A stretch of DNA of 64,000 nucleotides. Source: Rheinheimera lutimaris. Its GTDB lineage: Bacteria > Pseudomonadota > Gammaproteobacteria > Enterobacterales > Alteromonadaceae. The stretch spans positions 182,235 to 246,234 of the forward strand of contig NZ_JABSOD010000006.1 of assembly GCF_013283795.1 (NCBI RefSeq), given 5' to 3'. Position 1 is the stretch's first letter. Every line of letters starts with the position of its first letter. Below are positions 1-64,000 of the stretch, piece after piece. The notes under the pieces were generated by a model. The model was not told where the DNA came from and ran no database searches. It saw nothing but the letters and a program-made list of their open reading frames with translations. Made by a program: the position numbers and the translations under genes.

Positions 1-1179
1 AAACTGGTCAATGCTGTTGGCGCCGGCTAATAACGGCGGCGTAAGGCTGTAATAAAACGCTTGATTGCCAAAGTGCTCTGCGATGGCCGCGACCAGTTGC
101 GCCGGCTGCGGATACTGCTGCAATAACTCTGCGGCAAATTGTTTTGTTGCCGGATTACCGCTACCGGTTGCCAGATTAAGCTGCTGCTCTTGTGCTGACA
201 GCAGTAAAACAGGGCTGGCTGTACCCTTTACCTGATAACTCAGGCGTTGGCTTAGTGGTTTATTGGCGCTGACCAGGCCGCTGCTGTTTAATTGCAAGTT
301 GCCGCTGACACTGTTTGGCGTAGCTAAAGCGAACAGACCGGTTTGCCGGCTGGCCTCGGCGATGACACTGTAACTAAGCTGTGCCGCTGCTGCGTCATTG
401 CCGGTTGGCGCGGCATTGTAGCGCGCTGCCGTGCGGCGCAAAGGGCTGATATGCCAGCTGCGGCCGTCAAAATCTTCATATAGCCGTGCCCGCCAATACA
501 GTTGCTGACGTGGCGGTAAAGCGCCATCAAACTCTACCCGGAATGCCAGGCTGTCATCCTGTACCAGTTTCTCAATGCTGCCGGGATCAATACTGTCGCC
601 CAGTCCGGTGGCCGCCACATTGGCCTGAGGTATTTGCCAAAACGCCGGTAATCGGGGGAAAAGTAAAAACATGCCCAGCCACAGCGGCAGGATAATCAAC
701 ACACTACGGCCGGTTTGCGGCCAGTTGAGCCTTGCACCAGAGGGCGCAAACAGGCGATAGTGGCTGTACAAATTAAGCAAAAATACCGCCAGCACCAGCA
801 TGGCGATGGCCATATCCTGATGCAAAATAAAACAGCAACCAATTAAGAAGTAATGTACCCATACCAATTGCCGGGCTTCATACAAATGTTGCAGTGCCAG
901 TAGCCGCGCGACTGCTGCCAACAGCAGTATTTGCAGCATAAAATGCAGCACACCGGCCTGACGCAGGTTTAGCAACAAAGCAACTGCAATAATACCTGCC
1001 AGCAGATTTACCCATTTCAGACTAATTGCAGCGTTGTTACGCAGTAGCGCAAACACGCGGTAAAACAGCAGCACGGCAAACAGGCTGATGATCCACCAGG
1101 CGAAAGCTTGCTGTAACAGTAACAACAGGCTCAATTGCAGACCGGCCCAAATTAATAGCAGACTTTTTTGCCTTAACAC
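1..1179 (-). CDS. TgpA-type transglutaminase, DUF3488 membrane N-terminus (partial)
   Basis: Translating the minus strand from a GTG at 1179 gives 393 open codons running off the left edge of the window, so the C-terminus is missing. The first ~180 residues are a run of hydrophobic helices, followed by a periplasmic region and, close to the edge, FYYSLTPPLL, the typical entry to a transglutaminase-like core. This is the DUF3488/TgpA architecture, and Pseudomonas TgpA is an inner-membrane protein with a periplasmic transglutaminase domain. The catalytic Cys-His-Asp lies outside the window. The start overlaps the DUF58 stop by 7 bp (GTGTTAA), implying translational coupling. MoxR, DUF58 and TgpA are a classic trio. 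The substrate is unknown. Confidence 0.85.
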   Translation of the reverse strand, partial: MLRQKSLLLIWAGLQLSLLLLLQQAFAWWIISLFAVLLFYRVFALLRNNAAISLKWVNLLAGIIAVALLLNLRQAGVLHFMLQILLLAAVARLLALQHLYEARQLVWVHYFLIGCCFILHQDMAIAMLVLAVFLLNLYSHYRLFAPSGARLNWPQTGRSVLIILPLWLGMFLLFPRLPAFWQIPQANVAATGLGDSIDPGSIEKLVQDDSLAFRVEFDGALPPRQQLYWRARLYEDFDGRSWHISPLRRTAARYNAAPTGNDAAAAQLSYSVIAEASRQTGLFALATPNSVSGNLQLNSSGLVSANKPLSQRLSYQVKGTASPVLLLSAQEQQLNLATGSGNPATKQFAAELLQQYPQPAQLVAAIAEHFGNQAFYYSLTPPLLAGANSIDQF

Positions 1180-2126
1180 AGTGCCAGCTCCTGTAGGCAG
1201 CGCTGCAGATGCGCCGCGCCGCTTGATTGCGCTAATGTCAGCCCGGGCAGCTTTAAACCATAACGTTGTGCAGATTGCTCCAGGGCTAATAACTGCCATG
1301 CTGCATGGCTTAGTCTGCGCTCCAGGGCTTCTCCGGTTGCAGGTGGCACCACCACCCAGCATGGCTCAGCTTGCGGCGTAAACTGCTGCTGGCGCACCAC
1401 CGGGTTCATCGGGTCCCGCGCCAGACGCTTCCATACCATATGGCGTAAGCTATCGCCGCTGCGATACGGTGCTAACAGATCGCCGCTGTGTGCTTTGGCC
1501 TGTGCACCTGAATTTTCTGTGCTGTTATCGTCGGCTTGCTGCAGCATTTTCTCCGCATGCGGGTATACCCAGTAGTCTTGCGCCAGCGCGACGTAACTCC
1601 ATGCCCGCCAAAGGCCGAACGGATATTGGCTGCTGATTTTAATACGTGGCAAGCTGTATTTGCCGCGTCGCTCAGCGGGCAGTGGCAGCGTAAGCGATGT
1701 AGCGGGTAACGGCATCAACTCAGTGTGTTGCTGTTGCATAAAACTGAAACTCAGCATCAACTGCGGCTTAGCCGAACTTAACTGCAACGTCACTTGTAAT
1801 GTTTCGCCGGCAAAACCGGCTGCCGCTGTGCGGCATTGCATTGTTAAACCGCTCATATTTTGATACACCAGCACTATGCTGAGTAAAAACAGGCTTAGCA
1901 GCAGATAACACAGCAGCAGAATCAAATTATTCTGATAGTTGGTACCGAGCAAATATAACAGGCCGAGCAGCAATACAAACCACCAGCCGTAACGGGTTGG
2001 CAGGATAAAAATCAGCTTTTGCACCAGGGTAACGTTGTCGGCCGGCGGTTGGCGTTTATCCAGATAACGGCGGATAAACGTCAGATAGTGCTGATACAAC
2101 CGCTGTTTCAGTGTTATAGCGGGCAT
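1173..2126 (-). CDS. DUF58 domain protein
   Basis: A 317-residue protein with two membrane helices at about residues 46-61 and 66-88, then a soluble domain. The DUF58 signature YRSGDSLRHMVWK is at residues 221-233. DUF58 proteins have a von Willebrand A-like fold and are encoded beside MoxR AAA+ ATPases, which are thought to act on them as chaperones. Here the start overlaps the end of the MoxR gene by 13 bp and the stop overlaps the transglutaminase start by 7 bp, so the three genes form a tight operon. The exact function is not known for this family. Confidence 0.9.
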   Translation of the reverse strand: MPAITLKQRLYQHYLTFIRRYLDKRQPPADNVTLVQKLIFILPTRYGWWFVLLLGLLYLLGTNYQNNLILLLCYLLLSLFLLSIVLVYQNMSGLTMQCRTAAAGFAGETLQVTLQLSSAKPQLMLSFSFMQQQHTELMPLPATSLTLPLPAERRGKYSLPRIKISSQYPFGLWRAWSYVALAQDYWVYPHAEKMLQQADDNSTENSGAQAKAHSGDLLAPYRSGDSLRHMVWKRLARDPMNPVVRQQQFTPQAEPCWVVVPPATGEALERRLSHAAWQLLALEQSAQRYGLKLPGLTLAQSSGAAHLQRCLQELALC

Positions 2127-3022
2127 GGTGTTTGTTGCAATAACAACTGGCTAAGCCGGCTTTCCTGAGCGGCAGAGGATGGATCCAGCCGGTGCTCTGC
2201 GACATAGGGAAATACCTGCTGCACATCAGCGGCACTGACATAATCACGGCCATTGATAAAGGCAAAGGCTTTTGCTGCTCTTAAGGTGGCTTTTGACGCT
2301 CTGGGCGACAACGGCAGCATATCACTGCGGTGGCGGCTGCTGTTAATCAGTGCCAGCAGATAATCAATTAACGCATCTGATGCGTTAACCTTTGGCACTT
2401 GTTGTTGCAAGGCGCGTAGTTGATCTGTGTTCAGTTGTTCGCTAAGCAGATCCAGCCTTGAGCGGCTGCTGTCGCGTTGCAGTAACTGATGCTCAGCCTG
2501 GTGATCAGGAAAACCTAACGACAGCCTGAACATAAAGCGGTCCAGTTGTGACTCCGGCAGGGCAGAGGTGCCGGCATGAAATAACGGGTTTTGTGTAGCG
2601 ATAACAAAAAATGGCGTGGGCAGGGCGCGGGTTTCGCCATCAACAGACACCTGCTTTTCCTCCATGGCTTCAAGCAGGGCGCTTTGCGTTTTCGGACTGG
2701 CTCGGTTTATCTCATCAGCCAGCAACACTTGGCTGAATACCGGGCCGGCCTGAAAACGAAATTGCTGTGACCGGGCATCATAAATATTTAAGCCAACCAA
2801 GTCTCCCGGCAGCAAGTCACTGGTGAATTGCACACGGCGGTAGCTTAGCCCGAGGCTGTTGGCCAGCGCATGCGCCAGCGTGGTTTTGCCCATACCGGGT
2901 AAATCTTCTAACAGCAGGTGGCCTTCAGCCAACAAACAGCACAGCGCCAGACGGATCTGTTGCTGCTTACCGAGGATCACCTGATTTAAGCTTTGTTCCA
3001 CCTTGTGCAACTGTGTTAACAC
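2114..3022 (-). CDS. MoxR-family AAA+ ATPase
   Basis: A 302-residue single-domain AAA+ protein. Walker A is PGMGKTT at residues 42-48, Walker B is LLADEI around 100-105 and sensor 1 is IATQNP at 141-146. The start is GTG with a GGAG Shine-Dalgarno 5 bases upstream. MoxR ATPases act as chaperones that mature protein complexes together with their adjacent DUF58/vWA partners. This is the first gene of a three-gene minus-strand operon whose last member is a membrane transglutaminase, so a cell-envelope role is the reasonable inference. Confidence 0.93.
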   Translation of the reverse strand: MLTQLHKVEQSLNQVILGKQQQIRLALCCLLAEGHLLLEDLPGMGKTTLAHALANSLGLSYRRVQFTSDLLPGDLVGLNIYDARSQQFRFQAGPVFSQVLLADEINRASPKTQSALLEAMEEKQVSVDGETRALPTPFFVIATQNPLFHAGTSALPESQLDRFMFRLSLGFPDHQAEHQLLQRDSSRSRLDLLSEQLNTDQLRALQQQVPKVNASDALIDYLLALINSSRHRSDMLPLSPRASKATLRAAKAFAFINGRDYVSAADVQQVFPYVAEHRLDPSSAAQESRLSQLLLQQTPCPL

Positions 3023-3126
3023 CTGAACTCCTTACTGCAAAATCAGCATAGTGCTGTAATAGTGCTACGACAATTGTCTGTCGCTATTACCGGCTATAGT
3101 AACGCCCACGTGGACAACTGCAAATA

Positions 3127-3152
3127 TAAAAAAAGGCGGCCTAAGCCGCCTT
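3127..3152 (-). terminator. Rho-independent terminator of the S8 protease gene
   Basis: Read on the minus strand, GGCGGC and GCCGCC arms close a short loop and are followed by seven T residues, 21 bases after the protease stop. Confidence 0.85.
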
Positions 3153-3172
3153 AACATTGAGCCGGGCAGAGG

Positions 3173-5659
3173 TTAGAAATTTACCACCACATCAGCAGAG
3201 CAGGCGTCTGTTGCGGTCAGACACAGCTTGTAAGTTACCGATACGGCTTGTGAGTTAAACCGATCACGGTAGCGACCGTTGTTATCCAGCGTATCCACTA
3301 ACTGACCATCGCGATATAAATCTACCATGGCGTCAGCACCGTTCCAGCGCAGGTCAACAATAGTTGAGCCGGTGCGGGTGCGCACAGAGCGCAGTACGCT
3401 AAGGTCAATATTGCTGTCGGTTACGGTAACGGTTTGCTCTGCAGTATCGCTAAGCCCGGTGGCATCGGTGGTGGTTAAGCTGACATTGTAACTACCGGCA
3501 GCAGCATAACTGTGTGTCGGGTTAGCGTCAGCGGAGACATTACCGTCGCCAAAATCCCAGCTCCAACTGCTGATATCGTCGTCAGCATCGGTTGACATAT
3601 CACTGAAGTTAACGCTTAAGCCGGAGGTAGCAAAGCTGAAAGCTGCTACCGGCGCCACCGGGCCCGGTGGTGTGCCATCATCCGATAACGCAGTCAACGT
3701 CAGGTTCCAGCTGTTCAGTGTGCCGGTATCCAGCGAGGCATTATCAGATACTACTAAGGTCCAGTCACCTTGCATGCTCTCGCCGTTAAAGCTGTCCAGC
3801 TGCCAGTTTTGCACCAGATCATCCGCGCTGCCGCCGGTGCGGTTGTGCAGAGTATGCTCTGTGCCCTCTGGCGAGCGCAGCTTAACCAGTAAATCACCAC
3901 GCCAGGTGTGAGTGATATTTACACCAACATCAGTACCAAATACATTGCCTGATTGCGGCACGGTAATAACACTTTCAATACCATCGGCATTGTTATCCGG
4001 AAGCTCAACCGGAGTCGCGTTGCTGTAAGGGTAATCCTGCAGCCCTTGCGGCAGAACGCTCAGGCTGGCATTAACGGACTTAACCAGTTCGCCGCTGGTG
4101 CTATCGGTACCGGTGACGGTGAATTGATAACTGCCCCAGGCTGTTTCAGCCGATGTAACTACATCCAGTGTCAATGTTTGGCCCGGTTGTGCAGTAGTGG
4201 CGGATAAGCTGACGCCTTCCAGTGCCGGCTGTACATCAACGCTTAGCGCGACATCACCCATCCAATCGGCAATATTGCCGATATCCAACGTATATTGTGC
4301 CGCATCGCCGGCAGTGATCTGTTGCGTGCGTGGCGCGAGGGTAAGTTTAAACGACGGCGTTGGATCAGCTTCTACCATGGCATTCACCAGGTTAACGCGT
4401 TTGCCGGACACGGTTTTGCCTTCTAATGCCGGCAAGCTGTCGCCGGAGTCCATTAAGATGGCTTTCATTTCAAGTGGCGTAATATCCGGATTGACTGACC
4501 ACAAAAGCGCTGCAGCACCGGCTACATGAGGTGATGCCATAGACGTGCCGGAATAACTGGCATAGCCGCCACCGGGTATCGTGGATAAAATCGCTGACCC
4601 CGGCGCGCCCAAATCAACAGATGTTAAACCGTAGTTGGATGCACCATTGGTAAAAATTGACAGGTTATCATTGCGGTCAGTTGAAGCTACTGACACGATA
4701 ACATCCAAATCATAGGCGGCCGGATACATAGGAGTGCTGTCAGCATCTACGCCGTCATTGCCTGCTGCGGCAATAAACAGAATACCGGCATCGCCGCCGG
4801 ACTGAATAGCAGCACGCAGGGTTTCAGAGAAACCTCCGCCGCCCCAGGAGTTGTTGGTTGCTTTGATATCTACACCGTGGTTCAGTTTTAAATCAGTAAA
4901 ATAGTTAATACATTCTATAGCGCCCGCAGTACTGCCGCCGGTAGGGCCGAGAAATTGACACGGCAGCAGAGTAACGTTCCAGTTAACACCGACAACACCG
5001 GTGGCGTTATTGCCTGAAGCGCCGATAGTACCGGCTACATGGGTACCGTGGCTGTCGCTGTCCATCGGGTCTTGCTCAGCGTTCAACGTAGAGTAACCGT
5101 AGGTACTGCCGGGTAAGCTACCCGGATTAACCCAGCGGTTATCAATCAGGTCAGGGTGGTTGTAGTCCATACCGCTGTCAATTACCCCGATGATAATATC
5201 CTGGCTGCCGGTAGAAATGTCCCAGGCTTCTACTGCTTTGATATCTGCGCCTGCGGTACCGCCGCTTTGTCCGGTGTTATGCAGGCCCCACAATTCGCCA
5301 AAACGCGGATCGTCGGGCGTTGCCAGCGCTTTTACCGGGTAATCCGGTTCTGCCACTTCAACCGCCGGATTCGCGGCCAGTTTTTTAATTAAATGATCGC
5401 GGTTTACGCCTTTAGGAACATTAACTTTAACGATACGGCCATCGGCGACATAACGCATTTTCATATCGCGGCCCTGCGCATCTAACTGGCGCAGGCTGGC
5501 GCCTTGTTGCGTGATCAGTTGTTGTCGTTCTTGTTTTGATACACCGGGTTTAAACATGACGAGAATTGAGTCTTCAGCACCAGCTACAGAGTTGGCTGCT
5601 GCAGAGGCAGAAACCAGAGCCGTTGTTACGGCAAGGGCAATAAGTGTTTTATGAGTCAT
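3173..5659 (-). CDS. Secreted subtilisin-like serine protease with P and PKD domains
   Basis: An 828-residue preproprotein. A Sec signal peptide (~1-22) is followed by an I9-type inhibitory propeptide (~30-107) and an S8 catalytic domain. The triad is Asp161 (GVIDSGMD), His204 (SHGTHVAG) and Ser373 (SGTSMASPHVAG), with the oxyanion-loop Asn at 301 (AAAGND). C-terminal to this are a proprotein-convertase P domain (~545-657) and a PKD domain (~668-748, WDFGDG at 701-706), then a ~75-residue beta-rich tail. This layout is common in extracellular proteases of marine gammaproteobacteria, in which the extensions are usually removed or help binding of insoluble protein. There is no autotransporter barrel, so type II secretion is likely. 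It has its own terminator and is divergent from the curli genes; no functional link is shown. Confidence 0.93.
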   Translation of the reverse strand: MTHKTLIALAVTTALVSASAAANSVAGAEDSILVMFKPGVSKQERQQLITQQGASLRQLDAQGRDMKMRYVADGRIVKVNVPKGVNRDHLIKKLAANPAVEVAEPDYPVKALATPDDPRFGELWGLHNTGQSGGTAGADIKAVEAWDISTGSQDIIIGVIDSGMDYNHPDLIDNRWVNPGSLPGSTYGYSTLNAEQDPMDSDSHGTHVAGTIGASGNNATGVVGVNWNVTLLPCQFLGPTGGSTAGAIECINYFTDLKLNHGVDIKATNNSWGGGGFSETLRAAIQSGGDAGILFIAAAGNDGVDADSTPMYPAAYDLDVIVSVASTDRNDNLSIFTNGASNYGLTSVDLGAPGSAILSTIPGGGYASYSGTSMASPHVAGAAALLWSVNPDITPLEMKAILMDSGDSLPALEGKTVSGKRVNLVNAMVEADPTPSFKLTLAPRTQQITAGDAAQYTLDIGNIADWMGDVALSVDVQPALEGVSLSATTAQPGQTLTLDVVTSAETAWGSYQFTVTGTDSTSGELVKSVNASLSVLPQGLQDYPYSNATPVELPDNNADGIESVITVPQSGNVFGTDVGVNITHTWRGDLLVKLRSPEGTEHTLHNRTGGSADDLVQNWQLDSFNGESMQGDWTLVVSDNASLDTGTLNSWNLTLTALSDDGTPPGPVAPVAAFSFATSGLSVNFSDMSTDADDDISSWSWDFGDGNVSADANPTHSYAAAGSYNVSLTTTDATGLSDTAEQTVTVTDSNIDLSVLRSVRTRTGSTIVDLRWNGADAMVDLYRDGQLVDTLDNNGRYRDRFNSQAVSVTYKLCLTATDACSADVVVNF

Positions 5660-5945
5660 AACTGTCCCTAATTTAACTAGTTGTTAATTATATGCTTACC
5701 TTTTAGCACAATTAGGGATAGCACGGATGTTAACTATATATAAAGTTTTTTTGAAAAATAGTCCTAATGTCCTAGTTGGTTTGGCAGTCTATTTGTTAAT
5801 GTTTTTCCATAACAAACTGATTTTAAATGCTTGTAGTATTTACAGCTAATTAATAACTAATTAGTAAAATAGCTGTTTTTTCCTATTGCGGCTTTTTATT
5901 AGTGCTTTAGCCTAGCTTTTGTAACAATAGTGAAAGGGAATAGCG
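5660..5945. promoter_or_regulatory. Divergent AT-rich control region, protease / csgBA
   Basis: These 286 bp separate the protease start (minus) from csgB (plus) and must hold both promoters. The DNA is strikingly AT-rich with repeated TAATTA-like stretches around 5850-5865, as expected for H-NS, IHF or CsgD control of curli. I could not assign individual -35/-10 boxes with confidence. Confidence 0.45.
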
Positions 5946-6347
5946 GTGTTTAATGTTACTAAATGGCTACTGATCGTTGGCGTTGCTTTTGGCTCAGCCA
6001 GTGCTGCTGCAGATGTCTCTGTGCAAATTACATCTTTGCTGGAGCGTCATGCCTTGGCAAACGGTGTTGACATTACCCAGCTTGGTGATCTGAACGTTGC
6101 TGATGTAACGCAATCCGGTACCGGGCATTACGCAGTTTTGCTACAGCAGGGAGTGTTAAACCAAATTCTGTTGCAGCAAAGCGGCATGGGCAATCAGGCG
6201 GAGCTGCGCCAGTTTGGCAACAACAATTCAGCTCAGATTATCCAAAGTGGTGCAGATAATTTGATCCGGGTTGAGCAGTGGGGTAACCGGCAATTTTCCA
6301 TTGAGCAGTCGGGTGTCGGTGCTGAAATTTCGATTATTCAATACTAA
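5946..6347 (+). CDS. csgB: Curli minor subunit / nucleator CsgB-like
   Basis: A 133-residue secreted protein with a signal peptide ending near ASAAADV. The C-terminal half has about four curlin units of the Q-x-G-x-x-N type (LQQSGMGN, LRQFGNNN, IIQSGADN, IEQSGVG). CsgB is anchored at the outer membrane and templates CsgA polymerisation. It starts with GTG after an AGGGAATA ribosome site and lies 21 bp upstream of the large curlin gene, the same csgBA order as in Escherichia. The final unit is short and ends in SIIQY, reminiscent of the atypical last repeat of CsgB. Nucleator rather than major subunit is inferred from size and order. Confidence 0.85.
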   Translation: MFNVTKWLLIVGVAFGSASAAADVSVQITSLLERHALANGVDITQLGDLNVADVTQSGTGHYAVLLQQGVLNQILLQQSGMGNQAELRQFGNNNSAQIIQSGADNLIRVEQWGNRQFSIEQSGVGAEISIIQY

Positions 6348-6368
6348 TAATGAGTTAGGGAGAATTTT

Positions 6369-7850
6369 ATGAACGTAATCTTTCCACGTAAGCATATTTT
6401 GGGTTTGGCTGTTGCGCTGGTAGTCAGTGGTCCGGCTATGGCGGTCAGCAATGAAGTAGTAATTAATCAAACTTCTGCAGTAGCCGCAGTTAATGGCAAT
6501 TTGGCTGAAGTTACGCAAAGCGGCGAGATTAGCCTGGCTGTTATCGACCAAAATGGCGATGCCAATAACAGCACTATTACCCAGGATGGTGTTTGGTTAG
6601 AGGCTTATAACTTTGTTGCCGGTAACGATAACCAGGTACGCACAGAGCAGTTAACCGACTGGCATATTGCTTATATCGACATTGCCGGCGATGACAATAC
6701 TGTTACCGTAACTCAGGATGGCTTTTTTAACCAGGCCGAAGCGATAATCAGCGGTAATACCAATGATGCCGCCGTGCTGCAAAACGGTGATGTTAACGAA
6801 GTTTTTGTTAACCTGTCAGGCGATTTTAACCTGGTTGAAATAGAACAGCAGGGTATGGCGAACTGGAGTAATGCCGGTTTTAGTGGTAACGACAACAGCT
6901 TATTTAGCGTGCAGGTGGGTGATAATAACGAATCCGGCATGTTTAATTTAAGCGGTAACCGCAACGCCTTTGAAGCAGAGCAAACAGGTAATGCCAACGT
7001 AGGTGGTATAGTTGGTTTAACCGGTGACAACAACAGTTTTTTTGTATCGCAACAAGGTGATAGTAACGTATTTATTGCCTATGATGTGGCCGGTAATGAT
7101 AACCTCGTTGATGTTATGCAGGACGGTAACGCTAACCAGTTTTTACTGGACCCGCTGGCCGGCGAGCAGAATCTGGTATTAATCGACCAGCGCGGTGACG
7201 GTAACAGCGTTGAAGCGCCGATTGGTCTGATTGGCAATGATAACCAGGTTGATGTTTGGCAAACCGGTAACCTGAACAGCGCATTATTCGCTACTGACGG
7301 TGATGGCCACAATGTTGAGATCCGCCAAAACGGTGACGGTAACGTCAGCGAAATGGTGCTGATTGGCGATGCTAACGTTGGCACCATTTACAGCCGTGGT
7401 GACAACAATATTGCCGGTGTAGGTTTGGTGGGTGCCGGTAATATTGCTGATATACAGCAGTTTGGTGATGACAACTATGCGGTAGTCGATATTGCCGGTG
7501 ATACCAACGATGTATATGTTGACCAATCAGGCAGCGCTAACGAAGTATTGCTGACCAGCGAAGTCGCAGTAGCTGCCAATGCCGTAACTATTGAACAGAA
7601 TGGCGATATTAACCTGGTCGATATTTTACTGTCCGGCAATGGTAATACTTTAGATATTCTGCAAAATGGCGCCGGTAACTGGGTAGCAGGTGATGATGGT
7701 TATTTTGCTGTAGCCGGCAACGATGGTTTGGTATCAATTACCCAGCAAGGTAACGATAACCTGGTGCTGGGTGGTCAGGCCGGCAGTGGTAATCTGATGT
7801 CGGTATCACAGATGGGTGATTTTAACACTGCAATAGTGGTGCAAAACTAA
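6369..7850 (+). CDS. csgA: Giant major curlin CsgA-like amyloid subunit
   Basis: A 493-residue secreted protein with a signal peptide ending after ~25 residues (SGPAMAVS). The rest is about 20 tandem curlin units of roughly 22-23 residues with core G-x-x-N-x-V-x-V-x-Q-x-G-x-x-N. Escherichia CsgA has five units in 151 residues, so this subunit is more than three times longer. I see no lysine and no cysteine after the signal peptide, few arginines and many Asp/Glu, so the mature protein is strongly acidic. Curlins are exported through CsgG and assemble as cross-beta fibres on the cell surface. A strong terminator lies 7 bp after the stop, which would make csgBA messages more abundant than csgEFG. 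Confidence 0.93.
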   Translation: MNVIFPRKHILGLAVALVVSGPAMAVSNEVVINQTSAVAAVNGNLAEVTQSGEISLAVIDQNGDANNSTITQDGVWLEAYNFVAGNDNQVRTEQLTDWHIAYIDIAGDDNTVTVTQDGFFNQAEAIISGNTNDAAVLQNGDVNEVFVNLSGDFNLVEIEQQGMANWSNAGFSGNDNSLFSVQVGDNNESGMFNLSGNRNAFEAEQTGNANVGGIVGLTGDNNSFFVSQQGDSNVFIAYDVAGNDNLVDVMQDGNANQFLLDPLAGEQNLVLIDQRGDGNSVEAPIGLIGNDNQVDVWQTGNLNSALFATDGDGHNVEIRQNGDGNVSEMVLIGDANVGTIYSRGDNNIAGVGLVGAGNIADIQQFGDDNYAVVDIAGDTNDVYVDQSGSANEVLLTSEVAVAANAVTIEQNGDINLVDILLSGNGNTLDILQNGAGNWVAGDDGYFAVAGNDGLVSITQQGNDNLVLGGQAGSGNLMSVSQMGDFNTAIVVQN

Positions 7851-7856
7851 GCTTGA

Positions 7857-7896
7857 GGTTAGCTCAGGCTTGGTTTTGCCTGAGCTAACCGTTTTT
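7857..7896 (+). terminator. Strong hairpin terminator between csgA and csgE
   Basis: A perfect 13-bp stem, GGTTAGCTCAGGC at 7857-7869 with its complement at 7878-7890, has an 8-base loop and is followed by GTTTTT. It probably ends most csgBA transcripts and allows partial read-through into csgEFG. Confidence 0.92.
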
Positions 7897-7925
7897 CAGG
7901 TAACTATACCAATGAATTTGTGTCA

Positions 7926-8303
7926 ATGAAGTTTATCAGCATATTGTTGCTACTCTGCAGCTGTGCAACTGCGCAAGCAACAGACATAGAGTTGGGCGGT
8001 CTGGTGCTGGACCGCACCATTTCCCGCTTTGGCAAAGACTTCACTTTTTATTACTCCGGTTACTGGCGTGATATGCCGTCAACTGATGGCGTCACGGTGG
8101 TGATCTATGAGCAGGTGTACCCGCAGGCCGGCACTTTCCTTTGGGTTGAGATGAATCAAACGCGGGTATATCAAACCTATTTTGGCCGGCGCTATAACGA
8201 CGTAAAACAAATGGCTGAGCAAGCCGTGCTACTGAGTATTAATGAACTTGCCAATATTCAAACCGGTAAAATGCTGGGTGAACCGCTGGCCGATAAGTTG
8301 TAA
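7926..8303 (+). CDS. csgE: Curli assembly factor CsgE
   Basis: A 125-residue periplasmic protein (127 if the in-frame GTG at 7920 is used). The signal peptide ends near ATAQA, then comes the CsgE pattern ELGGLVLDRTISRFGKDF and the later FLWVEMNQTRVYQT. CsgE forms a cap on the CsgG pore and delivers curlin to it. The ATG was chosen because it begins MKFISILLLL, a normal signal peptide; neither start has a strong ribosome site. It sits between the csgA terminator and csgF. Confidence 0.9.
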   Translation: MKFISILLLLCSCATAQATDIELGGLVLDRTISRFGKDFTFYYSGYWRDMPSTDGVTVVIYEQVYPQAGTFLWVEMNQTRVYQTYFGRRYNDVKQMAEQAVLLSINELANIQTGKMLGEPLADKL

Positions 8304-8317
8304 AAGGAATAATAATA

Positions 8318-8701
8318 ATGAAACTGATGTCGTTGATATTGCTGCTGTGTTGCAGTGCCGCGTCTGCTACTGAGTTGGTGTATACGCCAATAAACCCCAG
8401 TTTTGGCGGTAATCCGCTAAACGGTAATTTTCTGCTGCAAAAAGCCCAAAGTCAAAATGCGCACAGTGCTGATCGTGATGGTTTGTCTTTTGTCGACAAG
8501 TTTCAGGATGCGCTGGAGCGTAATATTATTAACTCGTTAACACGGCGAATTGCCGACGGCGAGTTGGTAGAGGGCGTGTATAACACCGGTGAGTTTATGG
8601 TGGAAGTCAGCGGCGGTGCTGATGGCAGTGTGGTTGTGCATATCACTAATCTCAATAGCGGTGAAGTTACCGTCATAACGATACCGGCAATAGGAGGCTG
8701 A
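8318..8701 (+). CDS. csgF: Curli assembly factor CsgF
   Basis: A 127-residue secreted protein. A signal peptide of ~17 residues is followed by the conserved mature N-terminus TELVYTPINPSFGGNP and a LNGNFLLQKAQSQN segment, which in CsgF insert into and constrict the CsgG channel. Family length is ~138 residues. It begins 14 bp after csgE with an AAGGAATAA ribosome site and ends 1 bp before csgG. CsgF couples secretion to the CsgB nucleator at the cell surface. Confidence 0.93.
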   Translation: MKLMSLILLLCCSAASATELVYTPINPSFGGNPLNGNFLLQKAQSQNAHSADRDGLSFVDKFQDALERNIINSLTRRIADGELVEGVYNTGEFMVEVSGGADGSVVVHITNLNSGEVTVITIPAIGG

Positions 8702-8702
8702 T

Positions 8703-9485
8703 ATGAAGTATTTGCTGTTAGTTTCCGCGCTGCTGCTAAGCGGCTGTTCGCTGGTGCCCAAGCCGCAACTTAATATCTCTGCTGCTGCGATTGATAATGT
8801 CAGCCCGGCAATACTAAACCTGCAACAACAAGGCAGGCCACGCACGGCTATTCCGGTGTCGGTGTACGCGTTTCGTGATCAAACCGGACAGTATAAACCG
8901 CAAGCCAATGTTTCCAGTTTTTCTACTGCAGTAACTCAGGGCGCAACCTCAATGCTCACGCAAATACTGCTCGATAGTGGCTGGTTTGCACCGCTGGAGC
9001 GCGAGGGCCTGCAAAATCTGCTGACAGAGCGCAAAATACAGGGTGCGAACAAAAAGGCCGTTGAACTGCCACCGCTGAAAGAAGCACGTTTGTTGTTTGA
9101 AGGCGGCATTATCGGCTATGAAACTAATCTGAGCACCGGTGGCATTGGCGCTGAGTATTTCGGTATCGGTGCATCTGAATTGTATCGCGAAGACCAGGTA
9201 ACGGTTTATCTGCGGGCGATCGATGTGCATACCGGCCAGGTGCTGTTGTCGGTATCCAGCAGTAAAAAAGTGTTCTCACAAGAGCTGCGCGCCGGCTTGT
9301 TCCGTTATGTATCGCTGAACCGTTTACTGGAAGCTGAAGGCGGCTACTCTACCAATGAGCCGGTGCAGTATTGCGTAAAGCAAGCCATGGAGGCAGCGGT
9401 AGTGGAATTGGTAGCCCAGGGCCAACTGCGCGGTTTCTGGCGCGCAGATGATCAAACCGGCCTGAACAGCGACGGTACATCCTGA
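8703..9485 (+). CDS. csgG: Curli outer-membrane secretion channel CsgG
   Basis: A 260-residue lipoprotein with lipobox LLLSGC, so the acylated cysteine is at position 15. Family-typical segments are IPVSVYAFRDQTGQYKP, SGWFAPLEREGLQNLLTER and the central FEGGIIGYETN region that forms the pore. Escherichia CsgG is 277 residues. CsgG nonamers form the outer-membrane export pore for curlin. The stop codon lies 34 bp inside the convergent csgD-type gene, so the two reading frames overlap tail to tail. No csgC-type gene follows. Confidence 0.95.
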   Translation: MKYLLLVSALLLSGCSLVPKPQLNISAAAIDNVSPAILNLQQQGRPRTAIPVSVYAFRDQTGQYKPQANVSSFSTAVTQGATSMLTQILLDSGWFAPLEREGLQNLLTERKIQGANKKAVELPPLKEARLLFEGGIIGYETNLSTGGIGAEYFGIGASELYREDQVTVYLRAIDVHTGQVLLSVSSSKKVFSQELRAGLFRYVSLNRLLEAEGGYSTNEPVQYCVKQAMEAAVVELVAQGQLRGFWRADDQTGLNSDGTS

Positions 9486-10129
9486 CGCACCGGCTGCTGC
9501 AACCAACGCAGCAGCTCCACTCTGTTACGGGCTTTGGTTTTACGGAAAATGGATGACAAATGCGCTTTTACTGTGTGGGCACTGATATTTAAACTTTCAG
9601 CAATTTCTTTATTGCGCGCACCTTCTGCTACCAGTTGAATAATGCGTTTTTCCTGGCGTGTCAGTAAGTTGTTATCCGGCACGGCCAACGCATCCTGGCT
9701 GGTAAGCAGTTGTTGTTGCAGCATCTGATCAACCAGTTCTGACATAATACGGCGGGCATAATACAGTTGACCCGACATCATAGTTTTCAACGCGGTAAGT
9801 ACACGGTCCAGTTGTTCATCACGAAAAATCACACCGCGAATGCCGGCACACAATGCCTGGCCGGAGTCGAGCAAACTGCGCTCAGCCTGGAACAAAAACA
9901 ACGGTGCTTTATGCAGCAAATATTGCAGCTCAGGTGATAAGCCTTTTTTATTTATATCGCTGTTGGCATAAGGGTATGCCAGTAACACACCGGATTTTAG
10001 CGCAGCACCGTACAATACCGCATTTTTACTCTGTTGCTGGACATTAATACCGATAGATTGGGCTAACAAGGTAAGATTATGTAATGACTCTTGTTCTGAG
10101 AGTACGATAAGTTTAGTAAACTTATCCAT
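9452..10129 (-). CDS. csgD: LuxR-family transcription regulator, CsgD-like
   Basis: A 225-residue protein. The N-terminal ~130 residues resemble a degenerate receiver domain without an evident phosphoacceptor. The C-terminal GerE-type HTH (LLTRQEKRIIQLVAEGARNK, then EIAESLNISAHTVKAHLSSI) is typical of LuxR/CsgD. The start at 10129 was chosen because it has GGAG 8 bases upstream; a 252-residue reading is open further upstream. It is convergent with csgG and overlaps it by 34 bp, so it sits at the 3' end of the curli block instead of heading a divergent csgDEFG operon as in Escherichia. Control of curli is inferred from family and location. Confidence 0.85.
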   Translation of the reverse strand: MDKFTKLIVLSEQESLHNLTLLAQSIGINVQQQSKNAVLYGAALKSGVLLAYPYANSDINKKGLSPELQYLLHKAPLFLFQAERSLLDSGQALCAGIRGVIFRDEQLDRVLTALKTMMSGQLYYARRIMSELVDQMLQQQLLTSQDALAVPDNNLLTRQEKRIIQLVAEGARNKEIAESLNISAHTVKAHLSSIFRKTKARNRVELLRWLQQPVRQDVPSLFRPV

Positions 10130-10267
10130 CAGTTGTGCTCCTGCGTACTGCTGATGTGACGAAAGCGGAATTTGCTTATACTGGACCCGACAGTGTTGAA
10201 TTGCAACCATTTAACGCCGTGTTCATAGCGTGCTGACATCAACGCTTAATTTCCAACCGGAGCCACA

Positions 10268-10744
10268 ATGACCACAAAATTATTATTTGTTTGTTTAGGC
10301 AATATCTGCCGATCGCCGACGGCACATGCCGTCATGCGGCATAAAACAGGCAACTGCGGACTTGATATTGAAATTGAATCTGCCGGCACCAGTGCATCAC
10401 ATCGCGGTGCGCCACCGGACAGCCGCTCTGTGCGCGAAGGTATGGCAGTAGGCTATACCTTTGACGGCATCACATCGCGCCCGGTAGCGGACAGCGATTT
10501 TGTGTATTACGACCTGTTATTGGCGATGGATAAAGACAATTTAGCCGAATTAAAGCAACGTTGTCCGGCAGAGCTACACCATAAACTGCAATTGTTTATG
10601 CAATATCATCCCTCTTACCCGGCGTACAGTGAAGTGCCGGACCCGTACTACGGCGGCAGCAAGGGGTTTGCCTTGGTGTTGCAGCTGATAGAGCAGGGGT
10701 GTGATGGCTTACTGGCGCGACTTGAGCAATTAGAAAAGGTGTAA
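10268..10744 (+). CDS. Low-molecular-weight protein-tyrosine phosphatase
   Basis: A 158-residue cytoplasmic enzyme. The P-loop CLGNICRSPTA is at residues 9-19, with nucleophile Cys9 and Arg15, and the general-acid motif DPYYGG is in the C-terminal third; both define the LMW-PTP family. Length is normal. In bacteria such enzymes dephosphorylate tyrosine kinases of polysaccharide export, but no kinase or export genes are adjacent, so the substrate is unknown. The gene stands alone between the csgD-type regulator and the DAHP synthase. Confidence 0.93.
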   Translation: MTTKLLFVCLGNICRSPTAHAVMRHKTGNCGLDIEIESAGTSASHRGAPPDSRSVREGMAVGYTFDGITSRPVADSDFVYYDLLLAMDKDNLAELKQRCPAELHHKLQLFMQYHPSYPAYSEVPDPYYGGSKGFALVLQLIEQGCDGLLARLEQLEKV

Positions 10745-10895
10745 ATTAACCACAATTGCCGGCGGTAGTGGCGAAATATGCAGCGCTTTAGCGATAACTG
10801 ACGAAATTGTCATAAATTATGCCAAAGCCGGCATTGAATTTACGTCCGGAAGTCTATAACTTGCTTGGCAGACAATCAAACATAGGAAAAACATC

Positions 10896-12245
10896 GTGAC
10901 CACCTGGACGCCTCAAAGCTGGCGCAGCTTCCCGATCCAACAGCAACCCGGCTACAACGATCGGGATTTATTGCAGCGTGTAGAACAGCAATTACATAAA
11001 TATCCACCTTTGGTGTTTGCTCAGGAAACACGGGATCTGTTTAGTCAGCTCGGTCAGGTGGCTGAAGGTCAGGGTTTTTTACTGCAGGGCGGTGATTGCG
11101 CCGAAAGTTTTAACGATTTTAATGCACCGAAAATCCGCGATACCTTCAAAGTATTGCTGCAAATGGCTGTTGTGCTGACGTTTGCCGGCGGCTTACCGGT
11201 GGTAAAAGTTGCACGTATGGCAGGGCAATATGCTAAGCCGCGCTCCAGTGATCTGGAAACAATCGATGGTGTGTCACTGCCAAGTTATCGTGGTGATATT
11301 GTCAACAGCTTTGAATTTACTGAAGCGGCAAGGTTGCCGGATCCTAACCGGTTAACCACGGCGTATCACCATTCTGCCGCAACGCTGAATTTGTTGCGCG
11401 CTTTTGCGCAGGGCGGTTTGGCCGATTTACATCAGGTTAGTAAATGGAATATGGGCTTTGTCGAGTCTAATCCACTGAAAGACCGCTATCAGGACGTAGC
11501 CCAGCGCATCCAGGAAGCACTGCGCTTTATGGAAATTTGCGGTATTACCGGACAAAACTCACCGTCTATCCGTGAAACCCAACTGTATACCTCGCATGAA
11601 GCCTTATTACTGAATTACGAAGAGGCCTTAACACGGCGCGATTCGTTAACCGGTGATTGGTACGATTGCTCTGCACATATGGTATGGATAGGCGAGCGCA
11701 CGCGGCAGCTGGATCATGCCCATATCGAGTTCTTCCGCGGTATTCATAACCCGGTTGGCGTAAAAGTTGGCCCGGGCATGCAACCGGATGACTTGATCCG
11801 TTTAATTGATGCGCTTAACCCAAATAATGTGGCGGGCCGCTTAACATTGATCACCCGGATGGGCGCCGACAAACTGGCGGATAAACTGCCGGCATTGGTA
11901 CGCCGCGTGCAGCAGGAAGGCCGTAAAGTGGTGTGGAGCTCAGATCCGATGCACGGCAATACGGTAAAAGCCAGCAACGATTATAAAACCCGCGATTTTG
12001 AAGCCATTTTGCGCGAAATCCGGAATTTCTTCGCTGTACACAAGGCTGAAGGCAGCCATGCCGGTGGTATTCACCTGGAAATGACCGGTGAGCATGTTAC
12101 TGAATGTACCGGTGGTGCCTACGGTTTAAGTGAAAATGATTTGGGCAAACGCTACTTTACCCAGTGCGATCCGCGTTTAAATGCTGATCAGGTACTGGAA
12201 TTAGCCTTTCTGATTGCCGATACTCTACGCACTGCGCGTAAATAA
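10896..12245 (+). CDS. Class II 3-deoxy-7-phosphoheptulonate (DAHP) synthase
   Basis: A 449-residue enzyme for the first step of the shikimate pathway, condensing phosphoenolpyruvate and erythrose 4-phosphate. Class II signatures are present: GGDCAESF at residues 65-72 with the metal-binding Cys68, [17 protein letters not shown], and late [12 protein letters not shown] and QCDPRLNA motifs. It is the plant/Mycobacterium-type enzyme and not the AroFGH type I of Escherichia, so feedback control may differ. Start is GTG after TAGGAAAAA. Proximity to ppsA, which makes phosphoenolpyruvate, is suggestive, but the genes are not one operon. Confidence 0.95.
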
Positions 12246-12267
12246 TCACGCGCTCACAGGAGCGTAA

Positions 12268-13326
12268 GTGTTATCAGAACAGGCTCAGGACGCTGGCCAG
12301 CATTCAACAGCAGGTCAGCGTTATTGTATTGGCATAGTGGGCGCCGGTAGCGTTGGCTGCTATTTGGGTGCCCATTTATGTCAGGACAATGCACTGGACG
12401 TAAAATTCTTCGGCCGCGAAACCATGGCATTGGAGTTGGCTGCCCATGGGTTAAGCGTCACTTCGTTTGATCACCACACCTATTTTGCCCAGCCGGTAGC
12501 ATTTTACAGCTCGCTTAACAGTTTAATTGAGTGTGATGTGGTGTTGCTAACGGTAAAAGCTACCGCACTGGTACCGATGCTGACGCAGCTAAAGCGTTTT
12601 TTGCGTCCGGAAGTACCGGTGGTGGCGATGCAAAACGGCATTGGCATTGGTGAAATGCTAAACCAGGACTTGGCCAACCCGGTACTGCGGGCCATAGTGC
12701 CGTTTAATGTGGTAAAAAATCGCGCCGGCCAATTCCACCGTGCCAGCGCCGGCGCGGTTGTCTGGCAGCAAAACAACCACAGTGCGGTTAATTATGTTAT
12801 TCAGGCTTTTAAACAGTTTAAATTGCCGGTGCAGTTATGCGCCGATATTACCGCGGCAGAATACGGCAAGCTGCTGTTAAACTTAAATAATGCTCTGAAC
12901 GCCATCAGCGACTTACCGCTGCTGCAACAATTACTCGACCGAAAATGGCGCTTGCTGCTGGCCGCAGCGATGCAGGAATGGCTGTATATCTGCAGCAAAG
13001 CCGGCGTAAAACCGCTGGCGTATACGCCGCTACCCAACGCGTTATTACCCTGGTTTCTGCGCTTGCCGACGGCACTGTTTCGCCACGCTGCCGGCAGTTT
13101 GCTGGCTATCGACGAGCAGGCCCGTTCATCTATGTCAGATGATATCCGCAGCCATAAACGTACTGAAATTATGTTTTTAAACGGTGCTGTGGTGCGAATG
13201 GCGCAACTGCACCAGATCACAGCACCGGTAAACAGCTTATTGGTAGAACAAATAAAACGGCTGGAAAGTGGCGAAGCAGCGCTGCCAATTGATGAGCTGC
13301 TGCGCCAGGCCGGGCTTAAGGTTTAA
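12268..13326 (+). CDS. panE: 2-dehydropantoate 2-reductase (ketopantoate reductase)
   Basis: A 352-residue NAD(P)-dependent reductase. The Rossmann motif [10 protein letters not shown] is at residues 25-34, with [15 protein letters not shown] and a C-terminal ApbA domain holding the [12 protein letters not shown] helix in which the catalytic lysine (AEYGKLL) sits. The reaction reduces ketopantoate to pantoate for coenzyme A synthesis. It starts with GTG 22 bp after the DAHP synthase stop behind CAGGAG, so co-transcription is likely. Its tail overlaps the ppsR stop by 4 bp. It is longer than Escherichia PanE (~303), and other ApbA-family reductases remain possible. Confidence 0.85.
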
Positions 13327-14132
13327 TACTTATGCCGCTTCAGGCCGGTTTTGGCGATAATTTTTGCCGAGATCTCTTCAATCGACAAATGTGTCGAGTT
13401 TAAATACGGGATCTGTTCACGCAAATACAGATTTTCGACTTCTGCCAGTTCCAGCTGACATTGGCGTAATGACGCATAGCGGCTGTTGGCGCGGCGCTGC
13501 TCGCGAATTTGGCTTAAACGCTCCGGCGTTATCGTTAAACCAAACAGCTTTTCCCTGTTACGCAGCAATACATCCGGCAGATGCAGGTGCTGCATATCCT
13601 CCTCAACAAAGGGGTAGTTCGCCGCTTTAATGCCGTATTGTAATGCCAGATACAGGCTGGTGGGGGTTTTACCCGAGCGGCTTACGCCGACCAGAATAAT
13701 GTCGGCCTGAGCAAAGTTTTTCAGGTTAGAGCCATCGTCATTAGCCAGGGCAAAATTGACCGCATCGATACGAAAATCGTAGCTTTTCTCGTGCATGCTG
13801 TGAGTGCGGTGAGTTTTAGGTACCGGCGCTACGCCAAGTTCACGCTGGATAGGTTCAACAAAGGTGTTAAGGAAGTCATAGCAAACGCCGTTGCTGCTGT
13901 TAATTATCTGCCGTAACTGGTCATCAACAAAGGTTTGGAATATCAGTGGCCGTTGTCCCGTTGTTTTATAACGATCGTTAATGCGCTGCTTTACCTGCTC
14001 GGCCATATCGCTGGTTTCAACAAAAGGGATAGTAACGTGCTCAAATTCTGCTGGAAAAAGAGTAAGTAAGGCATGGCCAAACACTTCTGCGGTAATGGCG
14101 GTTCCATCTGAGATATAAAAGGCTGTGCGCAC
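13323..14132 (-). CDS. ppsR: PEP synthase regulatory protein (kinase/pyrophosphorylase)
   Basis: A 269-residue DUF299 protein. The N-terminus [20 protein letters not shown] and the P-loop GVSRSGKT at residues 149-156 are diagnostic. It inactivates PEP synthase by ADP-dependent phosphorylation of a threonine beside the catalytic histidine, and reverses this by phosphate-dependent dephosphorylation. It is divergent from ppsA with 138 bp between starts, the arrangement seen in Escherichia. Length fits the family (~277). Confidence 0.95.
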
Positions 14133-14229
14133 CGGTTACTCCGTTTTGTTGTTATAAAATTACATTGAAAATTAAGGTTTTATTTAGCCTGAGCAGCGGT
14201 GTAAAATCGCTGAGCGTTGTAACGCTGAC

Positions 14230-14241
14230 TGTAAGCTTACA
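14230..14241. promoter_or_regulatory. Perfect 12-bp palindrome upstream of ppsA
   Basis: TGTAAGCTTACA is a perfect palindrome 29 bp upstream of the ppsA start in the ppsR/ppsA spacer. Its location suits an operator. It does not match the Cra or HexR consensus as I remember them, so the regulator is unassigned. Confidence 0.35.
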
Positions 14242-14270
14242 CGCCACTCGACAAAAAATGGAGATGAACT

Positions 14271-16649
14271 GTGCAAGAATTTGTGATTTGGTATGAAAAC
14301 CTGGGTATGCACGATGTAAATCGGGTAGGCGGAAAAAATGCCTCTCTGGGAGAGATGATCAGTAATCTGGCCAATGCCGGTGTACAGGTACCGGGCGGCT
14401 TTGCCACCTCAGCTTATGCTTTTAACCAATTTCTTGAACAAAGCGGTGTTAACGAGCGCATTTATCAACTGCTCGATGGTTTAGATGTTGACGATGTTAC
14501 CGCCCTGGCTAAAGCCGGTGCGCAAATTCGTCAATGGGTTATCGATACTCCGTTTCAGCCGGAATTAGAGCAGGCCATTCGTGAAGCTTACCAACAACTA
14601 CACCCTGATGCCGCGCATGATGTCTCTTTTGCCGTACGTTCATCGGCCACCGCGGAAGATATGCCGGATGCATCCTTCGCCGGGCAACAGGAAACCTTCT
14701 TAAACGTCCGTGGTTATGACGCTGTCATCGTGGCGATTAAGCACGTATTTGCTTCACTGTTTAACGACCGCGCTATTTCTTACCGCGTACACCAGGGCTA
14801 TGACCACCGCGGCGTGGCGCTATCTGCCGGTGTGCAAAAGATGGTGCGTTCAGATTTAGCCTCCTCCGGTGTAATGTTCAGTATTGATACCGAGTCCGGC
14901 TTTGAAGACGTGGTATTTATTACCTCTTCTTATGGTTTGGGCGAAATGGTAGTGCAGGGCGCAGTTAACCCTGACGAATTCTATGTACACAAGCCCACAT
15001 TAGCAGCCGGACGCCCTGCAGTAGTTAAGCGCAACTTAGGCAGTAAAAAAGTCGAGATGATTTACTCCGGCGAACAAGGCCATGGTAAGCAGGTGAAAAT
15101 AGTCGATATTGCTGCCGAACGTAGCCGGCAGTTCTCGCTGACCAATGCCGAGGTTGAAGAGTTAGCGAAACAGGCAGTGATTATTGCTAACCACTATGGC
15201 CGTGCGATGGATATCGAATGGGCCAAAGACGGTAACGATGGCAAGCTGTATATCGTGCAGGCACGGCCGGAAACAGTAAAAAGCCGCGAAGACAGCAACA
15301 GTATGGAGCGGTTTCAACTGTTGGCCAAAGCACCGGTAGTGGTAGAAGGCCGGGCCATTGGTCAGCGCATCGGTGCCGGTACTGCCAAGGTGCTCAAAGG
15401 CATTGAGCAGATGGACCAAATTCAGCCTGGCGATGTATTGGTAACCGATATGACCGACCCGGATTGGGAACCGATCATGAAGCGGGCCTCAGCCATTGTC
15501 ACCAATCGGGGCGGCCGTACCTGTCATGCCGCTATTATCGCCCGTGAGCTGGGAATTCCGGCGGTAGTGGGTTGTGGTGATGCCACCGGTAAGATTAAAA
15601 CCGGCCAGCAGGTTACCGTGTCTTGTGCTGAAGGCGATACCGGCTTTATTTATGACGGCAAGCTGGACTATAAAGTGGTAAGCAGCCGTGTTGACCAGAT
15701 GCCCAAGCTGGATTTAAAAATAATGATGAACGTGGGCAACCCGGAGCGGGCGTTCTCGTTTGCCAAGCTGCCACACGCCGGTATTGGCCTGGCGCGGCTG
15801 GAATTTATTATTAACCGCATGATAGGCGTGCACCCCAAAGCATTGCTTAACTTTGATGCCCAAACTCCGGAGCTTAAAGCCACCATTAGCGAAATGATCG
15901 CCGGCTATGCCGACCCGGTCGAGTTTTATATCGCCAAGCTGACCGAGGGTATCGCGACCTTAGCCTGCGCTTTTGCGCCGCAAAAAGTGATAGTGCGGAT
16001 GTCTGATTTTAAATCAAACGAGTATGCTAACTTAGTCGGCGGCCGCCAGTACGAGCCACACGAAGAAAACCCGATGATTGGTTTTCGTGGTGCCTCGCGC
16101 TATATCTCGAAAGATTTCCGCGATTGCTTTGCACTGGAAGTCGAGGCGTTAAAGCGGGTGCGTAATGTGATGGGCTTTACCAATGTAGAGGTAATGATCC
16201 CGTTTGTGCGCACCTTAAGTGAAGCAAGTAGCGTAATTGATTTGTTGGCAGAGCATGGCTTAAAACGCGGCGATAACGGCCTGCGTGTAATCATGATGTG
16301 CGAATTGCCGTCCAATGCCCTGCTGGCAGAAGAGTTTCTGGAATACTTCGATGGCTTTTCGATTGGCTCGAATGATTTAACCCAGTTAACCCTGGGGCTG
16401 GACAGAGACAGTGGTTTAATTGCGCATTTGTTCGATGAGCGTAATCCGGCGATTTACAAGCTGCTGGAAATGGCCATTAAAACCTGTAAAGCCAAAGGCA
16501 AGTACATCGGCATTTGCGGCCAGGGCCCGTCGGATCACGAAGATTTCGCCGCCTGGTTAATGCAACAGGGCATAGACAGCGTATCGCTTAATCCGGATAC
16601 GGTGCTGGAAACCTGGTTGTATCTGGCAGAAAAATACGGCAAAAACTAG
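14271..16649 (+). CDS. ppsA: Phosphoenolpyruvate synthase
   Basis: A 792-residue enzyme, the same length as the Escherichia enzyme. It converts pyruvate + ATP to PEP + AMP + phosphate in gluconeogenesis. The ATP-grasp N-terminal domain starts [10 protein letters not shown] and has [17 protein letters not shown]; the swivelling phosphohistidine domain has GGRTCHAAI with His419; the C-terminal PEP/pyruvate barrel includes [10 protein letters not shown] and [15 protein letters not shown]. Start GTG follows GGAGATGAACT. Thr417 beside His419 is the expected target of the divergent PpsR. Confidence 0.97.
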
Positions 16650-16669
16650 GCTGTTATCAAGCTGATACA

Positions 16670-16696
16670 AACCCCGCGCCGCGGGGTTTTGTTTTT
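16670..16696 (+). terminator. Rho-independent terminator of ppsA
   Basis: AACCCCGC and GCGGGGTT arms with a 3-base loop, followed by a T-rich tract, 21 bases after the ppsA stop. Confidence 0.92.
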
Positions 16697-16799
16697 ATGG
16701 CATTGTTATATTTACTTGCACCGGGCGCAGACACTGGCATAACCTTAAGCTGTGTAGCCTGACGCACTGTTATCCGAATTCACCGCCGGGGAGCTTATT

Positions 16800-17993
16800 T
16801 TGACCATTTCATCCGCCTCTGTCTCACTGTGGCAGCTATTTCTGATTTTTTTCCGCTTGGGCTGCAGTAGTTTTGGCGGTCCGGTGGCACATCTGGGCTT
16901 TTTCCGTCACGAGTTTGTTGAGAAGCGGCAGTGGTACAGCGAGCAAAGTTATGCTGAGCTGGTGGCTTTATGTCAATTTTTGCCGGGCCCTGCCAGCTCT
17001 CAGGTCGGTATTGCCATAGGGCTTAACGCCGCCGGCTATCGTGGTGCCTTGTTATCATGGTTGGGTTTTACCATGCCCTCAGCCATACTTATGTTCAGTT
17101 TTGCCTTTGTTTATCTTGGTTTGGCGCAAAGTGCAGATACGCTGTGGCTGAGTGGTTTAAAAATTGTCGCGGTAGCGGTAGTGGCGCAAGCGTTGTGGGG
17201 CATGGGGAAAAGTTTATGTCCGGACCCTGCCAGGGCCAGTATTGCGCTGCTAAGCGCGGTGTTAATGTTGCTGCTGTCCGGTGTGCTGGTACAAATAGCG
17301 GTTATGTTGCTGGCGGCTATTATTGGCAAAGCCATATTACCGCAACCGCCGCCGGCATCACCTCAGGCAACGTCCACAACCGGTAAAGCCAGTGCACTGT
17401 TTTTTTTATTCCTGTTTATCTTATTACTGACGTTATTACCGCTGTTAGCTCAACTGACTAACAATAGTTGGCTAAGCTTGTTTGACAGTTTTTATCGGAC
17501 AGGGGCGTTAGTGTTCGGTGGCGGGCATGTGGTATTGCCGTTGCTGCAAACTGAACTGGTGCCGCAAGGATTGTTGTCAGATGAGGCCTTTTTGGCCGGA
17601 TATGGCGCAGCGCAGGCGGTACCGGGCCCGTTGTTTACCCTGGCGACTTATCTGGGGGCGGTATCGGCAACGTCTTTGTTACCCGGTGCACTGCTGGCCA
17701 CGGTGGCCATTTTTCTGCCGGCATTTTTGTTGCTGTTTGCGGCACTGCCCTGGTGGCAGCAGCTTAGCCGTTATCCGGCGATGCGCCAGGCTATGGCGGG
17801 CATCAACGCCGCTGTTGTTGGCCTGTTGCTGGCCGCCTTGTATGACCCGGTGTTCGTCAGCGCTATTCACGGCCCGGTAGAGCTGGCGTTTGCGCTGCTG
17901 GCCTTTTTAGCGCTTATGTACTGGAAGGTACCACCCTATATCGTTGTATTGTTAGCCGTTATTACAGGTTTTATTATCAGCTGGTTTAATTAA
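16800..17993 (+). CDS. chrA: Chromate transporter, two-domain ChrA
   Basis: A 397-residue membrane protein with two homologous CHR halves: one begins LGCSSFGGPVAHLGFFRHEFV, the second FDSFYRTGALVFGGGHVVLPL. Conserved CHR motifs QFLPGPASSQVG in half one and AQAVPGPLFTLATYLG in half two are visible, and about ten hydrophobic helices can be counted. ChrA exports chromate by proton or sulfate exchange. It starts with TTG behind GGGGAGC. It ends 10 bp before the GST gene, so the two may be co-transcribed. No ChrB regulator is adjacent. Confidence 0.93.
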   Translation: MTISSASVSLWQLFLIFFRLGCSSFGGPVAHLGFFRHEFVEKRQWYSEQSYAELVALCQFLPGPASSQVGIAIGLNAAGYRGALLSWLGFTMPSAILMFSFAFVYLGLAQSADTLWLSGLKIVAVAVVAQALWGMGKSLCPDPARASIALLSAVLMLLLSGVLVQIAVMLLAAIIGKAILPQPPPASPQATSTTGKASALFFLFLFILLLTLLPLLAQLTNNSWLSLFDSFYRTGALVFGGGHVVLPLLQTELVPQGLLSDEAFLAGYGAAQAVPGPLFTLATYLGAVSATSLLPGALLATVAIFLPAFLLLFAALPWWQQLSRYPAMRQAMAGINAAVVGLLLAALYDPVFVSAIHGPVELAFALLAFLALMYWKVPPYIVVLLAVITGFIISWFN

Positions 17994-18003
17994 GGAACAC
18001 ATT

Positions 18004-18690
18004 ATGCGTGAACTGTATATCGCCAACAAAAACTATTCATCCTGGTCGTTACGGCCCTGGCTGCTGATGACCCAGCTGAATATTCCGTTTATTGAGCAGT
18101 TGGTACCGTTTAGCCAGCAGGGCAACTTTGAAAAATTCCGCACGTTTTCACCCAGCGGTAAAGTGCCGTGTTTAGTGCAAAAAGATATAGTGGTATGGGA
18201 CTCGCTGGCCATAGCGGAATACTTGTATGAAAGCTATCCGGCGGTGTGGCCGAAAGAGACAAAAGCCCGCGCATTCGCACGCTGCGCTGCAGCAGAGATG
18301 CACTCCGGTTTTAGTGCACTGCGTAATATTTGCGGTATGAGCTGTGGCCACCGTATTAAGTTGCACCTTATAAATGAGCAGTTACAGCGGGACCTGGACC
18401 GCATCAGCGAGCTGTTTGAGCAGGGACTGAGCGACTTTGGCGGGCCGTTTTTGGCAGGTAAGCAATTTAGTGCTGTGGATGCGTTTTTTGCGCCGGTAGC
18501 ATTTCGCGTACAGAGCTATGGTTTGGTATTAACCGACAATGCTATGGCTTATATACAAACCTTATTAAATTTACCGGCAATGCAGCAATGGTACCAACAG
18601 GCATTGGCTGAGCCCTGGGTAGACCAGGCGCATGATGAAGAAATAGCCGAGGCAGGGCAAATTACCGCAGATCTGCGGCAAAGCAACTGA
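18004..18690 (+). CDS. Glutathione S-transferase family protein
   Basis: A 228-residue cytoplasmic protein. The N-terminal thioredoxin-fold has NKNYSSWSLRPWLLM, with the serine of the SSWS stretch in the position of a catalytic residue, SGKVPCLV (cis-proline) and DSLAIAEYL for the glutathione gamma-glutamyl site. The C-terminal domain is all alpha, with the GKQFSAVDAFFAPVAFR capping motif. It resembles the YfcF/maleylacetoacetate-isomerase-like group. Substrate is unknown. It lies 10 bp downstream of chrA. Confidence 0.9.
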   Translation: MRELYIANKNYSSWSLRPWLLMTQLNIPFIEQLVPFSQQGNFEKFRTFSPSGKVPCLVQKDIVVWDSLAIAEYLYESYPAVWPKETKARAFARCAAAEMHSGFSALRNICGMSCGHRIKLHLINEQLQRDLDRISELFEQGLSDFGGPFLAGKQFSAVDAFFAPVAFRVQSYGLVLTDNAMAYIQTLLNLPAMQQWYQQALAEPWVDQAHDEEIAEAGQITADLRQSN

Positions 18691-18772
18691 CAGCGTAGCA
18701 ATTCTGTTGTTGCTGTGGCAAATTAAGCGCCGTATAACGCGTTTTGCTGAAAAATAATTATAAGGAAGGGAA

Positions 18773-20284
18773 ATGGAAGGCTTTATTAGTGCGCTAAACG
18801 GCATTATCTGGAGCCCGGCGCTGATTTATCTGTGTCTGGGTGCCGGTTTGTTTTATTCAATACTGACCCGGTTTGCTCAGGTTCGCCATTTTAAAGAAAT
18901 GTGCAAACTGTTGCTGAATAACACCGAGTCAGACAAAGGTATTTCATCATTTCAGGCCCTGGCCGTATCACTGTCCGGCCGTGTTGGTGTCGGTAATATT
19001 GCCGGTGTAGCTGCAGCTATCGGCTTTGGTGGCCCTGGCGCCATCTTCTGGATGTGGGTAGTGGCGTTTTTGGGTGCCAGCACGGCCTATGTTGAGTCCA
19101 CCTTAGGTCAATTGTATAAGGTAGAAGAAAACGGCCAGTACCGCGGCGGTCCGGCGTACTATTTTGAACGCTGTTTGGGCTGGCGCTGGCTGGGTATTTT
19201 GTTCGCCATTTCAGCTATTATCGGTTGTGGTATCTTCCTGCCCGGCGTGCAAGCCAACGCGGTAGGTAATGCGGTAACGCAAATTTTCGGCGACGGTAAT
19301 ATGGTGGTCACCAGTTTTGGTGAAGTGGGCACCCATAAACTGATCGCGCTGGCTGTAATCCTTATCGTGCTGGCGTTTATTATTTTTGGTGGCATTAAAC
19401 GTATTGCTCACTTCACCCAAATTGTCGTGCCGTTTATGGCGCTGGGCTACATTGTGCTGGCGTTAATCGTGGTGTTTTTAAACCTGGATAAAGTACCCGG
19501 CATATTCAGTTTAATTTTAAACGACGCCTTTACGGCACAAGCCGGGTTTGGTGCAGCTATTGGCTGGGGTGTAAAGCGGGGCATATATTCCAATGAAGCC
19601 GGTCAGGGCACAGGCCCGCATGCAGCGGCAGCAGCTGAAGTAGATCATCCGTCACAACAAGGTTTGGTGCAGGCATTTTCGGTATATGTCGATACCCTGT
19701 TTGTGTGTACCGCTACGGCACTGATGATTTTAATCACTCAGCAATACAATGTGGTGGGTGAGCTGACAGACGGTAGCTTTATCGTACAAAATGTTGATGC
19801 AGCAACAGAAATTGGTTCAGCAGCCTTTACTCAGTTAGCACTGCTTAGTGTATTTGGTCACTTTGGTCAGATATTTGTAGGTATAGCACTGTTTTTCTTC
19901 GCCTTTACCACTATCCTGGCGTATTACTACATTACCGAGACCAACGTAGCTTATTTAAACCGGGTGTTTAACAACAAGCTGCCTAATATCGTATTTAAAC
20001 TGTTGCTGATGTTTATGGTGGCATATGGCACGGTAAACAGCGCCGGTTATATCTGGAATATCGGTGATATCGGTGTGGGCTTAATGGCTTGGGTTAACGT
20101 GCTGGGTATATTAACTATTTTCTTAATGTATAAACCCACTATGCGCTGTCTGCGTGATTTTGAAGTGCAGAAAAAAGCCGGTGGCCCCATTACCTTCGAT
20201 CCGGTAAAACTGGGCATTAAGAACGCTACCTTCTGGGAAAAGCGGCTGGCAAAACAGCAGCAAGAGCAACAAGAACAAAAGTAA
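18773..20284 (+). CDS. Sodium:alanine (AGCS) family symporter
   Basis: A 503-residue protein with about eleven membrane segments. AGCS signatures are present: FQALAVSLSGRVGVGNIAGV near residue 62, GGPGAIFWMW, and GIYSNEAGQGTGPHAAAAAEV in the middle. The family imports alanine or glycine with Na+. Preceded by an AAGGAAGGG ribosome site and followed by a bidirectional terminator. The extreme C-terminus is a Q/E/K-rich cytoplasmic tail. The specific amino acid cannot be decided from sequence alone. Confidence 0.94.
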   Translation: MEGFISALNGIIWSPALIYLCLGAGLFYSILTRFAQVRHFKEMCKLLLNNTESDKGISSFQALAVSLSGRVGVGNIAGVAAAIGFGGPGAIFWMWVVAFLGASTAYVESTLGQLYKVEENGQYRGGPAYYFERCLGWRWLGILFAISAIIGCGIFLPGVQANAVGNAVTQIFGDGNMVVTSFGEVGTHKLIALAVILIVLAFIIFGGIKRIAHFTQIVVPFMALGYIVLALIVVFLNLDKVPGIFSLILNDAFTAQAGFGAAIGWGVKRGIYSNEAGQGTGPHAAAAAEVDHPSQQGLVQAFSVYVDTLFVCTATALMILITQQYNVVGELTDGSFIVQNVDAATEIGSAAFTQLALLSVFGHFGQIFVGIALFFFAFTTILAYYYITETNVAYLNRVFNNKLPNIVFKLLLMFMVAYGTVNSAGYIWNIGDIGVGLMAWVNVLGILTIFLMYKPTMRCLRDFEVQKKAGGPITFDPVKLGIKNATFWEKRLAKQQQEQQEQK

Positions 20285-20296
20285 TCTTTAGTTAAG

Positions 20297-20328
20297 AAAA
20301 AGCCCGGCCAATGAACCGGGCTTTTTTT
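20297..20328. terminator. Bidirectional terminator
   Basis: AAAAAGCCCGG and CCGGGCTTTTTTT arms around CCAATGAA serve both the symporter (plus) and the convergent ABC exporter gene (minus). Confidence 0.92.
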
Positions 20329-20342
20329 ATGTTTTAACCGGT

Positions 20343-22190
20343 TTAATCTACACCGATAAAGCCACCGGTTTGATGCGCCCACAACTGGGCGTATATGCCG
20401 CCGCTGGCGATAAGCTCGCTATGGCTGCCTTGTTCAACGATATTGCCCTGGTCCAGCACAATTAAGCGGTCCATCTGCGCTATGGTCGATAAACGGTGGG
20501 CGATAGCGATGACCGTTTTGCCGGCCATTAAGGTATTTAAACTGGCCTGAATGGCGGCTTCTACTTCTGAGTCGAGCGCTGAGGTGGCTTCATCCAAAAT
20601 TAAAATCGGTGCGTTTTTCAACAGCACGCGGGCAATGGCAATGCGCTGGCGCTGGCCGCCGGATAATTTAACGCCACGCTCGCCAACCTGAGCATCAAAA
20701 CCGCTGTTACCCTTAGGATCGGTTAAATCGCTGATAAAGTCGCTGGCTTCGGCTTGCTCTGCTGCCAGCTGCAATTCAGCTTCTGTAGCGTCTGGTTTGC
20801 CATAGGCAATATTATCGCGTACCGAGCGGTGCAACAGCGAGGTATCCTGGGTCACCATGGCAATATGCTGACGCAGGCTTTCCTGGTTTACCTGGCTGAT
20901 ATCCTGACCATCAATCAGGATTTTACCGCTTTCTACATCGTAAAAGCGCAGTAGCAGGTTTACTAAGGTTGATTTACCGGCACCGGAACGGCCAACTAAA
21001 CCGACTTTTTCGCCGGGTTTAATTTCCAGGTTTAATTGCTGCAACACCGGCGCTTTGCCATTATCACTGCCGACTTTACCGTAATTAAAGCCAACGTTAT
21101 TAAAGCTGATAGCGCCTCGGCTTACCTGTAACAGTTTGGCATCGACAGCATCCATTACCTGTGCCGGTTGCGATAAAGTAGTAATACCGTCCGCCACAGT
21201 GCCGATATTTTCAAACAAGCTGCTGACTTCCCACATGATCCACTGTGCCATGCCGTTTAAGCGCAGCGCTAAACTTACCGCTATGGCGATGGCACCGACA
21301 CTGATGGCGCTGTCGGCCCATAAATAAATCGATAACGCCGCTATGGCGAATACCAAAAAGTAGTTCAGCGTTTGTACCGACACACTTAAACCGGTGGCTA
21401 AACGCATTTGGCGGTACACCGGTTTTAAAAACACTTCCATGCTGTCTTTGGCGTAGGCTTCTTCGCGGTTGGTGTGAGAAAACAACTTAATGGTAGTGAT
21501 ATTGGTGTAGCTGTCGACAATACGGCCGGTCATTTCCGAGCGGGCATCGGCCTGGCGGGTAGAGGCGGCTTTTAAGCGCGGTACAAAGTAAAACTGCATA
21601 GCAACATAAATTGCCAGCCATACCAGCATTGGGATGATCAGACGTAGATCGGCGTCAGCAATAAAAAATAACATCGAGCCGAAATACACCAAGATGTATA
21701 CCATTACGTCCAGCAGTTTCATTACCGTTTCCCGCACCGCCAGCGAGGTTTGCATCACCTTAGTGGCAATACGGCCGGCAAAGTCGTTTTGGTAAAAGCT
21801 GATACTCTGGCGCAATAAATAGCGGTGAGCTAACCAGCGGATGGACATCGGATAATTACCCAATAAAGTTTGGTGCACAATTGCCGCATGAAAAAAGCTC
21901 AACGCCGGCAGTAACACTACGGTAACGACGGCCATCTTAATCAACGTGGCCCGCTCGCTGGTAAACAGGGCTTCCGGCTCATTTTGTACCAGCCAATCTA
22001 CCAACTGACCCATAAAGCTGAATAATGACACCTCTAACATCGCCAGCAGGGCGGTGCTTATCGACATCAGGATCAGTGATGGCTCCATACCTTTGGTGTA
22101 ATGGCGGCAAAATGCCAATATGCCTTTAGGTGGCTGGGTTGGCTCAACGGCCGGAAAAGGTTTAATAATACGTTCGAAAAAACTTAGCAT
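20343..22190 (-). CDS. ABC exporter, fused membrane and ATPase domains
   Basis: A 615-residue half-transporter of the MsbA/multidrug type. Six membrane helices occupy residues ~40-320. The nucleotide-binding domain has Walker A GRSGAGKS (400-407), Q-loop TQDTSL, signature LSGGQ (509-513), Walker B ILILDEATSALD (529-540) and H-loop AHRLST. It would work as an inner-membrane dimer. The substrate is not identifiable; lipid or drug export is typical of the family. Convergent with the symporter and divergent from ribA. Confidence 0.93.
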   Translation of the reverse strand: MLSFFERIIKPFPAVEPTQPPKGILAFCRHYTKGMEPSLILMSISTALLAMLEVSLFSFMGQLVDWLVQNEPEALFTSERATLIKMAVVTVVLLPALSFFHAAIVHQTLLGNYPMSIRWLAHRYLLRQSISFYQNDFAGRIATKVMQTSLAVRETVMKLLDVMVYILVYFGSMLFFIADADLRLIIPMLVWLAIYVAMQFYFVPRLKAASTRQADARSEMTGRIVDSYTNITTIKLFSHTNREEAYAKDSMEVFLKPVYRQMRLATGLSVSVQTLNYFLVFAIAALSIYLWADSAISVGAIAIAVSLALRLNGMAQWIMWEVSSLFENIGTVADGITTLSQPAQVMDAVDAKLLQVSRGAISFNNVGFNYGKVGSDNGKAPVLQQLNLEIKPGEKVGLVGRSGAGKSTLVNLLLRFYDVESGKILIDGQDISQVNQESLRQHIAMVTQDTSLLHRSVRDNIAYGKPDATEAELQLAAEQAEASDFISDLTDPKGNSGFDAQVGERGVKLSGGQRQRIAIARVLLKNAPILILDEATSALDSEVEAAIQASLNTLMAGKTVIAIAHRLSTIAQMDRLIVLDQGNIVEQGSHSELIASGGIYAQLWAHQTGGFIGVD

Positions 22191-22313
22191 GAAAAATAAC
22201 CGGTAGCTAAAACAGCGGCTATTGTAGCGGGTTTAATAAAAATTGCATGGCTGCTGCGCCGGTTAACCAGATTTTATCGCTACTAATCGTAACAGACATT
22301 TTGCAGCTACCTT

Positions 22314-22330
22314 ATGTGATAGTATCACAT
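22314..22330. promoter_or_regulatory. 17-bp palindrome in the ABC exporter / ribA spacer
   Basis: ATGTGATAGTATCACAT is perfectly symmetrical around a central G. A TATAAT that could be the ribA -10 box lies at 22361-22366. The half-site resembles CRP (TGTGA), but the spacer is 5 bp where CRP needs 6, so another repressor is more likely. Confidence 0.4.
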
Positions 22331-22472
22331 TATGGTTACATCAATTTGTATCAGGGCTGCTATAATGCCTGCAGCCGTCAGCCTTGAATTACCACTGCTT
22401 TGGCCCAATAAAGTTTGCGCTGTAGCCAACAACGCTTTTGCTGTCTTAAGTGCGGCCGTTATCTGAGAAGTC

Positions 22473-23057
22473 ATGATGAAATTAAAACTTGTAACCTCAA
22501 CACTATTGCCAACCCCTTTTGCCGAATTTCGTTTACATGGCTTTGAGGCACCTAACGGCAAAGAGCATGTCGCATTAACGCTGGGCGATGTAACAACTGC
22601 TGAGCCGGTATTGGCGCGGGTGCATTCTGAGTGTTTAACCGGGGATGCCTTATTCAGCCTGCGCTGTGATTGCGGGCCGCAGTTGGAAGCGGCAATGCGT
22701 AAAATTGCGGATTTAGGCCGTGGTTGTATTTTGTATTTACGCCAGGAAGGCCGTGGCATTGGCCTCATCAATAAAATTCGTGCTTATGCCGAACAGGATA
22801 AAGGCCTGGATACGGTAGAGGCCAATGAAATTTTAGGCTTTTTACCCGATATGCGCGAATACGATATTGCCGCGCAAATGTTTGAACAATTAGGCATTGG
22901 GCAAGTGCGTTTGCTGACCAATAACCCGCGTAAGCTAAAAGCGTTAACCGACGCCGGTGTTAATGTGCTGGAGCGGGTACAACACCGGGTAAAAACTACT
23001 GCCCACAGCCATCGTTATCTTGCCACCAAAGCCAGCAAGCTGGGGCATTTACCTTAA
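22473..23057 (+). CDS. ribA: GTP cyclohydrolase II
   Basis: A 194-residue enzyme that opens the imidazole ring of GTP, the first step of riboflavin synthesis. Zinc ligands Cys54, Cys65 and Cys67 ([20 protein letters not shown]) and the catalytic RQEGRGIGL at 90-98 are intact. Length equals Escherichia RibA (196). The start has two ATG codons in tandem (22473, 22476). No FMN riboswitch sequence was recognised upstream. Confidence 0.96.
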
Positions 23058-23093
23058 GCTGCAGGTTAACAGATAGCGGGATGCGGATTTAAC

Positions 23094-23122
23094 GGCGGCT
23101 GTGGTATCATAGCCGCCGTTTT
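23094..23122 (+). terminator. Terminator downstream of ribA
   Basis: GGCGGCTGTG and CATAGCCGCC pair (one G-T) around a 4-base loop, followed by GTTTTT. Confidence 0.85.
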
Positions 23123-23151
23123 TCATCTGACTTTGTTTACAGGACACTATC

Positions 23152-23619
23152 TTGACCAATAACGACGTACTGCGCAGCTTGCGTTACACGCTGGATGCAC
23201 CTAACCATGGCATGATAGCCATTTTCGCCTTAACCAATGTCACGGTGACAAAAGAGCAGGTGATAGCCTGGTTAGAATCTGATGAAAGCGAGAGCTTTGC
23301 ATTAATCAGTGATGAGTTATTGGCCGGCTTCTTAAATGGCGTAATTATTCAGCGCCGCGGTGCCAAAGACGGTGTTATTCCAGCGCCGGAAACCAAGCTG
23401 AACTACAACATTATTTTGCGTAAACTAAAAATCGCCTTTGATTTAAAAGACGATGATATCTTAGCCCTGTTAGAGGGTGCTGAGTTTCGTTTAAGTAAAC
23501 ATGAACTGAGTGCGTTTTTCCGCCGGCCGGACCATAAACATTACCGTGCCTGTCAGGAGCAAGTGCTGCGCTATTTTTTACGCGGTATTTCTCTGAAATT
23601 CCGTCCTGCTGCCAGCTGA
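23152..23619 (+). CDS. yehS: DUF1456 (YehS-like) protein
   Basis: A 155-residue protein made of two tandem DUF1456 repeats: NNDVLRSLRYTLDAPNHGM near the start and LNYNIILRKLKIAFDLKDDD near residue 82, each followed by an acidic segment and, in the second, SKHELSAFFRRPDHKHYR. Length fits Escherichia YehS (156). Function is unknown. Start TTG with AGGACACTATC upstream. It sits between the ribA terminator and the FAD dehydrogenase. Confidence 0.88.
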   Translation: MTNNDVLRSLRYTLDAPNHGMIAIFALTNVTVTKEQVIAWLESDESESFALISDELLAGFLNGVIIQRRGAKDGVIPAPETKLNYNIILRKLKIAFDLKDDDILALLEGAEFRLSKHELSAFFRRPDHKHYRACQEQVLRYFLRGISLKFRPAAS

Positions 23620-23663
23620 TCCTACAGTCAAGTTAATGTTATACTGCAGGCACTTATTGCCGA

Positions 23664-26600
23664 GTGTCTGCAGTTATGATCCCAAAGCTTAATCCCGAAC
23701 TCGCGCTGGATGCCAGCATTGTTGCTTTTAGCAAAGCCTTAGTTGCCGCCGGCTTTAGCGGCGATATCGAAACCAGCTACGGCAGCCGTTTGGCGGTGGC
23801 CACCGACAACAGCGTATACCAGGCGTTACCGCAAGCAGTATTGCTGCCAAAATGTACTGACGACCTGGTTATTCTTACTTCGCTGGCGCAAACCTCCAGT
23901 TTCTCGCATATCAAATTCAGCCCGCGCGGCGGCGGCACCGGCACTAACGGCCAGGCGCTGACTGAGCATGTGGTGGTGGATTTATCGCGCCATATGCGCA
24001 ACATTCTGGAAATTAATCTCGAGCAGCGTTGGGTACGGGTGCAGGCCGGGGTGATTAAAGACCAGCTCAATGCATTTTTAAAGCCATATGGCTTTTTCTT
24101 CGCGCCGGATTTATCCACCTCTAACCGTGCCACTATCGGCGGAATGGTCAATACCGATGCTTCCGGCCAGGGCTCCCTGGTATACGGCAAAACCAGTGAC
24201 CATGTATTGGCACTGAAAACCGTGTTGATCGACGGCAATGTGTTAAAAACGCACAAAATGGCCACCTTTGAAGCTGAGCATCGCGCCGAGCAGCCCAATA
24301 GTATCGGCCGCATTTATCGTCAGGTGCTGAATAGTTGTCGGCAGTTCAGGCCACAAATATTGGCCAAATTCCCGCGTATGAACCGGTTTTTAACCGGCTA
24401 CGACTTAGAACATGTGTTCAACGACGATTTAACCGAGTTTGATTTATCGCGCATTATTACCGGCTCGGAGGGCTCACTGGGCTTTGTGGTTGAAGCCAAA
24501 CTGAATATTACCCCGATTGCCAAATGCAAGTGTCTGGTGAATGTGAAGTATGACAGCTTTGAAAGCGCGCTGCGTAACGCGCCGTTTCTGGTGGCGGCAG
24601 AAGCCACTTCTGTTGAAACCGTTGACAGCAAAGTACTGAATTTAGCCCGCAATGATATTATCTGGCATCAGGTAAAAGACTTAATCACCGATGTGCCCGG
24701 CATTGAAATGCAGGGGCTGAATATGGTGGAGTATAACAGCGAAAGCCAGGCTGAGATTGAGCAAAAAATTGCTGCGCTAACGGCACGGCTGGATGGCGCA
24801 ATAGCAGATAAAACCGACGGCATTATCGGCTATCAGCTGACTTATGATAACGCGGCTATCGGCAATATTTACGCCATGCGCAAAAAAGCGGTGGGTTTGC
24901 TTGGCAATACTGCCGGCCGGCAAAAACCGATTGCCTTTGCTGAAGATACCGCTGTACCGCCGCAGAATCTGGCGGACTTTATTATGGAGTTTCGCGCACT
25001 GCTTGACAGCCATGGCTTACATTACGGCATGTTTGGCCATGTTGACGCCGGGGTGTTGCATGTGCGGCCGGCACTTGATTTATGCGATCCGGCGCAAGAG
25101 CAACTACTGCGCACAATCTCCGATCAGGTGGTGGCACTTACCGCCAAATATGGTGGCTTAATGTGGGGCGAGCATGGCAAGGGCTATCGCAGTGAATACG
25201 GTCCGGCATTTTTCGGCGATGAGCTGTTTACTGAGCTGCGCAAGATTAAAGCGGCTTTTGACCCGCGCAACAGAGTAAACCCCGGTAAAATTTGTACGCC
25301 GTTTAACAGTGCCGACAGCTTAGTGTCGGTCGATGGCGTAAAACGGGCTTACTTTGACCGGCAAATTCCGGTCGCAGTTAAAGACAGTTTTGACAGCAGC
25401 CTGAACTGCAATGGCAATGGCCTATGCTTTAACTATGAAGAAAACTCGCCAATGTGTCCGTCCAGCAAAGTCACTAAAGATCGGCGCCACAGCCCCAAAG
25501 GCCGCGCCGGTTTGATGCGTGAATGGTTACGCCTAACCGAAATGCAGGGTGTCGACGTGCTGGCACAGGAGCAGCAATTACTGCAGCAGTCTGGCGGTGT
25601 GAAAAGCTTGTGGCAACGGACAAAAAACAGCCTGGCAAAACGGCGCGGCGAAGAAGATTTCTCGCACGAAGTGATGCAGGCGATGGAGGGCTGTCTGGCG
25701 TGTAAAGCCTGCGCTGGTCAATGTCCGGTAAAAGTAGACGTACCTTCATTTCGCTCGCGCTTTTTGCAGCTGTATCACAGCCGCTATTTACGCCCGGCGA
25801 AAGATTATATTGTTGGCAATATCGAACGCACCGCGCCCTGGTTGGCCAAAGCGCCAAAGTTAGTTAATTTTGTTGTTAAGCAAAAAGTTACCGCGGCGTT
25901 ATTAGAAAAAACCGTCGGCTATGTTGATACGCCGCTGCTATCTGTGCCCACCTTGTCAGAACAGGTTGGGGATTTATACCGCTTTGATTTAGCGGCACTG
26001 CAGCAGTTATCGGCACAGGACAAAGCGCGCACTGTGTTACTGGTGCAAGACCCTTTTACCAGCTTTTATGAAGCGGAGCTGGTAGCAGATGCGCTGAATT
26101 TACTGCAAAAGCTGGGCTTTAACCCGGTATTGTTACCGTTTTTACCCAATGGCAAGCCGCAGCATGTAAAAGGCTTTTTACGCGAATTTGCCAAAACAGC
26201 CGCCAGCGCCGCACAGTTTTTAAATCAGCTGCAACAGCTTGGTTTGCCTATGCTGGGGCTGGATGCATCTTTAGTGCTGGTATACCGGGATGAATACCAT
26301 AAAGCGCTGGGCGATAAGCGCGGTGACTTTATTGTGCAGCTACTGCATGAATGGCTGGTACAGCAAAGCTTACCTAAGGTAAATAACAGCGCTGAGTTTG
26401 CCTTATTAGCGCATTGCACTGAAAAAACCGCCTTACCGGCGACAGAAAAGGCCTGGCAGCAAATCTTCAGCAGCGCAGGGCTAAGCTTAAAGCCGGTGAG
26501 TGTGGGCTGCTGCGGTATGGCGGGTACTTATGGCCATGAAGCGCAGAACCTGGATAACAGTAAAGCGTTGTTTGATATGAGTTGGCGCGCACCGGTTGAG

Positions 26601-26714
26601 CAATTTGGTACTGAACAGATATTGGTGACCGGCTTTTCCTGTCGTAGCCAGGTAAAACGGCTGGTAGGGGATAAACCGAAGCATCCGTTACAGGCTTTGT
26701 TGGCCGCGCTGTAG
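23664..26714 (+). CDS. ydiJ: FAD- and 4Fe-4S-containing D-2-hydroxyacid dehydrogenase (YdiJ/D2HGDH type)
   Basis: A 1016-residue fused enzyme, almost the length of Escherichia YdiJ (1018). An N-terminal FAD-binding PCMH domain (RGGGTGTNGQALTEHVVVDL) leads into the oxidase C-terminal domain (HGKGYRSEYGP). Next come a 4Fe-4S motif CLACKACAGQCPVKVD about residue 678 and a C-terminal cysteine-rich domain with GCCGMAGTYGHE. This layout oxidises D-2-hydroxyglutarate or related D-2-hydroxyacids and passes electrons to the membrane. Start is GTG at 23664; an ATG at 23676 is the alternative. Confidence 0.9.
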   Translation: MSAVMIPKLNPELALDASIVAFSKALVAAGFSGDIETSYGSRLAVATDNSVYQALPQAVLLPKCTDDLVILTSLAQTSSFSHIKFSPRGGGTGTNGQALTEHVVVDLSRHMRNILEINLEQRWVRVQAGVIKDQLNAFLKPYGFFFAPDLSTSNRATIGGMVNTDASGQGSLVYGKTSDHVLALKTVLIDGNVLKTHKMATFEAEHRAEQPNSIGRIYRQVLNSCRQFRPQILAKFPRMNRFLTGYDLEHVFNDDLTEFDLSRIITGSEGSLGFVVEAKLNITPIAKCKCLVNVKYDSFESALRNAPFLVAAEATSVETVDSKVLNLARNDIIWHQVKDLITDVPGIEMQGLNMVEYNSESQAEIEQKIAALTARLDGAIADKTDGIIGYQLTYDNAAIGNIYAMRKKAVGLLGNTAGRQKPIAFAEDTAVPPQNLADFIMEFRALLDSHGLHYGMFGHVDAGVLHVRPALDLCDPAQEQLLRTISDQVVALTAKYGGLMWGEHGKGYRSEYGPAFFGDELFTELRKIKAAFDPRNRVNPGKICTPFNSADSLVSVDGVKRAYFDRQIPVAVKDSFDSSLNCNGNGLCFNYEENSPMCPSSKVTKDRRHSPKGRAGLMREWLRLTEMQGVDVLAQEQQLLQQSGGVKSLWQRTKNSLAKRRGEEDFSHEVMQAMEGCLACKACAGQCPVKVDVPSFRSRFLQLYHSRYLRPAKDYIVGNIERTAPWLAKAPKLVNFVVKQKVTAALLEKTVGYVDTPLLSVPTLSEQVGDLYRFDLAALQQLSAQDKARTVLLVQDPFTSFYEAELVADALNLLQKLGFNPVLLPFLPNGKPQHVKGFLREFAKTAASAAQFLNQLQQLGLPMLGLDASLVLVYRDEYHKALGDKRGDFIVQLLHEWLVQQSLPKVNNSAEFALLAHCTEKTALPATEKAWQQIFSSAGLSLKPVSVGCCGMAGTYGHEAQNLDNSKALFDMSWRAPVEQFGTEQILVTGFSCRSQVKRLVGDKPKHPLQALLAAL

Positions 26715-26725
26715 AGCTGACGATA

Positions 26726-26756
26726 ATAAAAAATCCGCCGGTAAAGGCGGATTTTT
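26726..26756. terminator. Bidirectional terminator
   Basis: AAATCCGCC and GGCGGATTT arms flanked by A-rich and T-rich runs, between the convergent ydiJ-type gene and the TonB receptor. Confidence 0.9.
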
Positions 26757-26789
26757 GGTTTAACAACTATGTGTTTACACTGTCGGACA

Positions 26790-29414
26790 TCAGAACTTAT
26801 AAGTACCTTTTAAGTAGTAGTAACCGCCGTTAATGCCCATAGGTGAGGTTTCATAGTACTTGCCACCCCAATTATTATTTGGCACGCCAGATTGTTGCTC
26901 AAAGTCTAAACGTTCTGGCTTGGTATCAAAAATATTCTGCGCGCCTGCGGCAACGATGAAATTGTCGTTAACGTAATAGCTAACTTCAAGATCGAACGTT
27001 ATCTTAGCAGATGCATTTTTCTCTGTACCTGGCTCCTCTGGTGTTCCTACCCAATCTACGTGAACCCCCTGATATTCACCATAATAGTTACTGCGCAAAA
27101 ACATTGACCAGTCATCCCAACTTTGATTCCAGGTCAGTGTAGCGCGATGGTTTGGTAGATCATTTTCCAAGCGGGATATTTTATCGGCTCCTGTTATAGC
27201 AGGTTGTCCTTCTGGCGGCACAGTTACACGGTCTACATTGGTATCAGTCCAGTTGTATGCAAAGTTAAAGCTACTACGCCCACCGAACAAATCGGTAGAA
27301 TAACTTGCAACAAAATCTATGCCCTGTGTGGTTGTATCAAAGTCGTTGGTAAAGAAGCTGACTTGTTGGAATGAGTCTACGTTACGGACACCTGCAGCTT
27401 TTAACGCCTCCTTGTTGGCTTCACTTAAAGTAATTTTACTGGACTGCGTGATCCGATCATCAACTTTGATATTGTAATAATCCAAAGTCATAAAGAAATC
27501 AGCACCCGAATACACTAAACCTGCAGCAAAGCTGACGGACTCTTCGGGTGTCAATTCCTTACCACCAAGCTCAATTGCAATAGGATTAGTTGGTGGTAAC
27601 AAAGCTGAGTCTACCAACATGCCATCGGCCAGGCTGGTTTGTACATTACTTACATTTGCCTGACCAACCGTTGGTGCTCTGAAGCCCGTGCTATGAGATG
27701 CACGTATAGCCCAGTCATCACTCAGGCGAAACTGGCCGGTCAGTTTGTAATTTATCGTATCACCAAAGGTATCATAGTCTTCATAGCGCAGCGCTAAGCC
27801 AGCTAAAAAGCTCTCTGTGATCTCTGCTTCCAGATCGGTATAAACTGCGTAGTTGCGCCGGCTGTTTACGCCACCATCTTCTGGTTTAAAACCTGGAAAG
27901 CCGTTTGAGCCAATACCAAAGCCCTGGCTCGTAAGCGGGCCGTCAATAAACGACGCAACGTCACCTGCTACAACTTCAAAGGTTTCTTCTGTCCATTGTG
28001 CGCCAAACGCAACCGTCAGATCTTCGTACAAGCCAGCACTGACATATTTGACAAAATCGGCAGTAAAGGTTTTTTCAAGCTGAATGTATTTACCAGGTGT
28101 AAATTCGGTTGGTGTATCAGGGCCCAGAGACGCATTGATAGTGTTGGTCATAACATAAGTTGATTCATTGCGACCAACCGAGCCGGTAAAGTCATACAAA
28201 ACGTCTGCCAGCCAGCCCTGTTTAAACTCGCCTTTGGTACCAATAGCCAATGCTGTGTCAGTAACATTTCCGCCGAAAGTTGGTGTAAAACCACCAGGGA
28301 ACATTGAAAAAAACGTAAAACAATGGGCAGGCAGGGCACTAACGGCTTGGTTCACGGTTGCAAAATCGAGGTTTGCACCTTGCGCGTCTTTCAACGTAAC
28401 TGCCGGGCAAGGGCCAGCAGTGTCGTCTAAATTACCGATAAGTAAGCTTTCGCCGCCGTCATTTGAAAATACAGATAAACGGTTGTATGGGTTACGCCAA
28501 TAAAAACCACCGGTAATATCACGCTCAGAATAGTTACCAAACATGTAAGCTTCACGGCCGTTACCCAGATCTAAACCGGAGTTTACGAAGAATGAGATGT
28601 CATCTTTTATCTTCGGAGAACCCCAGATCTGCGCCAGTGGTGCGATAGCCGGGTTGCCGGCATCAGCAAAAGACTGCGCATCAGCGACCTGCACACTGCG
28701 ACTTGTAGGATCGGCATTTTTATACTGAAAACTGGCATTAACAAAGCCATCTTTGGTTAATGGTAAACCAATGTTGCCGGCAAACTCGGTGCCGGTGCCA
28801 TCACCTTCATAATATTCACCATGTTTGACTTCAAAAGAGCCGCCACTATCGGCATTTTTCAACTGAAAGTTAACCACACCGGCAATAGCGTCAGAGCCAT
28901 ATTGAGCCGCGGCACCATCACGCAGGATCTCGACCTGACGAATGGCGATGCCAGGGATAACGGAGACATCAGCGCCTTGTGCGCCGTCGTTTATACCACC
29001 GCCAAGAAAGGCGATAACAGAAGCTTTGTGCCTGCGCTTCCCATTGGTAAGGATTAAGGTGCTGTCTGAAGACAAGCCTCTTAAGTTCATAGGTCTGACT
29101 AGAGTTGCTGCATCACTGATTGGGTTTGCGTGAACATTTAGAGATGGCACTGATGTCGAGATCATATTCAGCATGTCGCTGCTGCCATTTTTACTTAACT
29201 CATCTCCACCAATAATATCGATAGGAACAGGAGAGTCACTAATAGAGCGCGGCGCTGAGCGACTACCGACAACAGCGATTTTTTCTACAGCTTGTTCTTT
29301 AGCCGCCGGTTGTTCTTGTGCCGCGACGGTGGCACTGATGCCTAAAGATAATGATGCTGCCAGCGCAAATTTAACGGCGCGCGCGACCGGATGGTAGTTA
29401 TTCTGATTTTTCAT
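26790..29414 (-). CDS. TonB-dependent outer-membrane receptor
   Basis: An 874-residue protein. A signal peptide (~1-32, ending ATVAAQ) precedes a TonB-box-like EKIAVVGSR, a plug domain (SDSPVPIDIIGG, NLRGLSSDSTLILTNGKRR, QVEILRDGAAAQYGSDAIAG) and a long beta barrel ending in the C-terminal aromatic residue F (YYLKGTYKF). The plug closely follows the pattern of large Alteromonadales receptors. The ligand cannot be told from sequence; no Fur box is evident upstream and no uptake genes are adjacent. An AGGACAATAATT ribosome site supports the start. Confidence 0.93.
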   Translation of the reverse strand: MKNQNNYHPVARAVKFALAASLSLGISATVAAQEQPAAKEQAVEKIAVVGSRSAPRSISDSPVPIDIIGGDELSKNGSSDMLNMISTSVPSLNVHANPISDAATLVRPMNLRGLSSDSTLILTNGKRRHKASVIAFLGGGINDGAQGADVSVIPGIAIRQVEILRDGAAAQYGSDAIAGVVNFQLKNADSGGSFEVKHGEYYEGDGTGTEFAGNIGLPLTKDGFVNASFQYKNADPTSRSVQVADAQSFADAGNPAIAPLAQIWGSPKIKDDISFFVNSGLDLGNGREAYMFGNYSERDITGGFYWRNPYNRLSVFSNDGGESLLIGNLDDTAGPCPAVTLKDAQGANLDFATVNQAVSALPAHCFTFFSMFPGGFTPTFGGNVTDTALAIGTKGEFKQGWLADVLYDFTGSVGRNESTYVMTNTINASLGPDTPTEFTPGKYIQLEKTFTADFVKYVSAGLYEDLTVAFGAQWTEETFEVVAGDVASFIDGPLTSQGFGIGSNGFPGFKPEDGGVNSRRNYAVYTDLEAEITESFLAGLALRYEDYDTFGDTINYKLTGQFRLSDDWAIRASHSTGFRAPTVGQANVSNVQTSLADGMLVDSALLPPTNPIAIELGGKELTPEESVSFAAGLVYSGADFFMTLDYYNIKVDDRITQSSKITLSEANKEALKAAGVRNVDSFQQVSFFTNDFDTTTQGIDFVASYSTDLFGGRSSFNFAYNWTDTNVDRVTVPPEGQPAITGADKISRLENDLPNHRATLTWNQSWDDWSMFLRSNYYGEYQGVHVDWVGTPEEPGTEKNASAKITFDLEVSYYVNDNFIVAAGAQNIFDTKPERLDFEQQSGVPNNNWGGKYYETSPMGINGGYYYLKGTYKF

Positions 29415-29632
29415 AATTATTGTCCTGGATTAAGTTTTATTTTTCTGGCGCTTATGTTTTTATTTTTACGCCTTATTAACCATATGAGATAACAGCGCCG
29501 TTGTCTATCGCATATTTATGGCACTTCGTCTCCAGTCCGGGTAATCGCATACGATTGCAGCAAAAAAAACAGATTGCAGCAAAGCGACAGGCTGATTTAT
29601 AACAACAGTCTGTTTTCTGTTGGGGCTGTAAA

Positions 29633-30211
29633 GTGCAAATAACTGAACTTACTGCGACATACTTTCCTGCCGTTATCCGCCTTGCCAATCAAATTCATGG
29701 CGATAATTACCTTAGCCCGGCCGGTTTAGAACAAATGCAGCAGCAGGGTATAACGGGGGGGATTAACGCCAGCTTTGTAGCGCTTGATGCACAACAACAG
29801 GTTATTGGTTACCGGTTAAGCTTTGCTGCCGGCCAGTGGCAACCGGATCAATGGTGTAGCCAGACTTTGTGGCCGGTTGACGCGGCGAAAATGGCCTACT
29901 TCAAATCAGTGGGGGTAAGCCAAACGCAGCGGGGCAAGGGTATAGCGTCGGCGTTATTGAACACCTCTGTTGCTGCACTGCGCCGTCAGGGCGCCGCTGC
30001 CGGGTTGGCACACATTTGGCGCGAGAGCCCGGGCAACGCTGCACAGCGCTACTTCAGCAACGCCGGTGCAACACTGGTTAAAGTTCATCCGCAGCGCTGG
30101 CGACATTTATCCGAAACGGTTGGCTATCAGTGTCCGGTGTGCGGCGCACTGTGCAACTGCAGCGCGGCTGAAATGGTGCTGTTATTCCCGGAGGCCAAAC
30201 ACCATGTATGA
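29633..30211 (+). CDS. GNAT-family N-acetyltransferase
   Basis: A 192-residue protein with the GNAT acetyl-CoA motif VGVSQTQRGKGIASALL near residues 88-104 and the following NAAQRYFSNAGATLVK segment. The last ~30 residues carry a cysteine group (YQCPVCGALCNCSAAE) that looks like a small metal-binding tail, unusual for GNAT enzymes. It starts with GTG (GGGGCTGTAAA upstream). Its stop overlaps the start of the next gene by 8 bp, so the two are translationally coupled and may act on the same amine or amino-acid substrate. Confidence 0.85.
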   Translation: MQITELTATYFPAVIRLANQIHGDNYLSPAGLEQMQQQGITGGINASFVALDAQQQVIGYRLSFAAGQWQPDQWCSQTLWPVDAAKMAYFKSVGVSQTQRGKGIASALLNTSVAALRRQGAAAGLAHIWRESPGNAAQRYFSNAGATLVKVHPQRWRHLSETVGYQCPVCGALCNCSAAEMVLLFPEAKHHV

Positions 30212-31541
30212 TCCGCTGACGGACACAGAGATTGGTACTAACCTGGCTTACCCATCGTCTTACTGGGTAGATCACACCGCCACGGCAATACAGACTGCGC
30301 CACTGCAACATGATCTGAGCAGTGACATAGTGGTAATTGGTGCCGGTTATACCGGCCTGAGCTGCGCCTATCAGTTAGCAAAGCGTTTTAAGCGTGAAGT
30401 AACGGTATTGGAAGCCAACCAAGCCGGCTGGGGTTGCAGCGGCCGTAACGCCGGTTTTGTACTGCGGGGCAGCGGCAGGTTAGGCCTGGCACAATTGACA
30501 CAACGCTTTGGTTTGGACAGCGCCCGCTTGTTCCATCAGGAATACGGCGCAGCCATAGCGCAGGTTAAACACATGATTGCAGATGGTAATATTGCCTGCG
30601 ACAGCCAACCGGCCGGCTATTTAAAAGTCGCTCACAATACTTCTGCAGCAGCAGAGCTGCCGGCACAGGCGGCGTTTTTACAGCGTCAGTTCGGTTATCA
30701 GGCAGAGTACTTGTCTGAGTCACAACTGAAAAACGACTATATGCACAATGCCCGCGCCTATGCTGCGGTTAAGTTTCCCGATTGCTTTGGTGTTAACCCG
30801 TTGGCTCTGGCACAGGGCTATGCAACTATGGCGCAGCAAAGCGGGGTACAGTTGTACACCGGATCGCCGCTGCTAAGCTGGCAACGCAGCGCCGACGGCA
30901 GTTTTGTGCTGCAAACGCCACAGGCTTCAGTGCGCTGCAAACAACTGGTGCTGGCTACCAATGGTTATACCCCCAAGGGTCTGTACCCTGCATTTAACCG
31001 CGCTTGTTTACCGGTGCTCAGCAGCATTATTGTTACCCAACCGCTCACACCGGAGCAGCTTGAGCAAAGTGGTTTACAGCATACGCAGCTGGTCATGGAT
31101 ACCAGGGCACTGAAATACTATTACCGTAAGTTACCGGACAACCGTATTTTATTTGGCGGGCGCAGTGCAGTGTATGGCAAAGATGCTGAAAAAGCTGTCT
31201 ATCCGGCGCGGCTGTTATCCGCACTGAAAGCCTGTTTTCCGATGTTGGCAGAGCTGCGTGTTGAATATCACTGGAGTGGCTGGGTTGCAGTGTCGTACGA
31301 CGATTTACCACGGGTGTGTGAAGCTGAACCAGGATTGTTTTATGCCGGCGGTTATTGCGGCAGTGGTTTATCATTCAGTACCCAGGCCGGCGTGCGCCTG
31401 GCGGAACTGGCCATGGGCATAGAGCTGCCGCCGTTACCGATATACCAAAGCCGGTTAGTACCGTTTCCGCTACCGGCCTTCAGGCGGCTGGGCCAGCAAG
31501 GTTATTATCAGTGGGGCCGTTTTAAAGATCGTTTTCTGTAA
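30204..31541 (+). CDS. FAD-dependent amine/amino-acid oxidoreductase (DAO family, PuuB-like)
   Basis: A 445-residue protein; the frame is open further upstream, but the ATG at 30204 gives the family-typical N-terminus YPSSYWVDHT and overlaps the GNAT stop by 8 bp behind CCGGAGG. The dinucleotide motif VVIGAGYTGLSCAYQLA is followed by EANQAGWGCSGRNAGFVLRG, as in gamma-glutamylputrescine oxidase. GGYCGSGLSFSTQAG near the C-terminus closes the FAD site. A role in polyamine or amine catabolism is inferred from similarity to PuuB; no other puu genes are near. Confidence 0.87.
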   Translation: MYDPLTDTEIGTNLAYPSSYWVDHTATAIQTAPLQHDLSSDIVVIGAGYTGLSCAYQLAKRFKREVTVLEANQAGWGCSGRNAGFVLRGSGRLGLAQLTQRFGLDSARLFHQEYGAAIAQVKHMIADGNIACDSQPAGYLKVAHNTSAAAELPAQAAFLQRQFGYQAEYLSESQLKNDYMHNARAYAAVKFPDCFGVNPLALAQGYATMAQQSGVQLYTGSPLLSWQRSADGSFVLQTPQASVRCKQLVLATNGYTPKGLYPAFNRACLPVLSSIIVTQPLTPEQLEQSGLQHTQLVMDTRALKYYYRKLPDNRILFGGRSAVYGKDAEKAVYPARLLSALKACFPMLAELRVEYHWSGWVAVSYDDLPRVCEAEPGLFYAGGYCGSGLSFSTQAGVRLAELAMGIELPPLPIYQSRLVPFPLPAFRRLGQQGYYQWGRFKDRFL

Positions 31542-31551
31542 TTATCGGCAA

Positions 31552-31575
31552 TAAAAAGCCCGGCAGAGCCGGGCT
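31552..31575 (-). terminator. Terminator of the zinc-type TonB receptor gene
   Basis: AGCCCGGC / GCCGGGCT arms around AGA; read on the minus strand it is followed by a run of T, 8 bases after the receptor stop. It may also stop plus-strand transcripts, but the T run is weak on that side. Confidence 0.85.
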
Positions 31576-31582
31576 TGATATG

Positions 31583-33949
31583 TTAGAACGTTGCCCGCAG
31601 GCCAAGGGTTATTGCCCGACCCGGCAGCGGTGCATCGGCTTTAATAAAGGAGCTGTGGACAAAACCTAACTCATTTGTCAGGTTAGTGCCGCGTAAAAAC
31701 GCCGTCATATCCAACTGCGATAAGCTAAAGTCATAGTTCAGGCTGGCATCAAGCAGGGTATAAGCTTTGGTTGGCGCTTCATTGGCAGCAACTTTGGTCT
31801 GCTTAGCGTAACGCGTAACACCAATGTCAGCGCTCCAGCTGATGCCTTTATACTGATAACCTAAACCGGTTTTATACGGCGGAATGCGTGGCAGGTAATC
31901 GCCGCCGTCGAGTTTGGCCCGCACGGTGTCAACAAAAACGTTAACAGATTGTGCCTCATCCAGCCGGTAACGTGCTTCAAATTCCAACCCGTATAAGATC
32001 GCATCCTGCTGTCGGTACTGATACACCGCGAAGCTTTCATGGGCTTCATGCCCGGCTTCGTCGTGTTCCTCGTCATGTTCGTCGTGCGCTAAATCTGCCA
32101 TAGTCAGACCGGTATCAGCCAGATACAGATAGTTACGCACCTTGTTATAGAAAAAGTTGTAGGTAAAGCTCAGGTCGCCTTTGAAGCTGCGAAAGGTAAT
32201 ATCGACATTATTAGCTGTCTCTTTTTCAGGCTTCTGCTCTGACAGCTCAATTTCGCCATCGTGTAATTGATAGCGCATACCTAACTCATAACTGCTGGTA
32301 GCGATGTGCGCACCGTTTGAATACAGTTCTGCAGCGCCCGGCGCCCGCTCTGAGCGGCTAAGGGCCAGAGCCCAGGAGAATCCCGGCACAAATTCCCATA
32401 CTAAACCTGCGGATGCACTTAAGGCGGTAAAGTCGTCAGATACACTGGTTGTAATGTCGGTGTCATGGCCGATGGCCAACCCTGTTGCGTCATGTGTGGT
32501 GCGCTCAATACGACCGCCTAACTGGGCAGAAATATTACCGAACTGTTTTTCTTCCAGTACAAATACCGCATGCGACAAGGTTTCGCTGTCGGGAGTAAAG
32601 GCTTCCTCGCCAAACGCCCGGTAATCAGCGCGTTGCAAATGATAACCCACCAGGCCATGCCAGCCACCGAGTTCTTCATGCTCAAGGCTAAGGCGGCTCT
32701 CGAGTGCTTTATTTTTAAAAGTGGTGCCTACGCTGCCATCTTCAATTTCCTGATGCTGATAATCAGTGTAAGCAGCGTTAAAAGACAAGGTTTCAATACC
32801 GGCAAACGGCGTATACCATTCACCGGCCATGCTGACACGATTTTGCTTTAATTTGGCAAATACACCTTCATCTGCATGCTCTTCATCATGTGCTTCATGA
32901 TCGTCATGCTCTTCTTCGTGTTCATCATGATGATGATGGCCCGGAATACCATAATCTGATTCTAACCGGCCAATACTGATACCAAATAAACCACGGTTGC
33001 CGATATAGCTTAAACCGCCGTTCAGCGCTTTACTTTGTGTCCATGAGTTTTCCAGACGGCTGGCCGTTTCGCCTTCGTCATTGCTGAAGCGGGGCACATC
33101 ATAATCTGACGTATCACGGTTAAAGCCATCAACATGCCAGGCGATATTGTTGCTGCTGCCTTCGTGGTTCAGCGCAACGGTTTTTTCATCTGATACATCA
33201 ACATAACGGCTTTCCAGTTTGGTTTCGCTGTCAGCACGCAACTGGCGCGGAATACGGTTATCTACTACGTTAATTACGCCGCCGATAGCGCCACTGCCGT
33301 AAAGTAAGGTGGCCGGGCCACGCAGCACTTCAATTTGCTGTGCGGTAATGGCATCGGCGCTGATAGCATGATCTGGCCCGATACGTGATACGTCAGCGGT
33401 GTCTAAACCGTTATTTAAAATACGTACGCGCGGGCCGTCTAAGCCGCGGATCACCGGGCTTGATGCCACCGGACCATAGTAATTGGCATGCACACCGGGT
33501 TCATATTTCAGGGTTTCGCCGATGGTTGGTTCGCTACGTCGGCTTAGCTCTTCCCCGGTCAGTACCGATACCGGCGTGGCCATTTCCAGGTTGTATTTAT
33601 GAATGCCGGAGGCGGCAACCACAATACGCTCAATACCGCCGGGCGTAAGGTTAATATTCAGTTGTGGTTGTGCCGGTGTTACCGTAACAAAGCTGTCACC
33701 GTAGCCGGCAGCTGAAACATGCAATTCAGCATTGGCAGGCGCCTGAATACTGAAACGGCCTTGCTCGTCAGCATAGACATATTGCTGGCGACCGTGGATG
33801 TGTACACGAGCGTTTTTCAGCGGTTGTCCCTGAGCATCGGTAATGACGCCGTCGTAGCGCTGTGCCGACTCCTGCGCTGAAGCACTGAACGTCAGACTAA
33901 CCAGAGCTGCTAACAGGCTGTAACGTGGCAAAGCAGATAAACTGCGCAT
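31583..33949 (-). CDS. TonB-dependent receptor with carboxypeptidase-like N-domain, probable zinc uptake (ZnuD-like)
   Basis: A 788-residue outer-membrane receptor: signal peptide (~1-26), an N-terminal beta-sandwich (~32-100, YDGVITDAQGQPLKNARV), TonB plug (~120-230, PVIRGLDGPRVRILNNG, VLRGPATLLYGSGAIGG) and barrel ending in F. Two loops are packed with His, Asp and Glu: residues ~338-361 (starting GHHHHDEHEEEH) and about 620-640 (HDEHDEEHDEAGHEAH). Such loops are characteristic of ZnuD zinc receptors. A Zur-like palindrome sits just upstream. Zinc as ligand is inference from these two facts. Confidence 0.9.
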   Translation of the reverse strand: MRSLSALPRYSLLAALVSLTFSASAQESAQRYDGVITDAQGQPLKNARVHIHGRQQYVYADEQGRFSIQAPANAELHVSAAGYGDSFVTVTPAQPQLNINLTPGGIERIVVAASGIHKYNLEMATPVSVLTGEELSRRSEPTIGETLKYEPGVHANYYGPVASSPVIRGLDGPRVRILNNGLDTADVSRIGPDHAISADAITAQQIEVLRGPATLLYGSGAIGGVINVVDNRIPRQLRADSETKLESRYVDVSDEKTVALNHEGSSNNIAWHVDGFNRDTSDYDVPRFSNDEGETASRLENSWTQSKALNGGLSYIGNRGLFGISIGRLESDYGIPGHHHHDEHEEEHDDHEAHDEEHADEGVFAKLKQNRVSMAGEWYTPFAGIETLSFNAAYTDYQHQEIEDGSVGTTFKNKALESRLSLEHEELGGWHGLVGYHLQRADYRAFGEEAFTPDSETLSHAVFVLEEKQFGNISAQLGGRIERTTHDATGLAIGHDTDITTSVSDDFTALSASAGLVWEFVPGFSWALALSRSERAPGAAELYSNGAHIATSSYELGMRYQLHDGEIELSEQKPEKETANNVDITFRSFKGDLSFTYNFFYNKVRNYLYLADTGLTMADLAHDEHDEEHDEAGHEAHESFAVYQYRQQDAILYGLEFEARYRLDEAQSVNVFVDTVRAKLDGGDYLPRIPPYKTGLGYQYKGISWSADIGVTRYAKQTKVAANEAPTKAYTLLDASLNYDFSLSQLDMTAFLRGTNLTNELGFVHSSFIKADAPLPGRAITLGLRATF

Positions 33950-33978
33950 TGGGTTTCCTTTGAATTATTGCATGCGTG

Positions 33979-33990
33979 ATGTTATAACAT
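33979..33990. promoter_or_regulatory. Zur-like operator upstream of the His-rich TonB receptor
   Basis: ATGTTATAACAT is a perfect 12-bp palindrome 30 bp upstream of the receptor start. It contains the TGTTATA half-site seen in gammaproteobacterial Zur boxes, though shorter than the full consensus. Confidence 0.5.
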
Positions 33991-34126
33991 TTTACAGAAT
34001 TATCTTAGCGCGGCAAGCCAGCATGGCGCTGAAAGGATAAAACGGTGAACAAACGCGATTAACTGCTGGCATAACCAGGCCCCCGGTTATTAGAATGGTT
34101 ATTTTTTTCTGTGTGGGTTTAGCGTT

Positions 34127-34768
34127 ATGAGTTTTTGGCCGGAGTTTATGTTAATTGCCCTGGTGCATCTGATGGCGGTGGCCAGCCCGGGGCCGGATTT
34201 TGCCATAGTGCTGCGTTATGCGGTGCGTTTTGGCCGGCAACAGGCCCTGGCAGCCAGCATTGGCATTGGTGCAGCCATTCTGTTGCATGTTACCTGGTCG
34301 TTGGTGGGTATAGCAGTGCTTATTCAAACCACGCCTTGGCTATTTAAGGTATTAAGTATCGCGGCGGCTGTCTATCTGGCCTATATCGGCGTAATGGCAT
34401 TGCGCAGTAAAGCGCCGCTACATCCGGAGCAGGCTATAGCCGGTAATGCAGAGGAAACCGTACCCTCTGCCGGTAAAGCCTTTGTCGCCGGTTTTATTAC
34501 CAATGGTTTAAACCCTAAGGCCACCTTGTTTTTTCTATCGTTGTTTGCCGTCATTATTTCGCCGCTTACACCACTTTCTTACAAAATTATCTACGGCGTA
34601 TATATGGCGCTGGCCACCGCGGCCTGGTTCTGTATGTTATCTATGGTGCTAACACACACTAAAGTAAGGGGTTTTCTGCTGTTGAAGGGCTACTGGTTTG
34701 ACCGCTTAATGGGTTTACTATTATTGGCACTGGCTATGCATTTGGTAGTGACCGCGATTAACAGCTAA
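34127..34768 (+). CDS. LysE/RhtB-family amino-acid exporter
   Basis: A 213-residue inner-membrane protein with about six hydrophobic helices. The family N-terminal signature LMAVASPGPDFAIVLRYAVRFG and the downstream GFITNGLNPKATLFFLSLF are intact. Members export lysine, threonine or homoserine. The precise substrate is unknown. It lies upstream of yaeQ with 41 bp between them. Confidence 0.93.
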   Translation: MSFWPEFMLIALVHLMAVASPGPDFAIVLRYAVRFGRQQALAASIGIGAAILLHVTWSLVGIAVLIQTTPWLFKVLSIAAAVYLAYIGVMALRSKAPLHPEQAIAGNAEETVPSAGKAFVAGFITNGLNPKATLFFLSLFAVIISPLTPLSYKIIYGVYMALATAAWFCMLSMVLTHTKVRGFLLLKGYWFDRLMGLLLLALAMHLVVTAINS

Positions 34769-34809
34769 ACTCTGCTTGCGCCAGCCAGAGTCTGGTTTGT
34801 GGGGTAGTA

Positions 34810-35343
34810 ATGATGCAAATGGCCAGCAAAGTAATAAAGCTGGATCTGCAATACAGTTGCGATGCCAGCCATGCCTATCTGCAGCAACGGCATTATGTCT
34901 CGCCCTGGCAGGGCGAGAGCGCCGAACATTTTGCCAAACGCTTACTGGTTTATCTCAGCCTGTACGAGCAACAGCCGGGTTTTGCCAAAGATGACTCAGG
35001 CGGTAAAGCACCGGACCTGTTTATTCAGGATCAGCAACAACATTTTCAGCTCTGGTGCCAGCTGGAATTAGTAGCAGAAAAGCGCCGGCTAAGGGCATCG
35101 CATCTGGCCGATCAGTTGTTGTTGGTGTTAGACGAGCAGGAAACCAGCAAAGCAGAACACGACGACTGGCCGGCTAATCAACGTATTTTCACGCTGACGT
35201 CAGCCCAACTGGCAGAGTTTTGTCAGATGCTGAAAAGCCATATGAAACTCAGCGTCTGGCGCGAAGATCCGCTGTTATCCATTACCGACGGTGAGCATGT
35301 ATTACAGCTTAACCTTAGTGCCTTGCTGGAAAAACCACATTAA
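34810..35343 (+). CDS. yaeQ: YaeQ family protein
   Basis: A 177-residue protein that begins SKVIKLDLQYSCDASHAYLQ after a few residues and contains LFIQDQQQHFQLWCQLELV, both typical of YaeQ (Escherichia 181 residues). YaeQ has a PD-(D/E)XK-like fold; its function is not settled. The start has ATG ATG in tandem behind GGGG. It is probably co-transcribed with the LysE-family gene upstream. Confidence 0.88.
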   Translation: MMQMASKVIKLDLQYSCDASHAYLQQRHYVSPWQGESAEHFAKRLLVYLSLYEQQPGFAKDDSGGKAPDLFIQDQQQHFQLWCQLELVAEKRRLRASHLADQLLLVLDEQETSKAEHDDWPANQRIFTLTSAQLAEFCQMLKSHMKLSVWREDPLLSITDGEHVLQLNLSALLEKPH

Positions 35344-35437
35344 TATTGTGGCCTTGCCTTAATTTCAGCGAACGCTATAATACGCCCGATTTTAATATTG
35401 CTACGGATTTACGGTCCGTCGTTGCAAGAGGTAGGTT

Positions 35438-36352
35438 ATGTACGTAGTTGCTGCTTTATACAAGTTTGTCCGTTTACCCGATTATATTACCCTGCGCGAT
35501 ACCTTGTACGACTACATGGTCGCCAACAAAGTCAAAGGCACCTTGTTATTAGCCGAAGAGGGCATTAACGGCACCATCTGTGGTGAGCGTGCCGGTGTCG
35601 ATGCGGTAAAAGCCTGGCTGGATGCTGATGGCCGCTTTGACGGCATGAGCTACAAAGAGTCCTTGTCTGATGAGTTAGCGTTTTACCGCACTAAAGTAAA
35701 ATTGAAAAAAGAAATTGTTACCATGGGCGTTGAAGGGATAAACCCGGCGCATATAGTGGGTACCTATGTTAAAGGCGATGACTGGAACAGGCTGATCAGC
35801 GATCCGGACACTATTCTTATCGATACCCGCAACGATTACGAAGTCGCCATCGGTACTTTTAAAAATGCCGTCAATCCTAATACCACCACTTTTCGCGAGT
35901 TCCCGCAGTGGGCAGCCGACAATTTAGATAAAACTAAACATAAAAAAGTCGCCATGTTTTGTACCGGCGGTATCCGCTGTGAAAAATCGACTGCCTTTTT
36001 AAAAGAGCAGGGCTTTGACGAGGTGTATCACCTTGACGGCGGCATTCTAAAATATCTGGAAGAAATGCCACAGGACAACAGCTTGTGGCAGGGCGAATGC
36101 TTTGTGTTTGATCAGCGTGTTGCGGTCAAACACGGCCTGGAGCAGGGCAGTTATGATCAGTGTTATGCTTGCCGCATGCCGTTATCAACAGCAGAAATGG
36201 CATCTGAGCACTACGTTAAGGGCTTAAGTTGCCCGCATTGCCATGATAAAACCACTGATGAGCAAAAAGCCGCCTTTGCCGAGCGTCAGCGCCAGGTTGA
36301 ATTAGCCAAACAACGCGGTGGTAAACATATCCGCGATGGTAAATTCGAGTAA
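35438..36352 (+). CDS. trhO: tRNA uridine(34) hydroxylase, rhodanese family
   Basis: A 304-residue protein formerly called YceA. An N-terminal acylphosphatase-like UPF0176 domain ([15 protein letters not shown]) is followed by a rhodanese domain with active-site loop [10 protein letters not shown] and then a Cys-rich tail ([16 protein letters not shown]). TrhO makes 5-hydroxyuridine at tRNA position 34 with oxygen. Length and motifs are normal. A hairpin terminator follows the stop. Confidence 0.95.
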
Positions 36353-36373
36353 GCTGTAAGGTGGATAGTATTA

Positions 36374-36404
36374 CAAAGCCGGCGTAAAGCCGGCTTTGTT
36401 GTTT
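36374..36404 (+). terminator. Terminator of trhO
   Basis: CAAAGCCGGC and GCCGGCTTTG arms with a GTAAA loop, then a T-rich stretch. Confidence 0.88.
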
Positions 36405-36525
36405 CTGTACAGTGCTGTGCTGTACTATGGCTGAATAATTCTAATAAATAGAAAGGTTAAACAGCAATATTGCAATTTTAGTTTAATCGTATTGCTCTAT
36501 TATCGTTAGGCTTAAGGAGTTTTGC

Positions 36526-37074
36526 ATGCTGAAAAACAGTTCATCACATTATGGTGTCGTCAGTGTTGTGCTGCATTGGCTGGTTGCTGTGACCGTATTC
36601 GGTTTGTTCGCCGCCGGTTTCTGGATGGTAGATTTAAGCTATTACAGCGAATGGTACCGCACAGCGCCGCACTGGCATAAAAGCACAGGGATCTTGCTGG
36701 CAATAGTAATGCTGCTACGCTTGCTGTGGCGCTGGCTAAGCCCGCCGCCGCAGGCGTTAGCGACGCACCGCAGCTGGGAGAAAAAAACCTCTGCGGTAGT
36801 GCAATGTTGTTTATATCTGGGCATTTTGTTATTGGTGATCAGTGGTTACCTGATCTCTACTGAAGATGGCCGGCCTATTGCTGTATTCGACTGGTTTGAA
36901 GTACCGGCACTAGGCGCATTATTTACTAATCAAGCCGATATTGCCGGGCTGGTACACGAATACGTTGCTTACAGCCTGATAGCACTTGCAGTGTTGCATG
37001 GCATGGCGGCATTGAAACATCACTATATTGATAAAGACCACACGCTCAAACGTATGTTTGGCCGTAAACCTTAA
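36526..37074 (+). CDS. Cytochrome b561
   Basis: A 182-residue inner-membrane protein with four helices. Haem-ligand histidines lie in [14 protein letters not shown] (helix 1), [13 protein letters not shown] (helix 2), [14 protein letters not shown] and [21 protein letters not shown] (late region). It ends 14 bp before yceI, the conserved cytochrome b561-yceI pair. It passes electrons across the membrane, possibly to or from quinone; the physiological partner is not known. Confidence 0.93.
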
Positions 37075-37088
37075 CATTGGAGATCACT

Positions 37089-37658
37089 ATGAAAAAATTA
37101 CTGTTAGCGGCATCTGTAGCTGCGATGATGACCTTACCGGCTCAGGCGGCAGATTACGTAATAGATACTCAGGGCGCGCACGCTTTTGTCCAGTTTAAGA
37201 TAAGTCACTTAGGCTACAGCTGGTTATATGGCCGTTTTAATACCTTCTCCGGTGATTTCAGCTATGACGCTGATAAACTGACCGACGCAAAAATTCAGCT
37301 GACCATTGACACCGCAAGTGTTGATTCTAACCACGCTGAGCGTGATAAACATTTGCGCAGCGGTGATTTTTTAAATGTAAGCAAACACCCTAAAGCGACT
37401 TTTGTCAGCACCAAAATTGTGCCAAAAGCCGGTGAAACCTTTGATTTACACGGTAACCTGACGTTGAACGGCGTGACTAAAGAAGTAGTAATTGCTGCAG
37501 AGAAACTGGGTGAAGGTAAAGATCCATGGGGTGGTTACCGTGCTGGTTTTGCCGGTACTACCACTTTAACCCTGAAAGATTTTGCCATTAATACTGATTT
37601 AGGTCCGGCATCAGCCACGGTGCAACTGGATTTGACAGTAGAAGGTATCCGCAAGTAA
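37089..37658 (+). CDS. yceI: YceI family periplasmic protein
   Basis: A 189-residue secreted protein with signal peptide ending PAQAA. The lipocalin-like YceI domain starts [20 protein letters not shown] and includes [12 protein letters not shown] and [16 protein letters not shown]. Members bind isoprenoid chains such as ubiquinone-8 analogues. The ATG at 37089 has GGAG 5 bases upstream and gives a clean signal peptide; an upstream TTG is open but less likely. Co-transcribed with the cytochrome b561 gene. Confidence 0.95.
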
Positions 37659-37664
37659 TGCAGC

Positions 37665-37698
37665 AACCGCAGCAGAGCATCAGATCTGCTGCGGTTTA
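37665..37698. terminator. Convergent terminator, yceI / TPR gene
   Basis: AACCGCAGCAGA and TCTGCTGCGGTT form a perfect 12-bp stem. The right arm overlaps the end of the minus-strand TPR gene. Confidence 0.8.
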
Positions 37699-38696
37699 TC
37701 CTCTGTTTGATGCTCCGGCTCTGCTTTAGCTTCTTTCGTTTTTAATGCACTGAGTAAGCTCACCAGAATAAGATTAAACTCTTCATTTTCAACCTGCGCA
37801 TTGGTCAGGCCCGCGACCAGTAAACTGGCTTCAAAAGTATCACCGGTACGGTACATTAATTGCGCCAGCCTTAGTGTGGCCCAAGGCAGGGTTTTATTTT
37901 CACTGTCACGGTAAAACTCCAGATACTGCTGCAGTGCCGTAATACCCGCCATAGCATCTTGATCAGCGGTTACAGCCAGCCGGCCAATATGGTACAGCGC
38001 ATTATATTTATCGGTTAAATCTGTAGCGTGCTCTGCTGCCTGACGGTAATTAACAAAGGCTTCATCATATAAAGCCAACTCATTGAGGATCTGCGCTTTA
38101 CGCGCCAACAGCCTGGCATTTGGCGGGTCCGGTATCATGCTGTTTAGCAGTGCCAACGCCTCAGTAGGTTTTTTCTCATTTAATAAAATGCGGCTGCGGG
38201 CCAACAATGCCTGGGCCGGGTTTTCTTCAGCCAGTTGCGCGGCCATACTATTGGCCAACTCTTTGTCACCTCCGGCAGCAGCAGGGGCAATACTGTAAAA
38301 ATCGATTAATGCCTGGCGCGCAGCATAGTGATCCGGTTGCAAGCTAACCGCCTTTTGCAGCAAGGCAACACCGCGGGCAGCACGTTCTTTGGCGGCAAAC
38401 ACATTGCCATCACTGGCCAGACGAATTTTACTTAAGCCGGCCAGATAATTCAGTTCGCTATTCTGCGGAAATTGCTCTATGGCATAGTTAAGCAGGGTAT
38501 TGGCATCTTCGAGCCGCTGTTGGTTAATTAACGCTCTGGCGTAAATGACCAATAGTTCACCTTGTTGTTTGTAATCCGGCTGTTGGATTAACTGATGCTC
38601 AAGCTCAGTGTAGCGGGCGCTGGCCAGCAATTGCTCATAGTGGCTTATATCTGCAGAAGAAACAGTCGCAGCAATAAATAACAGCAGGGCTTTCAT
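37680..38696 (-). CDS. Secreted TPR-repeat protein of unknown function
   Basis: A 338-residue protein with a short signal peptide (MKALLLFIAATVSSA) and an all-helical body with several TPR-like pairs, for example ALINQQRLEDANTLLNYAIE, PDHYAARQALIDFY and KAQILNELALYDEAFVNYRQ. The start at 38696 has GGAG 7 bases upstream; an in-frame TTG lies one codon earlier. The C-terminal ~20 residues are charged. Likely a periplasmic scaffold. It lies 70 bp downstream of the yfaE ferredoxin but has its own ribosome site, and I see no functional link. Confidence 0.75.
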   Translation of the reverse strand: MKALLLFIAATVSSADISHYEQLLASARYTELEHQLIQQPDYKQQGELLVIYARALINQQRLEDANTLLNYAIEQFPQNSELNYLAGLSKIRLASDGNVFAAKERAARGVALLQKAVSLQPDHYAARQALIDFYSIAPAAAGGDKELANSMAAQLAEENPAQALLARSRILLNEKKPTEALALLNSMIPDPPNARLLARKAQILNELALYDEAFVNYRQAAEHATDLTDKYNALYHIGRLAVTADQDAMAGITALQQYLEFYRDSENKTLPWATLRLAQLMYRTGDTFEASLLVAGLTNAQVENEEFNLILVSLLSALKTKEAKAEPEHQTEDKPQQI

Positions 38697-38766
38697 CAAT
38701 GATCTCCTTAAAGATCAGCGCGTAATGCGCTTAGTCTGCGGCATCAGCAGAGAAATTACCAGACAC

Positions 38767-39021
38767 TCAGGGGATTTCAATTTCGATATCTGTATCCGGC
38801 GTGCTACAGCAGGGTAAAAATTCACCTTTACGAACAAACGCCAGCGGTTCGTTAATATAACTGACAGCACCTGATAACAACTTGCAGCGACAGGCACCGC
38901 AATAACCTTCACGGCACTGAAAGTTCACCGTTAATTTTTGCTGCTCCAGCGCATCAAGTAAGGTGCGGGCGCGGCCATCGAAATCAATGACAACGCCTGC
39001 GGTAACCTTAACACAAGGCAT
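38767..39021 (-). CDS. yfaE: 2Fe-2S ferredoxin YfaE, ribonucleotide reductase maintenance
   Basis: An 84-residue ferredoxin. The plant-type 2Fe-2S motif CREGYCGACRC with the fourth ligand in LPCCS is complete. YfaE restores the diferric-tyrosyl cofactor of NrdB. It follows nrdB with a 3-bp gap, the conserved nrdA-nrdB-yfaE order, and is surely co-transcribed. Confidence 0.95.
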   Translation of the reverse strand: MPCVKVTAGVVIDFDGRARTLLDALEQQKLTVNFQCREGYCGACRCKLLSGAVSYINEPLAFVRKGEFLPCCSTPDTDIEIEIP

Positions 39022-39024
39022 AAC

Positions 39025-40155
39025 CTAAAGGTCAAAATCGCCGAAGTCGCCACCATCAACTTCATTGTCAATCTGGCCAACCAGATAAGAGCTGATTTCA
39101 GCTTCCTGCGGCGCAACCTGTACGTTGTCTGATACCAACCAGGTATTGATCCACGGAATGGGGTTTTGCGTGGTAGAAAAAATGGCTTTCATGCCGATAG
39201 CCTGCATCCGGCTGTTGGTAATGTATTCCACGTACTGGCAGAGAATATCTTTGTTCAGGCCAATCATTGAGCCGTCTTTAAACAAATATTCTGCCCAGTC
39301 TTTTTCCTGTTCGGCCGCTTTGCGGAAAATGGCGTAGGCTTCTTCTTCACATTCTTTAGCAATCTTCGCCATGTCAGGGTCGTCATCACCGGCGGCCATA
39401 ATGTTCAGCATATGCTGGGTGCCGGTTAAATGCAGCGCTTCGTCACGGGCAATCAGGCGGATAATTTTAGCATTACCTTCCATTAATTCGCGTTCGGCAA
39501 AGGCAAAGCTACAGGCAAAGCTAACGTAAAACCGGATCGCTTCCAGCACGTTTACCGACATAACACACAAATATAAGCGGCGTTTTAACTCGTACAGGCT
39601 GATGCTGTGGCTTTGCCCATTAATAGTATGCGTGCCTTCACCACAGCGCTGATACAGGTTTATGCCGTCGATTAAGGCATCATAGTAGCGGGTAACATCG
39701 TCAGCACGCTCTAAAATGCGCTCATTGAGCATAATGTCATCAAATACTTTATGCGGTTCAGCGCTGATATTACGCACAATATGGGTATAGCTGCGGCTGT
39801 GGATGGTTTCGCTGAAAGCCCAGGTTTCAATCCAGGTTTCCAGCTCCGGCAATGACACTATCGGTAAAAAGGCCACATTGGGCGAGCGGCCCTGCACCGA
39901 GTCCAGCAATGTCTGGTACTTCAGATTACTGATAAAAATGTGCTTTTCGTGTTCCGGCAGGTTTTGGTAGTCGATACGATCTTTACTGACATCGACTTCT
40001 TCCGGCCGCCAGAAAAAGCTCAACTGCTTTTCGATCAGTTTTTCAAAAATGCCATATTTTTGCTGATCATAGCGTGAAACGTTCACCGGATTTCCGAAGA
40101 ACATCGGCTCTTTCATCTGGTCATTTATTTGTCGGTTAAAGGTTGTGTACGCCAT
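39025..40155 (-). CDS. nrdB: Ribonucleoside-diphosphate reductase class Ia, beta subunit
   Basis: A 376-residue protein, the same length as Escherichia NrdB. It starts MAYTTF; an in-frame GTG two codons earlier is open but the ATG matches the family. It holds the diiron-tyrosyl radical cofactor: iron ligands in [16 protein letters not shown] and in the ELMEGNAK and [15 protein letters not shown] segments are present. The conserved C-terminal tail ending in an acidic-hydrophobic stretch (DFGDFDL) docks on NrdA. The complex makes deoxyribonucleotides. Confidence 0.97.
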
Positions 40156-40225
40156 TGCCACTTATCGTCCTAACAGGGATTTATTACAAAGTACGGGCTA
40201 CCGCAGCAGCCCGTTTAGTTAACTA

Positions 40226-42511
40226 TTAAATTTTACAGGCGCCGCCGGCACAGCCGTCGTCTTCCGCTTCGGGCTTAATGTCTTCCTGGACATCTGACGC
40301 GCCGTCACGGGTGTTGTGGTAATACATAGTTTTTACACCCAGCTTATAAGCTGACAGTAAATCCTGCAGCAACAACTTCATCGGTACCTTACCGCCGTCA
40401 AACTTGTTCGGATCATAATTGGTGTTAGCCGAAATGGTCTGGTCGATAAATTTCTGCATAATCGCCACCAGCGAAATATAACCGCTGTTGTTCGGAATAT
40501 CCCATAACAGCTCATATTGGTTTTTCAGCCGCTCATATTCCGGTACTACCTGCTTTAAAATACCGTCTTTACTGGCTTTAACACTGATATGACCGCGCGG
40601 TGGTTCAATACCGTTAGTGGCGTTGGAAATTTGCGACGACGTTTCAGACGGCATTAATGCCGATAACGTTGAGTTACGCAAACCATGGCTGAGAATATCG
40701 TTACGCAGTTGCTCCCAATCCAGCAGCAGCGGCTCGTTACACACTTTATCCAAATCTTTCTTATAGCTGTCTATCGGCAGTATGCCCTGAGCATAAGTGG
40801 TTTCGTTAAACTTAGGACAAGCACCGAATTCCTGTGCCAGCTTGTTTGATGCCTTCAGCAAATAATACTGAATCGCTTCAAAAGTACGGTGGGTTAAACC
40901 GTTGGCCGAGCCGTCAGAGTATTTCACGCCGTTTTTCGCCAGGTAGTAGGCGTAGTTAATGACACCCACACCTAAGGTGCGACGGCTGATAGAGGCATGA
41001 AACGCGGCTGGGATAGGGTAATCCTGATAATCCAGCAGGCTATCGAGTGAGCGCACGGCCAGTTCAGCCAGCGGCTCTAACTCGCTTAAATCTTCAATAG
41101 CACCTAAGTTAAACGCCGACAGGGTACAAAGCGCAATTTCACCTTCCGGGTCATTTACATCGTTCATCGGTTTAGTTGGCAGAGCGATTTCCAGACACAG
41201 GTTGCTCTGACGCACCGGAGCTAACTTCGGATTAAACGGGCTGTGGGTATTACAATGATCGACGTTTTGCAGGTAAATACGGCCGGTACTGGCGCGTTCC
41301 TGCATAAACAGGGTAAACAGCTCCAGTGCTTTTAAGCGCTTCTTGCGGATAGACGTATCGGCTTCGTACTTAACATACAACTCTTCGAACTTTTCCTGAT
41401 CTTCAAAGAAAGCATCATATAAGCCAGGTACGTCAGACGGGCTGAACAGGGTGATGTAATCATCTTTAATCAGCCGGGTGTACATCAGGCGGTTAAACTG
41501 CACGCCGTAGTCTAAATGGCGTACGCGGTTTTCTTCCACACCACGGTTGTTTTTCAGTACCAGCAGCGACTCAACTTCCAAATGCCACAGTGGGTAAAAC
41601 AATGTAGCCGCGCCGCCGCGCACACCGCCTTGCGAACAGCTTTTAACTGCTGTTTGAAAATGCTTGTAAAACGGAATACAGCCGGTGTGGAAGGCTTCAC
41701 CGTTGCGGATTGGGCTGCCCAGCGCACGAATGCGGCCGGCGTTAATGCCGATACCGGCACGTTGGCTAACGTATTTTACAATGGCACTGGAGGTGGCATT
41801 GATTGAATCCAGGCTGTCACCACATTCGATCAATACACAAGAGCTGAACTGGCGGGTAGGGGTACGCACGCCGGACATAATCGGTGTCGGCAGAGATAGC
41901 TTAAACAACGAGCAGGCGTCATAAAAGCGGCGCACATAATCTAAGCGTGTGGCTTTAGGGTAGTTAGCAAACAAACAGGCGGCTACCAGCATATACAGGA
42001 ACTGCGCACTCTCGTATATTTCACCGCTGACACGGTTTTGCACCAGATATTTGCCTTCCAGCTGTTTAACGGCAGCATAGCTGAAGTTTAAATCGCGGCT
42101 GTGATCGATAAAGCTGTTCATCTGATCCAGCTCGTCACGGCTGTAATCTGCCAGGATGTGCTGATCGTAGCGTTTGGCTTCAACCATCTTCACCACCTGG
42201 TCATACAGGTGTGGTGGTTCAAATTGGCCATAGGCTTTTTTACGCAGGTGGAATACCGCTAAACGGGCGGCAAGGTACTGATAATCCGGCGTGTCTTTTG
42301 AGATCAGATCTGCAGCGGCCTTGATAATGGTTTCATGAATGTCTTCCGACTTAATGCCATCATAAAACTGAATATGAGACTTCAGCTCAACCTGAGATAC
42401 CGACACATTAGATAAGCCTTCGGCGGCCCAGGTAATAACGCGGTGAATTTTATCCAGATCCAAAGGTTCACGGCGGCCATCACGTTTAGTGACGAAAAGA
42501 GATTGAGTCAT
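40226..42511 (-). CDS. nrdA: Ribonucleoside-diphosphate reductase class Ia, alpha subunit
   Basis: A 761-residue catalytic subunit, exactly the Escherichia length. An N-terminal ATP-cone (LFVTKRDGRREPLDLDKIHR) gives allosteric control. Active-site cysteines appear in SSCVLIECGD, NLCLEIALP and EIALCTLSAFNLG. The C-terminal redox pair is CAGGACKI. The reading ends 64 bp before nrdB. Candidate NrdR boxes lie upstream. Confidence 0.98.
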   Translation of the reverse strand: MTQSLFVTKRDGRREPLDLDKIHRVITWAAEGLSNVSVSQVELKSHIQFYDGIKSEDIHETIIKAAADLISKDTPDYQYLAARLAVFHLRKKAYGQFEPPHLYDQVVKMVEAKRYDQHILADYSRDELDQMNSFIDHSRDLNFSYAAVKQLEGKYLVQNRVSGEIYESAQFLYMLVAACLFANYPKATRLDYVRRFYDACSLFKLSLPTPIMSGVRTPTRQFSSCVLIECGDSLDSINATSSAIVKYVSQRAGIGINAGRIRALGSPIRNGEAFHTGCIPFYKHFQTAVKSCSQGGVRGGAATLFYPLWHLEVESLLVLKNNRGVEENRVRHLDYGVQFNRLMYTRLIKDDYITLFSPSDVPGLYDAFFEDQEKFEELYVKYEADTSIRKKRLKALELFTLFMQERASTGRIYLQNVDHCNTHSPFNPKLAPVRQSNLCLEIALPTKPMNDVNDPEGEIALCTLSAFNLGAIEDLSELEPLAELAVRSLDSLLDYQDYPIPAAFHASISRRTLGVGVINYAYYLAKNGVKYSDGSANGLTHRTFEAIQYYLLKASNKLAQEFGACPKFNETTYAQGILPIDSYKKDLDKVCNEPLLLDWEQLRNDILSHGLRNSTLSALMPSETSSQISNATNGIEPPRGHISVKASKDGILKQVVPEYERLKNQYELLWDIPNNSGYISLVAIMQKFIDQTISANTNYDPNKFDGGKVPMKLLLQDLLSAYKLGVKTMYYHNTRDGASDVQEDIKPEAEDDGCAGGACKI

Positions 42512-42846
42512 CGCGGCAGATTTCCGTTTCAGTTATAAATTGTTATCGTCAGCCATGTAGCGCACGGCCATTTTAGCGGCAGCTATTGTTGCTTAATTAC
42601 ACAACATATAGATGCTTTTGAGAAAGTGATCACAAGATAGTGTGGATCCGGCTTTTTTGCAAGGGTGAAATTCAGCGGAATTTTAGCGTTAAAACGGCGG
42701 TTAGTAGCTGCTAACCGCGTCAACAGTGTCGTGGGGAAAGGCTGGCGTACGCAAGCTTTTTTTCCGGTTAAATTTATTTGTTCTATTAATATTTTTTTTA
42801 TAGCCCACAGCTATTTAGATGCTGCTAATTTAACCACTGCCGGCAT
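42512..42846. other. Intergenic region, nrdA promoter side / ubiG 3' side
   Basis: 335 bp without a convincing gene. The half near nrdA must carry its promoter and the candidate NrdR sites. The other half (42660-42846) includes an AT-rich stretch around 42770-42830 and shows no terminator hairpin after ubiG that I could find. A ~70-codon plus-strand frame here has no ribosome site or family signature. Confidence 0.5.
42599..42643 (-). promoter_or_regulatory. Two candidate NrdR boxes upstream of nrdA
   Basis: ACACAACATATAGATG (42599-42614) matches 12 of 16 positions of ACACWATATATWGTGT. GATCACAAGATAGTGT (42628-42643) matches it mainly in the right half. The pair lies 88-132 bp upstream of nrdA. 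Their 29-bp spacing is slightly short of the 31-32 bp usual for tandem NrdR sites. Confidence 0.4.
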
Positions 42847-43557
42847 TCAGGCCGGTTTGCGTGCCACCACGATGTAATTAACATCGACGCCGGGGCCGGT
42901 TTTAAAGCTCTGCTGCAGCGGGTTATAGTGCAAGCCCGTTGCATCAACCACTTCTAAGCCGGCTTGCTCGATAAAGCGCATCAGCTCGGATGGGCGAATA
43001 AATTTATCAAATTCATGCGTACCTTTGGGCACCAGTTTTAATACCTGTTCGGCGCCGATAATTGCCAGTAACCAGGCTTTGCGTGTACGGTTTAACGTAG
43101 AAAAGAACAAGGTGGCACCTGGCTTGGCTAAGTCGGCACAGGCTTGCACCACCGACTCAGGCTGAGGCACATGCTCGAGCATCTCCATGCAGGTCACCAC
43201 ATCAAACTGTGCCGCGTGGTTTTGCGCATAGTGTTCGGCGGTTGCCTGTTGGTAATTAACCTCTACGCCGGCTTCCAATGCGTGCAGCTTGGCTACGCTA
43301 AGCGAGTCTTCGGCCATATCCAGCCCGGTAACGTTGGCGCCGCTGCGTGCCATGCTTTCCGCTAAAATACCGCCGCCACAACCGATATCAATAACTGTTT
43401 TACCAAACAAGCCCTGCAATTCGTCGCTAATGTAGCTTAACCGAACCGGATTAAGTAAATGCAGTGGTTTAAATTCGCCGCTTGGGTCCCACCAGCGTGA
43501 GGCAATATCGTTAAACTTGGCAATTTCGCCGGCATCAACATTCATATCTGCAGTCAT
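42847..43557 (-). CDS. ubiG: Ubiquinone biosynthesis O-methyltransferase
   Basis: A 236-residue SAM-dependent methyltransferase. It starts near [20 protein letters not shown], the family signature, and has SAM motif [18 protein letters not shown] and motif [15 protein letters not shown]. It performs both O-methylations of ubiquinone synthesis. It is divergent from gyrA with 187 bp between starts, as in many gammaproteobacteria. Confidence 0.97.
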
Positions 43558-43744
43558 ATAGCATGCTCGTTAGTTTTTGCGCATTATAAAGCCTTGATCC
43601 ATTTGAGCAATGCCGAAGCTTAATTTGCTATGCATTTCAGGCATGGCAAGCGGGATTTTCTGTGTTAGAATCCTGCGTTGTCTCGCGCTTTATAACATCG
43701 ACAAAAGCGAGTTATCTATCTGATTTAAGGGAAATTAGCGTTTT

Positions 43745-46363
43745 ATGACAGATCTGGCCAGAGAAATAGTTCCTATTAATATCGAAGACGAATTAAAGAA
43801 TTCGTACCTCGATTACGCAATGAGCGTCATTGTTGGCCGCGCCTTACCGGACGTAAGGGATGGTTTAAAGCCGGTACACCGCCGCGTGCTGTTCGCGATG
43901 AAGGAACTGGGCAATGACTGGAACAAAGCCTATAAAAAATCTGCCCGTGTGGTAGGTGATGTTATCGGTAAATACCACCCGCACGGCGACAGTGCGGTAT
44001 ATGACACTATCGTACGGATGGCGCAGCCATTTTCACTGCGTTATATGCTGGTAGACGGTCAGGGCAACTTCGGTTCTATCGATGGTGACTCTGCCGCTGC
44101 GATGCGTTATACCGAAGTGCGGATGTCACGTATTGCCCACGAGCTGCTGGCCGATTTAGATAAAGAAACCGTCGATTTTGTGCCTAACTATGACGGCACT
44201 GAACAAATTCCGGCAGTCATGCCAACCAAGTTACCTAACCTGCTGATTAACGGCTCCAGCGGTATTGCTGTGGGCATGGCCACCAATATTCCGCCGCATA
44301 ACTTAACCGAAGTTATTGACGGCTGCTTAGCTTTAATTGCTAACCCGGATATTGAGCTGCACGAGCTGATGCAGTATATCCCGGGCCCGGATTTCCCGAC
44401 GGCAGCTATTATCAACGGCCGTAAAGGCATTGAAGAAGCCTACCGTACCGGCCGCGGTAAAGTGTATATCCGCGCCAAAACCGTGGTAGAAACCGACGAG
44501 AAAACCGGCCGTGAAGCCATTATCGTCAACGAAATTCCGTATCAGGTTAACAAAGCCCGCTTAATTGAAAAAATTGCCGAGCTGGTAAAAGAAAAACGCA
44601 TCGAAGGTATTTCGGCGCTGCGCGATGAGTCTGATAAAGACGGTATGCGTATTGTCATTGAGCTTAAACGCGGCGAGTCTACCGATGTAATGTTGAACCA
44701 GCTGTATACCAATACCCAGATGCAAACGGTATTCGGTATCAATATGGTGGCATTGGATCAGGGCCAGCCTAAGCTGCTTAGCTTAATTGAAATGCTGAAA
44801 TGCTTTGTGCTGCACCGGCGTGAAGTGGTTACCCGTCGTACCGTGTACGACTTACGTAAAGCCCGTGACCGTGCGCATATCCTCGAAGGTTTAGCCATAG
44901 CGCTGGCCAATATCGATGAGATTATTGAACTGATTAAACATTCTGCCAGCCCGGCCGAAGCCAAAGCCGGCTTGGTCGCCCGCGGTTGGCAGTTGGGTGA
45001 TGTCAGCAGTATGTTAGAGCGTGCCGGTAAAGATGCTGCGCGGCCGGAATGGTTAGAAGAGCATTTTGGCATTCGTGATGGCATGTATTTCCTCACCGAA
45101 CAACAAGCTCAGGCCATTCTGGATTTACGCTTACATAAGCTGACAGGGCTTGAGCACGAGAAAATTCTCGACGAATACAAGCAACTGTTAGAGCTGATTG
45201 CTGAGTTACTGCATATTCTGGCCAGCCCAGAGCGCTTAATGGAAGTAATTTGCGAAGAATTAGAAGCCATTAAAGCCCAGTATGCTGATGCACGGCGCAC
45301 TGATATCCAGGACAATATGCTGGATATCAATATGGAAGATTTGATCACCGAAGAAGACGTGGTTGTTACCTTATCGCACCTGGGCTATGCCAAATATCAG
45401 CCGTTGTCTGATTACGAAGCCCAGCGCCGCGGTGGTAAAGGTAAAGCCGCAACTACAGTAAAAGATGAAGACTTCGTCGATAAGCTGTTAGTTGCCAGTA
45501 CCCACGACACCATTTTGTGCTTCTCTAACCGTGGCCGTCTGTATTGGATGAAGGTATATCAGTTGCCGCTGGCCAGCCGCACGGCACGTGGCAAGCCGAT
45601 TGTAAACCTGCTGCCGCTGGAAGAGGGCGAACGTATTAACGCTATTCTGCCGGTGCGTGAGTACGAAGCCGATAAATACGTGTTTATGGCGACTGCCAAC
45701 GGTACCGTGAAGAAAACCTCATTGGTGGAATACTCACGGCCACGTTCAAACGGCATTATTGCTGTTAACCTGAACGACGGCGACCACTTAATTGGCGTGG
45801 GCATTACCGACGGCAATAACGAAATTATGCTGTTCTCTGATGACGGTAAAGTGGTGCGTTTCACTGAAGATCAGGTGCGCGGCATGGGCCGTACCGCTAC
45901 CGGTGTACGTGGTATTAAACTGCGCGAAGGTGGCTCGGTAGTATCGTTAATTATACCTAACGGCGATGGCCCGGTGCTTACTGTAACTGAAAACGGCTAC
46001 GGCAAACGTACCTCGTTAACCGAATATCCGGCCAAGAGCCGTGCTACCCAGGGCGTGGTATCTATCAAGGTATCTGAGCGTAACGGCCTGGTGGTAGGTG
46101 CAGTACAAGTGAACGAGTTGGATGAAATTATGATGATTTCCAACAAAGGCACTTTAGTACGTACCCGCGTTAATGAAGTATCCGAAGTGGGCCGTAACAC
46201 CCAGGGCGTTATCCTGATCCGTACTGCGGATAACGAAAAAGTCGTTGGGGTGGCTAAAGTAGATGAGATTCAGGATGCGGAAGAGTTAGCCGCTGCCGAG
46301 GCAGAAAAGGCCGCCAGCACCGTACTTACCGATACTCAGTTAGCCCAGGATGAAGAAGAGTAA
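43745..46363 (+). CDS. gyrA: DNA gyrase subunit A
   Basis: An 872-residue protein (Escherichia 875). The winged-helix domain with catalytic Tyr122 ([13 protein letters not shown]) and coiled-coil breakage-reunion domain are followed by a C-terminal beta-pinwheel with a GyrA box QRRGGKG at the start. The quinolone-resistance region has Ser83 and Asp87, the susceptible residues. The acidic C-terminal tail is normal. Gyrase introduces negative supercoils. A terminator follows. Confidence 0.98.
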
Positions 46364-46374
46364 CAACTGACCAT

Positions 46375-46408
46375 AAAACGGGCGCTTCTGCGCTCGTTTT
46401 GCTTTTTA
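46375..46408 (+). terminator. Terminator of gyrA
   Basis: AAAACGGGCGC and GCGCTCGTTTT arms with a TTCT loop (one G-T pair), followed by a T-rich stretch. Confidence 0.88.
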
Positions 46409-46502
46409 TCAGGCATAAATAAAAAGATCGGCATTAAGCCGGCAACAGTAATACAACCAAGCCAGTTGAATAGAAATGTTAATTCAGGAGCAAGTAGTAA
46501 AG

Positions 46503-47585
46503 ATGAGCACTTTTAACTTTTGTGCCGGGCCGGCCATGTTACCCGTAGCGGTAATGCAGCAGGCACAACAGGAATTTATTAACTGGCAACAACATGGCTG
46601 CTCGGTAATGGAAATGAGCCACCGCAGCAAACCATTTATCCGTGTTGCGGCTGAGGCTGAGCAGGACTTACGTGATTTACTCGATATTCCGGCTAACTAC
46701 AAAGTGCTGTTTATGCATGGTGGTGGCCGCGGTCAGTTCTCTGCTGTGCCACTTAATCTGTTAAAGCCCGGCCAGAGTGCGGATTATATTATCTCAGGCG
46801 CCTGGTCTAAATCGGCGGTAGAAGAAGCGGTAAAATACGGCAATATTGCGCCGCAGGATATCCGGCAAAAAAGCCCGGGCGGCATTCGTACTGTGGTCGC
46901 CCCCAATGACTGGCAATTAACCCAAGGCGCTGCCTATGTGCACTGCTGTCCGAACGAAACCGTAGACGGTGTTGAATTTACCGCGTTGCCTGATACCAAC
47001 AGCCCAATCGTCGCCGATTTATCCTCTACTATTTTATCCAGGCCAATTGATGTCAGCCGCTATGGGATGATTTATGCCGGCGCACAAAAAAATATTGGCC
47101 CGTCCGGTTTAACCCTGGCCATAGTGCGGGAAGATTTATTGCCGGCAAAAGATGCGCGTATTCCATCAGTACTGGACTATCGCTTAGCCGCAGAAAACGA
47201 CAGCATGTTTAATACGCCGCCAACCTTTGCCTGGTATCTGGCCGGGCTGGTATTTAAATGGTTAAAACAGCAGGGCAGCGTTACCGCAATGGCTACGCGT
47301 AACCAAGCCAAAGCTGGTTTACTGTATGATTATATTGATAAAAGCGATTTCTACAGTAACGACGTTGATAAACAATACCGCTCGTGGATGAATGTACCGT
47401 TTTTCTTAGGTGACGAGCGCTTAAACGATATGTTTGTTGACCAGGCTGAGGCGCATGGCTTGCTGGCGTTAAAGGGCCATCGTATGGTTGGCGGTATGCG
47501 GGCCAGTATTTACAACGCTATGCCAATAGAGGGCGTACAAACGCTGGTGAGTTTTATGCAGGAATTTGAGCGTGTGCACGGATGA
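46503..47585 (+). CDS. serC: Phosphoserine aminotransferase
   Basis: A 360-residue PLP enzyme. The start at 46503 gives the family N-terminus [13 protein letters not shown]; an upstream ATG in frame is open but adds nine untypical residues. The PLP lysine is in [14 protein letters not shown], and [17 protein letters not shown] binds the cofactor phosphate. It acts in serine and pyridoxine synthesis. The stop overlaps aroA by 4 bp (ATGA), the conserved serC-aroA operon. Confidence 0.97.
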
Positions 47586-48862
47586 AAACCTTAACCTTAA
47601 ACCCTATTGCTAAAGTCGCCGGTGAAGTGCATTTGCCGGGCTCAAAAAGTATTTCTAACCGGGTATTGCTGTTGGCCGCGCTGGCAAAAGGTACCACCCA
47701 CATCACCAACTTGCTTGATAGCGATGATATTAAACATATGCTCAACGCGTTAACGGCGCTGGGCATCGGCTATAAGTTGTCTGATTGTCGCACCAGGTGC
47801 GATGTGCATGGCATTGGCGGCCTGTTTAACCACCCGCAGGCGCTAACGATGTTTCTCGGCAACGCCGGTACGGCAATGCGGCCATTAACCGCTGCACTGG
47901 CGGCATCCAATGTCGATGTGACCCTAACCGGCGAGCCGCGCATGTACGAGCGGCCGATAGGCCATCTGGTTGATGCATTGCGTCAATGGCAGGCCGATAT
48001 CCGCTATACCGGCAGCGAAGATTTTCCGCCGTTACACATTAAAGGCAAGGCGCTGCAGGGCGGCAGTATGCAGATTGACGGCAGTATTTCCAGCCAGTTC
48101 TTAACTGCCGTGTTAATGGTAGCGCCGTTGCTTGCCGGTGACAGCGAAATAGACATTACCGGCGAGCTGGTATCCAAACCCTATATTGATATTACGTTGG
48201 CCCTGATGCAGCGTTTTGGCGTTACGGTGCAAAACCATAACTACAAGCGTTTCAGTATCAAGGGTAATCAGCTTTACCGCTCGCCGGGCCAATGGCTGGT
48301 TGAGGGTGATGCGTCATCGGCATCCTACTTTTTAGCCGCAGCTGCCATTAAAGGCGGCAGCATAAAGGTAACCGGCATTGGTAAACATGCCGTGCAGGGC
48401 GATATCCACTTTGCTGATGCGTTGGAAGCGATGGGCGCCGAGGTTGAGTGGGGTGACGACTATATAATGGTAACGCGTAACACGCTTAATGGCATCGACC
48501 GTGATTACAATGCTATTCCGGATGCGGCTATGACCATCGCCACCACAGCGTTATTTGCCAAAGGGCCAACGGTGATACGCAATGTGTATAACTGGCGGGT
48601 AAAAGAAACCGATCGTTTGGCTGCAATGGCAACTGAGCTTCGAAAAGTCGGTGCAGAGGTAGAAGAAGGCCACGACTACCTAAAAGTGACACCGCCGGCC
48701 ACGCTTAAGCATGCCAGTATTGCTACCTATAACGATCACCGCATGGCGATGTGTTTCTCTCTGGTGGCGCTGAGTGATACCAGCGTGACCATTGAAGACC
48801 CCGATTGCACCGCAAAAACCTTTCCGCATTATTTCAGTTTATTTCAACAACTGGCTTGTTAA
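47582..48862 (+). CDS. aroA: 3-phosphoshikimate 1-carboxyvinyltransferase (EPSP synthase)
   Basis: A 426-residue class I EPSP synthase: N-terminal [20 protein letters not shown], glyphosate-site [15 protein letters not shown], and [12 protein letters not shown] near the C-terminus. The Gly and Pro of the [10 protein letters not shown] loop are those of glyphosate-sensitive enzymes. It catalyses the sixth shikimate step and is translationally coupled to serC. Confidence 0.98.
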
Positions 48863-48878
48863 ATAACAGAAATCATTT

Positions 48879-48910
48879 AGACGCGTAGCCTTCTGACTGC
48901 GCGTCTTTCC
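48879..48910 (+). terminator. Weak hairpin after aroA
   Basis: AGACGCG (48879-48885) and CGCGTCT (48900-48906) enclose 14 bases, with only a short T tract after the stem. It may reduce read-through into cmk. Confidence 0.5.
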
Positions 48911-49008
48911 TTCGTTTTATCTTAATTAAACACAGATTTTGTCGCAAAAAGCTGTATAATACTGCGGTTTTGAAATCCGATTAACCAGTAGTTTGGAAAG
49001 GGGGTAGG

Positions 49009-49698
49009 ATGCCACACTCTGCAGCAGTAATTACCATAGATGGCCCCGGCGGTTCCGGTAAAGGTACAATATGCCGCTTACTGGCCCAGCGTTTAGGCTG
49101 GCAATTACTCGATAGTGGCGCTATTTACCGCGTATTGGCTCTGGCTGCCGTACATCACGACATTGCCTGTGATGACGAAGAAGCCCTGCAGCCGTTAGCG
49201 GCCCACCTGGATGTTCAGTTTAGCAGCGACGAACAGGGTAATGTGCGCATTACCCTGGAAGGCGAAAATGTATCACACACCATCCGTACCGAAGATGTCG
49301 GCACCCTGGCATCGAAAATAGCCTCATTACCCAGGGTACGCGAGGCTTTATTACGGCGTCAACGCGCTTTTGCGGAAGCGCCCGGTTTAGTGGCCGATGG
49401 CCGCGATATGGGCACTGTGGTTTTCCCCCAGGCAGAGGTTAAAATATTTTTAACAGCTTCGGCGGAAGAGCGCGCCAGACGGCGCTATTTAGAGTTGAAA
49501 GAAAAGGGCTTTGATGTTAATATCGGCGACCTTTTGAGCGAAATCCAGGCCAGAGACGAGCGCGATATGAACCGCGCCACCGCGCCGCTGAAACCAGCAG
49601 CCGACGCCTATATGCTGGATTCGACCAATAAATCGATTGAACAAGTGTTGGAAGAGGTACTGAACTACGCCGGCATGAAATTGCCAGCTGTGGTGTGA
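49009..49698 (+). CDS. cmk: Cytidylate kinase
   Basis: A 229-residue kinase with the P-loop GPGGSGKGT at residues 12-20, the [15 protein letters not shown]-binding segment and [21 protein letters not shown]. It phosphorylates CMP and dCMP. It lies upstream of rpsA, a near-universal proteobacterial pairing. A TATAAT at 48955-48960 may be its promoter -10 box. Confidence 0.97.
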
Positions 49699-49809
49699 AC
49701 CAGGCCAAAGCCGCATTTTGGACAGCCTGTTAAACGGATTTAAACAGGTAAATTTAGCAACCCCATACGAACATGATGTTCTGTGGCGCACTTAACTGAA
49801 AAAGTGAAT

Positions 49810-51489
49810 ATGACTGAAAATTTTGCACAATTATTTGAGGAAAGCCTCAAGTCTATCGAAACCCGTCCGGGTGCCATTGTTAAAGGTACTGTTGTAGCCG
49901 TTCTGAAAGACGTCGTTATGGTTGACGCCGGTCTGAAGTCAGAAGCCGCTATTCCGGTTGAGCAGTTCAAAAATCTGAGCGGCGAAATCGAAGTAAGCGT
50001 TGGCGACATCATTGACGTTGCTTTAGATGCGATTGAAGACGGTTTCGGTGAAACCCTGTTATCTCGCGAAAAAGCCAAACGTCACGAAGCCTGGGTACGC
50101 CTGGAAAAAGCTTGTGAAGACAAAGAAACCGTTATCGGTGTTATTACCGGTAAAGTTAAAGGTGGTTTCACAGTTGAAGTTGACGGTATTCGTGCATTCT
50201 TGCCTGGTTCATTAGTAGACGTACGTCCGGTGCGTGACACACTGCACCTGGAAAACAAAGAACTTGAGTTCAAAGTTATCAAGCTGGATCAGAAGCGTAA
50301 CAACGTGGTGGTTTCACGTCGTGCCGTTATTGAATCAGAAAGCAGCCATGAACGTGACCAGCTGTTAGAAACGCTGGAAGAAGGCATGGAAGTTAAAGGT
50401 ATCGTTAAGAACCTGACTGACTACGGTGCATTCGTAGACTTAGGTGGCGTAGACGGCTTACTGCATATCACTGATATGGCATGGAAGCGCGTTAAGCACC
50501 CAAGCGAAATCGTTAATGTTGGCGACGAAATTCCGGTAAAAGTACTGAAATTCGACCGCGAAAAACAACGTGTATCTTTAGGTCTGAAGCAAATGGGTGA
50601 AGATCCATGGGCCGCTATCGCATCACGTTACCCTGAAGGCGCACGCATCACTGGTCGCGTAACTAACCTGACTGATTACGGCTGCTTCGTAGAAATCGAA
50701 GAAGGCGTAGAAGGCTTAGTACACGTGTCAGAAATGGACTGGACCAACAAAAACATCCACCCATCTAAGGTTGTTAACCTGGGTGACTCTGTGGAAGTTA
50801 TGGTACTGGAAATCGACGAAGAACGTCGTCGTATTTCTTTAGGTCTGAAACAGTGTAAAGCTAACCCATGGGAAGAGTTCGCTAAGGGCTTCAACAAGGG
50901 TGATCGTGTAAGCGGTAAGATCAAGTCAATCACTGACTTCGGTATCTTCATCGGTTTAGACGGTGGCATCGATGGTCTGGTTCACTTATCAGACATCAGC
51001 TGGAACGCCACTGGCGAAGAAGCGGTTCGCGACTTCAAGAAAGGCGACGAAGTACACGCAGTTGTGTTACAAGTTGACCCGGAACGTGAGCGTATTTCTT
51101 TAGGTATCAAGCAGCTGGACGAAGATCCGTTCAACGGCTACCTTGCTGACAACAAAAAAGGTGCTATCGTTAAAGGTGAAGTAACTGCCGTTGACGCTAA
51201 AGGCGCTACTGTTATGTTAGAAGGTGCTGTAGAAGGTTATGTTCGTGTATCTGACATCGCGCGTGAGCGTATTGAAGATGCCACTACGGTACTGAAAGTA
51301 GGCGAAGAAGTTGAAGCTCGTTTAATGGGTGTTGATCGCAAAAACCGCGTAATCAGCCTGTCAATCAAAGCGAAATTCGAAGCTGAAGAAAAAGAAGCTA
51401 TGGATACTGTCAACAGCAAGCAACAAGAAGCTGATTTTGGTGGTAACGCTATGGCCGAAGCATTTAAAGCTGCTCAGAAGCAGGATTAA
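49810..51489 (+). CDS. rpsA: 30S ribosomal protein S1
   Basis: A 559-residue protein with six S1 RNA-binding domains, repeating motifs such as [20 protein letters not shown] and [21 protein letters not shown]. Start at 49810 gives the family N-terminus [13 protein letters not shown]; a GTG nine codons upstream is open but not family-like. The codons are markedly more biased than neighbouring genes, as expected for high expression. S1 helps mRNA unfolding at initiation and represses its own message through the leader. Confidence 0.98.
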
Positions 51490-51498
51490 TTGCCAGCA

Positions 51499-51525
51499 AA
51501 GCAGGGGGCTTGTGCCTCCTGCTTT
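51499..51525 (+). terminator. Hairpin between rpsA and ihfB
   Basis: AAGCAGGGGGC and GCCTCCTGCTT pair with a TTGT loop and one G-T pair; the short T run suggests partial termination or an RNA-processing structure. Confidence 0.65.
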
Positions 51526-51553
51526 ATCCAACAGCAGGTTTGCCGGAGGGTCT

Positions 51554-51838
51554 ATGACCAAATCTGAATTAATTGAAAAATTAGCTACTGATTTCCCCCA
51601 TATTCAGGTCAAGGATGTTGAAGCTTCAGTTAAAGAAATCCTCGAGCAGATGGCACAGTCATTAGCAGGCAACGAACGCATTGAAATTCGTGGCTTTGGC
51701 AGTTTTTCACTGCATTACCGTGCACCACGTGTCGGCCGTAACCCTAAAACCGGTGATAAAGTTGAATTAGACGGTAAATATGTACCGCATTTCAAACCGG
51801 GCAAAGAATTACGTGACCGCGTAAAAGACAATACCTGA
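51554..51838 (+). CDS. ihfB: Integration host factor beta subunit
   Basis: A 94-residue DNA-bending protein. It starts [17 protein letters not shown] and has [21 protein letters not shown], the beta-ribbon arm with the intercalating proline. The start has CGGAGGG upstream. IHF also helps curli control, phage integration and DNA packaging in many gammaproteobacteria. Confidence 0.97.
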
Positions 51839-51878
51839 TCTCATTGCATTGAGTTTGCAGGCGTAAACGGAGTTTCCC

Positions 51879-52121
51879 TTGCGCAGACTACTTTATATCG
51901 CAGTAATAGTAGCCCTGATTGTAGTAGGGGTGCTGTTTGGTTCGATTAATCAGCAACTGGCTGATTTAAATCTTCTTATTATCAGTGCCCGCTTAAGAGT
52001 CGTCGACATAGCACTGATATTCCTGTTGCTTGGCATAACACTTGGCCTGATGATCGCTTTGTTATATTCATTGCAACGTAAAGCTAAGGGTTGGCTGCGT
52101 AAATCAACGGATAACAGCTAG
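51879..52121 (+). CDS. lapA: Lipopolysaccharide assembly protein A
   Basis: An 80-residue inner-membrane protein with two helices (residues ~3-20 and ~40-62) flanking a short loop; the first ends with GVLFGSINQQ. It starts with TTG, with CGGAG ahead. LapA works with LapB to regulate LpxC and lipopolysaccharide export. It ends 3 bp before lapB. Confidence 0.9.
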   Translation: MRRLLYIAVIVALIVVGVLFGSINQQLADLNLLIISARLRVVDIALIFLLLGITLGLMIALLYSLQRKAKGWLRKSTDNS

Positions 52122-52124
52122 CCT

Positions 52125-53261
52125 ATGTTAGAGCTGCTGTTTCTGTTATTACCTGTGGCAGCAGCCTACGGCTGGTTTATGGGCCGCAACAGCGTTAAAC
52201 ATAAAGAGCTGAAAGGCCGCGCCAACATTACCCGCAACTTATCCTCCGGTTTAAATTTTTTACTCACCGATCAGGAAGATAAAGCCATTGAGCAGTTGCT
52301 GGAACTGTTGGACATCGAAGCCGCCACTATTGAAACCTATCTGGCGCTGGCCAACTTGTTCCGCCGCAAAGGCGATTGGGATAAAGCCATTCGCATTCAT
52401 GAAAAGCTGCACCAGCTGAAACTGCCCAAACCACAGGCGCAGCAGATCCAGTTTGAATTGGCGAAAGATTATTTCTCTGCCGGTTTATACGACAGAGCAG
52501 AAAAGCTGCTGGTTAATCTGGTAAAATCGCCGGTATTAGCCGAAGCCGCACTAAAACAATTATTCAGTATTTTTATTGCTACGCACGAATGGCATAAAGC
52601 GCAGCAATACAGCGATGCGGTCGATAATACTGATTCGCGCTCGTTGCGTATTGCCCAGGCCAATATGCAAATTGAGGCACTCAAACCACAGGCACAGCAA
52701 ACGCCTGACGCGCTGTTGCAATTGGCAGAACATTATCCGGCCGCTATCCGCCCTAAGTATGAGCTGGCTCAGTGGGCTATTAGCCGGCAACAGCCACAAC
52801 TGGCAAAATCGGCACTGTTATATATTGCGCAGCACAAGCCACAGTGGAGTGCCGACATACTGCCAATGCTACAACAATGTGAGCTGGCAGATGATGAGTG
52901 GTATCAGTTACTCAGCCAGTTAGCCAATAAACAGCACAACATCAGTGCCATAGTAGAGTTAGCGCGCTGGTTGGCGGAGCACGGTTCAGCCACTGCCGCA
53001 GAGCAATTTTTACTGGATAAGCTGAAACAACAACCGGGGATCCGCTTATTTCAGCAGCTGTTGCAAATACGCCAGCAGCAATCGGCCCCCGCAGCCGACG
53101 TATTGTCTTCTGTGGAAGAGCTGGTGAACGCCTACCTGGAGAAGAAATCGTTATACAGTTGCCGCAATTGTGGCTTTAAAACCCGCAAACATTATTGGTT
53201 GTGTCCGTCATGTCAGCAATGGGAAAGCGTAGAGCCTATTCGCGGTATCGATGGTCGTTAG
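52125..53261 (+). CDS. lapB: Lipopolysaccharide assembly protein B
   Basis: A 378-residue protein: one N-terminal membrane helix ([20 protein letters not shown]), nine or so TPR units, and a C-terminal rubredoxin-like C4 site ([18 protein letters not shown]). LapB (YciM) helps FtsH degrade LpxC and so sets lipopolysaccharide levels. Both modules are needed in Escherichia. The pair lapA-lapB followed by pyrF is conserved. Confidence 0.95.
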
Positions 53262-53272
53262 AAGGAAAGTAC

Positions 53273-53977
53273 ATGTCTTGTCAAACCCCGGTGGTTGTCG
53301 CCCTTGATTTTGAACAAAAAGCCGCTGCACTGAATTTGGTCAGTCAGTTAGACCCGGCCTTATGCCGGTTAAAAGTCGGCAAAGAAATGTTCACCCATTT
53401 TGGCCCGCAGTTTGTGCAGGAGCTGCAACAACGCCGCTTTGAAGTATTTCTCGATTTAAAATTTCATGACATCCCCAATACCGTCGCTAAAGCCGTTAAA
53501 GCCGCAGCCGATCTTGGCGTATGGATGGTTAATGTGCACGCCAGTGGCGGCAGTAAAATGATGAGCGCGGCCAGAGAATCTCTGGTATCTTATGGTACTG
53601 ATAAACCACAGCTTATTGCCGTTACCGTGTTAACCAGCATGGAACAGAGCGACTTAACCGAGCTGGGTATTAACCTGACTCCGGCGCAACAGGTGGTAAA
53701 ACTGGCAGGGTTAACGCATAAGGCCGGTTTAGATGGAGTGGTGTGTTCAGCACAGGAAGCTACACTGTTAAAACAACAATTCGGTAAAGCCTTTTGTTTG
53801 GTAACACCGGGTATTCGTCCGGCCAGCAGTAGCCAGGACGACCAAAAGCGCGTGATGACACCGGCTCAGGCTTTAGCTGCCGGCGTCGATTATATGGTGA
53901 TCGGCCGTCCCATTACCAAGGCTGCACAGCCGCTGGACGCGCTTAACGCCATAGTACGGGAGCTTGCAAACGCTTAA
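53273..53977 (+). CDS. pyrF: Orotidine 5'-phosphate decarboxylase
   Basis: A 234-residue TIM-barrel enzyme. The start at 53273 was chosen because it has GAAGGAAAG just upstream and gives [11 protein letters not shown]; the frame is open further upstream inside lapB. Catalytic residues lie in [13 protein letters not shown], and [12 protein letters not shown] binds phosphate. It makes UMP. It begins 11 bp after lapB. Confidence 0.97.
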
Positions 53978-53994
53978 TTAATCAGGAGGTTAGG

Positions 53995-55725
53995 GTGGAT
54001 GGCATAAACCTCGCAATATTAGTTGGCGGTTTTCTCTTTGTAATCAGTATTATAGCAACTCTTATTTCGGCGCGTCTTGGCGCGCCTATGCTATTGGTGT
54101 TCCTGATCATTGGTATGTTAGCCGGCGAAGAAGGCTTGGTTGGCATTCAGTTCGATAATCCTCAGGTGGCGTTTTTAATCGGCTCTATTGCGCTGGTGAT
54201 CATATTGTTCGACGGCGGCATGCGCACCCACCCGGAGCGCTTTCGCGTCGCCCTGGCGCCGGCGTCAATGTTGGCCACCCTTGGCGTAGTATTAACCTGC
54301 GGCATTGTCGGTGTTTCAGCGGCTTATCTGTTAGATATGACCTTGCTGCAGGGCTTATTGCTCGGCGCCATATTAAGTTCTACCGATGCGGCGGCAGTAT
54401 TTTCAATCTTCCAATCTCAGGGCCTGCGCATTAAAGAGCGGGTGGCGTCTACGCTGGAAATCGAGTCGGGCAGTAACGACCCTATGGCCGTTATGTTGAC
54501 GCTGACATTGGTCGCTGTGCTGGCCGAAGGTAAAGCCCTGAGCTGGGATGTGGCCGGCAGCTTTTTACAGCAAGCCGTAGTCGGCGGCGTAATGGGGTAT
54601 GCAGCAGGGCGGGTGTTTGTGTTCTTATGCCGCAAACTGCCGCTTAGCTTTGCCTTTTTTCCGTTGTTGGCTGTGGCCAGCTGTATCTTTATTTATGCTG
54701 TAACCAACACCTTTGGCGGCAGCGGCTTTTTAGCTGTTTATCTAATGGGTTACCTGGTCGGCAATGCCAGGCTGCCGCAAATTATTCATATTTTGCGCAT
54801 GCACGATGGTTTGGCCTGGATCAGTCAAATTGGCATGTTCCTGATGTTAGGTTTGCTGGTAGTACCGAGCAACCTGATGAACCACTTGGTGCCGGCGTTA
54901 ATTTTGGCGGCGGTGCTGATTTTTATCGCCAGACCCATCGCGGTGTTTCTCAGCTTAATTCCGTTTCGTTTTCCGGCGCGTGATCAGCTGTTTATCAGCT
55001 GGGTTGGCTTGCGCGGTGCAGTGCCGATTATTTTGGCATTGTTTCCGTGGCTGGCCGGCATGCCGGATGAACACCTGTACTTCGACGTCGCCTTTGTGGT
55101 GGTTATAGTGTCGTTAGTGGTGCAAGGCTGGAGCATAGTGCCGGTAGCGCGTTGGTTAAAGCTGGAAGTACCGGCCGAACTGGCGCCGGACCAAACCATG
55201 CCGCTGGATGCCGTGCCCAGTAACGATGTCATGGAAGTATTAGCATTTAAAGTTACCGATACTTCACCGGTATTAGCCTTAAGCTGGCAGGATCTGCAAT
55301 TTAAGCAACCCATACAGTTTTTGGGCGTACTACGTGACGGCGAATGGATTTTGCCGGAGAAAAAACCGGTATTTAATGCCCACGACACGCTAATGGTATT
55401 GGCTAAGTTAAAGCATGTGCAAAAAATCAGTGAAGTGCTGGCCAAAGATGCAGAGAAGTCTGTGTTAAGTAACAGCAGCTTCTTTGGTGATTTCGTACTC
55501 AACGGCAATATCAGCCTGAGCGATTTAGATTCATTCTATACGATAAACTTTGCCGGCGAAGACAAACTGCAAACACTGTCTGCCTATATAGCCCGCAGGT
55601 TTCACCGTCGGGTGGTTATCGGTGACCAGGTGCGCTTAGATCAATTGTTACTTACCGTACGCCAGGTGAACGAAGCCGGCGAAGCAACTCAGGTAGGCAT
55701 AAAGCCGGTAGAAGCCGTCGGTTAA
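53995..55725 (+). CDS. cvrA: K+/H+ antiporter, CvrA/NhaP2 type
   Basis: A 576-residue protein (Escherichia CvrA 578). About twelve helices form a CPA1 exchanger with the FDGGMRTHPERFRVAL, LSSTDAAAVFS and ESGSNDPMAVML motifs. The C-terminal part from ~400 has a RCK/TrkA-C domain (DGEWILPEKKPVFNAHDTLM) and a CorC-like module. It protects from high K+ or helps growth at low osmolarity. Start GTG with AGGAGG nearby. It is the last clear chromosomal housekeeping gene before the phage region. Confidence 0.93.
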   Translation: MDGINLAILVGGFLFVISIIATLISARLGAPMLLVFLIIGMLAGEEGLVGIQFDNPQVAFLIGSIALVIILFDGGMRTHPERFRVALAPASMLATLGVVLTCGIVGVSAAYLLDMTLLQGLLLGAILSSTDAAAVFSIFQSQGLRIKERVASTLEIESGSNDPMAVMLTLTLVAVLAEGKALSWDVAGSFLQQAVVGGVMGYAAGRVFVFLCRKLPLSFAFFPLLAVASCIFIYAVTNTFGGSGFLAVYLMGYLVGNARLPQIIHILRMHDGLAWISQIGMFLMLGLLVVPSNLMNHLVPALILAAVLIFIARPIAVFLSLIPFRFPARDQLFISWVGLRGAVPIILALFPWLAGMPDEHLYFDVAFVVVIVSLVVQGWSIVPVARWLKLEVPAELAPDQTMPLDAVPSNDVMEVLAFKVTDTSPVLALSWQDLQFKQPIQFLGVLRDGEWILPEKKPVFNAHDTLMVLAKLKHVQKISEVLAKDAEKSVLSNSSFFGDFVLNGNISLSDLDSFYTINFAGEDKLQTLSAYIARRFHRRVVIGDQVRLDQLLLTVRQVNEAGEATQVGIKPVEAVG

Positions 55726-55750
55726 AAAACCGGGCGCCTAGTCAGGCGCT
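55724..55750 (-). terminator. Terminator for the convergent small gene
   Basis: GCGCCT (55734-55739) and AGGCGC (55744-55749) arms around AGTC; read on the minus strand a run of six T follows. It overlaps the last codons of the 86-residue gene. Confidence 0.6.
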
Positions 55751-55998
55751 TTGGTTTCCAACAAACGCTCCAGCTTGGTTTTGGCCATCACGTACAAGGT
55801 TACCGTTTCTTTTAACTCAGCATGGGCGCTTAGCAGCGCAGCATGCTTTTTTTCCAGTTCATCAAAATCTTTCTTTAACTGCACATATTCCGACAAGCCT
55901 TTAAAGATGGCTTTGGAGTAAGTAAGCTCAGCAGTCATACGCTGCGCTTTGGCTAAAATAGCCAGTTGTTCGTCATTGGGGCGAATAGTAAGTGCCAT
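55738..55998 (-). CDS. Small ribbon-helix-helix-like, coiled-coil protein
   Basis: An 86-residue protein of unknown function. The start MALTIRPNDEQLAILAKAQ resembles the N-terminal strand and first helix of a ribbon-helix-helix DNA binder. Residues ~38-75 are strongly heptad-like (LKKDFDELEKKHAALLSAH), so it probably forms a dimer. It is convergent with cvrA and ends ~150 bp from the dif-like site. It may be a chromosomal antitoxin-like or DNA-associated protein, but no partner toxin is adjacent. Confidence 0.6.
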   Translation of the reverse strand: MALTIRPNDEQLAILAKAQRMTAELTYSKAIFKGLSEYVQLKKDFDELEKKHAALLSAHAELKETVTLYVMAKTKLERLLETKAPD

Positions 55999-56144
55999 AT
56001 ACAGCCTGTAAGGTAAAAAACAGTATGACTGCATTTTACAGCGTTAAACCCAAATGAAAAGCCTGAATTGAATTCATAACAGCAGAGACATAGATTTTTC
56101 GATGCATAACTGATGGCAATAGCCTGTTTAACCGCAAATACATA

Positions 56145-56172
56145 ATATCCTATAATGTATATTATGTTAAAT
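56145..56172 (+). other. dif-like XerC/XerD site, probable left attachment site of the prophage
   Basis: The 28-bp site can be split into XerC arm ATATCCTATAA, centre TGTATA and XerD arm TTATGTTAAAT. Centre and XerD arm equal the Escherichia coli dif as I remember it (TGTATA; TTATGTTAAAT). The XerC arm keeps only the inner ATAA clearly. Filamentous phages of the CTX type integrate at dif with host XerC/XerD. The phage repressor gene ends 5 bp to the right, which fits a phage-chromosome junction. Confidence 0.85.
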
Positions 56173-56177
56173 AGGCA

Positions 56178-56528
56178 TTAGGACGCAGCAAGGCTGCTGT
56201 CGTCACTTGCCGGAGTCGTCATTAGTCCCACTATCAGACTGATGCACGCCACCGCTCCGGCCAATCTCTTTAGTACTTTGGTAAACTCTTCTTTCAGTTT
56301 AGGCGTTGACGCCCTGTCTATGTCGAGCTTCACAAGCACTTCACCTATGTCTAGCCCGCATTTCTCCGCTATGAACATACCTTGCTCTGGCGTTAAGTGC
56401 CTTTCAGCTTTTTTAATTTCACTGATATTAGGCTGGCTTAGCTTTGGTATTTCCCTTGATAGAGCACTAAACGAGGCTATGCCCATTTTACTCATGTAAA
56501 TTTCAATCAACTCAAAGCTGTAGTTCAT
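56178..56528 (-). CDS. Phage repressor, XRE-like HTH with C-terminal hydrophobic segment
   Basis: A 116-residue protein, start at 56528 with AAGGG 8 bases upstream (a TTG two codons earlier is open). Residues ~18-55 look like a Cro/CI HTH (FSALSREIPKLSQPNISEIK). A hydrophobic stretch near residues 89-103 (AGAVACISLIVGLM) could touch the membrane. It is divergent from the early phage operon across the three palindromes, like RstR of CTX phage, so it is the probable lysogeny repressor. Repressor function is inferred from location. Confidence 0.75.
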   Translation of the reverse strand: MNYSFELIEIYMSKMGIASFSALSREIPKLSQPNISEIKKAERHLTPEQGMFIAEKCGLDIGEVLVKLDIDRASTPKLKEEFTKVLKRLAGAVACISLIVGLMTTPASDDSSLAAS

Positions 56529-56586
56529 TCTCAATACCCTTCTGACTTTTCGTAATTCTACTTCAAAAGAATAGAATTAACACCCA

Positions 56587-56651
56587 ATACCAAAAATGGT
56601 ATTGACCAGCCATACCAATATTGGTATATATGCCAATACCAAATTCGGTAT
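56587..56651. promoter_or_regulatory. Array of three palindromic operators
   Basis: Three 16-bp sites follow a common form ATACC-N6-GGTAT: ATACCAAAAATGGTAT (56587-56602), ATACCAATATTGGTAT (56612-56627, perfect) and ATACCAAATTCGGTAT (56636-56651). Centre spacings are 25 and 24 bp, putting them on nearly one helical face. They sit between the divergent repressor and early gene and cover the promoter below. Confidence 0.88.
56602..56630 (+). promoter_or_regulatory. Early phage promoter
   Basis: TTGACC (56602-56607), a 17-bp spacer and TATATA (56625-56630). Operator 1 abuts the -35 box, operator 2 overlaps the spacer and -10 box, and operator 3 covers the likely transcription start, so binding would block initiation. 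Confidence 0.75.
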
Positions 56652-56662
56652 AGGCTGGAACC

Positions 56663-57103
56663 ATGAAACCGACACTAACCGCTCTAACCATCTTAGCTAC
56701 TGCTGACGGCATCAAGTCTGCCGTAGCTCTGTTAACCGCTAACGGTTTTACCCCGATTTTCAAAGGCAGCAACTTTTCTGACGGCTGGTACGAACTGCCG
56801 GAATTGAATTTCTGGATATTCCGTGACCGCATCTACGTTAACGTACACTCTAACCCGGCAAGCACACTGGCCACTGTGGCCCTTAAGTTACACGCTCAGC
56901 AGCAGGACTCGGCTATACAGGTTCCAGCCTCTGCCTCTCCTGTTGTTGAGCACCCTGTTATACAGCAACCATCCACAGAATCTGTGGATAACAAATTTCT
57001 CTCTGTCATTTCTGCTGCATTATCCAAGCCTGAGGTTTTACGCTCAATTCGCCGTACAGAGCTTCGCCTCAAACGCTCACAAGCCAAGGGCCATACAGCA
57101 TGA
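56663..57103 (+). CDS. Early inovirus protein, unknown function
   Basis: A 146-residue protein, first gene after the operators. The N-terminal ~75 residues form a compact, partly hydrophobic domain (LTALTILATADGIKSAVALL, then FKGSNFSDGWYELPELNFWI). The rest is a Q/P/S-rich linker and a basic tail (IRRTELRLKRSQAKGHTA) that may bind nucleic acid. I recognise no family. The stop overlaps the next start (ATGA at 57100), so it is translationally coupled to the small membrane protein and then to the replication gene. Confidence 0.75.
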   Translation: MKPTLTALTILATADGIKSAVALLTANGFTPIFKGSNFSDGWYELPELNFWIFRDRIYVNVHSNPASTLATVALKLHAQQQDSAIQVPASASPVVEHPVIQQPSTESVDNKFLSVISAALSKPEVLRSIRRTELRLKRSQAKGHTA

Positions 57104-57273
57104 GCGACGGAACTGCATATTTCGGCCTTTTTGGCTTTTTACTCCTCATATCCGGCTTTAAATTAGGTGAAAAATACCTTTATTCACGCAGTGTTACCTG
57201 TCTGATTTTTTGCGTTTCTCTACTTTTATCGGCCCTCTGCTTTTTCGTTTTAGCGTTAAGGTTTGCAGCATGA
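57100..57273 (+). CDS. Small two-helix membrane protein of the phage
   Basis: A 57-residue frame starting ATG AGC GAC GGA, with two hydrophobic stretches (AYFGLFGFLLLISGF, then VTCLIFCVSLLLSALCFFVL) joined by a charged turn GEKYLYSR. It overlaps both neighbours by the ATGA motif (57100 and 57270), strong evidence that it is translated. Function unknown; immunity or superinfection exclusion, or a membrane anchor for replication, are possibilities. Confidence 0.7.
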   Translation: MSDGTAYFGLFGFLLLISGFKLGEKYLYSRSVTCLIFCVSLLLSALCFFVLALRFAA

Positions 57274-58457
57274 CTTTCCCTGTCAATGCAGTAATGCCCA
57301 CAGAGGGCTTTTTCATTGACAAGCTAAACGTCTATCAGGTGCATGACGCTGATTTGCCATTCATCGGCAAAAACGGCGCTATCGATTTCGACCTGCTGAC
57401 CGGCGAAACCGACGACGCATTAAAAATCAAAGGCAAGTTGCCTATCATGGCCAGTTACAGCACCTCTATACGGGTGCACTGTGACGGCAACCGTGTTTAC
57501 GTAGAGGGCAACCCTTCCCGTTTTGGCCGCTGTGAAAATCTCTTTGGCTTCACGTGTATAGACGACTGCATAGCTGTTTATAACCACGTTTTACGCTCAC
57601 TGGGTTTGCCACCCTTCACAGTTGGCCGCTTTGAGTTCCTGCAGGGCAAGGACGGCGAAAAACAGCGCAAGACCTACACCGGCGCAATTATCACGCATAT
57701 CGACATTACCAAAAACCATATGGTTGGCGAGGGCGACGAATACGCTTTCCTGCGCGCCATAAGCACCCTGTCACTGCCAAACGGTAAACACCCGTATTTG
57801 TACCCTAACGGCGCCACAGTCGATTTCAGCACGTCTAAGTGCGGTCGTGGCAGCAGCTGGGATTACACCAAGTTTTACATTAAGCATATCGACCTGCTGG
57901 ATAAGCAGAAATCCAACCTTAAAGACGCAACCGACGAAGACTGTGACTACTACCAAAAGGTAATTGAACACTGTCAGGCAAACGGTGTTATCCGTGAAGA
58001 ACACTCATTTAAAAGCAAGAAGTTGCAGCGTTACGACCTCTGTTACTACGGTTTCGTTACCGTAGAAAAACTCGTAAATCACCCGACGCTGACAACACTC
58101 GAGAAGCTGACTAAAACGCTGGAGGCAGCAACTATGGATTACGTAACCATCGCAGACCAGTTACTGGCTAAAAAAATTGTCACCAGTCGTCAGGCGGCGA
58201 ACGCAACTCAGAGCATGGCTATGTCATGGCTCAATGACCCGCGATTCAACGATAAGACGGCCAAAACATCAACCTATTACGTGCACAAAAAGCGCTTATT
58301 GGCATTGGGTTTGGATATATCCATCCCGTTCCGCGCTGACCGTAATGTCCTGCCAATGATACGCAACCAGCGCGAAATTACGCGCTTTGAGTACCGCGAC
58401 CAGCCCAGCTGGTACAGGGCACCCACTACCCAACCCCGTTTTCAGTTAATCGCTTAG
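57270..58457 (+). CDS. Phage replication initiator, II/X family
   Basis: A 395-residue protein. The start at 57270 overlaps the previous stop (ATGA); the frame is open upstream but lacks support. It has the features of the Phage CRI/X family (gpII-like, RstA-like): N-terminal GFFIDKLNVYQVHD, VGRFEFLQGKDGEKQ, AIITHIDITKNH and SSWDYTKFYIKHIDLL. These initiators nick the double-stranded form to start rolling-circle replication. Length is usual for inoviruses. Confidence 0.9.
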   Translation: MTFPVNAVMPTEGFFIDKLNVYQVHDADLPFIGKNGAIDFDLLTGETDDALKIKGKLPIMASYSTSIRVHCDGNRVYVEGNPSRFGRCENLFGFTCIDDCIAVYNHVLRSLGLPPFTVGRFEFLQGKDGEKQRKTYTGAIITHIDITKNHMVGEGDEYAFLRAISTLSLPNGKHPYLYPNGATVDFSTSKCGRGSSWDYTKFYIKHIDLLDKQKSNLKDATDEDCDYYQKVIEHCQANGVIREEHSFKSKKLQRYDLCYYGFVTVEKLVNHPTLTTLEKLTKTLEAATMDYVTIADQLLAKKIVTSRQAANATQSMAMSWLNDPRFNDKTAKTSTYYVHKKRLLALGLDISIPFRADRNVLPMIRNQREITRFEYRDQPSWYRAPTTQPRFQLIA

Positions 58458-58467
58458 GAGCAATAAC

Positions 58468-58827
58468 ATGGCTACAGATACGTTTATTTTACTGTCGGTT
58501 TCAGCCGGCATCATGGAAGAAAAAGGCCGCGACCCGATGCCGTATGCATCAATTGAAGTCGCCAACGTCCGCGCAAAAGACAGCAGCCGCGATGGCCGTG
58601 TGGTGTATGGCTCGCCGGTGTTAAAGCTCAAACTCATTGACGAGCAAACCGGCCTGCCGAATATCCAGTTGGCCAAGGCGCTGGCCAAAGCCGATTGCTA
58701 CGGCAAGCCGGTAAATTTCAGTGGTGTTTATGAGCTGGCCAAAGTCAAAGGCGTTGAGCAAATGACATTCACCGTACTGGATGCCGAGCTTGACGCTAAG
58801 CCGGTTCCTGTTAAGGCCGCCAGCTAA
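58468..58827 (+). CDS. Probable phage ssDNA-binding protein (gpV-like)
   Basis: A 119-residue beta-rich protein directly after the replication gene (10-bp gap, AGGAGC upstream), the position of the ssDNA-binding protein in filamentous phages. Visible are alternating strands (VYGSPVLKLKLI, QMTFTVLDAELD) and several aromatic and basic residues. Function is inferred from order and size, not from a certain family match. Confidence 0.65.
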   Translation: MATDTFILLSVSAGIMEEKGRDPMPYASIEVANVRAKDSSRDGRVVYGSPVLKLKLIDEQTGLPNIQLAKALAKADCYGKPVNFSGVYELAKVKGVEQMTFTVLDAELDAKPVPVKAAS

Positions 58828-59084
58828 TGGCTCTTTGCGCAGTTCCTGACGCCACCGGCGCGTTAATCGTTACGCAAGCAACGGTTGAGAACTGCACCGG
58901 TTTTATTTTATTGGAAAGCGCTGATTCGATGCATTTTATCAATCAGCTTTTCGACCCGAACTTCCTGACTGAAGCGGAATATACAGTTCTGTTTCAGTTG
59001 GGGGTGACAATGCCAGTAATGGCGTATTTAGTGGCTTGGGGGTTCCAAGTCGTAATTAACTCATTAAGTGAAAAGGATAAATGA
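58827..59084 (+). CDS. Small phage membrane protein, candidate minor coat
   Basis: An 85-residue protein starting at the last base of the previous stop (TAATG). One clear helix spans about residues 53-76 (LFQLGVTMPVMAYLVAWGFQVVI) and ends with a charged SLSEKDK tail. Order before the major coat gene fits a minor coat or assembly protein such as gpIX/gpVII. Its own stop overlaps an ATG; the real coat start follows 1 bp later. Confidence 0.65.
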   Translation: MALCAVPDATGALIVTQATVENCTGFILLESADSMHFINQLFDPNFLTEAEYTVLFQLGVTMPVMAYLVAWGFQVVINSLSEKDK

Positions 59085-59222
59085 ATGGACTTTACAGCAA
59101 TCACAGGCGCCGTTGATGGTGCCGTAGTAGTAGCGGGTTTAGGCGCAATTGCAGCAATTAAAATTCTGCCTGTTGCCGCCAAATGGGGTTACGGCAAAGT
59201 TATCAGCATGCTGGGCCGTTAA
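59085..59222 (+). CDS. Major coat protein, 45 residues, leaderless
   Basis: Reads MDFTAITGAVDGAVVVAGLG and continues to a basic end WGYGKVISMLGR. Acidic residues Asp2 and Asp11 are in the N-terminal part, a hydrophobic core spans about residues 9-32, and Lys33, Lys38 and Arg45 are C-terminal, the charge layout of filamentous-phage pVIII. There is no signal peptide, as in phage Pf3 coat (44 residues), suggesting YidC-dependent insertion. AAGGATAA precedes the start and a strong terminator follows the stop, both typical of the abundant coat gene. Confidence 0.85.
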   Translation: MDFTAITGAVDGAVVVAGLGAIAAIKILPVAAKWGYGKVISMLGR

Positions 59223-59232
59223 TCGTAAAAAC

Positions 59233-59258
59233 GGGCGGTTTAACCGCCCTTTCCTTTT
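59233..59258 (+). terminator. Terminator after the major coat gene
   Basis: GGGCGGTT and AACCGCCC form an 8-bp perfect stem followed by TTTCCTTTT, the central terminator expected between coat and adsorption-protein genes. Confidence 0.9.
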
Positions 59259-59267
59259 GAGGTGTAT

Positions 59268-59348
59268 ATGGTTTGGGCATTGGCAGTTTTCGTATTGGGA
59301 GCAATAACCGGTGAATGTATCGTCAGAGGTTTTAGTACACGAAATTAA
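59268..59348 (+). CDS. 26-residue single-helix phage peptide
   Basis: Starts MVWALAVFVLGAITGECIVR and ends GFSTRN. A hydrophobic N-terminal helix with a basic C-terminus and GAGG upstream (TTGAGGTGTATATG) make it a plausible small coat protein like gpVII or gpIX (~32 residues). It overlaps the first 38 bases of the pIII-like gene in another frame, which argues for coupling. Too small to identify by sequence. Confidence 0.5.
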   Translation: MVWALAVFVLGAITGECIVRGFSTRN

Positions 59349-61092
59349 GCGGCTTTCAGCCGCTATCTATCGCCGGCTTATTGCCTGGCTGTTATATCTG
59401 GTAAAACACCCCGTTAAAATCATCGTTTTCATCATCAAAGCCTACCTGCTGCTAATGCTGTTCGCGTTTTTTCTGGCATTTTCATTTGGGTCATTTGCAC
59501 AAGAGGCACCGCCACCAGCTTGTACAGAGGGCGGCCAGTGGATACCTGAATTGCAGGGCTGCGGTATCGTAAAGCCCGAGCAGGCTTGTAAAGTTACTAA
59601 CGTTCGAGGCCCAACTACTTCCGGCCCATACACGCAAGTTGATAGACCAACCGTTTCATCGTACAACAATTATATTTCATCATTTTCTTATGGTGATCCT
59701 TCAGTCACACCAACTTGTCCTGGCACCGCCCAATTCGGTAATTACACAAGTGATTTGGAATTCACTTGTTCGGACCCCGGTTCTTTTGTTGTTCCTTTTG
59801 AAATAACCCGTCATAACACCCTTAAAGTTAGACAATTACCACAATGGGCTCAACAGTGCGACCCAATGACCACTACTTCTACCAGCACTAATGCTTTTTC
59901 TGTTCCTATTACTGCGCGCATTACAGTAATTTTATCGGACGACGTTGAATGTGAAGCCCCTTATCCGCTGGAAGGTCAAGCCGGATCAAACACATATTGT
60001 TACTACGTGCCTCAAGAGCCTTGTGACTGCTCTGAATTAAACGGTGAAGGCTCCTACACATATCAAAGTTTTTTAGCGTCTCCTGACGCTTACAGTCAGG
60101 AAAACCCTCCTCAATGTTTGAGCGTCCGCGATAGTGCCGACCCGTCTATACCATCGTGTGATTGCCAGATATTGGCTACAAGGTGGTTTTCTCAGATAGC
60201 CAACGTTAACGGCGTTGAAATGGTTCGCTGGCAACCTTTACCGGGCTTAAATGGCGGTGAAAGTGGTGTATTTACCGGCGCTGCCTGTGGCGAGGAAGAG
60301 TCTACAACCCCGCCGGCTGAAAAAGAAAACTGCGTCACCATGAAAAACGGCCAAAAATTATGCGTCGCAAAAAAAGCTGAAAAATGCATCACGCTTGACG
60401 GTGTTCAACAGTGTGAAGCAGGTTGCGGCACTATTAACGGCGAGTTTATGTGTGCTGAAAGTGACCAGCCCGGCGCACCTGACCCGGACGAGCCTGACGT
60501 CGAGCCTGATGATGAAGTCGAAGACCCGGACAAAACAACTGAGCAAATGACCAAGCAGGACTATAAAGACGTCAACAAAGGAATTGAAACCCGCTTAGAT
60601 TTACTGGCCCAACTCATGGAACGGCAGACCGGTCAAACAACAGTTGGCGGCGCTGCTAATGGTTCAAAAATTGATGCTACTAACAGAATGCTCGGCTCTA
60701 TCGACGGTAAGTTAAGCGAACTTATTGCACAGGGCGAAGGTGGCGAGGATGGTGGCGACGATAGCAACCCGCAGCCGGACTATTCAACAGATGCCCTTGA
60801 AGAGTTCGTTAACCCTAACGATTGGGAGCAGCGCAACTTTGGCACTGTTTTACAGGCTTCTGTCGAACGCATGCAGCAAGCGCCTGTTTTCACTGCTGTT
60901 GAATCATTTTTTGATGTCAGCATAACCGGCACCTGTCCAACGTGGCAGACAAACGTTTCTTTGTTTGGTGCTAGTTTAGACATTAACATTGACCAGTTTT
61001 GCTCCCCCGAAATGACCAATATTTGGCTGATAATCCGAGCAGTGTTGTTACTTGTTTTTTCTTATTACGCTTTTAGAGAGGCTATTTTATGA
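59311..61092 (+). CDS. pIII-like adsorption / minor coat protein (TspB-like layout)
   Basis: A 593-residue protein starting GTG (GGGAG 8-9 bases upstream). The N-terminus is long: ~35 basic and hydrophobic residues before a hydrophobic signal core, with predicted cleavage after SFA at residue 63. The body has many cysteines, an acidic D/E/P linker near residues 390-410, a coiled segment (NKGIETRLDLLAQLMERQ), and a C-terminal cysteine domain ending in a membrane helix (IWLIIRAVLLLVFSYYAF). This is the layout of inovirus adsorption proteins, including the neisserial TspB type. It should cap the virion and bind the host pilus. The receptor is unknown. Confidence 0.85.
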   Translation: MNVSSEVLVHEIKRLSAAIYRRLIAWLLYLVKHPVKIIVFIIKAYLLLMLFAFFLAFSFGSFAQEAPPPACTEGGQWIPELQGCGIVKPEQACKVTNVRGPTTSGPYTQVDRPTVSSYNNYISSFSYGDPSVTPTCPGTAQFGNYTSDLEFTCSDPGSFVVPFEITRHNTLKVRQLPQWAQQCDPMTTTSTSTNAFSVPITARITVILSDDVECEAPYPLEGQAGSNTYCYYVPQEPCDCSELNGEGSYTYQSFLASPDAYSQENPPQCLSVRDSADPSIPSCDCQILATRWFSQIANVNGVEMVRWQPLPGLNGGESGVFTGAACGEEESTTPPAEKENCVTMKNGQKLCVAKKAEKCITLDGVQQCEAGCGTINGEFMCAESDQPGAPDPDEPDVEPDDEVEDPDKTTEQMTKQDYKDVNKGIETRLDLLAQLMERQTGQTTVGGAANGSKIDATNRMLGSIDGKLSELIAQGEGGEDGGDDSNPQPDYSTDALEEFVNPNDWEQRNFGTVLQASVERMQQAPVFTAVESFFDVSITGTCPTWQTNVSLFGASLDINIDQFCSPEMTNIWLIIRAVLLLVFSYYAFREAIL

Positions 61093-61412
61093 CAGCTATT
61101 AAACAGTGGTTTAAAGACCTTTGGAACGGCTTCGTAGAGTGGCTGGTAGAAGTCGTTATCCTGATACTTACCTTCTTAAAAGATATTGTTCTCACGCTGT
61201 TTGAGCTGCTTCTTGATGGCGTAGCCTATATGTTTGAACTGATATCGCCACCTGAATTTTTGGCAACCGGCCTTGGTTCGTTGTTTTCCGCTCTGCCTGA
61301 TTCCCTTAGCTACTTTTTAATGCAGTCAGGTCTTGCTGAGGGCTTAAGCATTTATGGTGCCGGTGTCACTTTCCGGCTGCTACGCAAACTTTTCACAATT
61401 GGCCAATGGTAG
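61089..61412 (+). CDS. pVI-like DUF2523 membrane protein
   Basis: A 107-residue hydrophobic protein, start overlapping the pIII-like stop by 4 bp (ATGA). Helices at about residues 14-50 (LVEVVILILTFLKDIVLTLF) and a C-terminal GAGVTFRLLRKLF. Position between pIII and Zot and size are those of DUF2523 proteins, the pVI equivalent that helps end the filament. Function is inferred from family and order. Confidence 0.85.
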   Translation: MTAIKQWFKDLWNGFVEWLVEVVILILTFLKDIVLTLFELLLDGVAYMFELISPPEFLATGLGSLFSALPDSLSYFLMQSGLAEGLSIYGAGVTFRLLRKLFTIGQW

Positions 61413-61421
61413 GTTTTAGCC

Positions 61422-62531
61422 ATGATTATATTCCACGAAGGATTGCCCCGCTCTGGCAAGAGCTATGAAGCGCTTGTTAAATGGATAATACCGGCCATAA
61501 AAAAAGGCCGTAAAGTTTATGCCCGTATTAACGGGCTTAACTATGAAAAGATTGCAGAGCTGTGCGATATAACGCTTGAGCGCTGCCAAGAACTGCTGAT
61601 ACACATACCTAAAGAACAGGTAATGACTATTTACGAGCATATTAGTAATGATGCGCTCGTAATTATTGATGAACTTCAAAACTTTTGTCCTAACGGCAGG
61701 CAAAAGCTGACCCCTGAAATGACCGCATTTATCGCTGAACACGGTCACAAGGGTTTAGACATAGTAACAATGGGCCAATCTTTATCTGATTGCCATAGTA
61801 CGTGGCGCAACCGAACAGAGCGTAAAATCCAGTTTTTAAAACTCAGCATGCTTGGCCTTGAAAAGCGTTATCAATGGACGTCTTACCAAGGCATTAACCA
61901 GGCTAACGGTTCTATTAAGTTTGTTAAGTCCAACACCGGAACGGCAACATATGACCAAAAGTACTTTGGTGCTTACGCGTCACATGAGGATGACACCGAA
62001 AATAAAGGTAATTTAGCCGACGCCAGGCTAAATGTATTTTCAAGCAAAGCGTTACGTTATGGTATTCCCCTGGCTATTGTTGCCGCAGGTTATGCCGTTT
62101 ATTACTTGTATGGTTTTTTTAATCCGGCAAGCGTAAAGGCAGAGCCTGTTGCCGCAACTCAGCTAAGCACGGTTCCTCAGCAAAAAACCGCTGAAGCTAA
62201 GTTGCAAGTCAGGTCTGAACCTGTGCGCCCCAGCTCGTATGATTTTGTTCAGTCAAACACTGAGCGTTACTCTGCTAAGCTCACTTACATGGCCGGTTAC
62301 CACGATTACATACAGGATTTTTTGGTCGTTTGGGAGGATAGCTCTGGCCGCATAATGGATCAGCTTTATTACGGTGACTTTAAGCAAGCTGGTTACACTG
62401 CATCTGCAAAAGGCAGTGGCGTCGAAGTCTCAAAGGGCAATGTTAAATTGTGGTTTCGCTTTATGCCGCCGCATGAGTCATATGGCCGCGTTCCGGTTCA
62501 AACCCAAGAGCAGTTAGTCACATCTTTGTGA
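61422..62531 (+). CDS. zot: Zot-family phage assembly ATPase (pI-like)
   Basis: A 369-residue protein. Walker A GLPRSGKS at residues 7-14 and Walker B ALVIIDE at 78-84 define the Zot/pI family. A single membrane helix is near residues 214-233 (YGIPLAIVAAGYAVYYLYGF) and a periplasmic C-terminal domain follows. It drives coat assembly and extrusion at the inner membrane. Start ATG 9 bp after the pVI-like stop. No pIV-type secretin gene was found in the window, so a host secretin may be used, as in CTX phage. Confidence 0.93.
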   Translation: MIIFHEGLPRSGKSYEALVKWIIPAIKKGRKVYARINGLNYEKIAELCDITLERCQELLIHIPKEQVMTIYEHISNDALVIIDELQNFCPNGRQKLTPEMTAFIAEHGHKGLDIVTMGQSLSDCHSTWRNRTERKIQFLKLSMLGLEKRYQWTSYQGINQANGSIKFVKSNTGTATYDQKYFGAYASHEDDTENKGNLADARLNVFSSKALRYGIPLAIVAAGYAVYYLYGFFNPASVKAEPVAATQLSTVPQQKTAEAKLQVRSEPVRPSSYDFVQSNTERYSAKLTYMAGYHDYIQDFLVVWEDSSGRIMDQLYYGDFKQAGYTASAKGSGVEVSKGNVKLWFRFMPPHESYGRVPVQTQEQLVTSL

Positions 62532-62553
62532 TGCTTTGCATCTATTCATAAAT

Positions 62554-62603
62554 GCTATCAAAATGCTGCGCCGGCAGAACGCTGCAGCGAGCATTTTGAT
62601 AGC
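62554..62603. repeat. 14-bp perfect inverted repeat after zot
   Basis: GCTATCAAAATGCT (62554-62567) is complementary to AGCATTTTGATAGC (62590-62603). The 22-base loop itself has GCCGGC and CGCTGCAGCG palindromes. It lies 22 bp after the zot stop and could be a terminator-like or packaging element; no T run follows. Confidence 0.8.
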
Positions 62604-62961
62604 AAAAATCTGCAACCGCTGCCATCGATCGAACTGCTTTTGATGGCGAAGCCATGCAGCGAGCACGCGACGGAGGAGCGCGCACAGCGGGAACCAAACC
62701 ACCGCTTGGCTGCAGAAGTCTTTTTCGCGTAAAACCTGCCCTGCCGTTCAATCGGCGGCCGGTTCGCGCCCTGCCGAACCACAGCAGCGCAGCTGCATAA
62801 AATCTCTGGCGCAGCCAGGCATTAGATCGCTTTAGCGTTCCGCGCCCAGCGCGTTTTTCTCCGGCCGTCTCCGGCCCCGCAATTTTTTGCGTTTTCCCCC
62901 TTCTTAGCGCGTCTCCGCGCCTGCGATTTTTCCGGCTCAAAATACGGCGATTTGCACATGG

Positions 62962-63012
62962 TTTTTTCTCTCAAAACACCTCGCCGAAGGCGAGCTGTTT
63001 TGAGAGAAAAAA
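62962..63012. repeat. Long hairpin with GAA loop, candidate phage origin or packaging signal
   Basis: A 17-bp perfect outer stem (TTTTTTCTCTCAAAACA with TGTTTTGAGAGAAAAAA) encloses, after one C-C mismatch, a 6-bp inner stem CTCGCC/GGCGAG with GAA loop. The total is a 51-base hairpin that could form in single-stranded phage DNA. Confidence 0.85.
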
Positions 63013-63023
63013 GGTCGCCGCGA

Positions 63024-63072
63024 AGTTCGGAGTCCTATTACATCCGAACTGAGTCCCGAGTTCGGGAGTCCT
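63024..63072. repeat. Direct and inverted AGTTCGG repeats
   Basis: AGTTCGGAGTCCT (63024-63036) and AGTTCGGGAGTCCT (63059-63072) are direct repeats, with the complement CCGAACT (63044-63050) between, so two alternative hairpins are possible. TCCCGAGTTCGGGA (63054-63067) is also palindromic. This resembles an initiator binding site at a rolling-circle origin. Confidence 0.65.
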
Positions 63073-63128
63073 GCACGACTAAAAACGGAGCTGGGAACGG
63101 CCCTAACTATCTGATATAACTTGACTAA

Positions 63129-63632
63129 GTGGCAAAAATCACGGCCTTTGTACTCTTTATAGGTAAAAAAGGAAGTTTTTACATCAAAATGTTACCGAAA
63201 AAGGAACAATTACCGGGCTTTTTGGACATGTATATTTCATGTTTTGGGTACTGGCAAAAACGGCACAAATTGGCAGCTGAATTCTTCGGTGTTTCAGAGC
63301 AAACTTGCAAGCGCTGGTGTGACACAAATACCCCCCCTTTGATGGCTCACAGATACCTTGCTGTACACTACAGGGGGTATTTACCGCTTATGGGCGGTTG
63401 GTCGCACTTTAGTATCGATTCAAAAGGCGTTCTTCATACACCGCACGGAAACTGCACGGCCGGTGACATCTCGATGATATGGCGCTATAAGTGGACAGCA
63501 GAACAGTCAGCAATTCAGCTCAAGGCCACAAGGGAAAAGCTCAAAGAGATAACCAACGGCACAAAATACAAAATGCTGTTGCATACTGCAGATTATCTGA
63601 ATAGGCTGGTAAAGGATTTTGCCGATTCATAA
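63129..63632 (+). CDS. Phage HTH-type regulatory protein (DUF3653-like)
   Basis: A 167-residue frame from a GTG at 63129; an ATG at 63189 gives 147 residues and may be the true start (GGAAG 13 bases upstream), as the first 20 residues look untypical. An HTH-like segment is RHKLAAEFFGVSEQTCKRWC, followed by PPLMAHRYLAVHYRGYLP. Such proteins (DUF3653 in Vibrio inoviruses) sit near the origin of filamentous phages. The C-terminal ~50 residues are helical (QLKATREKLKEITNG). Possibly a second regulator. Confidence 0.65.
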   Translation: MAKITAFVLFIGKKGSFYIKMLPKKEQLPGFLDMYISCFGYWQKRHKLAAEFFGVSEQTCKRWCDTNTPPLMAHRYLAVHYRGYLPLMGGWSHFSIDSKGVLHTPHGNCTAGDISMIWRYKWTAEQSAIQLKATREKLKEITNGTKYKMLLHTADYLNRLVKDFADS

Positions 63633-63651
63633 TCAAATACAGGGGTTACAA

Positions 63652-63936
63652 ATGAGTTCACGACAACTTGAGGATATGCAAGAAGAAGCCGCCCGTAAAA
63701 ATCTTGCAAGTATATTAGGTATTTCTGTTTCTGAGCTGGATGAATTAGATTGGGTTGAGGATACTGAAGAAAGTGAAAATGGAGATCATTATTCTACTAT
63801 CATAACTTTTTCAGAATCTTGTCCTGAGGAAATTTTATCAAAAATAGAAGGTATAGACTCTAATCGTACTGTCTACATTTTGCTCGGCGAGTTTGGCGAT
63901 GATGATCATTACCACTATGAACCTGATCACGAGTAG
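63652..63936 (+). CDS. Small acidic protein of unknown function, phage accessory gene
   Basis: A 94-residue protein starting at 63652 (AGGGG upstream; the frame is open 11 codons further). Acidic throughout, with a His/Asp-rich C-terminus DDDHYHYEPDHE. Base composition is AT-richer than the preceding phage genes, suggesting a separately acquired accessory gene. No family was recognised. It follows the HTH gene by 19 bp. Confidence 0.6.
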   Translation: MSSRQLEDMQEEAARKNLASILGISVSELDELDWVEDTEESENGDHYSTIITFSESCPEEILSKIEGIDSNRTVYILLGEFGDDDHYHYEPDHE

Positions 63937-64000
63937 CTGTGCTTTTTAACCTCTGTCTCATTCGGTAATACACCCATTTTTAATTGACGCTAAAAGTAGA

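Follow-up and report, generated by a model that had tools for sequence, protein, structure and literature searches.

A filamentous prophage beside the intact dif site of Rheinheimera lutimaris, with a lone XerD half-site as its putative attachment site

Results

Gene content of the locus

The stretch of DNA analysed here, called the window, comprises 64,000 nucleotides of Rheinheimera lutimaris and is the final 64 kb of contig C48 in a 4.08-Mb genome assembly of 51 contigs (G000). Its dif site, the place at the terminus where sister chromosomes become unlinked, reads ATATCCTATAA/TGTATA/TTATGTTAAAT (XerC arm/centre/XerD arm), with the arms and centre that an initial annotation of the sequence had given, and a phage repressor gene ends 5 bp to its right by ORF coordinates, again in agreement with that annotation (Table 1). 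We take the centre and XerD arm to equal those of the E. coli dif. The genes that follow are those of a filamentous phage (Tubulavirales, inovirus), the Zot (PF05707), coat (PF25631) and Rep (PF05155) families all scoring over cut-off. The non-coding stretch at 62643-62942 is possibly a replication or packaging region. In agreement with the initial annotation, a scan of the prophage ORFs, excluding at least two small ones and the stretch past 64000 occupied by an insertion sequence, found no integrase gene. The host genome encodes XerD (377 bits, over cut-off) and a second Xer recombinase that falls below the XerD cut-off (295 bits) and is presumably XerC.

Table 1. Features of the dif locus and prophage (positions in the window unless a contig is named)
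Feature	Position	Strand	Evidence or remark
Host dif = attL	56145-56172	+	XerC arm 56145-56155; centre 56156-56161; XerD arm 56162-56172
Phage repressor, reading towards dif	56178-56534	-	phrog_638, E 1.1e-21
ORF without family match	56663-57103	+	
Rep, rolling-circle replication protein of the G2P/RstA kind	57270-58457	+	phrog_702, E 5.5e-70; PF05155 over cut-off
119-aa ORF without family match, putative ssDNA-binding protein	58468-58827	+	role from gene order and position
Small phage protein	58827-59084	+	phrog_2924, E 8e-9
Major coat protein	59085-59222	+	PF25631 (Inovirus_capsid), 37.1 bits, cut-off 27
Large virion protein, pIII-like by position	59311-61092	+	phrog_31956, E 6.2e-34 (phrog without assigned function)
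pVI-like minor virion protein	61089-61412	+	phrog_974, E 3.8e-15; PF10734 below cut-off
pI/Zot morphogenesis ATPase	61422-62531	+	PF05707 over cut-off
Non-coding stretch common to type A and type B prophages	62643-62942	.	blastn with L050, L051, L056, L057, L096
DUF3653-family gene, probably XafT-like (predicted XerD activator)	63189-63632	+	profile match and HMM
Cargo ORF, 94 aa	63652-63936	+	no Pfam match
Left end of multi-copy insertion sequence	63964-64000	.	interrupts the assembly; flank ATTC found again at the start of contig C51
attR XerD arm	G000:C51:177184-177194	minus	outside the window; XerD arm 10/11

Identity of the dif site and position of the terminus

The site at 56145-56172 is the native dif of the host, one base off a common form in the genus. 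The 17-bp core, made up of centre and XerD arm, is an exact match, and with as many as 3 mismatches allowed no other was found in the window (0.21 expected by chance). The exact core occurs once in the 4.08-Mb assembly, with 8 further matches that all have 3 mismatches; a backwards control pattern gave 7 matches in the same assembly. When 60 genomes were searched, the source assembly included, 51 carried the core with at most one mismatch, and the antiporter gene that precedes it in the window does so too at many loci of Rheinheimera and Arsukibacterium. The XerC arm at the relatives' dif is often ATATCCCATAA or ATAGCCGCTAA. Because these relatives carry the same site downstream of the same gene, we regard the window's dif as native with one base changed. 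The closest relatives by the flanking antiporter are Rheinheimera, with at most 95% protein identity. In one relative (L047) the homology to the window extends exactly to 56172, the last base of dif, and no such phage is present there.

In five relatives, four with single-contig genomes and one with two contigs, the distance from dnaA to dif is 0.487, 0.498, 0.485, 0.494 and 0.499 of the chromosome circle. All ten 20-kb bins to the left of dif in G026 have a positive GC skew and all ten to its right a negative one, and the maximum of the cumulative skew within 200 kb on either side fell 44 bp from dif. The octamer GGGNAGGG switches strand there as well (left, 6 plus and 0 minus; right, 1 plus and 5 minus). 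The window's own cumulative GC skew peaks at 55754. The placing of the terminus in the initial annotation is thus borne out, as is that of an inovirus at the true dif, with coat, Rep and Zot families next to a core unique in the assembly. A true dif elsewhere in the genome was considered and rejected on the unique core, the antiporter context, the position opposite dnaA and the switch in GC skew.

The only good dif-like site found in Rheinheimera sp. EpRS3 (L052:12140-12167) has both arms intact around the centre TCAATA in place of TGTATA, and the same match was also seen in G025 and G060. Such a centre could alter which phages can integrate.

The right end of the prophage

The window ends with contig C48 at the edge of an insertion sequence, and seven other contigs have its first 34-41 bases at their ends. 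The host DNA that comes after dif in L047 was found on contig C51, 138 bp short of the contig end. In the direction of the host DNA, C51 begins with the other end of the insertion sequence, ATTC, the GGGGCTTAAGCCCC hairpin, CGTCCA, TTATGTTAAGT and then host DNA; ATTC also directly precedes the insertion sequence in the window. The 4-bp flanks paired 6 of the 8 left with the 8 right ends of the insertion sequence, each pair being unique and ATTC among them, and two left and two right ends remained without a partner. Synteny and the shared 4-bp flank thus indicate that C48 probably continues into C51. From the C51 sequence and the ATTC flank we therefore obtain a prophage of about 7,852 bp, insertion sequence excluded, which ends on the right in a lone XerD arm (10/11), with a different centre, no XerC arm and no second dif. 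The second dif-like site that the initial annotation had proposed to look for beyond 64000 does exist as far as the XerD arm on C51 is concerned, but it is a half-site only and dif was not duplicated. The combination named there as speaking against its reading, a dif elsewhere together with no second arm, did not occur, since the other core matches have at least 3 mismatches and the second XerD arm lies on C51. Copies of the insertion sequence, at window position 63964 and on contigs C1, C12, C14, C23, C45, C51 and others, break the G000 assembly, and the 4-bp flanks are usable for scaffolding it.

Two mirror-image modes of integration

From the 51 core-bearing genomes we took 31 dif loci (same genus, 28; same family, 3); the other core matches were 19 genomes of the same order and G000 itself. 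Two kinds of element were seen at these and related loci. Type A elements, to which the window prophage belongs, lie to the right of dif, on its XerD side, with a XerD half-site at their far end and usually a DUF3653 gene. Type B elements lie to the left, on the XerC side, and run the other way; their far end consists of a XerC arm, an 8-bp centre beginning with TG and a XerD arm. The half-site of type A was found 8,043 bp from dif in G001, 8,282 in G007, 8,052 in G015 and 7,800 in G017; shorter elements have it at 2,351 (G009), 701 (G012) and 1,882 (G022), and L052, the window and the viral contig L197 complete the type. Type B was found in G009, G021, G022, G029, L083 and L080, the last being a partial element that does not include dif; both types are thus present in G009 and G022. 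The type A repressor is directed towards dif and the type A Rep away from it, and this order is mirrored on the left in type B wherever repressor, Rep and Zot were matched. Host sequence resumes after the half-site, as seen by comparing G015 with G002 and G017 with G003, where G002 and G003 have no full element at that place.

The loci of the 31 relatives (590,073 bases) contain 40 XerD arms in the orientation of dif, namely 31 dif and 9 element ends, and none on the other strand; the backwards pattern gave 1 match on both strands of the same bases. Arms with one mismatch to the right of dif in G014 and G011 and at L052:13178 were left off the attR list, having no hairpin before them. Related elements have left fragments to the right of dif in several relatives. 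Beyond attR, fragments of DUF3653-type and repressor genes occur in G007 (L135, 18866-19018 and 19784-19951) and in G015 (L148, 19055-19147 and 19631-19777), as if newer type A elements had pushed older ones away from dif.

The main phage genes (57270-62531 in the window, and those at the type B loci) point away from dif on either side and would, in both types, oppose the replication forks converging on dif. The half-site form beside a DUF3653 match was found in none of the 42 loci from a Zot scan, and a Rep scan of viral contigs gave no match; so far, the form is limited to this clade, L197 and the corticoviruses discussed below. Three Zot-bearing viral contigs (L203:8103, L206 and L207) have a XerC arm and a XerD arm around ATTACG, a centre quite unlike TGTATA.

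Structure of the junctions

At the left site, TGTATA is kept in 9 of the 10 type A loci, the exception being L052 with TCAATA; in L197 this site has the dif core and no recognisable XerC arm. At the ten attR sites, positions of the XerC arm match ATATCCCATAA, used as the single reference arm for all, at 1-5 of 11. Eight of the ten centres follow [CT][GT]TC[ACT]A; A stands at base 6 throughout, and at base 4 nine sites have C instead of the A of dif. The XerD arm is exact in seven of the ten, and the succession of hairpin, YKTCHA and XerD arm recurs at independent loci. The window prophage is arranged accordingly: dif on the left retains its XerC arm and centre, and the right end consists of the phage hairpin, the phage 'centre', the XerD arm and host DNA. 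The junctions fall at the same XerD arm across three Zot lineages.

An exchange by XerC at its own border would leave TGTATA at attR. This was seen in G017 only and in none of the other nine attR sites, so that the junctions place the type A exchange at the XerD border of dif, where it appears to have occurred. In G017 the exchange point is not distinguishable, its attR carrying TGTATA. Selection to keep dif functional could alone account for finding no other products, and the small homology at the XerD border, with base 6 of the centre alone common to dif throughout, counts against an exchange there. A folded attP as in CTXphi was rejected, inverted arms (at most 2 mismatches, within 300 bases of attP) being absent from the five loci checked.

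The DUF3653 gene

The DUF3653-type frame of the window encodes 148 residues and has 18 homologues at E at or below 1e-3. An alignment of the protein with its homologues matched an alignment of DUF3653 proteins from Vibrio and corticoviruses with 99.3% probability (E 1.1e-20), and the HMM match of the frame to DUF3653 had E 7.8e-17. The Pfam DUF3653 model gave no match on the window protein and none over cut-off in 37 genomes; membership in the family is therefore assigned by profile-profile comparison and HMM. The structure model was of middling confidence (pLDDT 75, pTM 0.50), and fold searches with it returned no match at E at or below 0.001 and a weak resemblance to helix-turn-helix (HTH) proteins; a PDB sequence search with the protein found nothing. 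The Vibrio phage PG21 (L165:1-417) has a protein labelled S-adenosylhomocysteine hydrolase that is a DUF3653 protein by Pfam. This label recurs in database names and looks wrong.

A DUF3653-type ORF detected by HMM (E at or below 1e-3) was present in 8 of 9 loci with the half-site and in 1 of 24 without it (exact test p 6e-7, with G035 taken as negative and shared descent ignored). These 33 dif loci are the 31 relatives, the window and L052, which was added for having the gene (7 of 8 without it); L067, L068, L076, L079, L082 and L083 were scanned for the gene outside this count. The gene-bearing locus without a half-site is G035, with a weak, divergent ORF (E 1.9e-4) to the left of dif, and the 701-bp remnant of G012 has the half-site and no DUF3653 ORF. 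With tblastn, short relics of the gene were found to the right of dif in G002 and G029, both without a half-site there, and extra fragments beyond attR in G007 and G015. All copies found, G035 excepted, thus lie on the XerD side. No DUF3653 gene was found in the left-hand stretches of the six type B loci, and one of these, L083, has a weak match just to the right of dif.

We take XafT of TLCphi to be a DUF3653 protein, and on this ground the window protein is probably a XafT-type activator of XerD. XafT is described as a phage-encoded factor that activates XerD (PMC9765430). The statement in the initial annotation that host XerC/XerD did the integration agrees with the presence of a host XerD and a second Xer and is probably incomplete, in that the phage carries this likely activator itself.

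Exchange of modules between phage backbones

The window repressor is 47-55% identical to five type A repressors and 27-29% to six of type B. The Rep tree divides differently: the window groups with type B G021 and G022 (bootstrap 100), and the remaining five type A Reps lie elsewhere. Three groups in the Zot tree are well supported and each of them mixes the types, namely the window with L080 (joined by the Alteromonas phage phiAFP1, the intended outgroup), G017 and L197 with G029, and G007 and G015 with G009. With types A and B intermingled in both trees, the side of integration goes with the module of attP, repressor and DUF3653 gene and not with the backbone, and this module seems to have been swapped between inovirus backbones.

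Discussion

The prophage resembles known phages that exploit Xer recombination and departs from each of them. Three classes of attP, those of CTX, VGJ and TLC, are distinguished (PMC4246890). With CTXphi the window element shares a filamentous phage with Zot at dif, but none of the five type A loci checked has a folded ssDNA site of inverted arms. TLCphi likewise uses the host Xer recombinases at dif without an integrase; however, it is a satellite whereas the window element is a full inovirus, and its attP has a dif-like XerC arm and centre with a poor XerD arm (PMC4246890), the reverse of what type A sites contain. VGJphi has a single attP of the dsDNA type with a centre matching dif on one side only (PMC5357621). 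Type B elements resemble this class, having in outline both arms and a centre that on the XerC side agrees with dif; type A mirrors it, with the XerD side kept, the XerC arm missing and the element to the right of dif. The Xanthomonas phages XacF1/Cf1c and UPphi are inoviruses that enter dif through host XerC/XerD, and by our reading of the papers their repeat comprises XerC-arm bases and centre without the XerD arm, from which the window element differs (PMC4076744, PMC7307601).

Similar sites were also seen in tailless phages. Two of three from Vibrio have a XerC-like arm, a longer centre and a XerD arm matching 10/11 of what we take to be the V. cholerae dif, and the third has no such dif-like site. 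In the corticoviruses Cr39582 and GXT1010 (L253:9828 and L255:7561) an exact XerD arm is accompanied by a poor XerC arm and the centre TTTATA, and this site starts 207 and 248 bp, respectively, before a DUF3653 gene or homologue. For PM2, a similar site was reported as presumptive dif (PMC9966536). The pairing of XerD arm and DUF3653 gene in the PM2-like corticoviruses is thus like that of type A, but they are tailless dsDNA phages and known here from their sequences.

The window element lies at dif, carries a dif-like site in the form of the XerD half-site, and has no integrase among the scanned ORFs. By these features it would be an integrative mobile element exploiting Xer (IMEX), with a predicted dependence on XerC/XerD. 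We consider it probable that the prophage of about 7.85 kb was integrated by host XerC/XerD at the XerD border of dif, by way of an attP with the XerD arm alone and with predicted activation by the phage's own DUF3653 protein. The exchange would take place at the XerD border of both dif and attP. By analogy with VGJphi and TLCphi, XerD would act first (PMC4246890, PMC5357621), and the junction might then be resolved by replication or by XerC. The DUF3653 protein may activate XerD or steady the imperfect synapse. Because dif stays intact, each new phage could insert beside it and push the older ones away. The XerD-side reading is supported by the phages without a detected DUF3653 gene, which lie on the other flank of dif, run in reverse and have a site with an 8-bp centre.

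Alternatively, the element might be an ordinary VGJ-like phage integrated by XerC, whose right-end site decayed later and whose DUF3653 protein is a regulator without a role in integration. VGJ-like sites do occur at the same dif in relatives, and weak HTH matches of the structure model are what a repressor would give. We nevertheless hold this to be unlikely, as decay leaves the recurrent hairpin, YKTCHA and XerD arm unexplained, TGTATA is missing from nine attR sites where XerC exchange should have left it, and the type B elements lie on the other side in the other direction. Slightly more doubtful still is a two-step integration as in TLCphi, by XerD and then XerC, on an attP whose XerC arm is degenerate and unusually spaced. 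Such a poor arm might be seen in the GCCCC stem of the hairpin, which lies about 11-16 bases from the XerD arm, and TLCphi itself integrates XerD-first with XerC completing the reaction (PMC4246890); the opposite make-up of its attP and the deviating base 4 of the type A centre, which is unfavourable to a second exchange, argue against it. That chance, or homologous recombination between old phage remnants near dif, produced the arrangement is very improbable: related fragments do lie to the right of dif in several relatives, but L047, without such a phage, aligns to exactly the last dif base, and the junctions meet at one XerD arm in three Zot lineages.

Integration at the XerD border with a half-site attP would be a variant of known Xer exploitation, none of the three classes keeping the XerD arm alone. 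An attP with only the XerD arm was not described as a class in the literature searched, which did not include the main TLCphi papers; of these, the 2019 study of XafT may list such sites. Tentatively, and with less confidence than for the window prophage itself, type A may represent a fourth way of exploiting Xer, the mirror of VGJphi, in which a bare XerD half-site with a hairpin serves as attP and entry on the XerD side relies on the phage's own DUF3653 activator. The module of attP, repressor and activator would be swapped between inovirus backbones, flipping side and direction, and corticoviruses would use a similar one.

Rheinheimera and its kin offer a natural experiment, in which phages with related replication or assembly genes sit on opposite sides of one dif, and dif is kept intact while elements accumulate on both sides. 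As the DUF3653 gene goes with one side of dif, these phages would allow a direct test of how XerD or XerC is chosen as the first catalyst and of the escape from FtsK.
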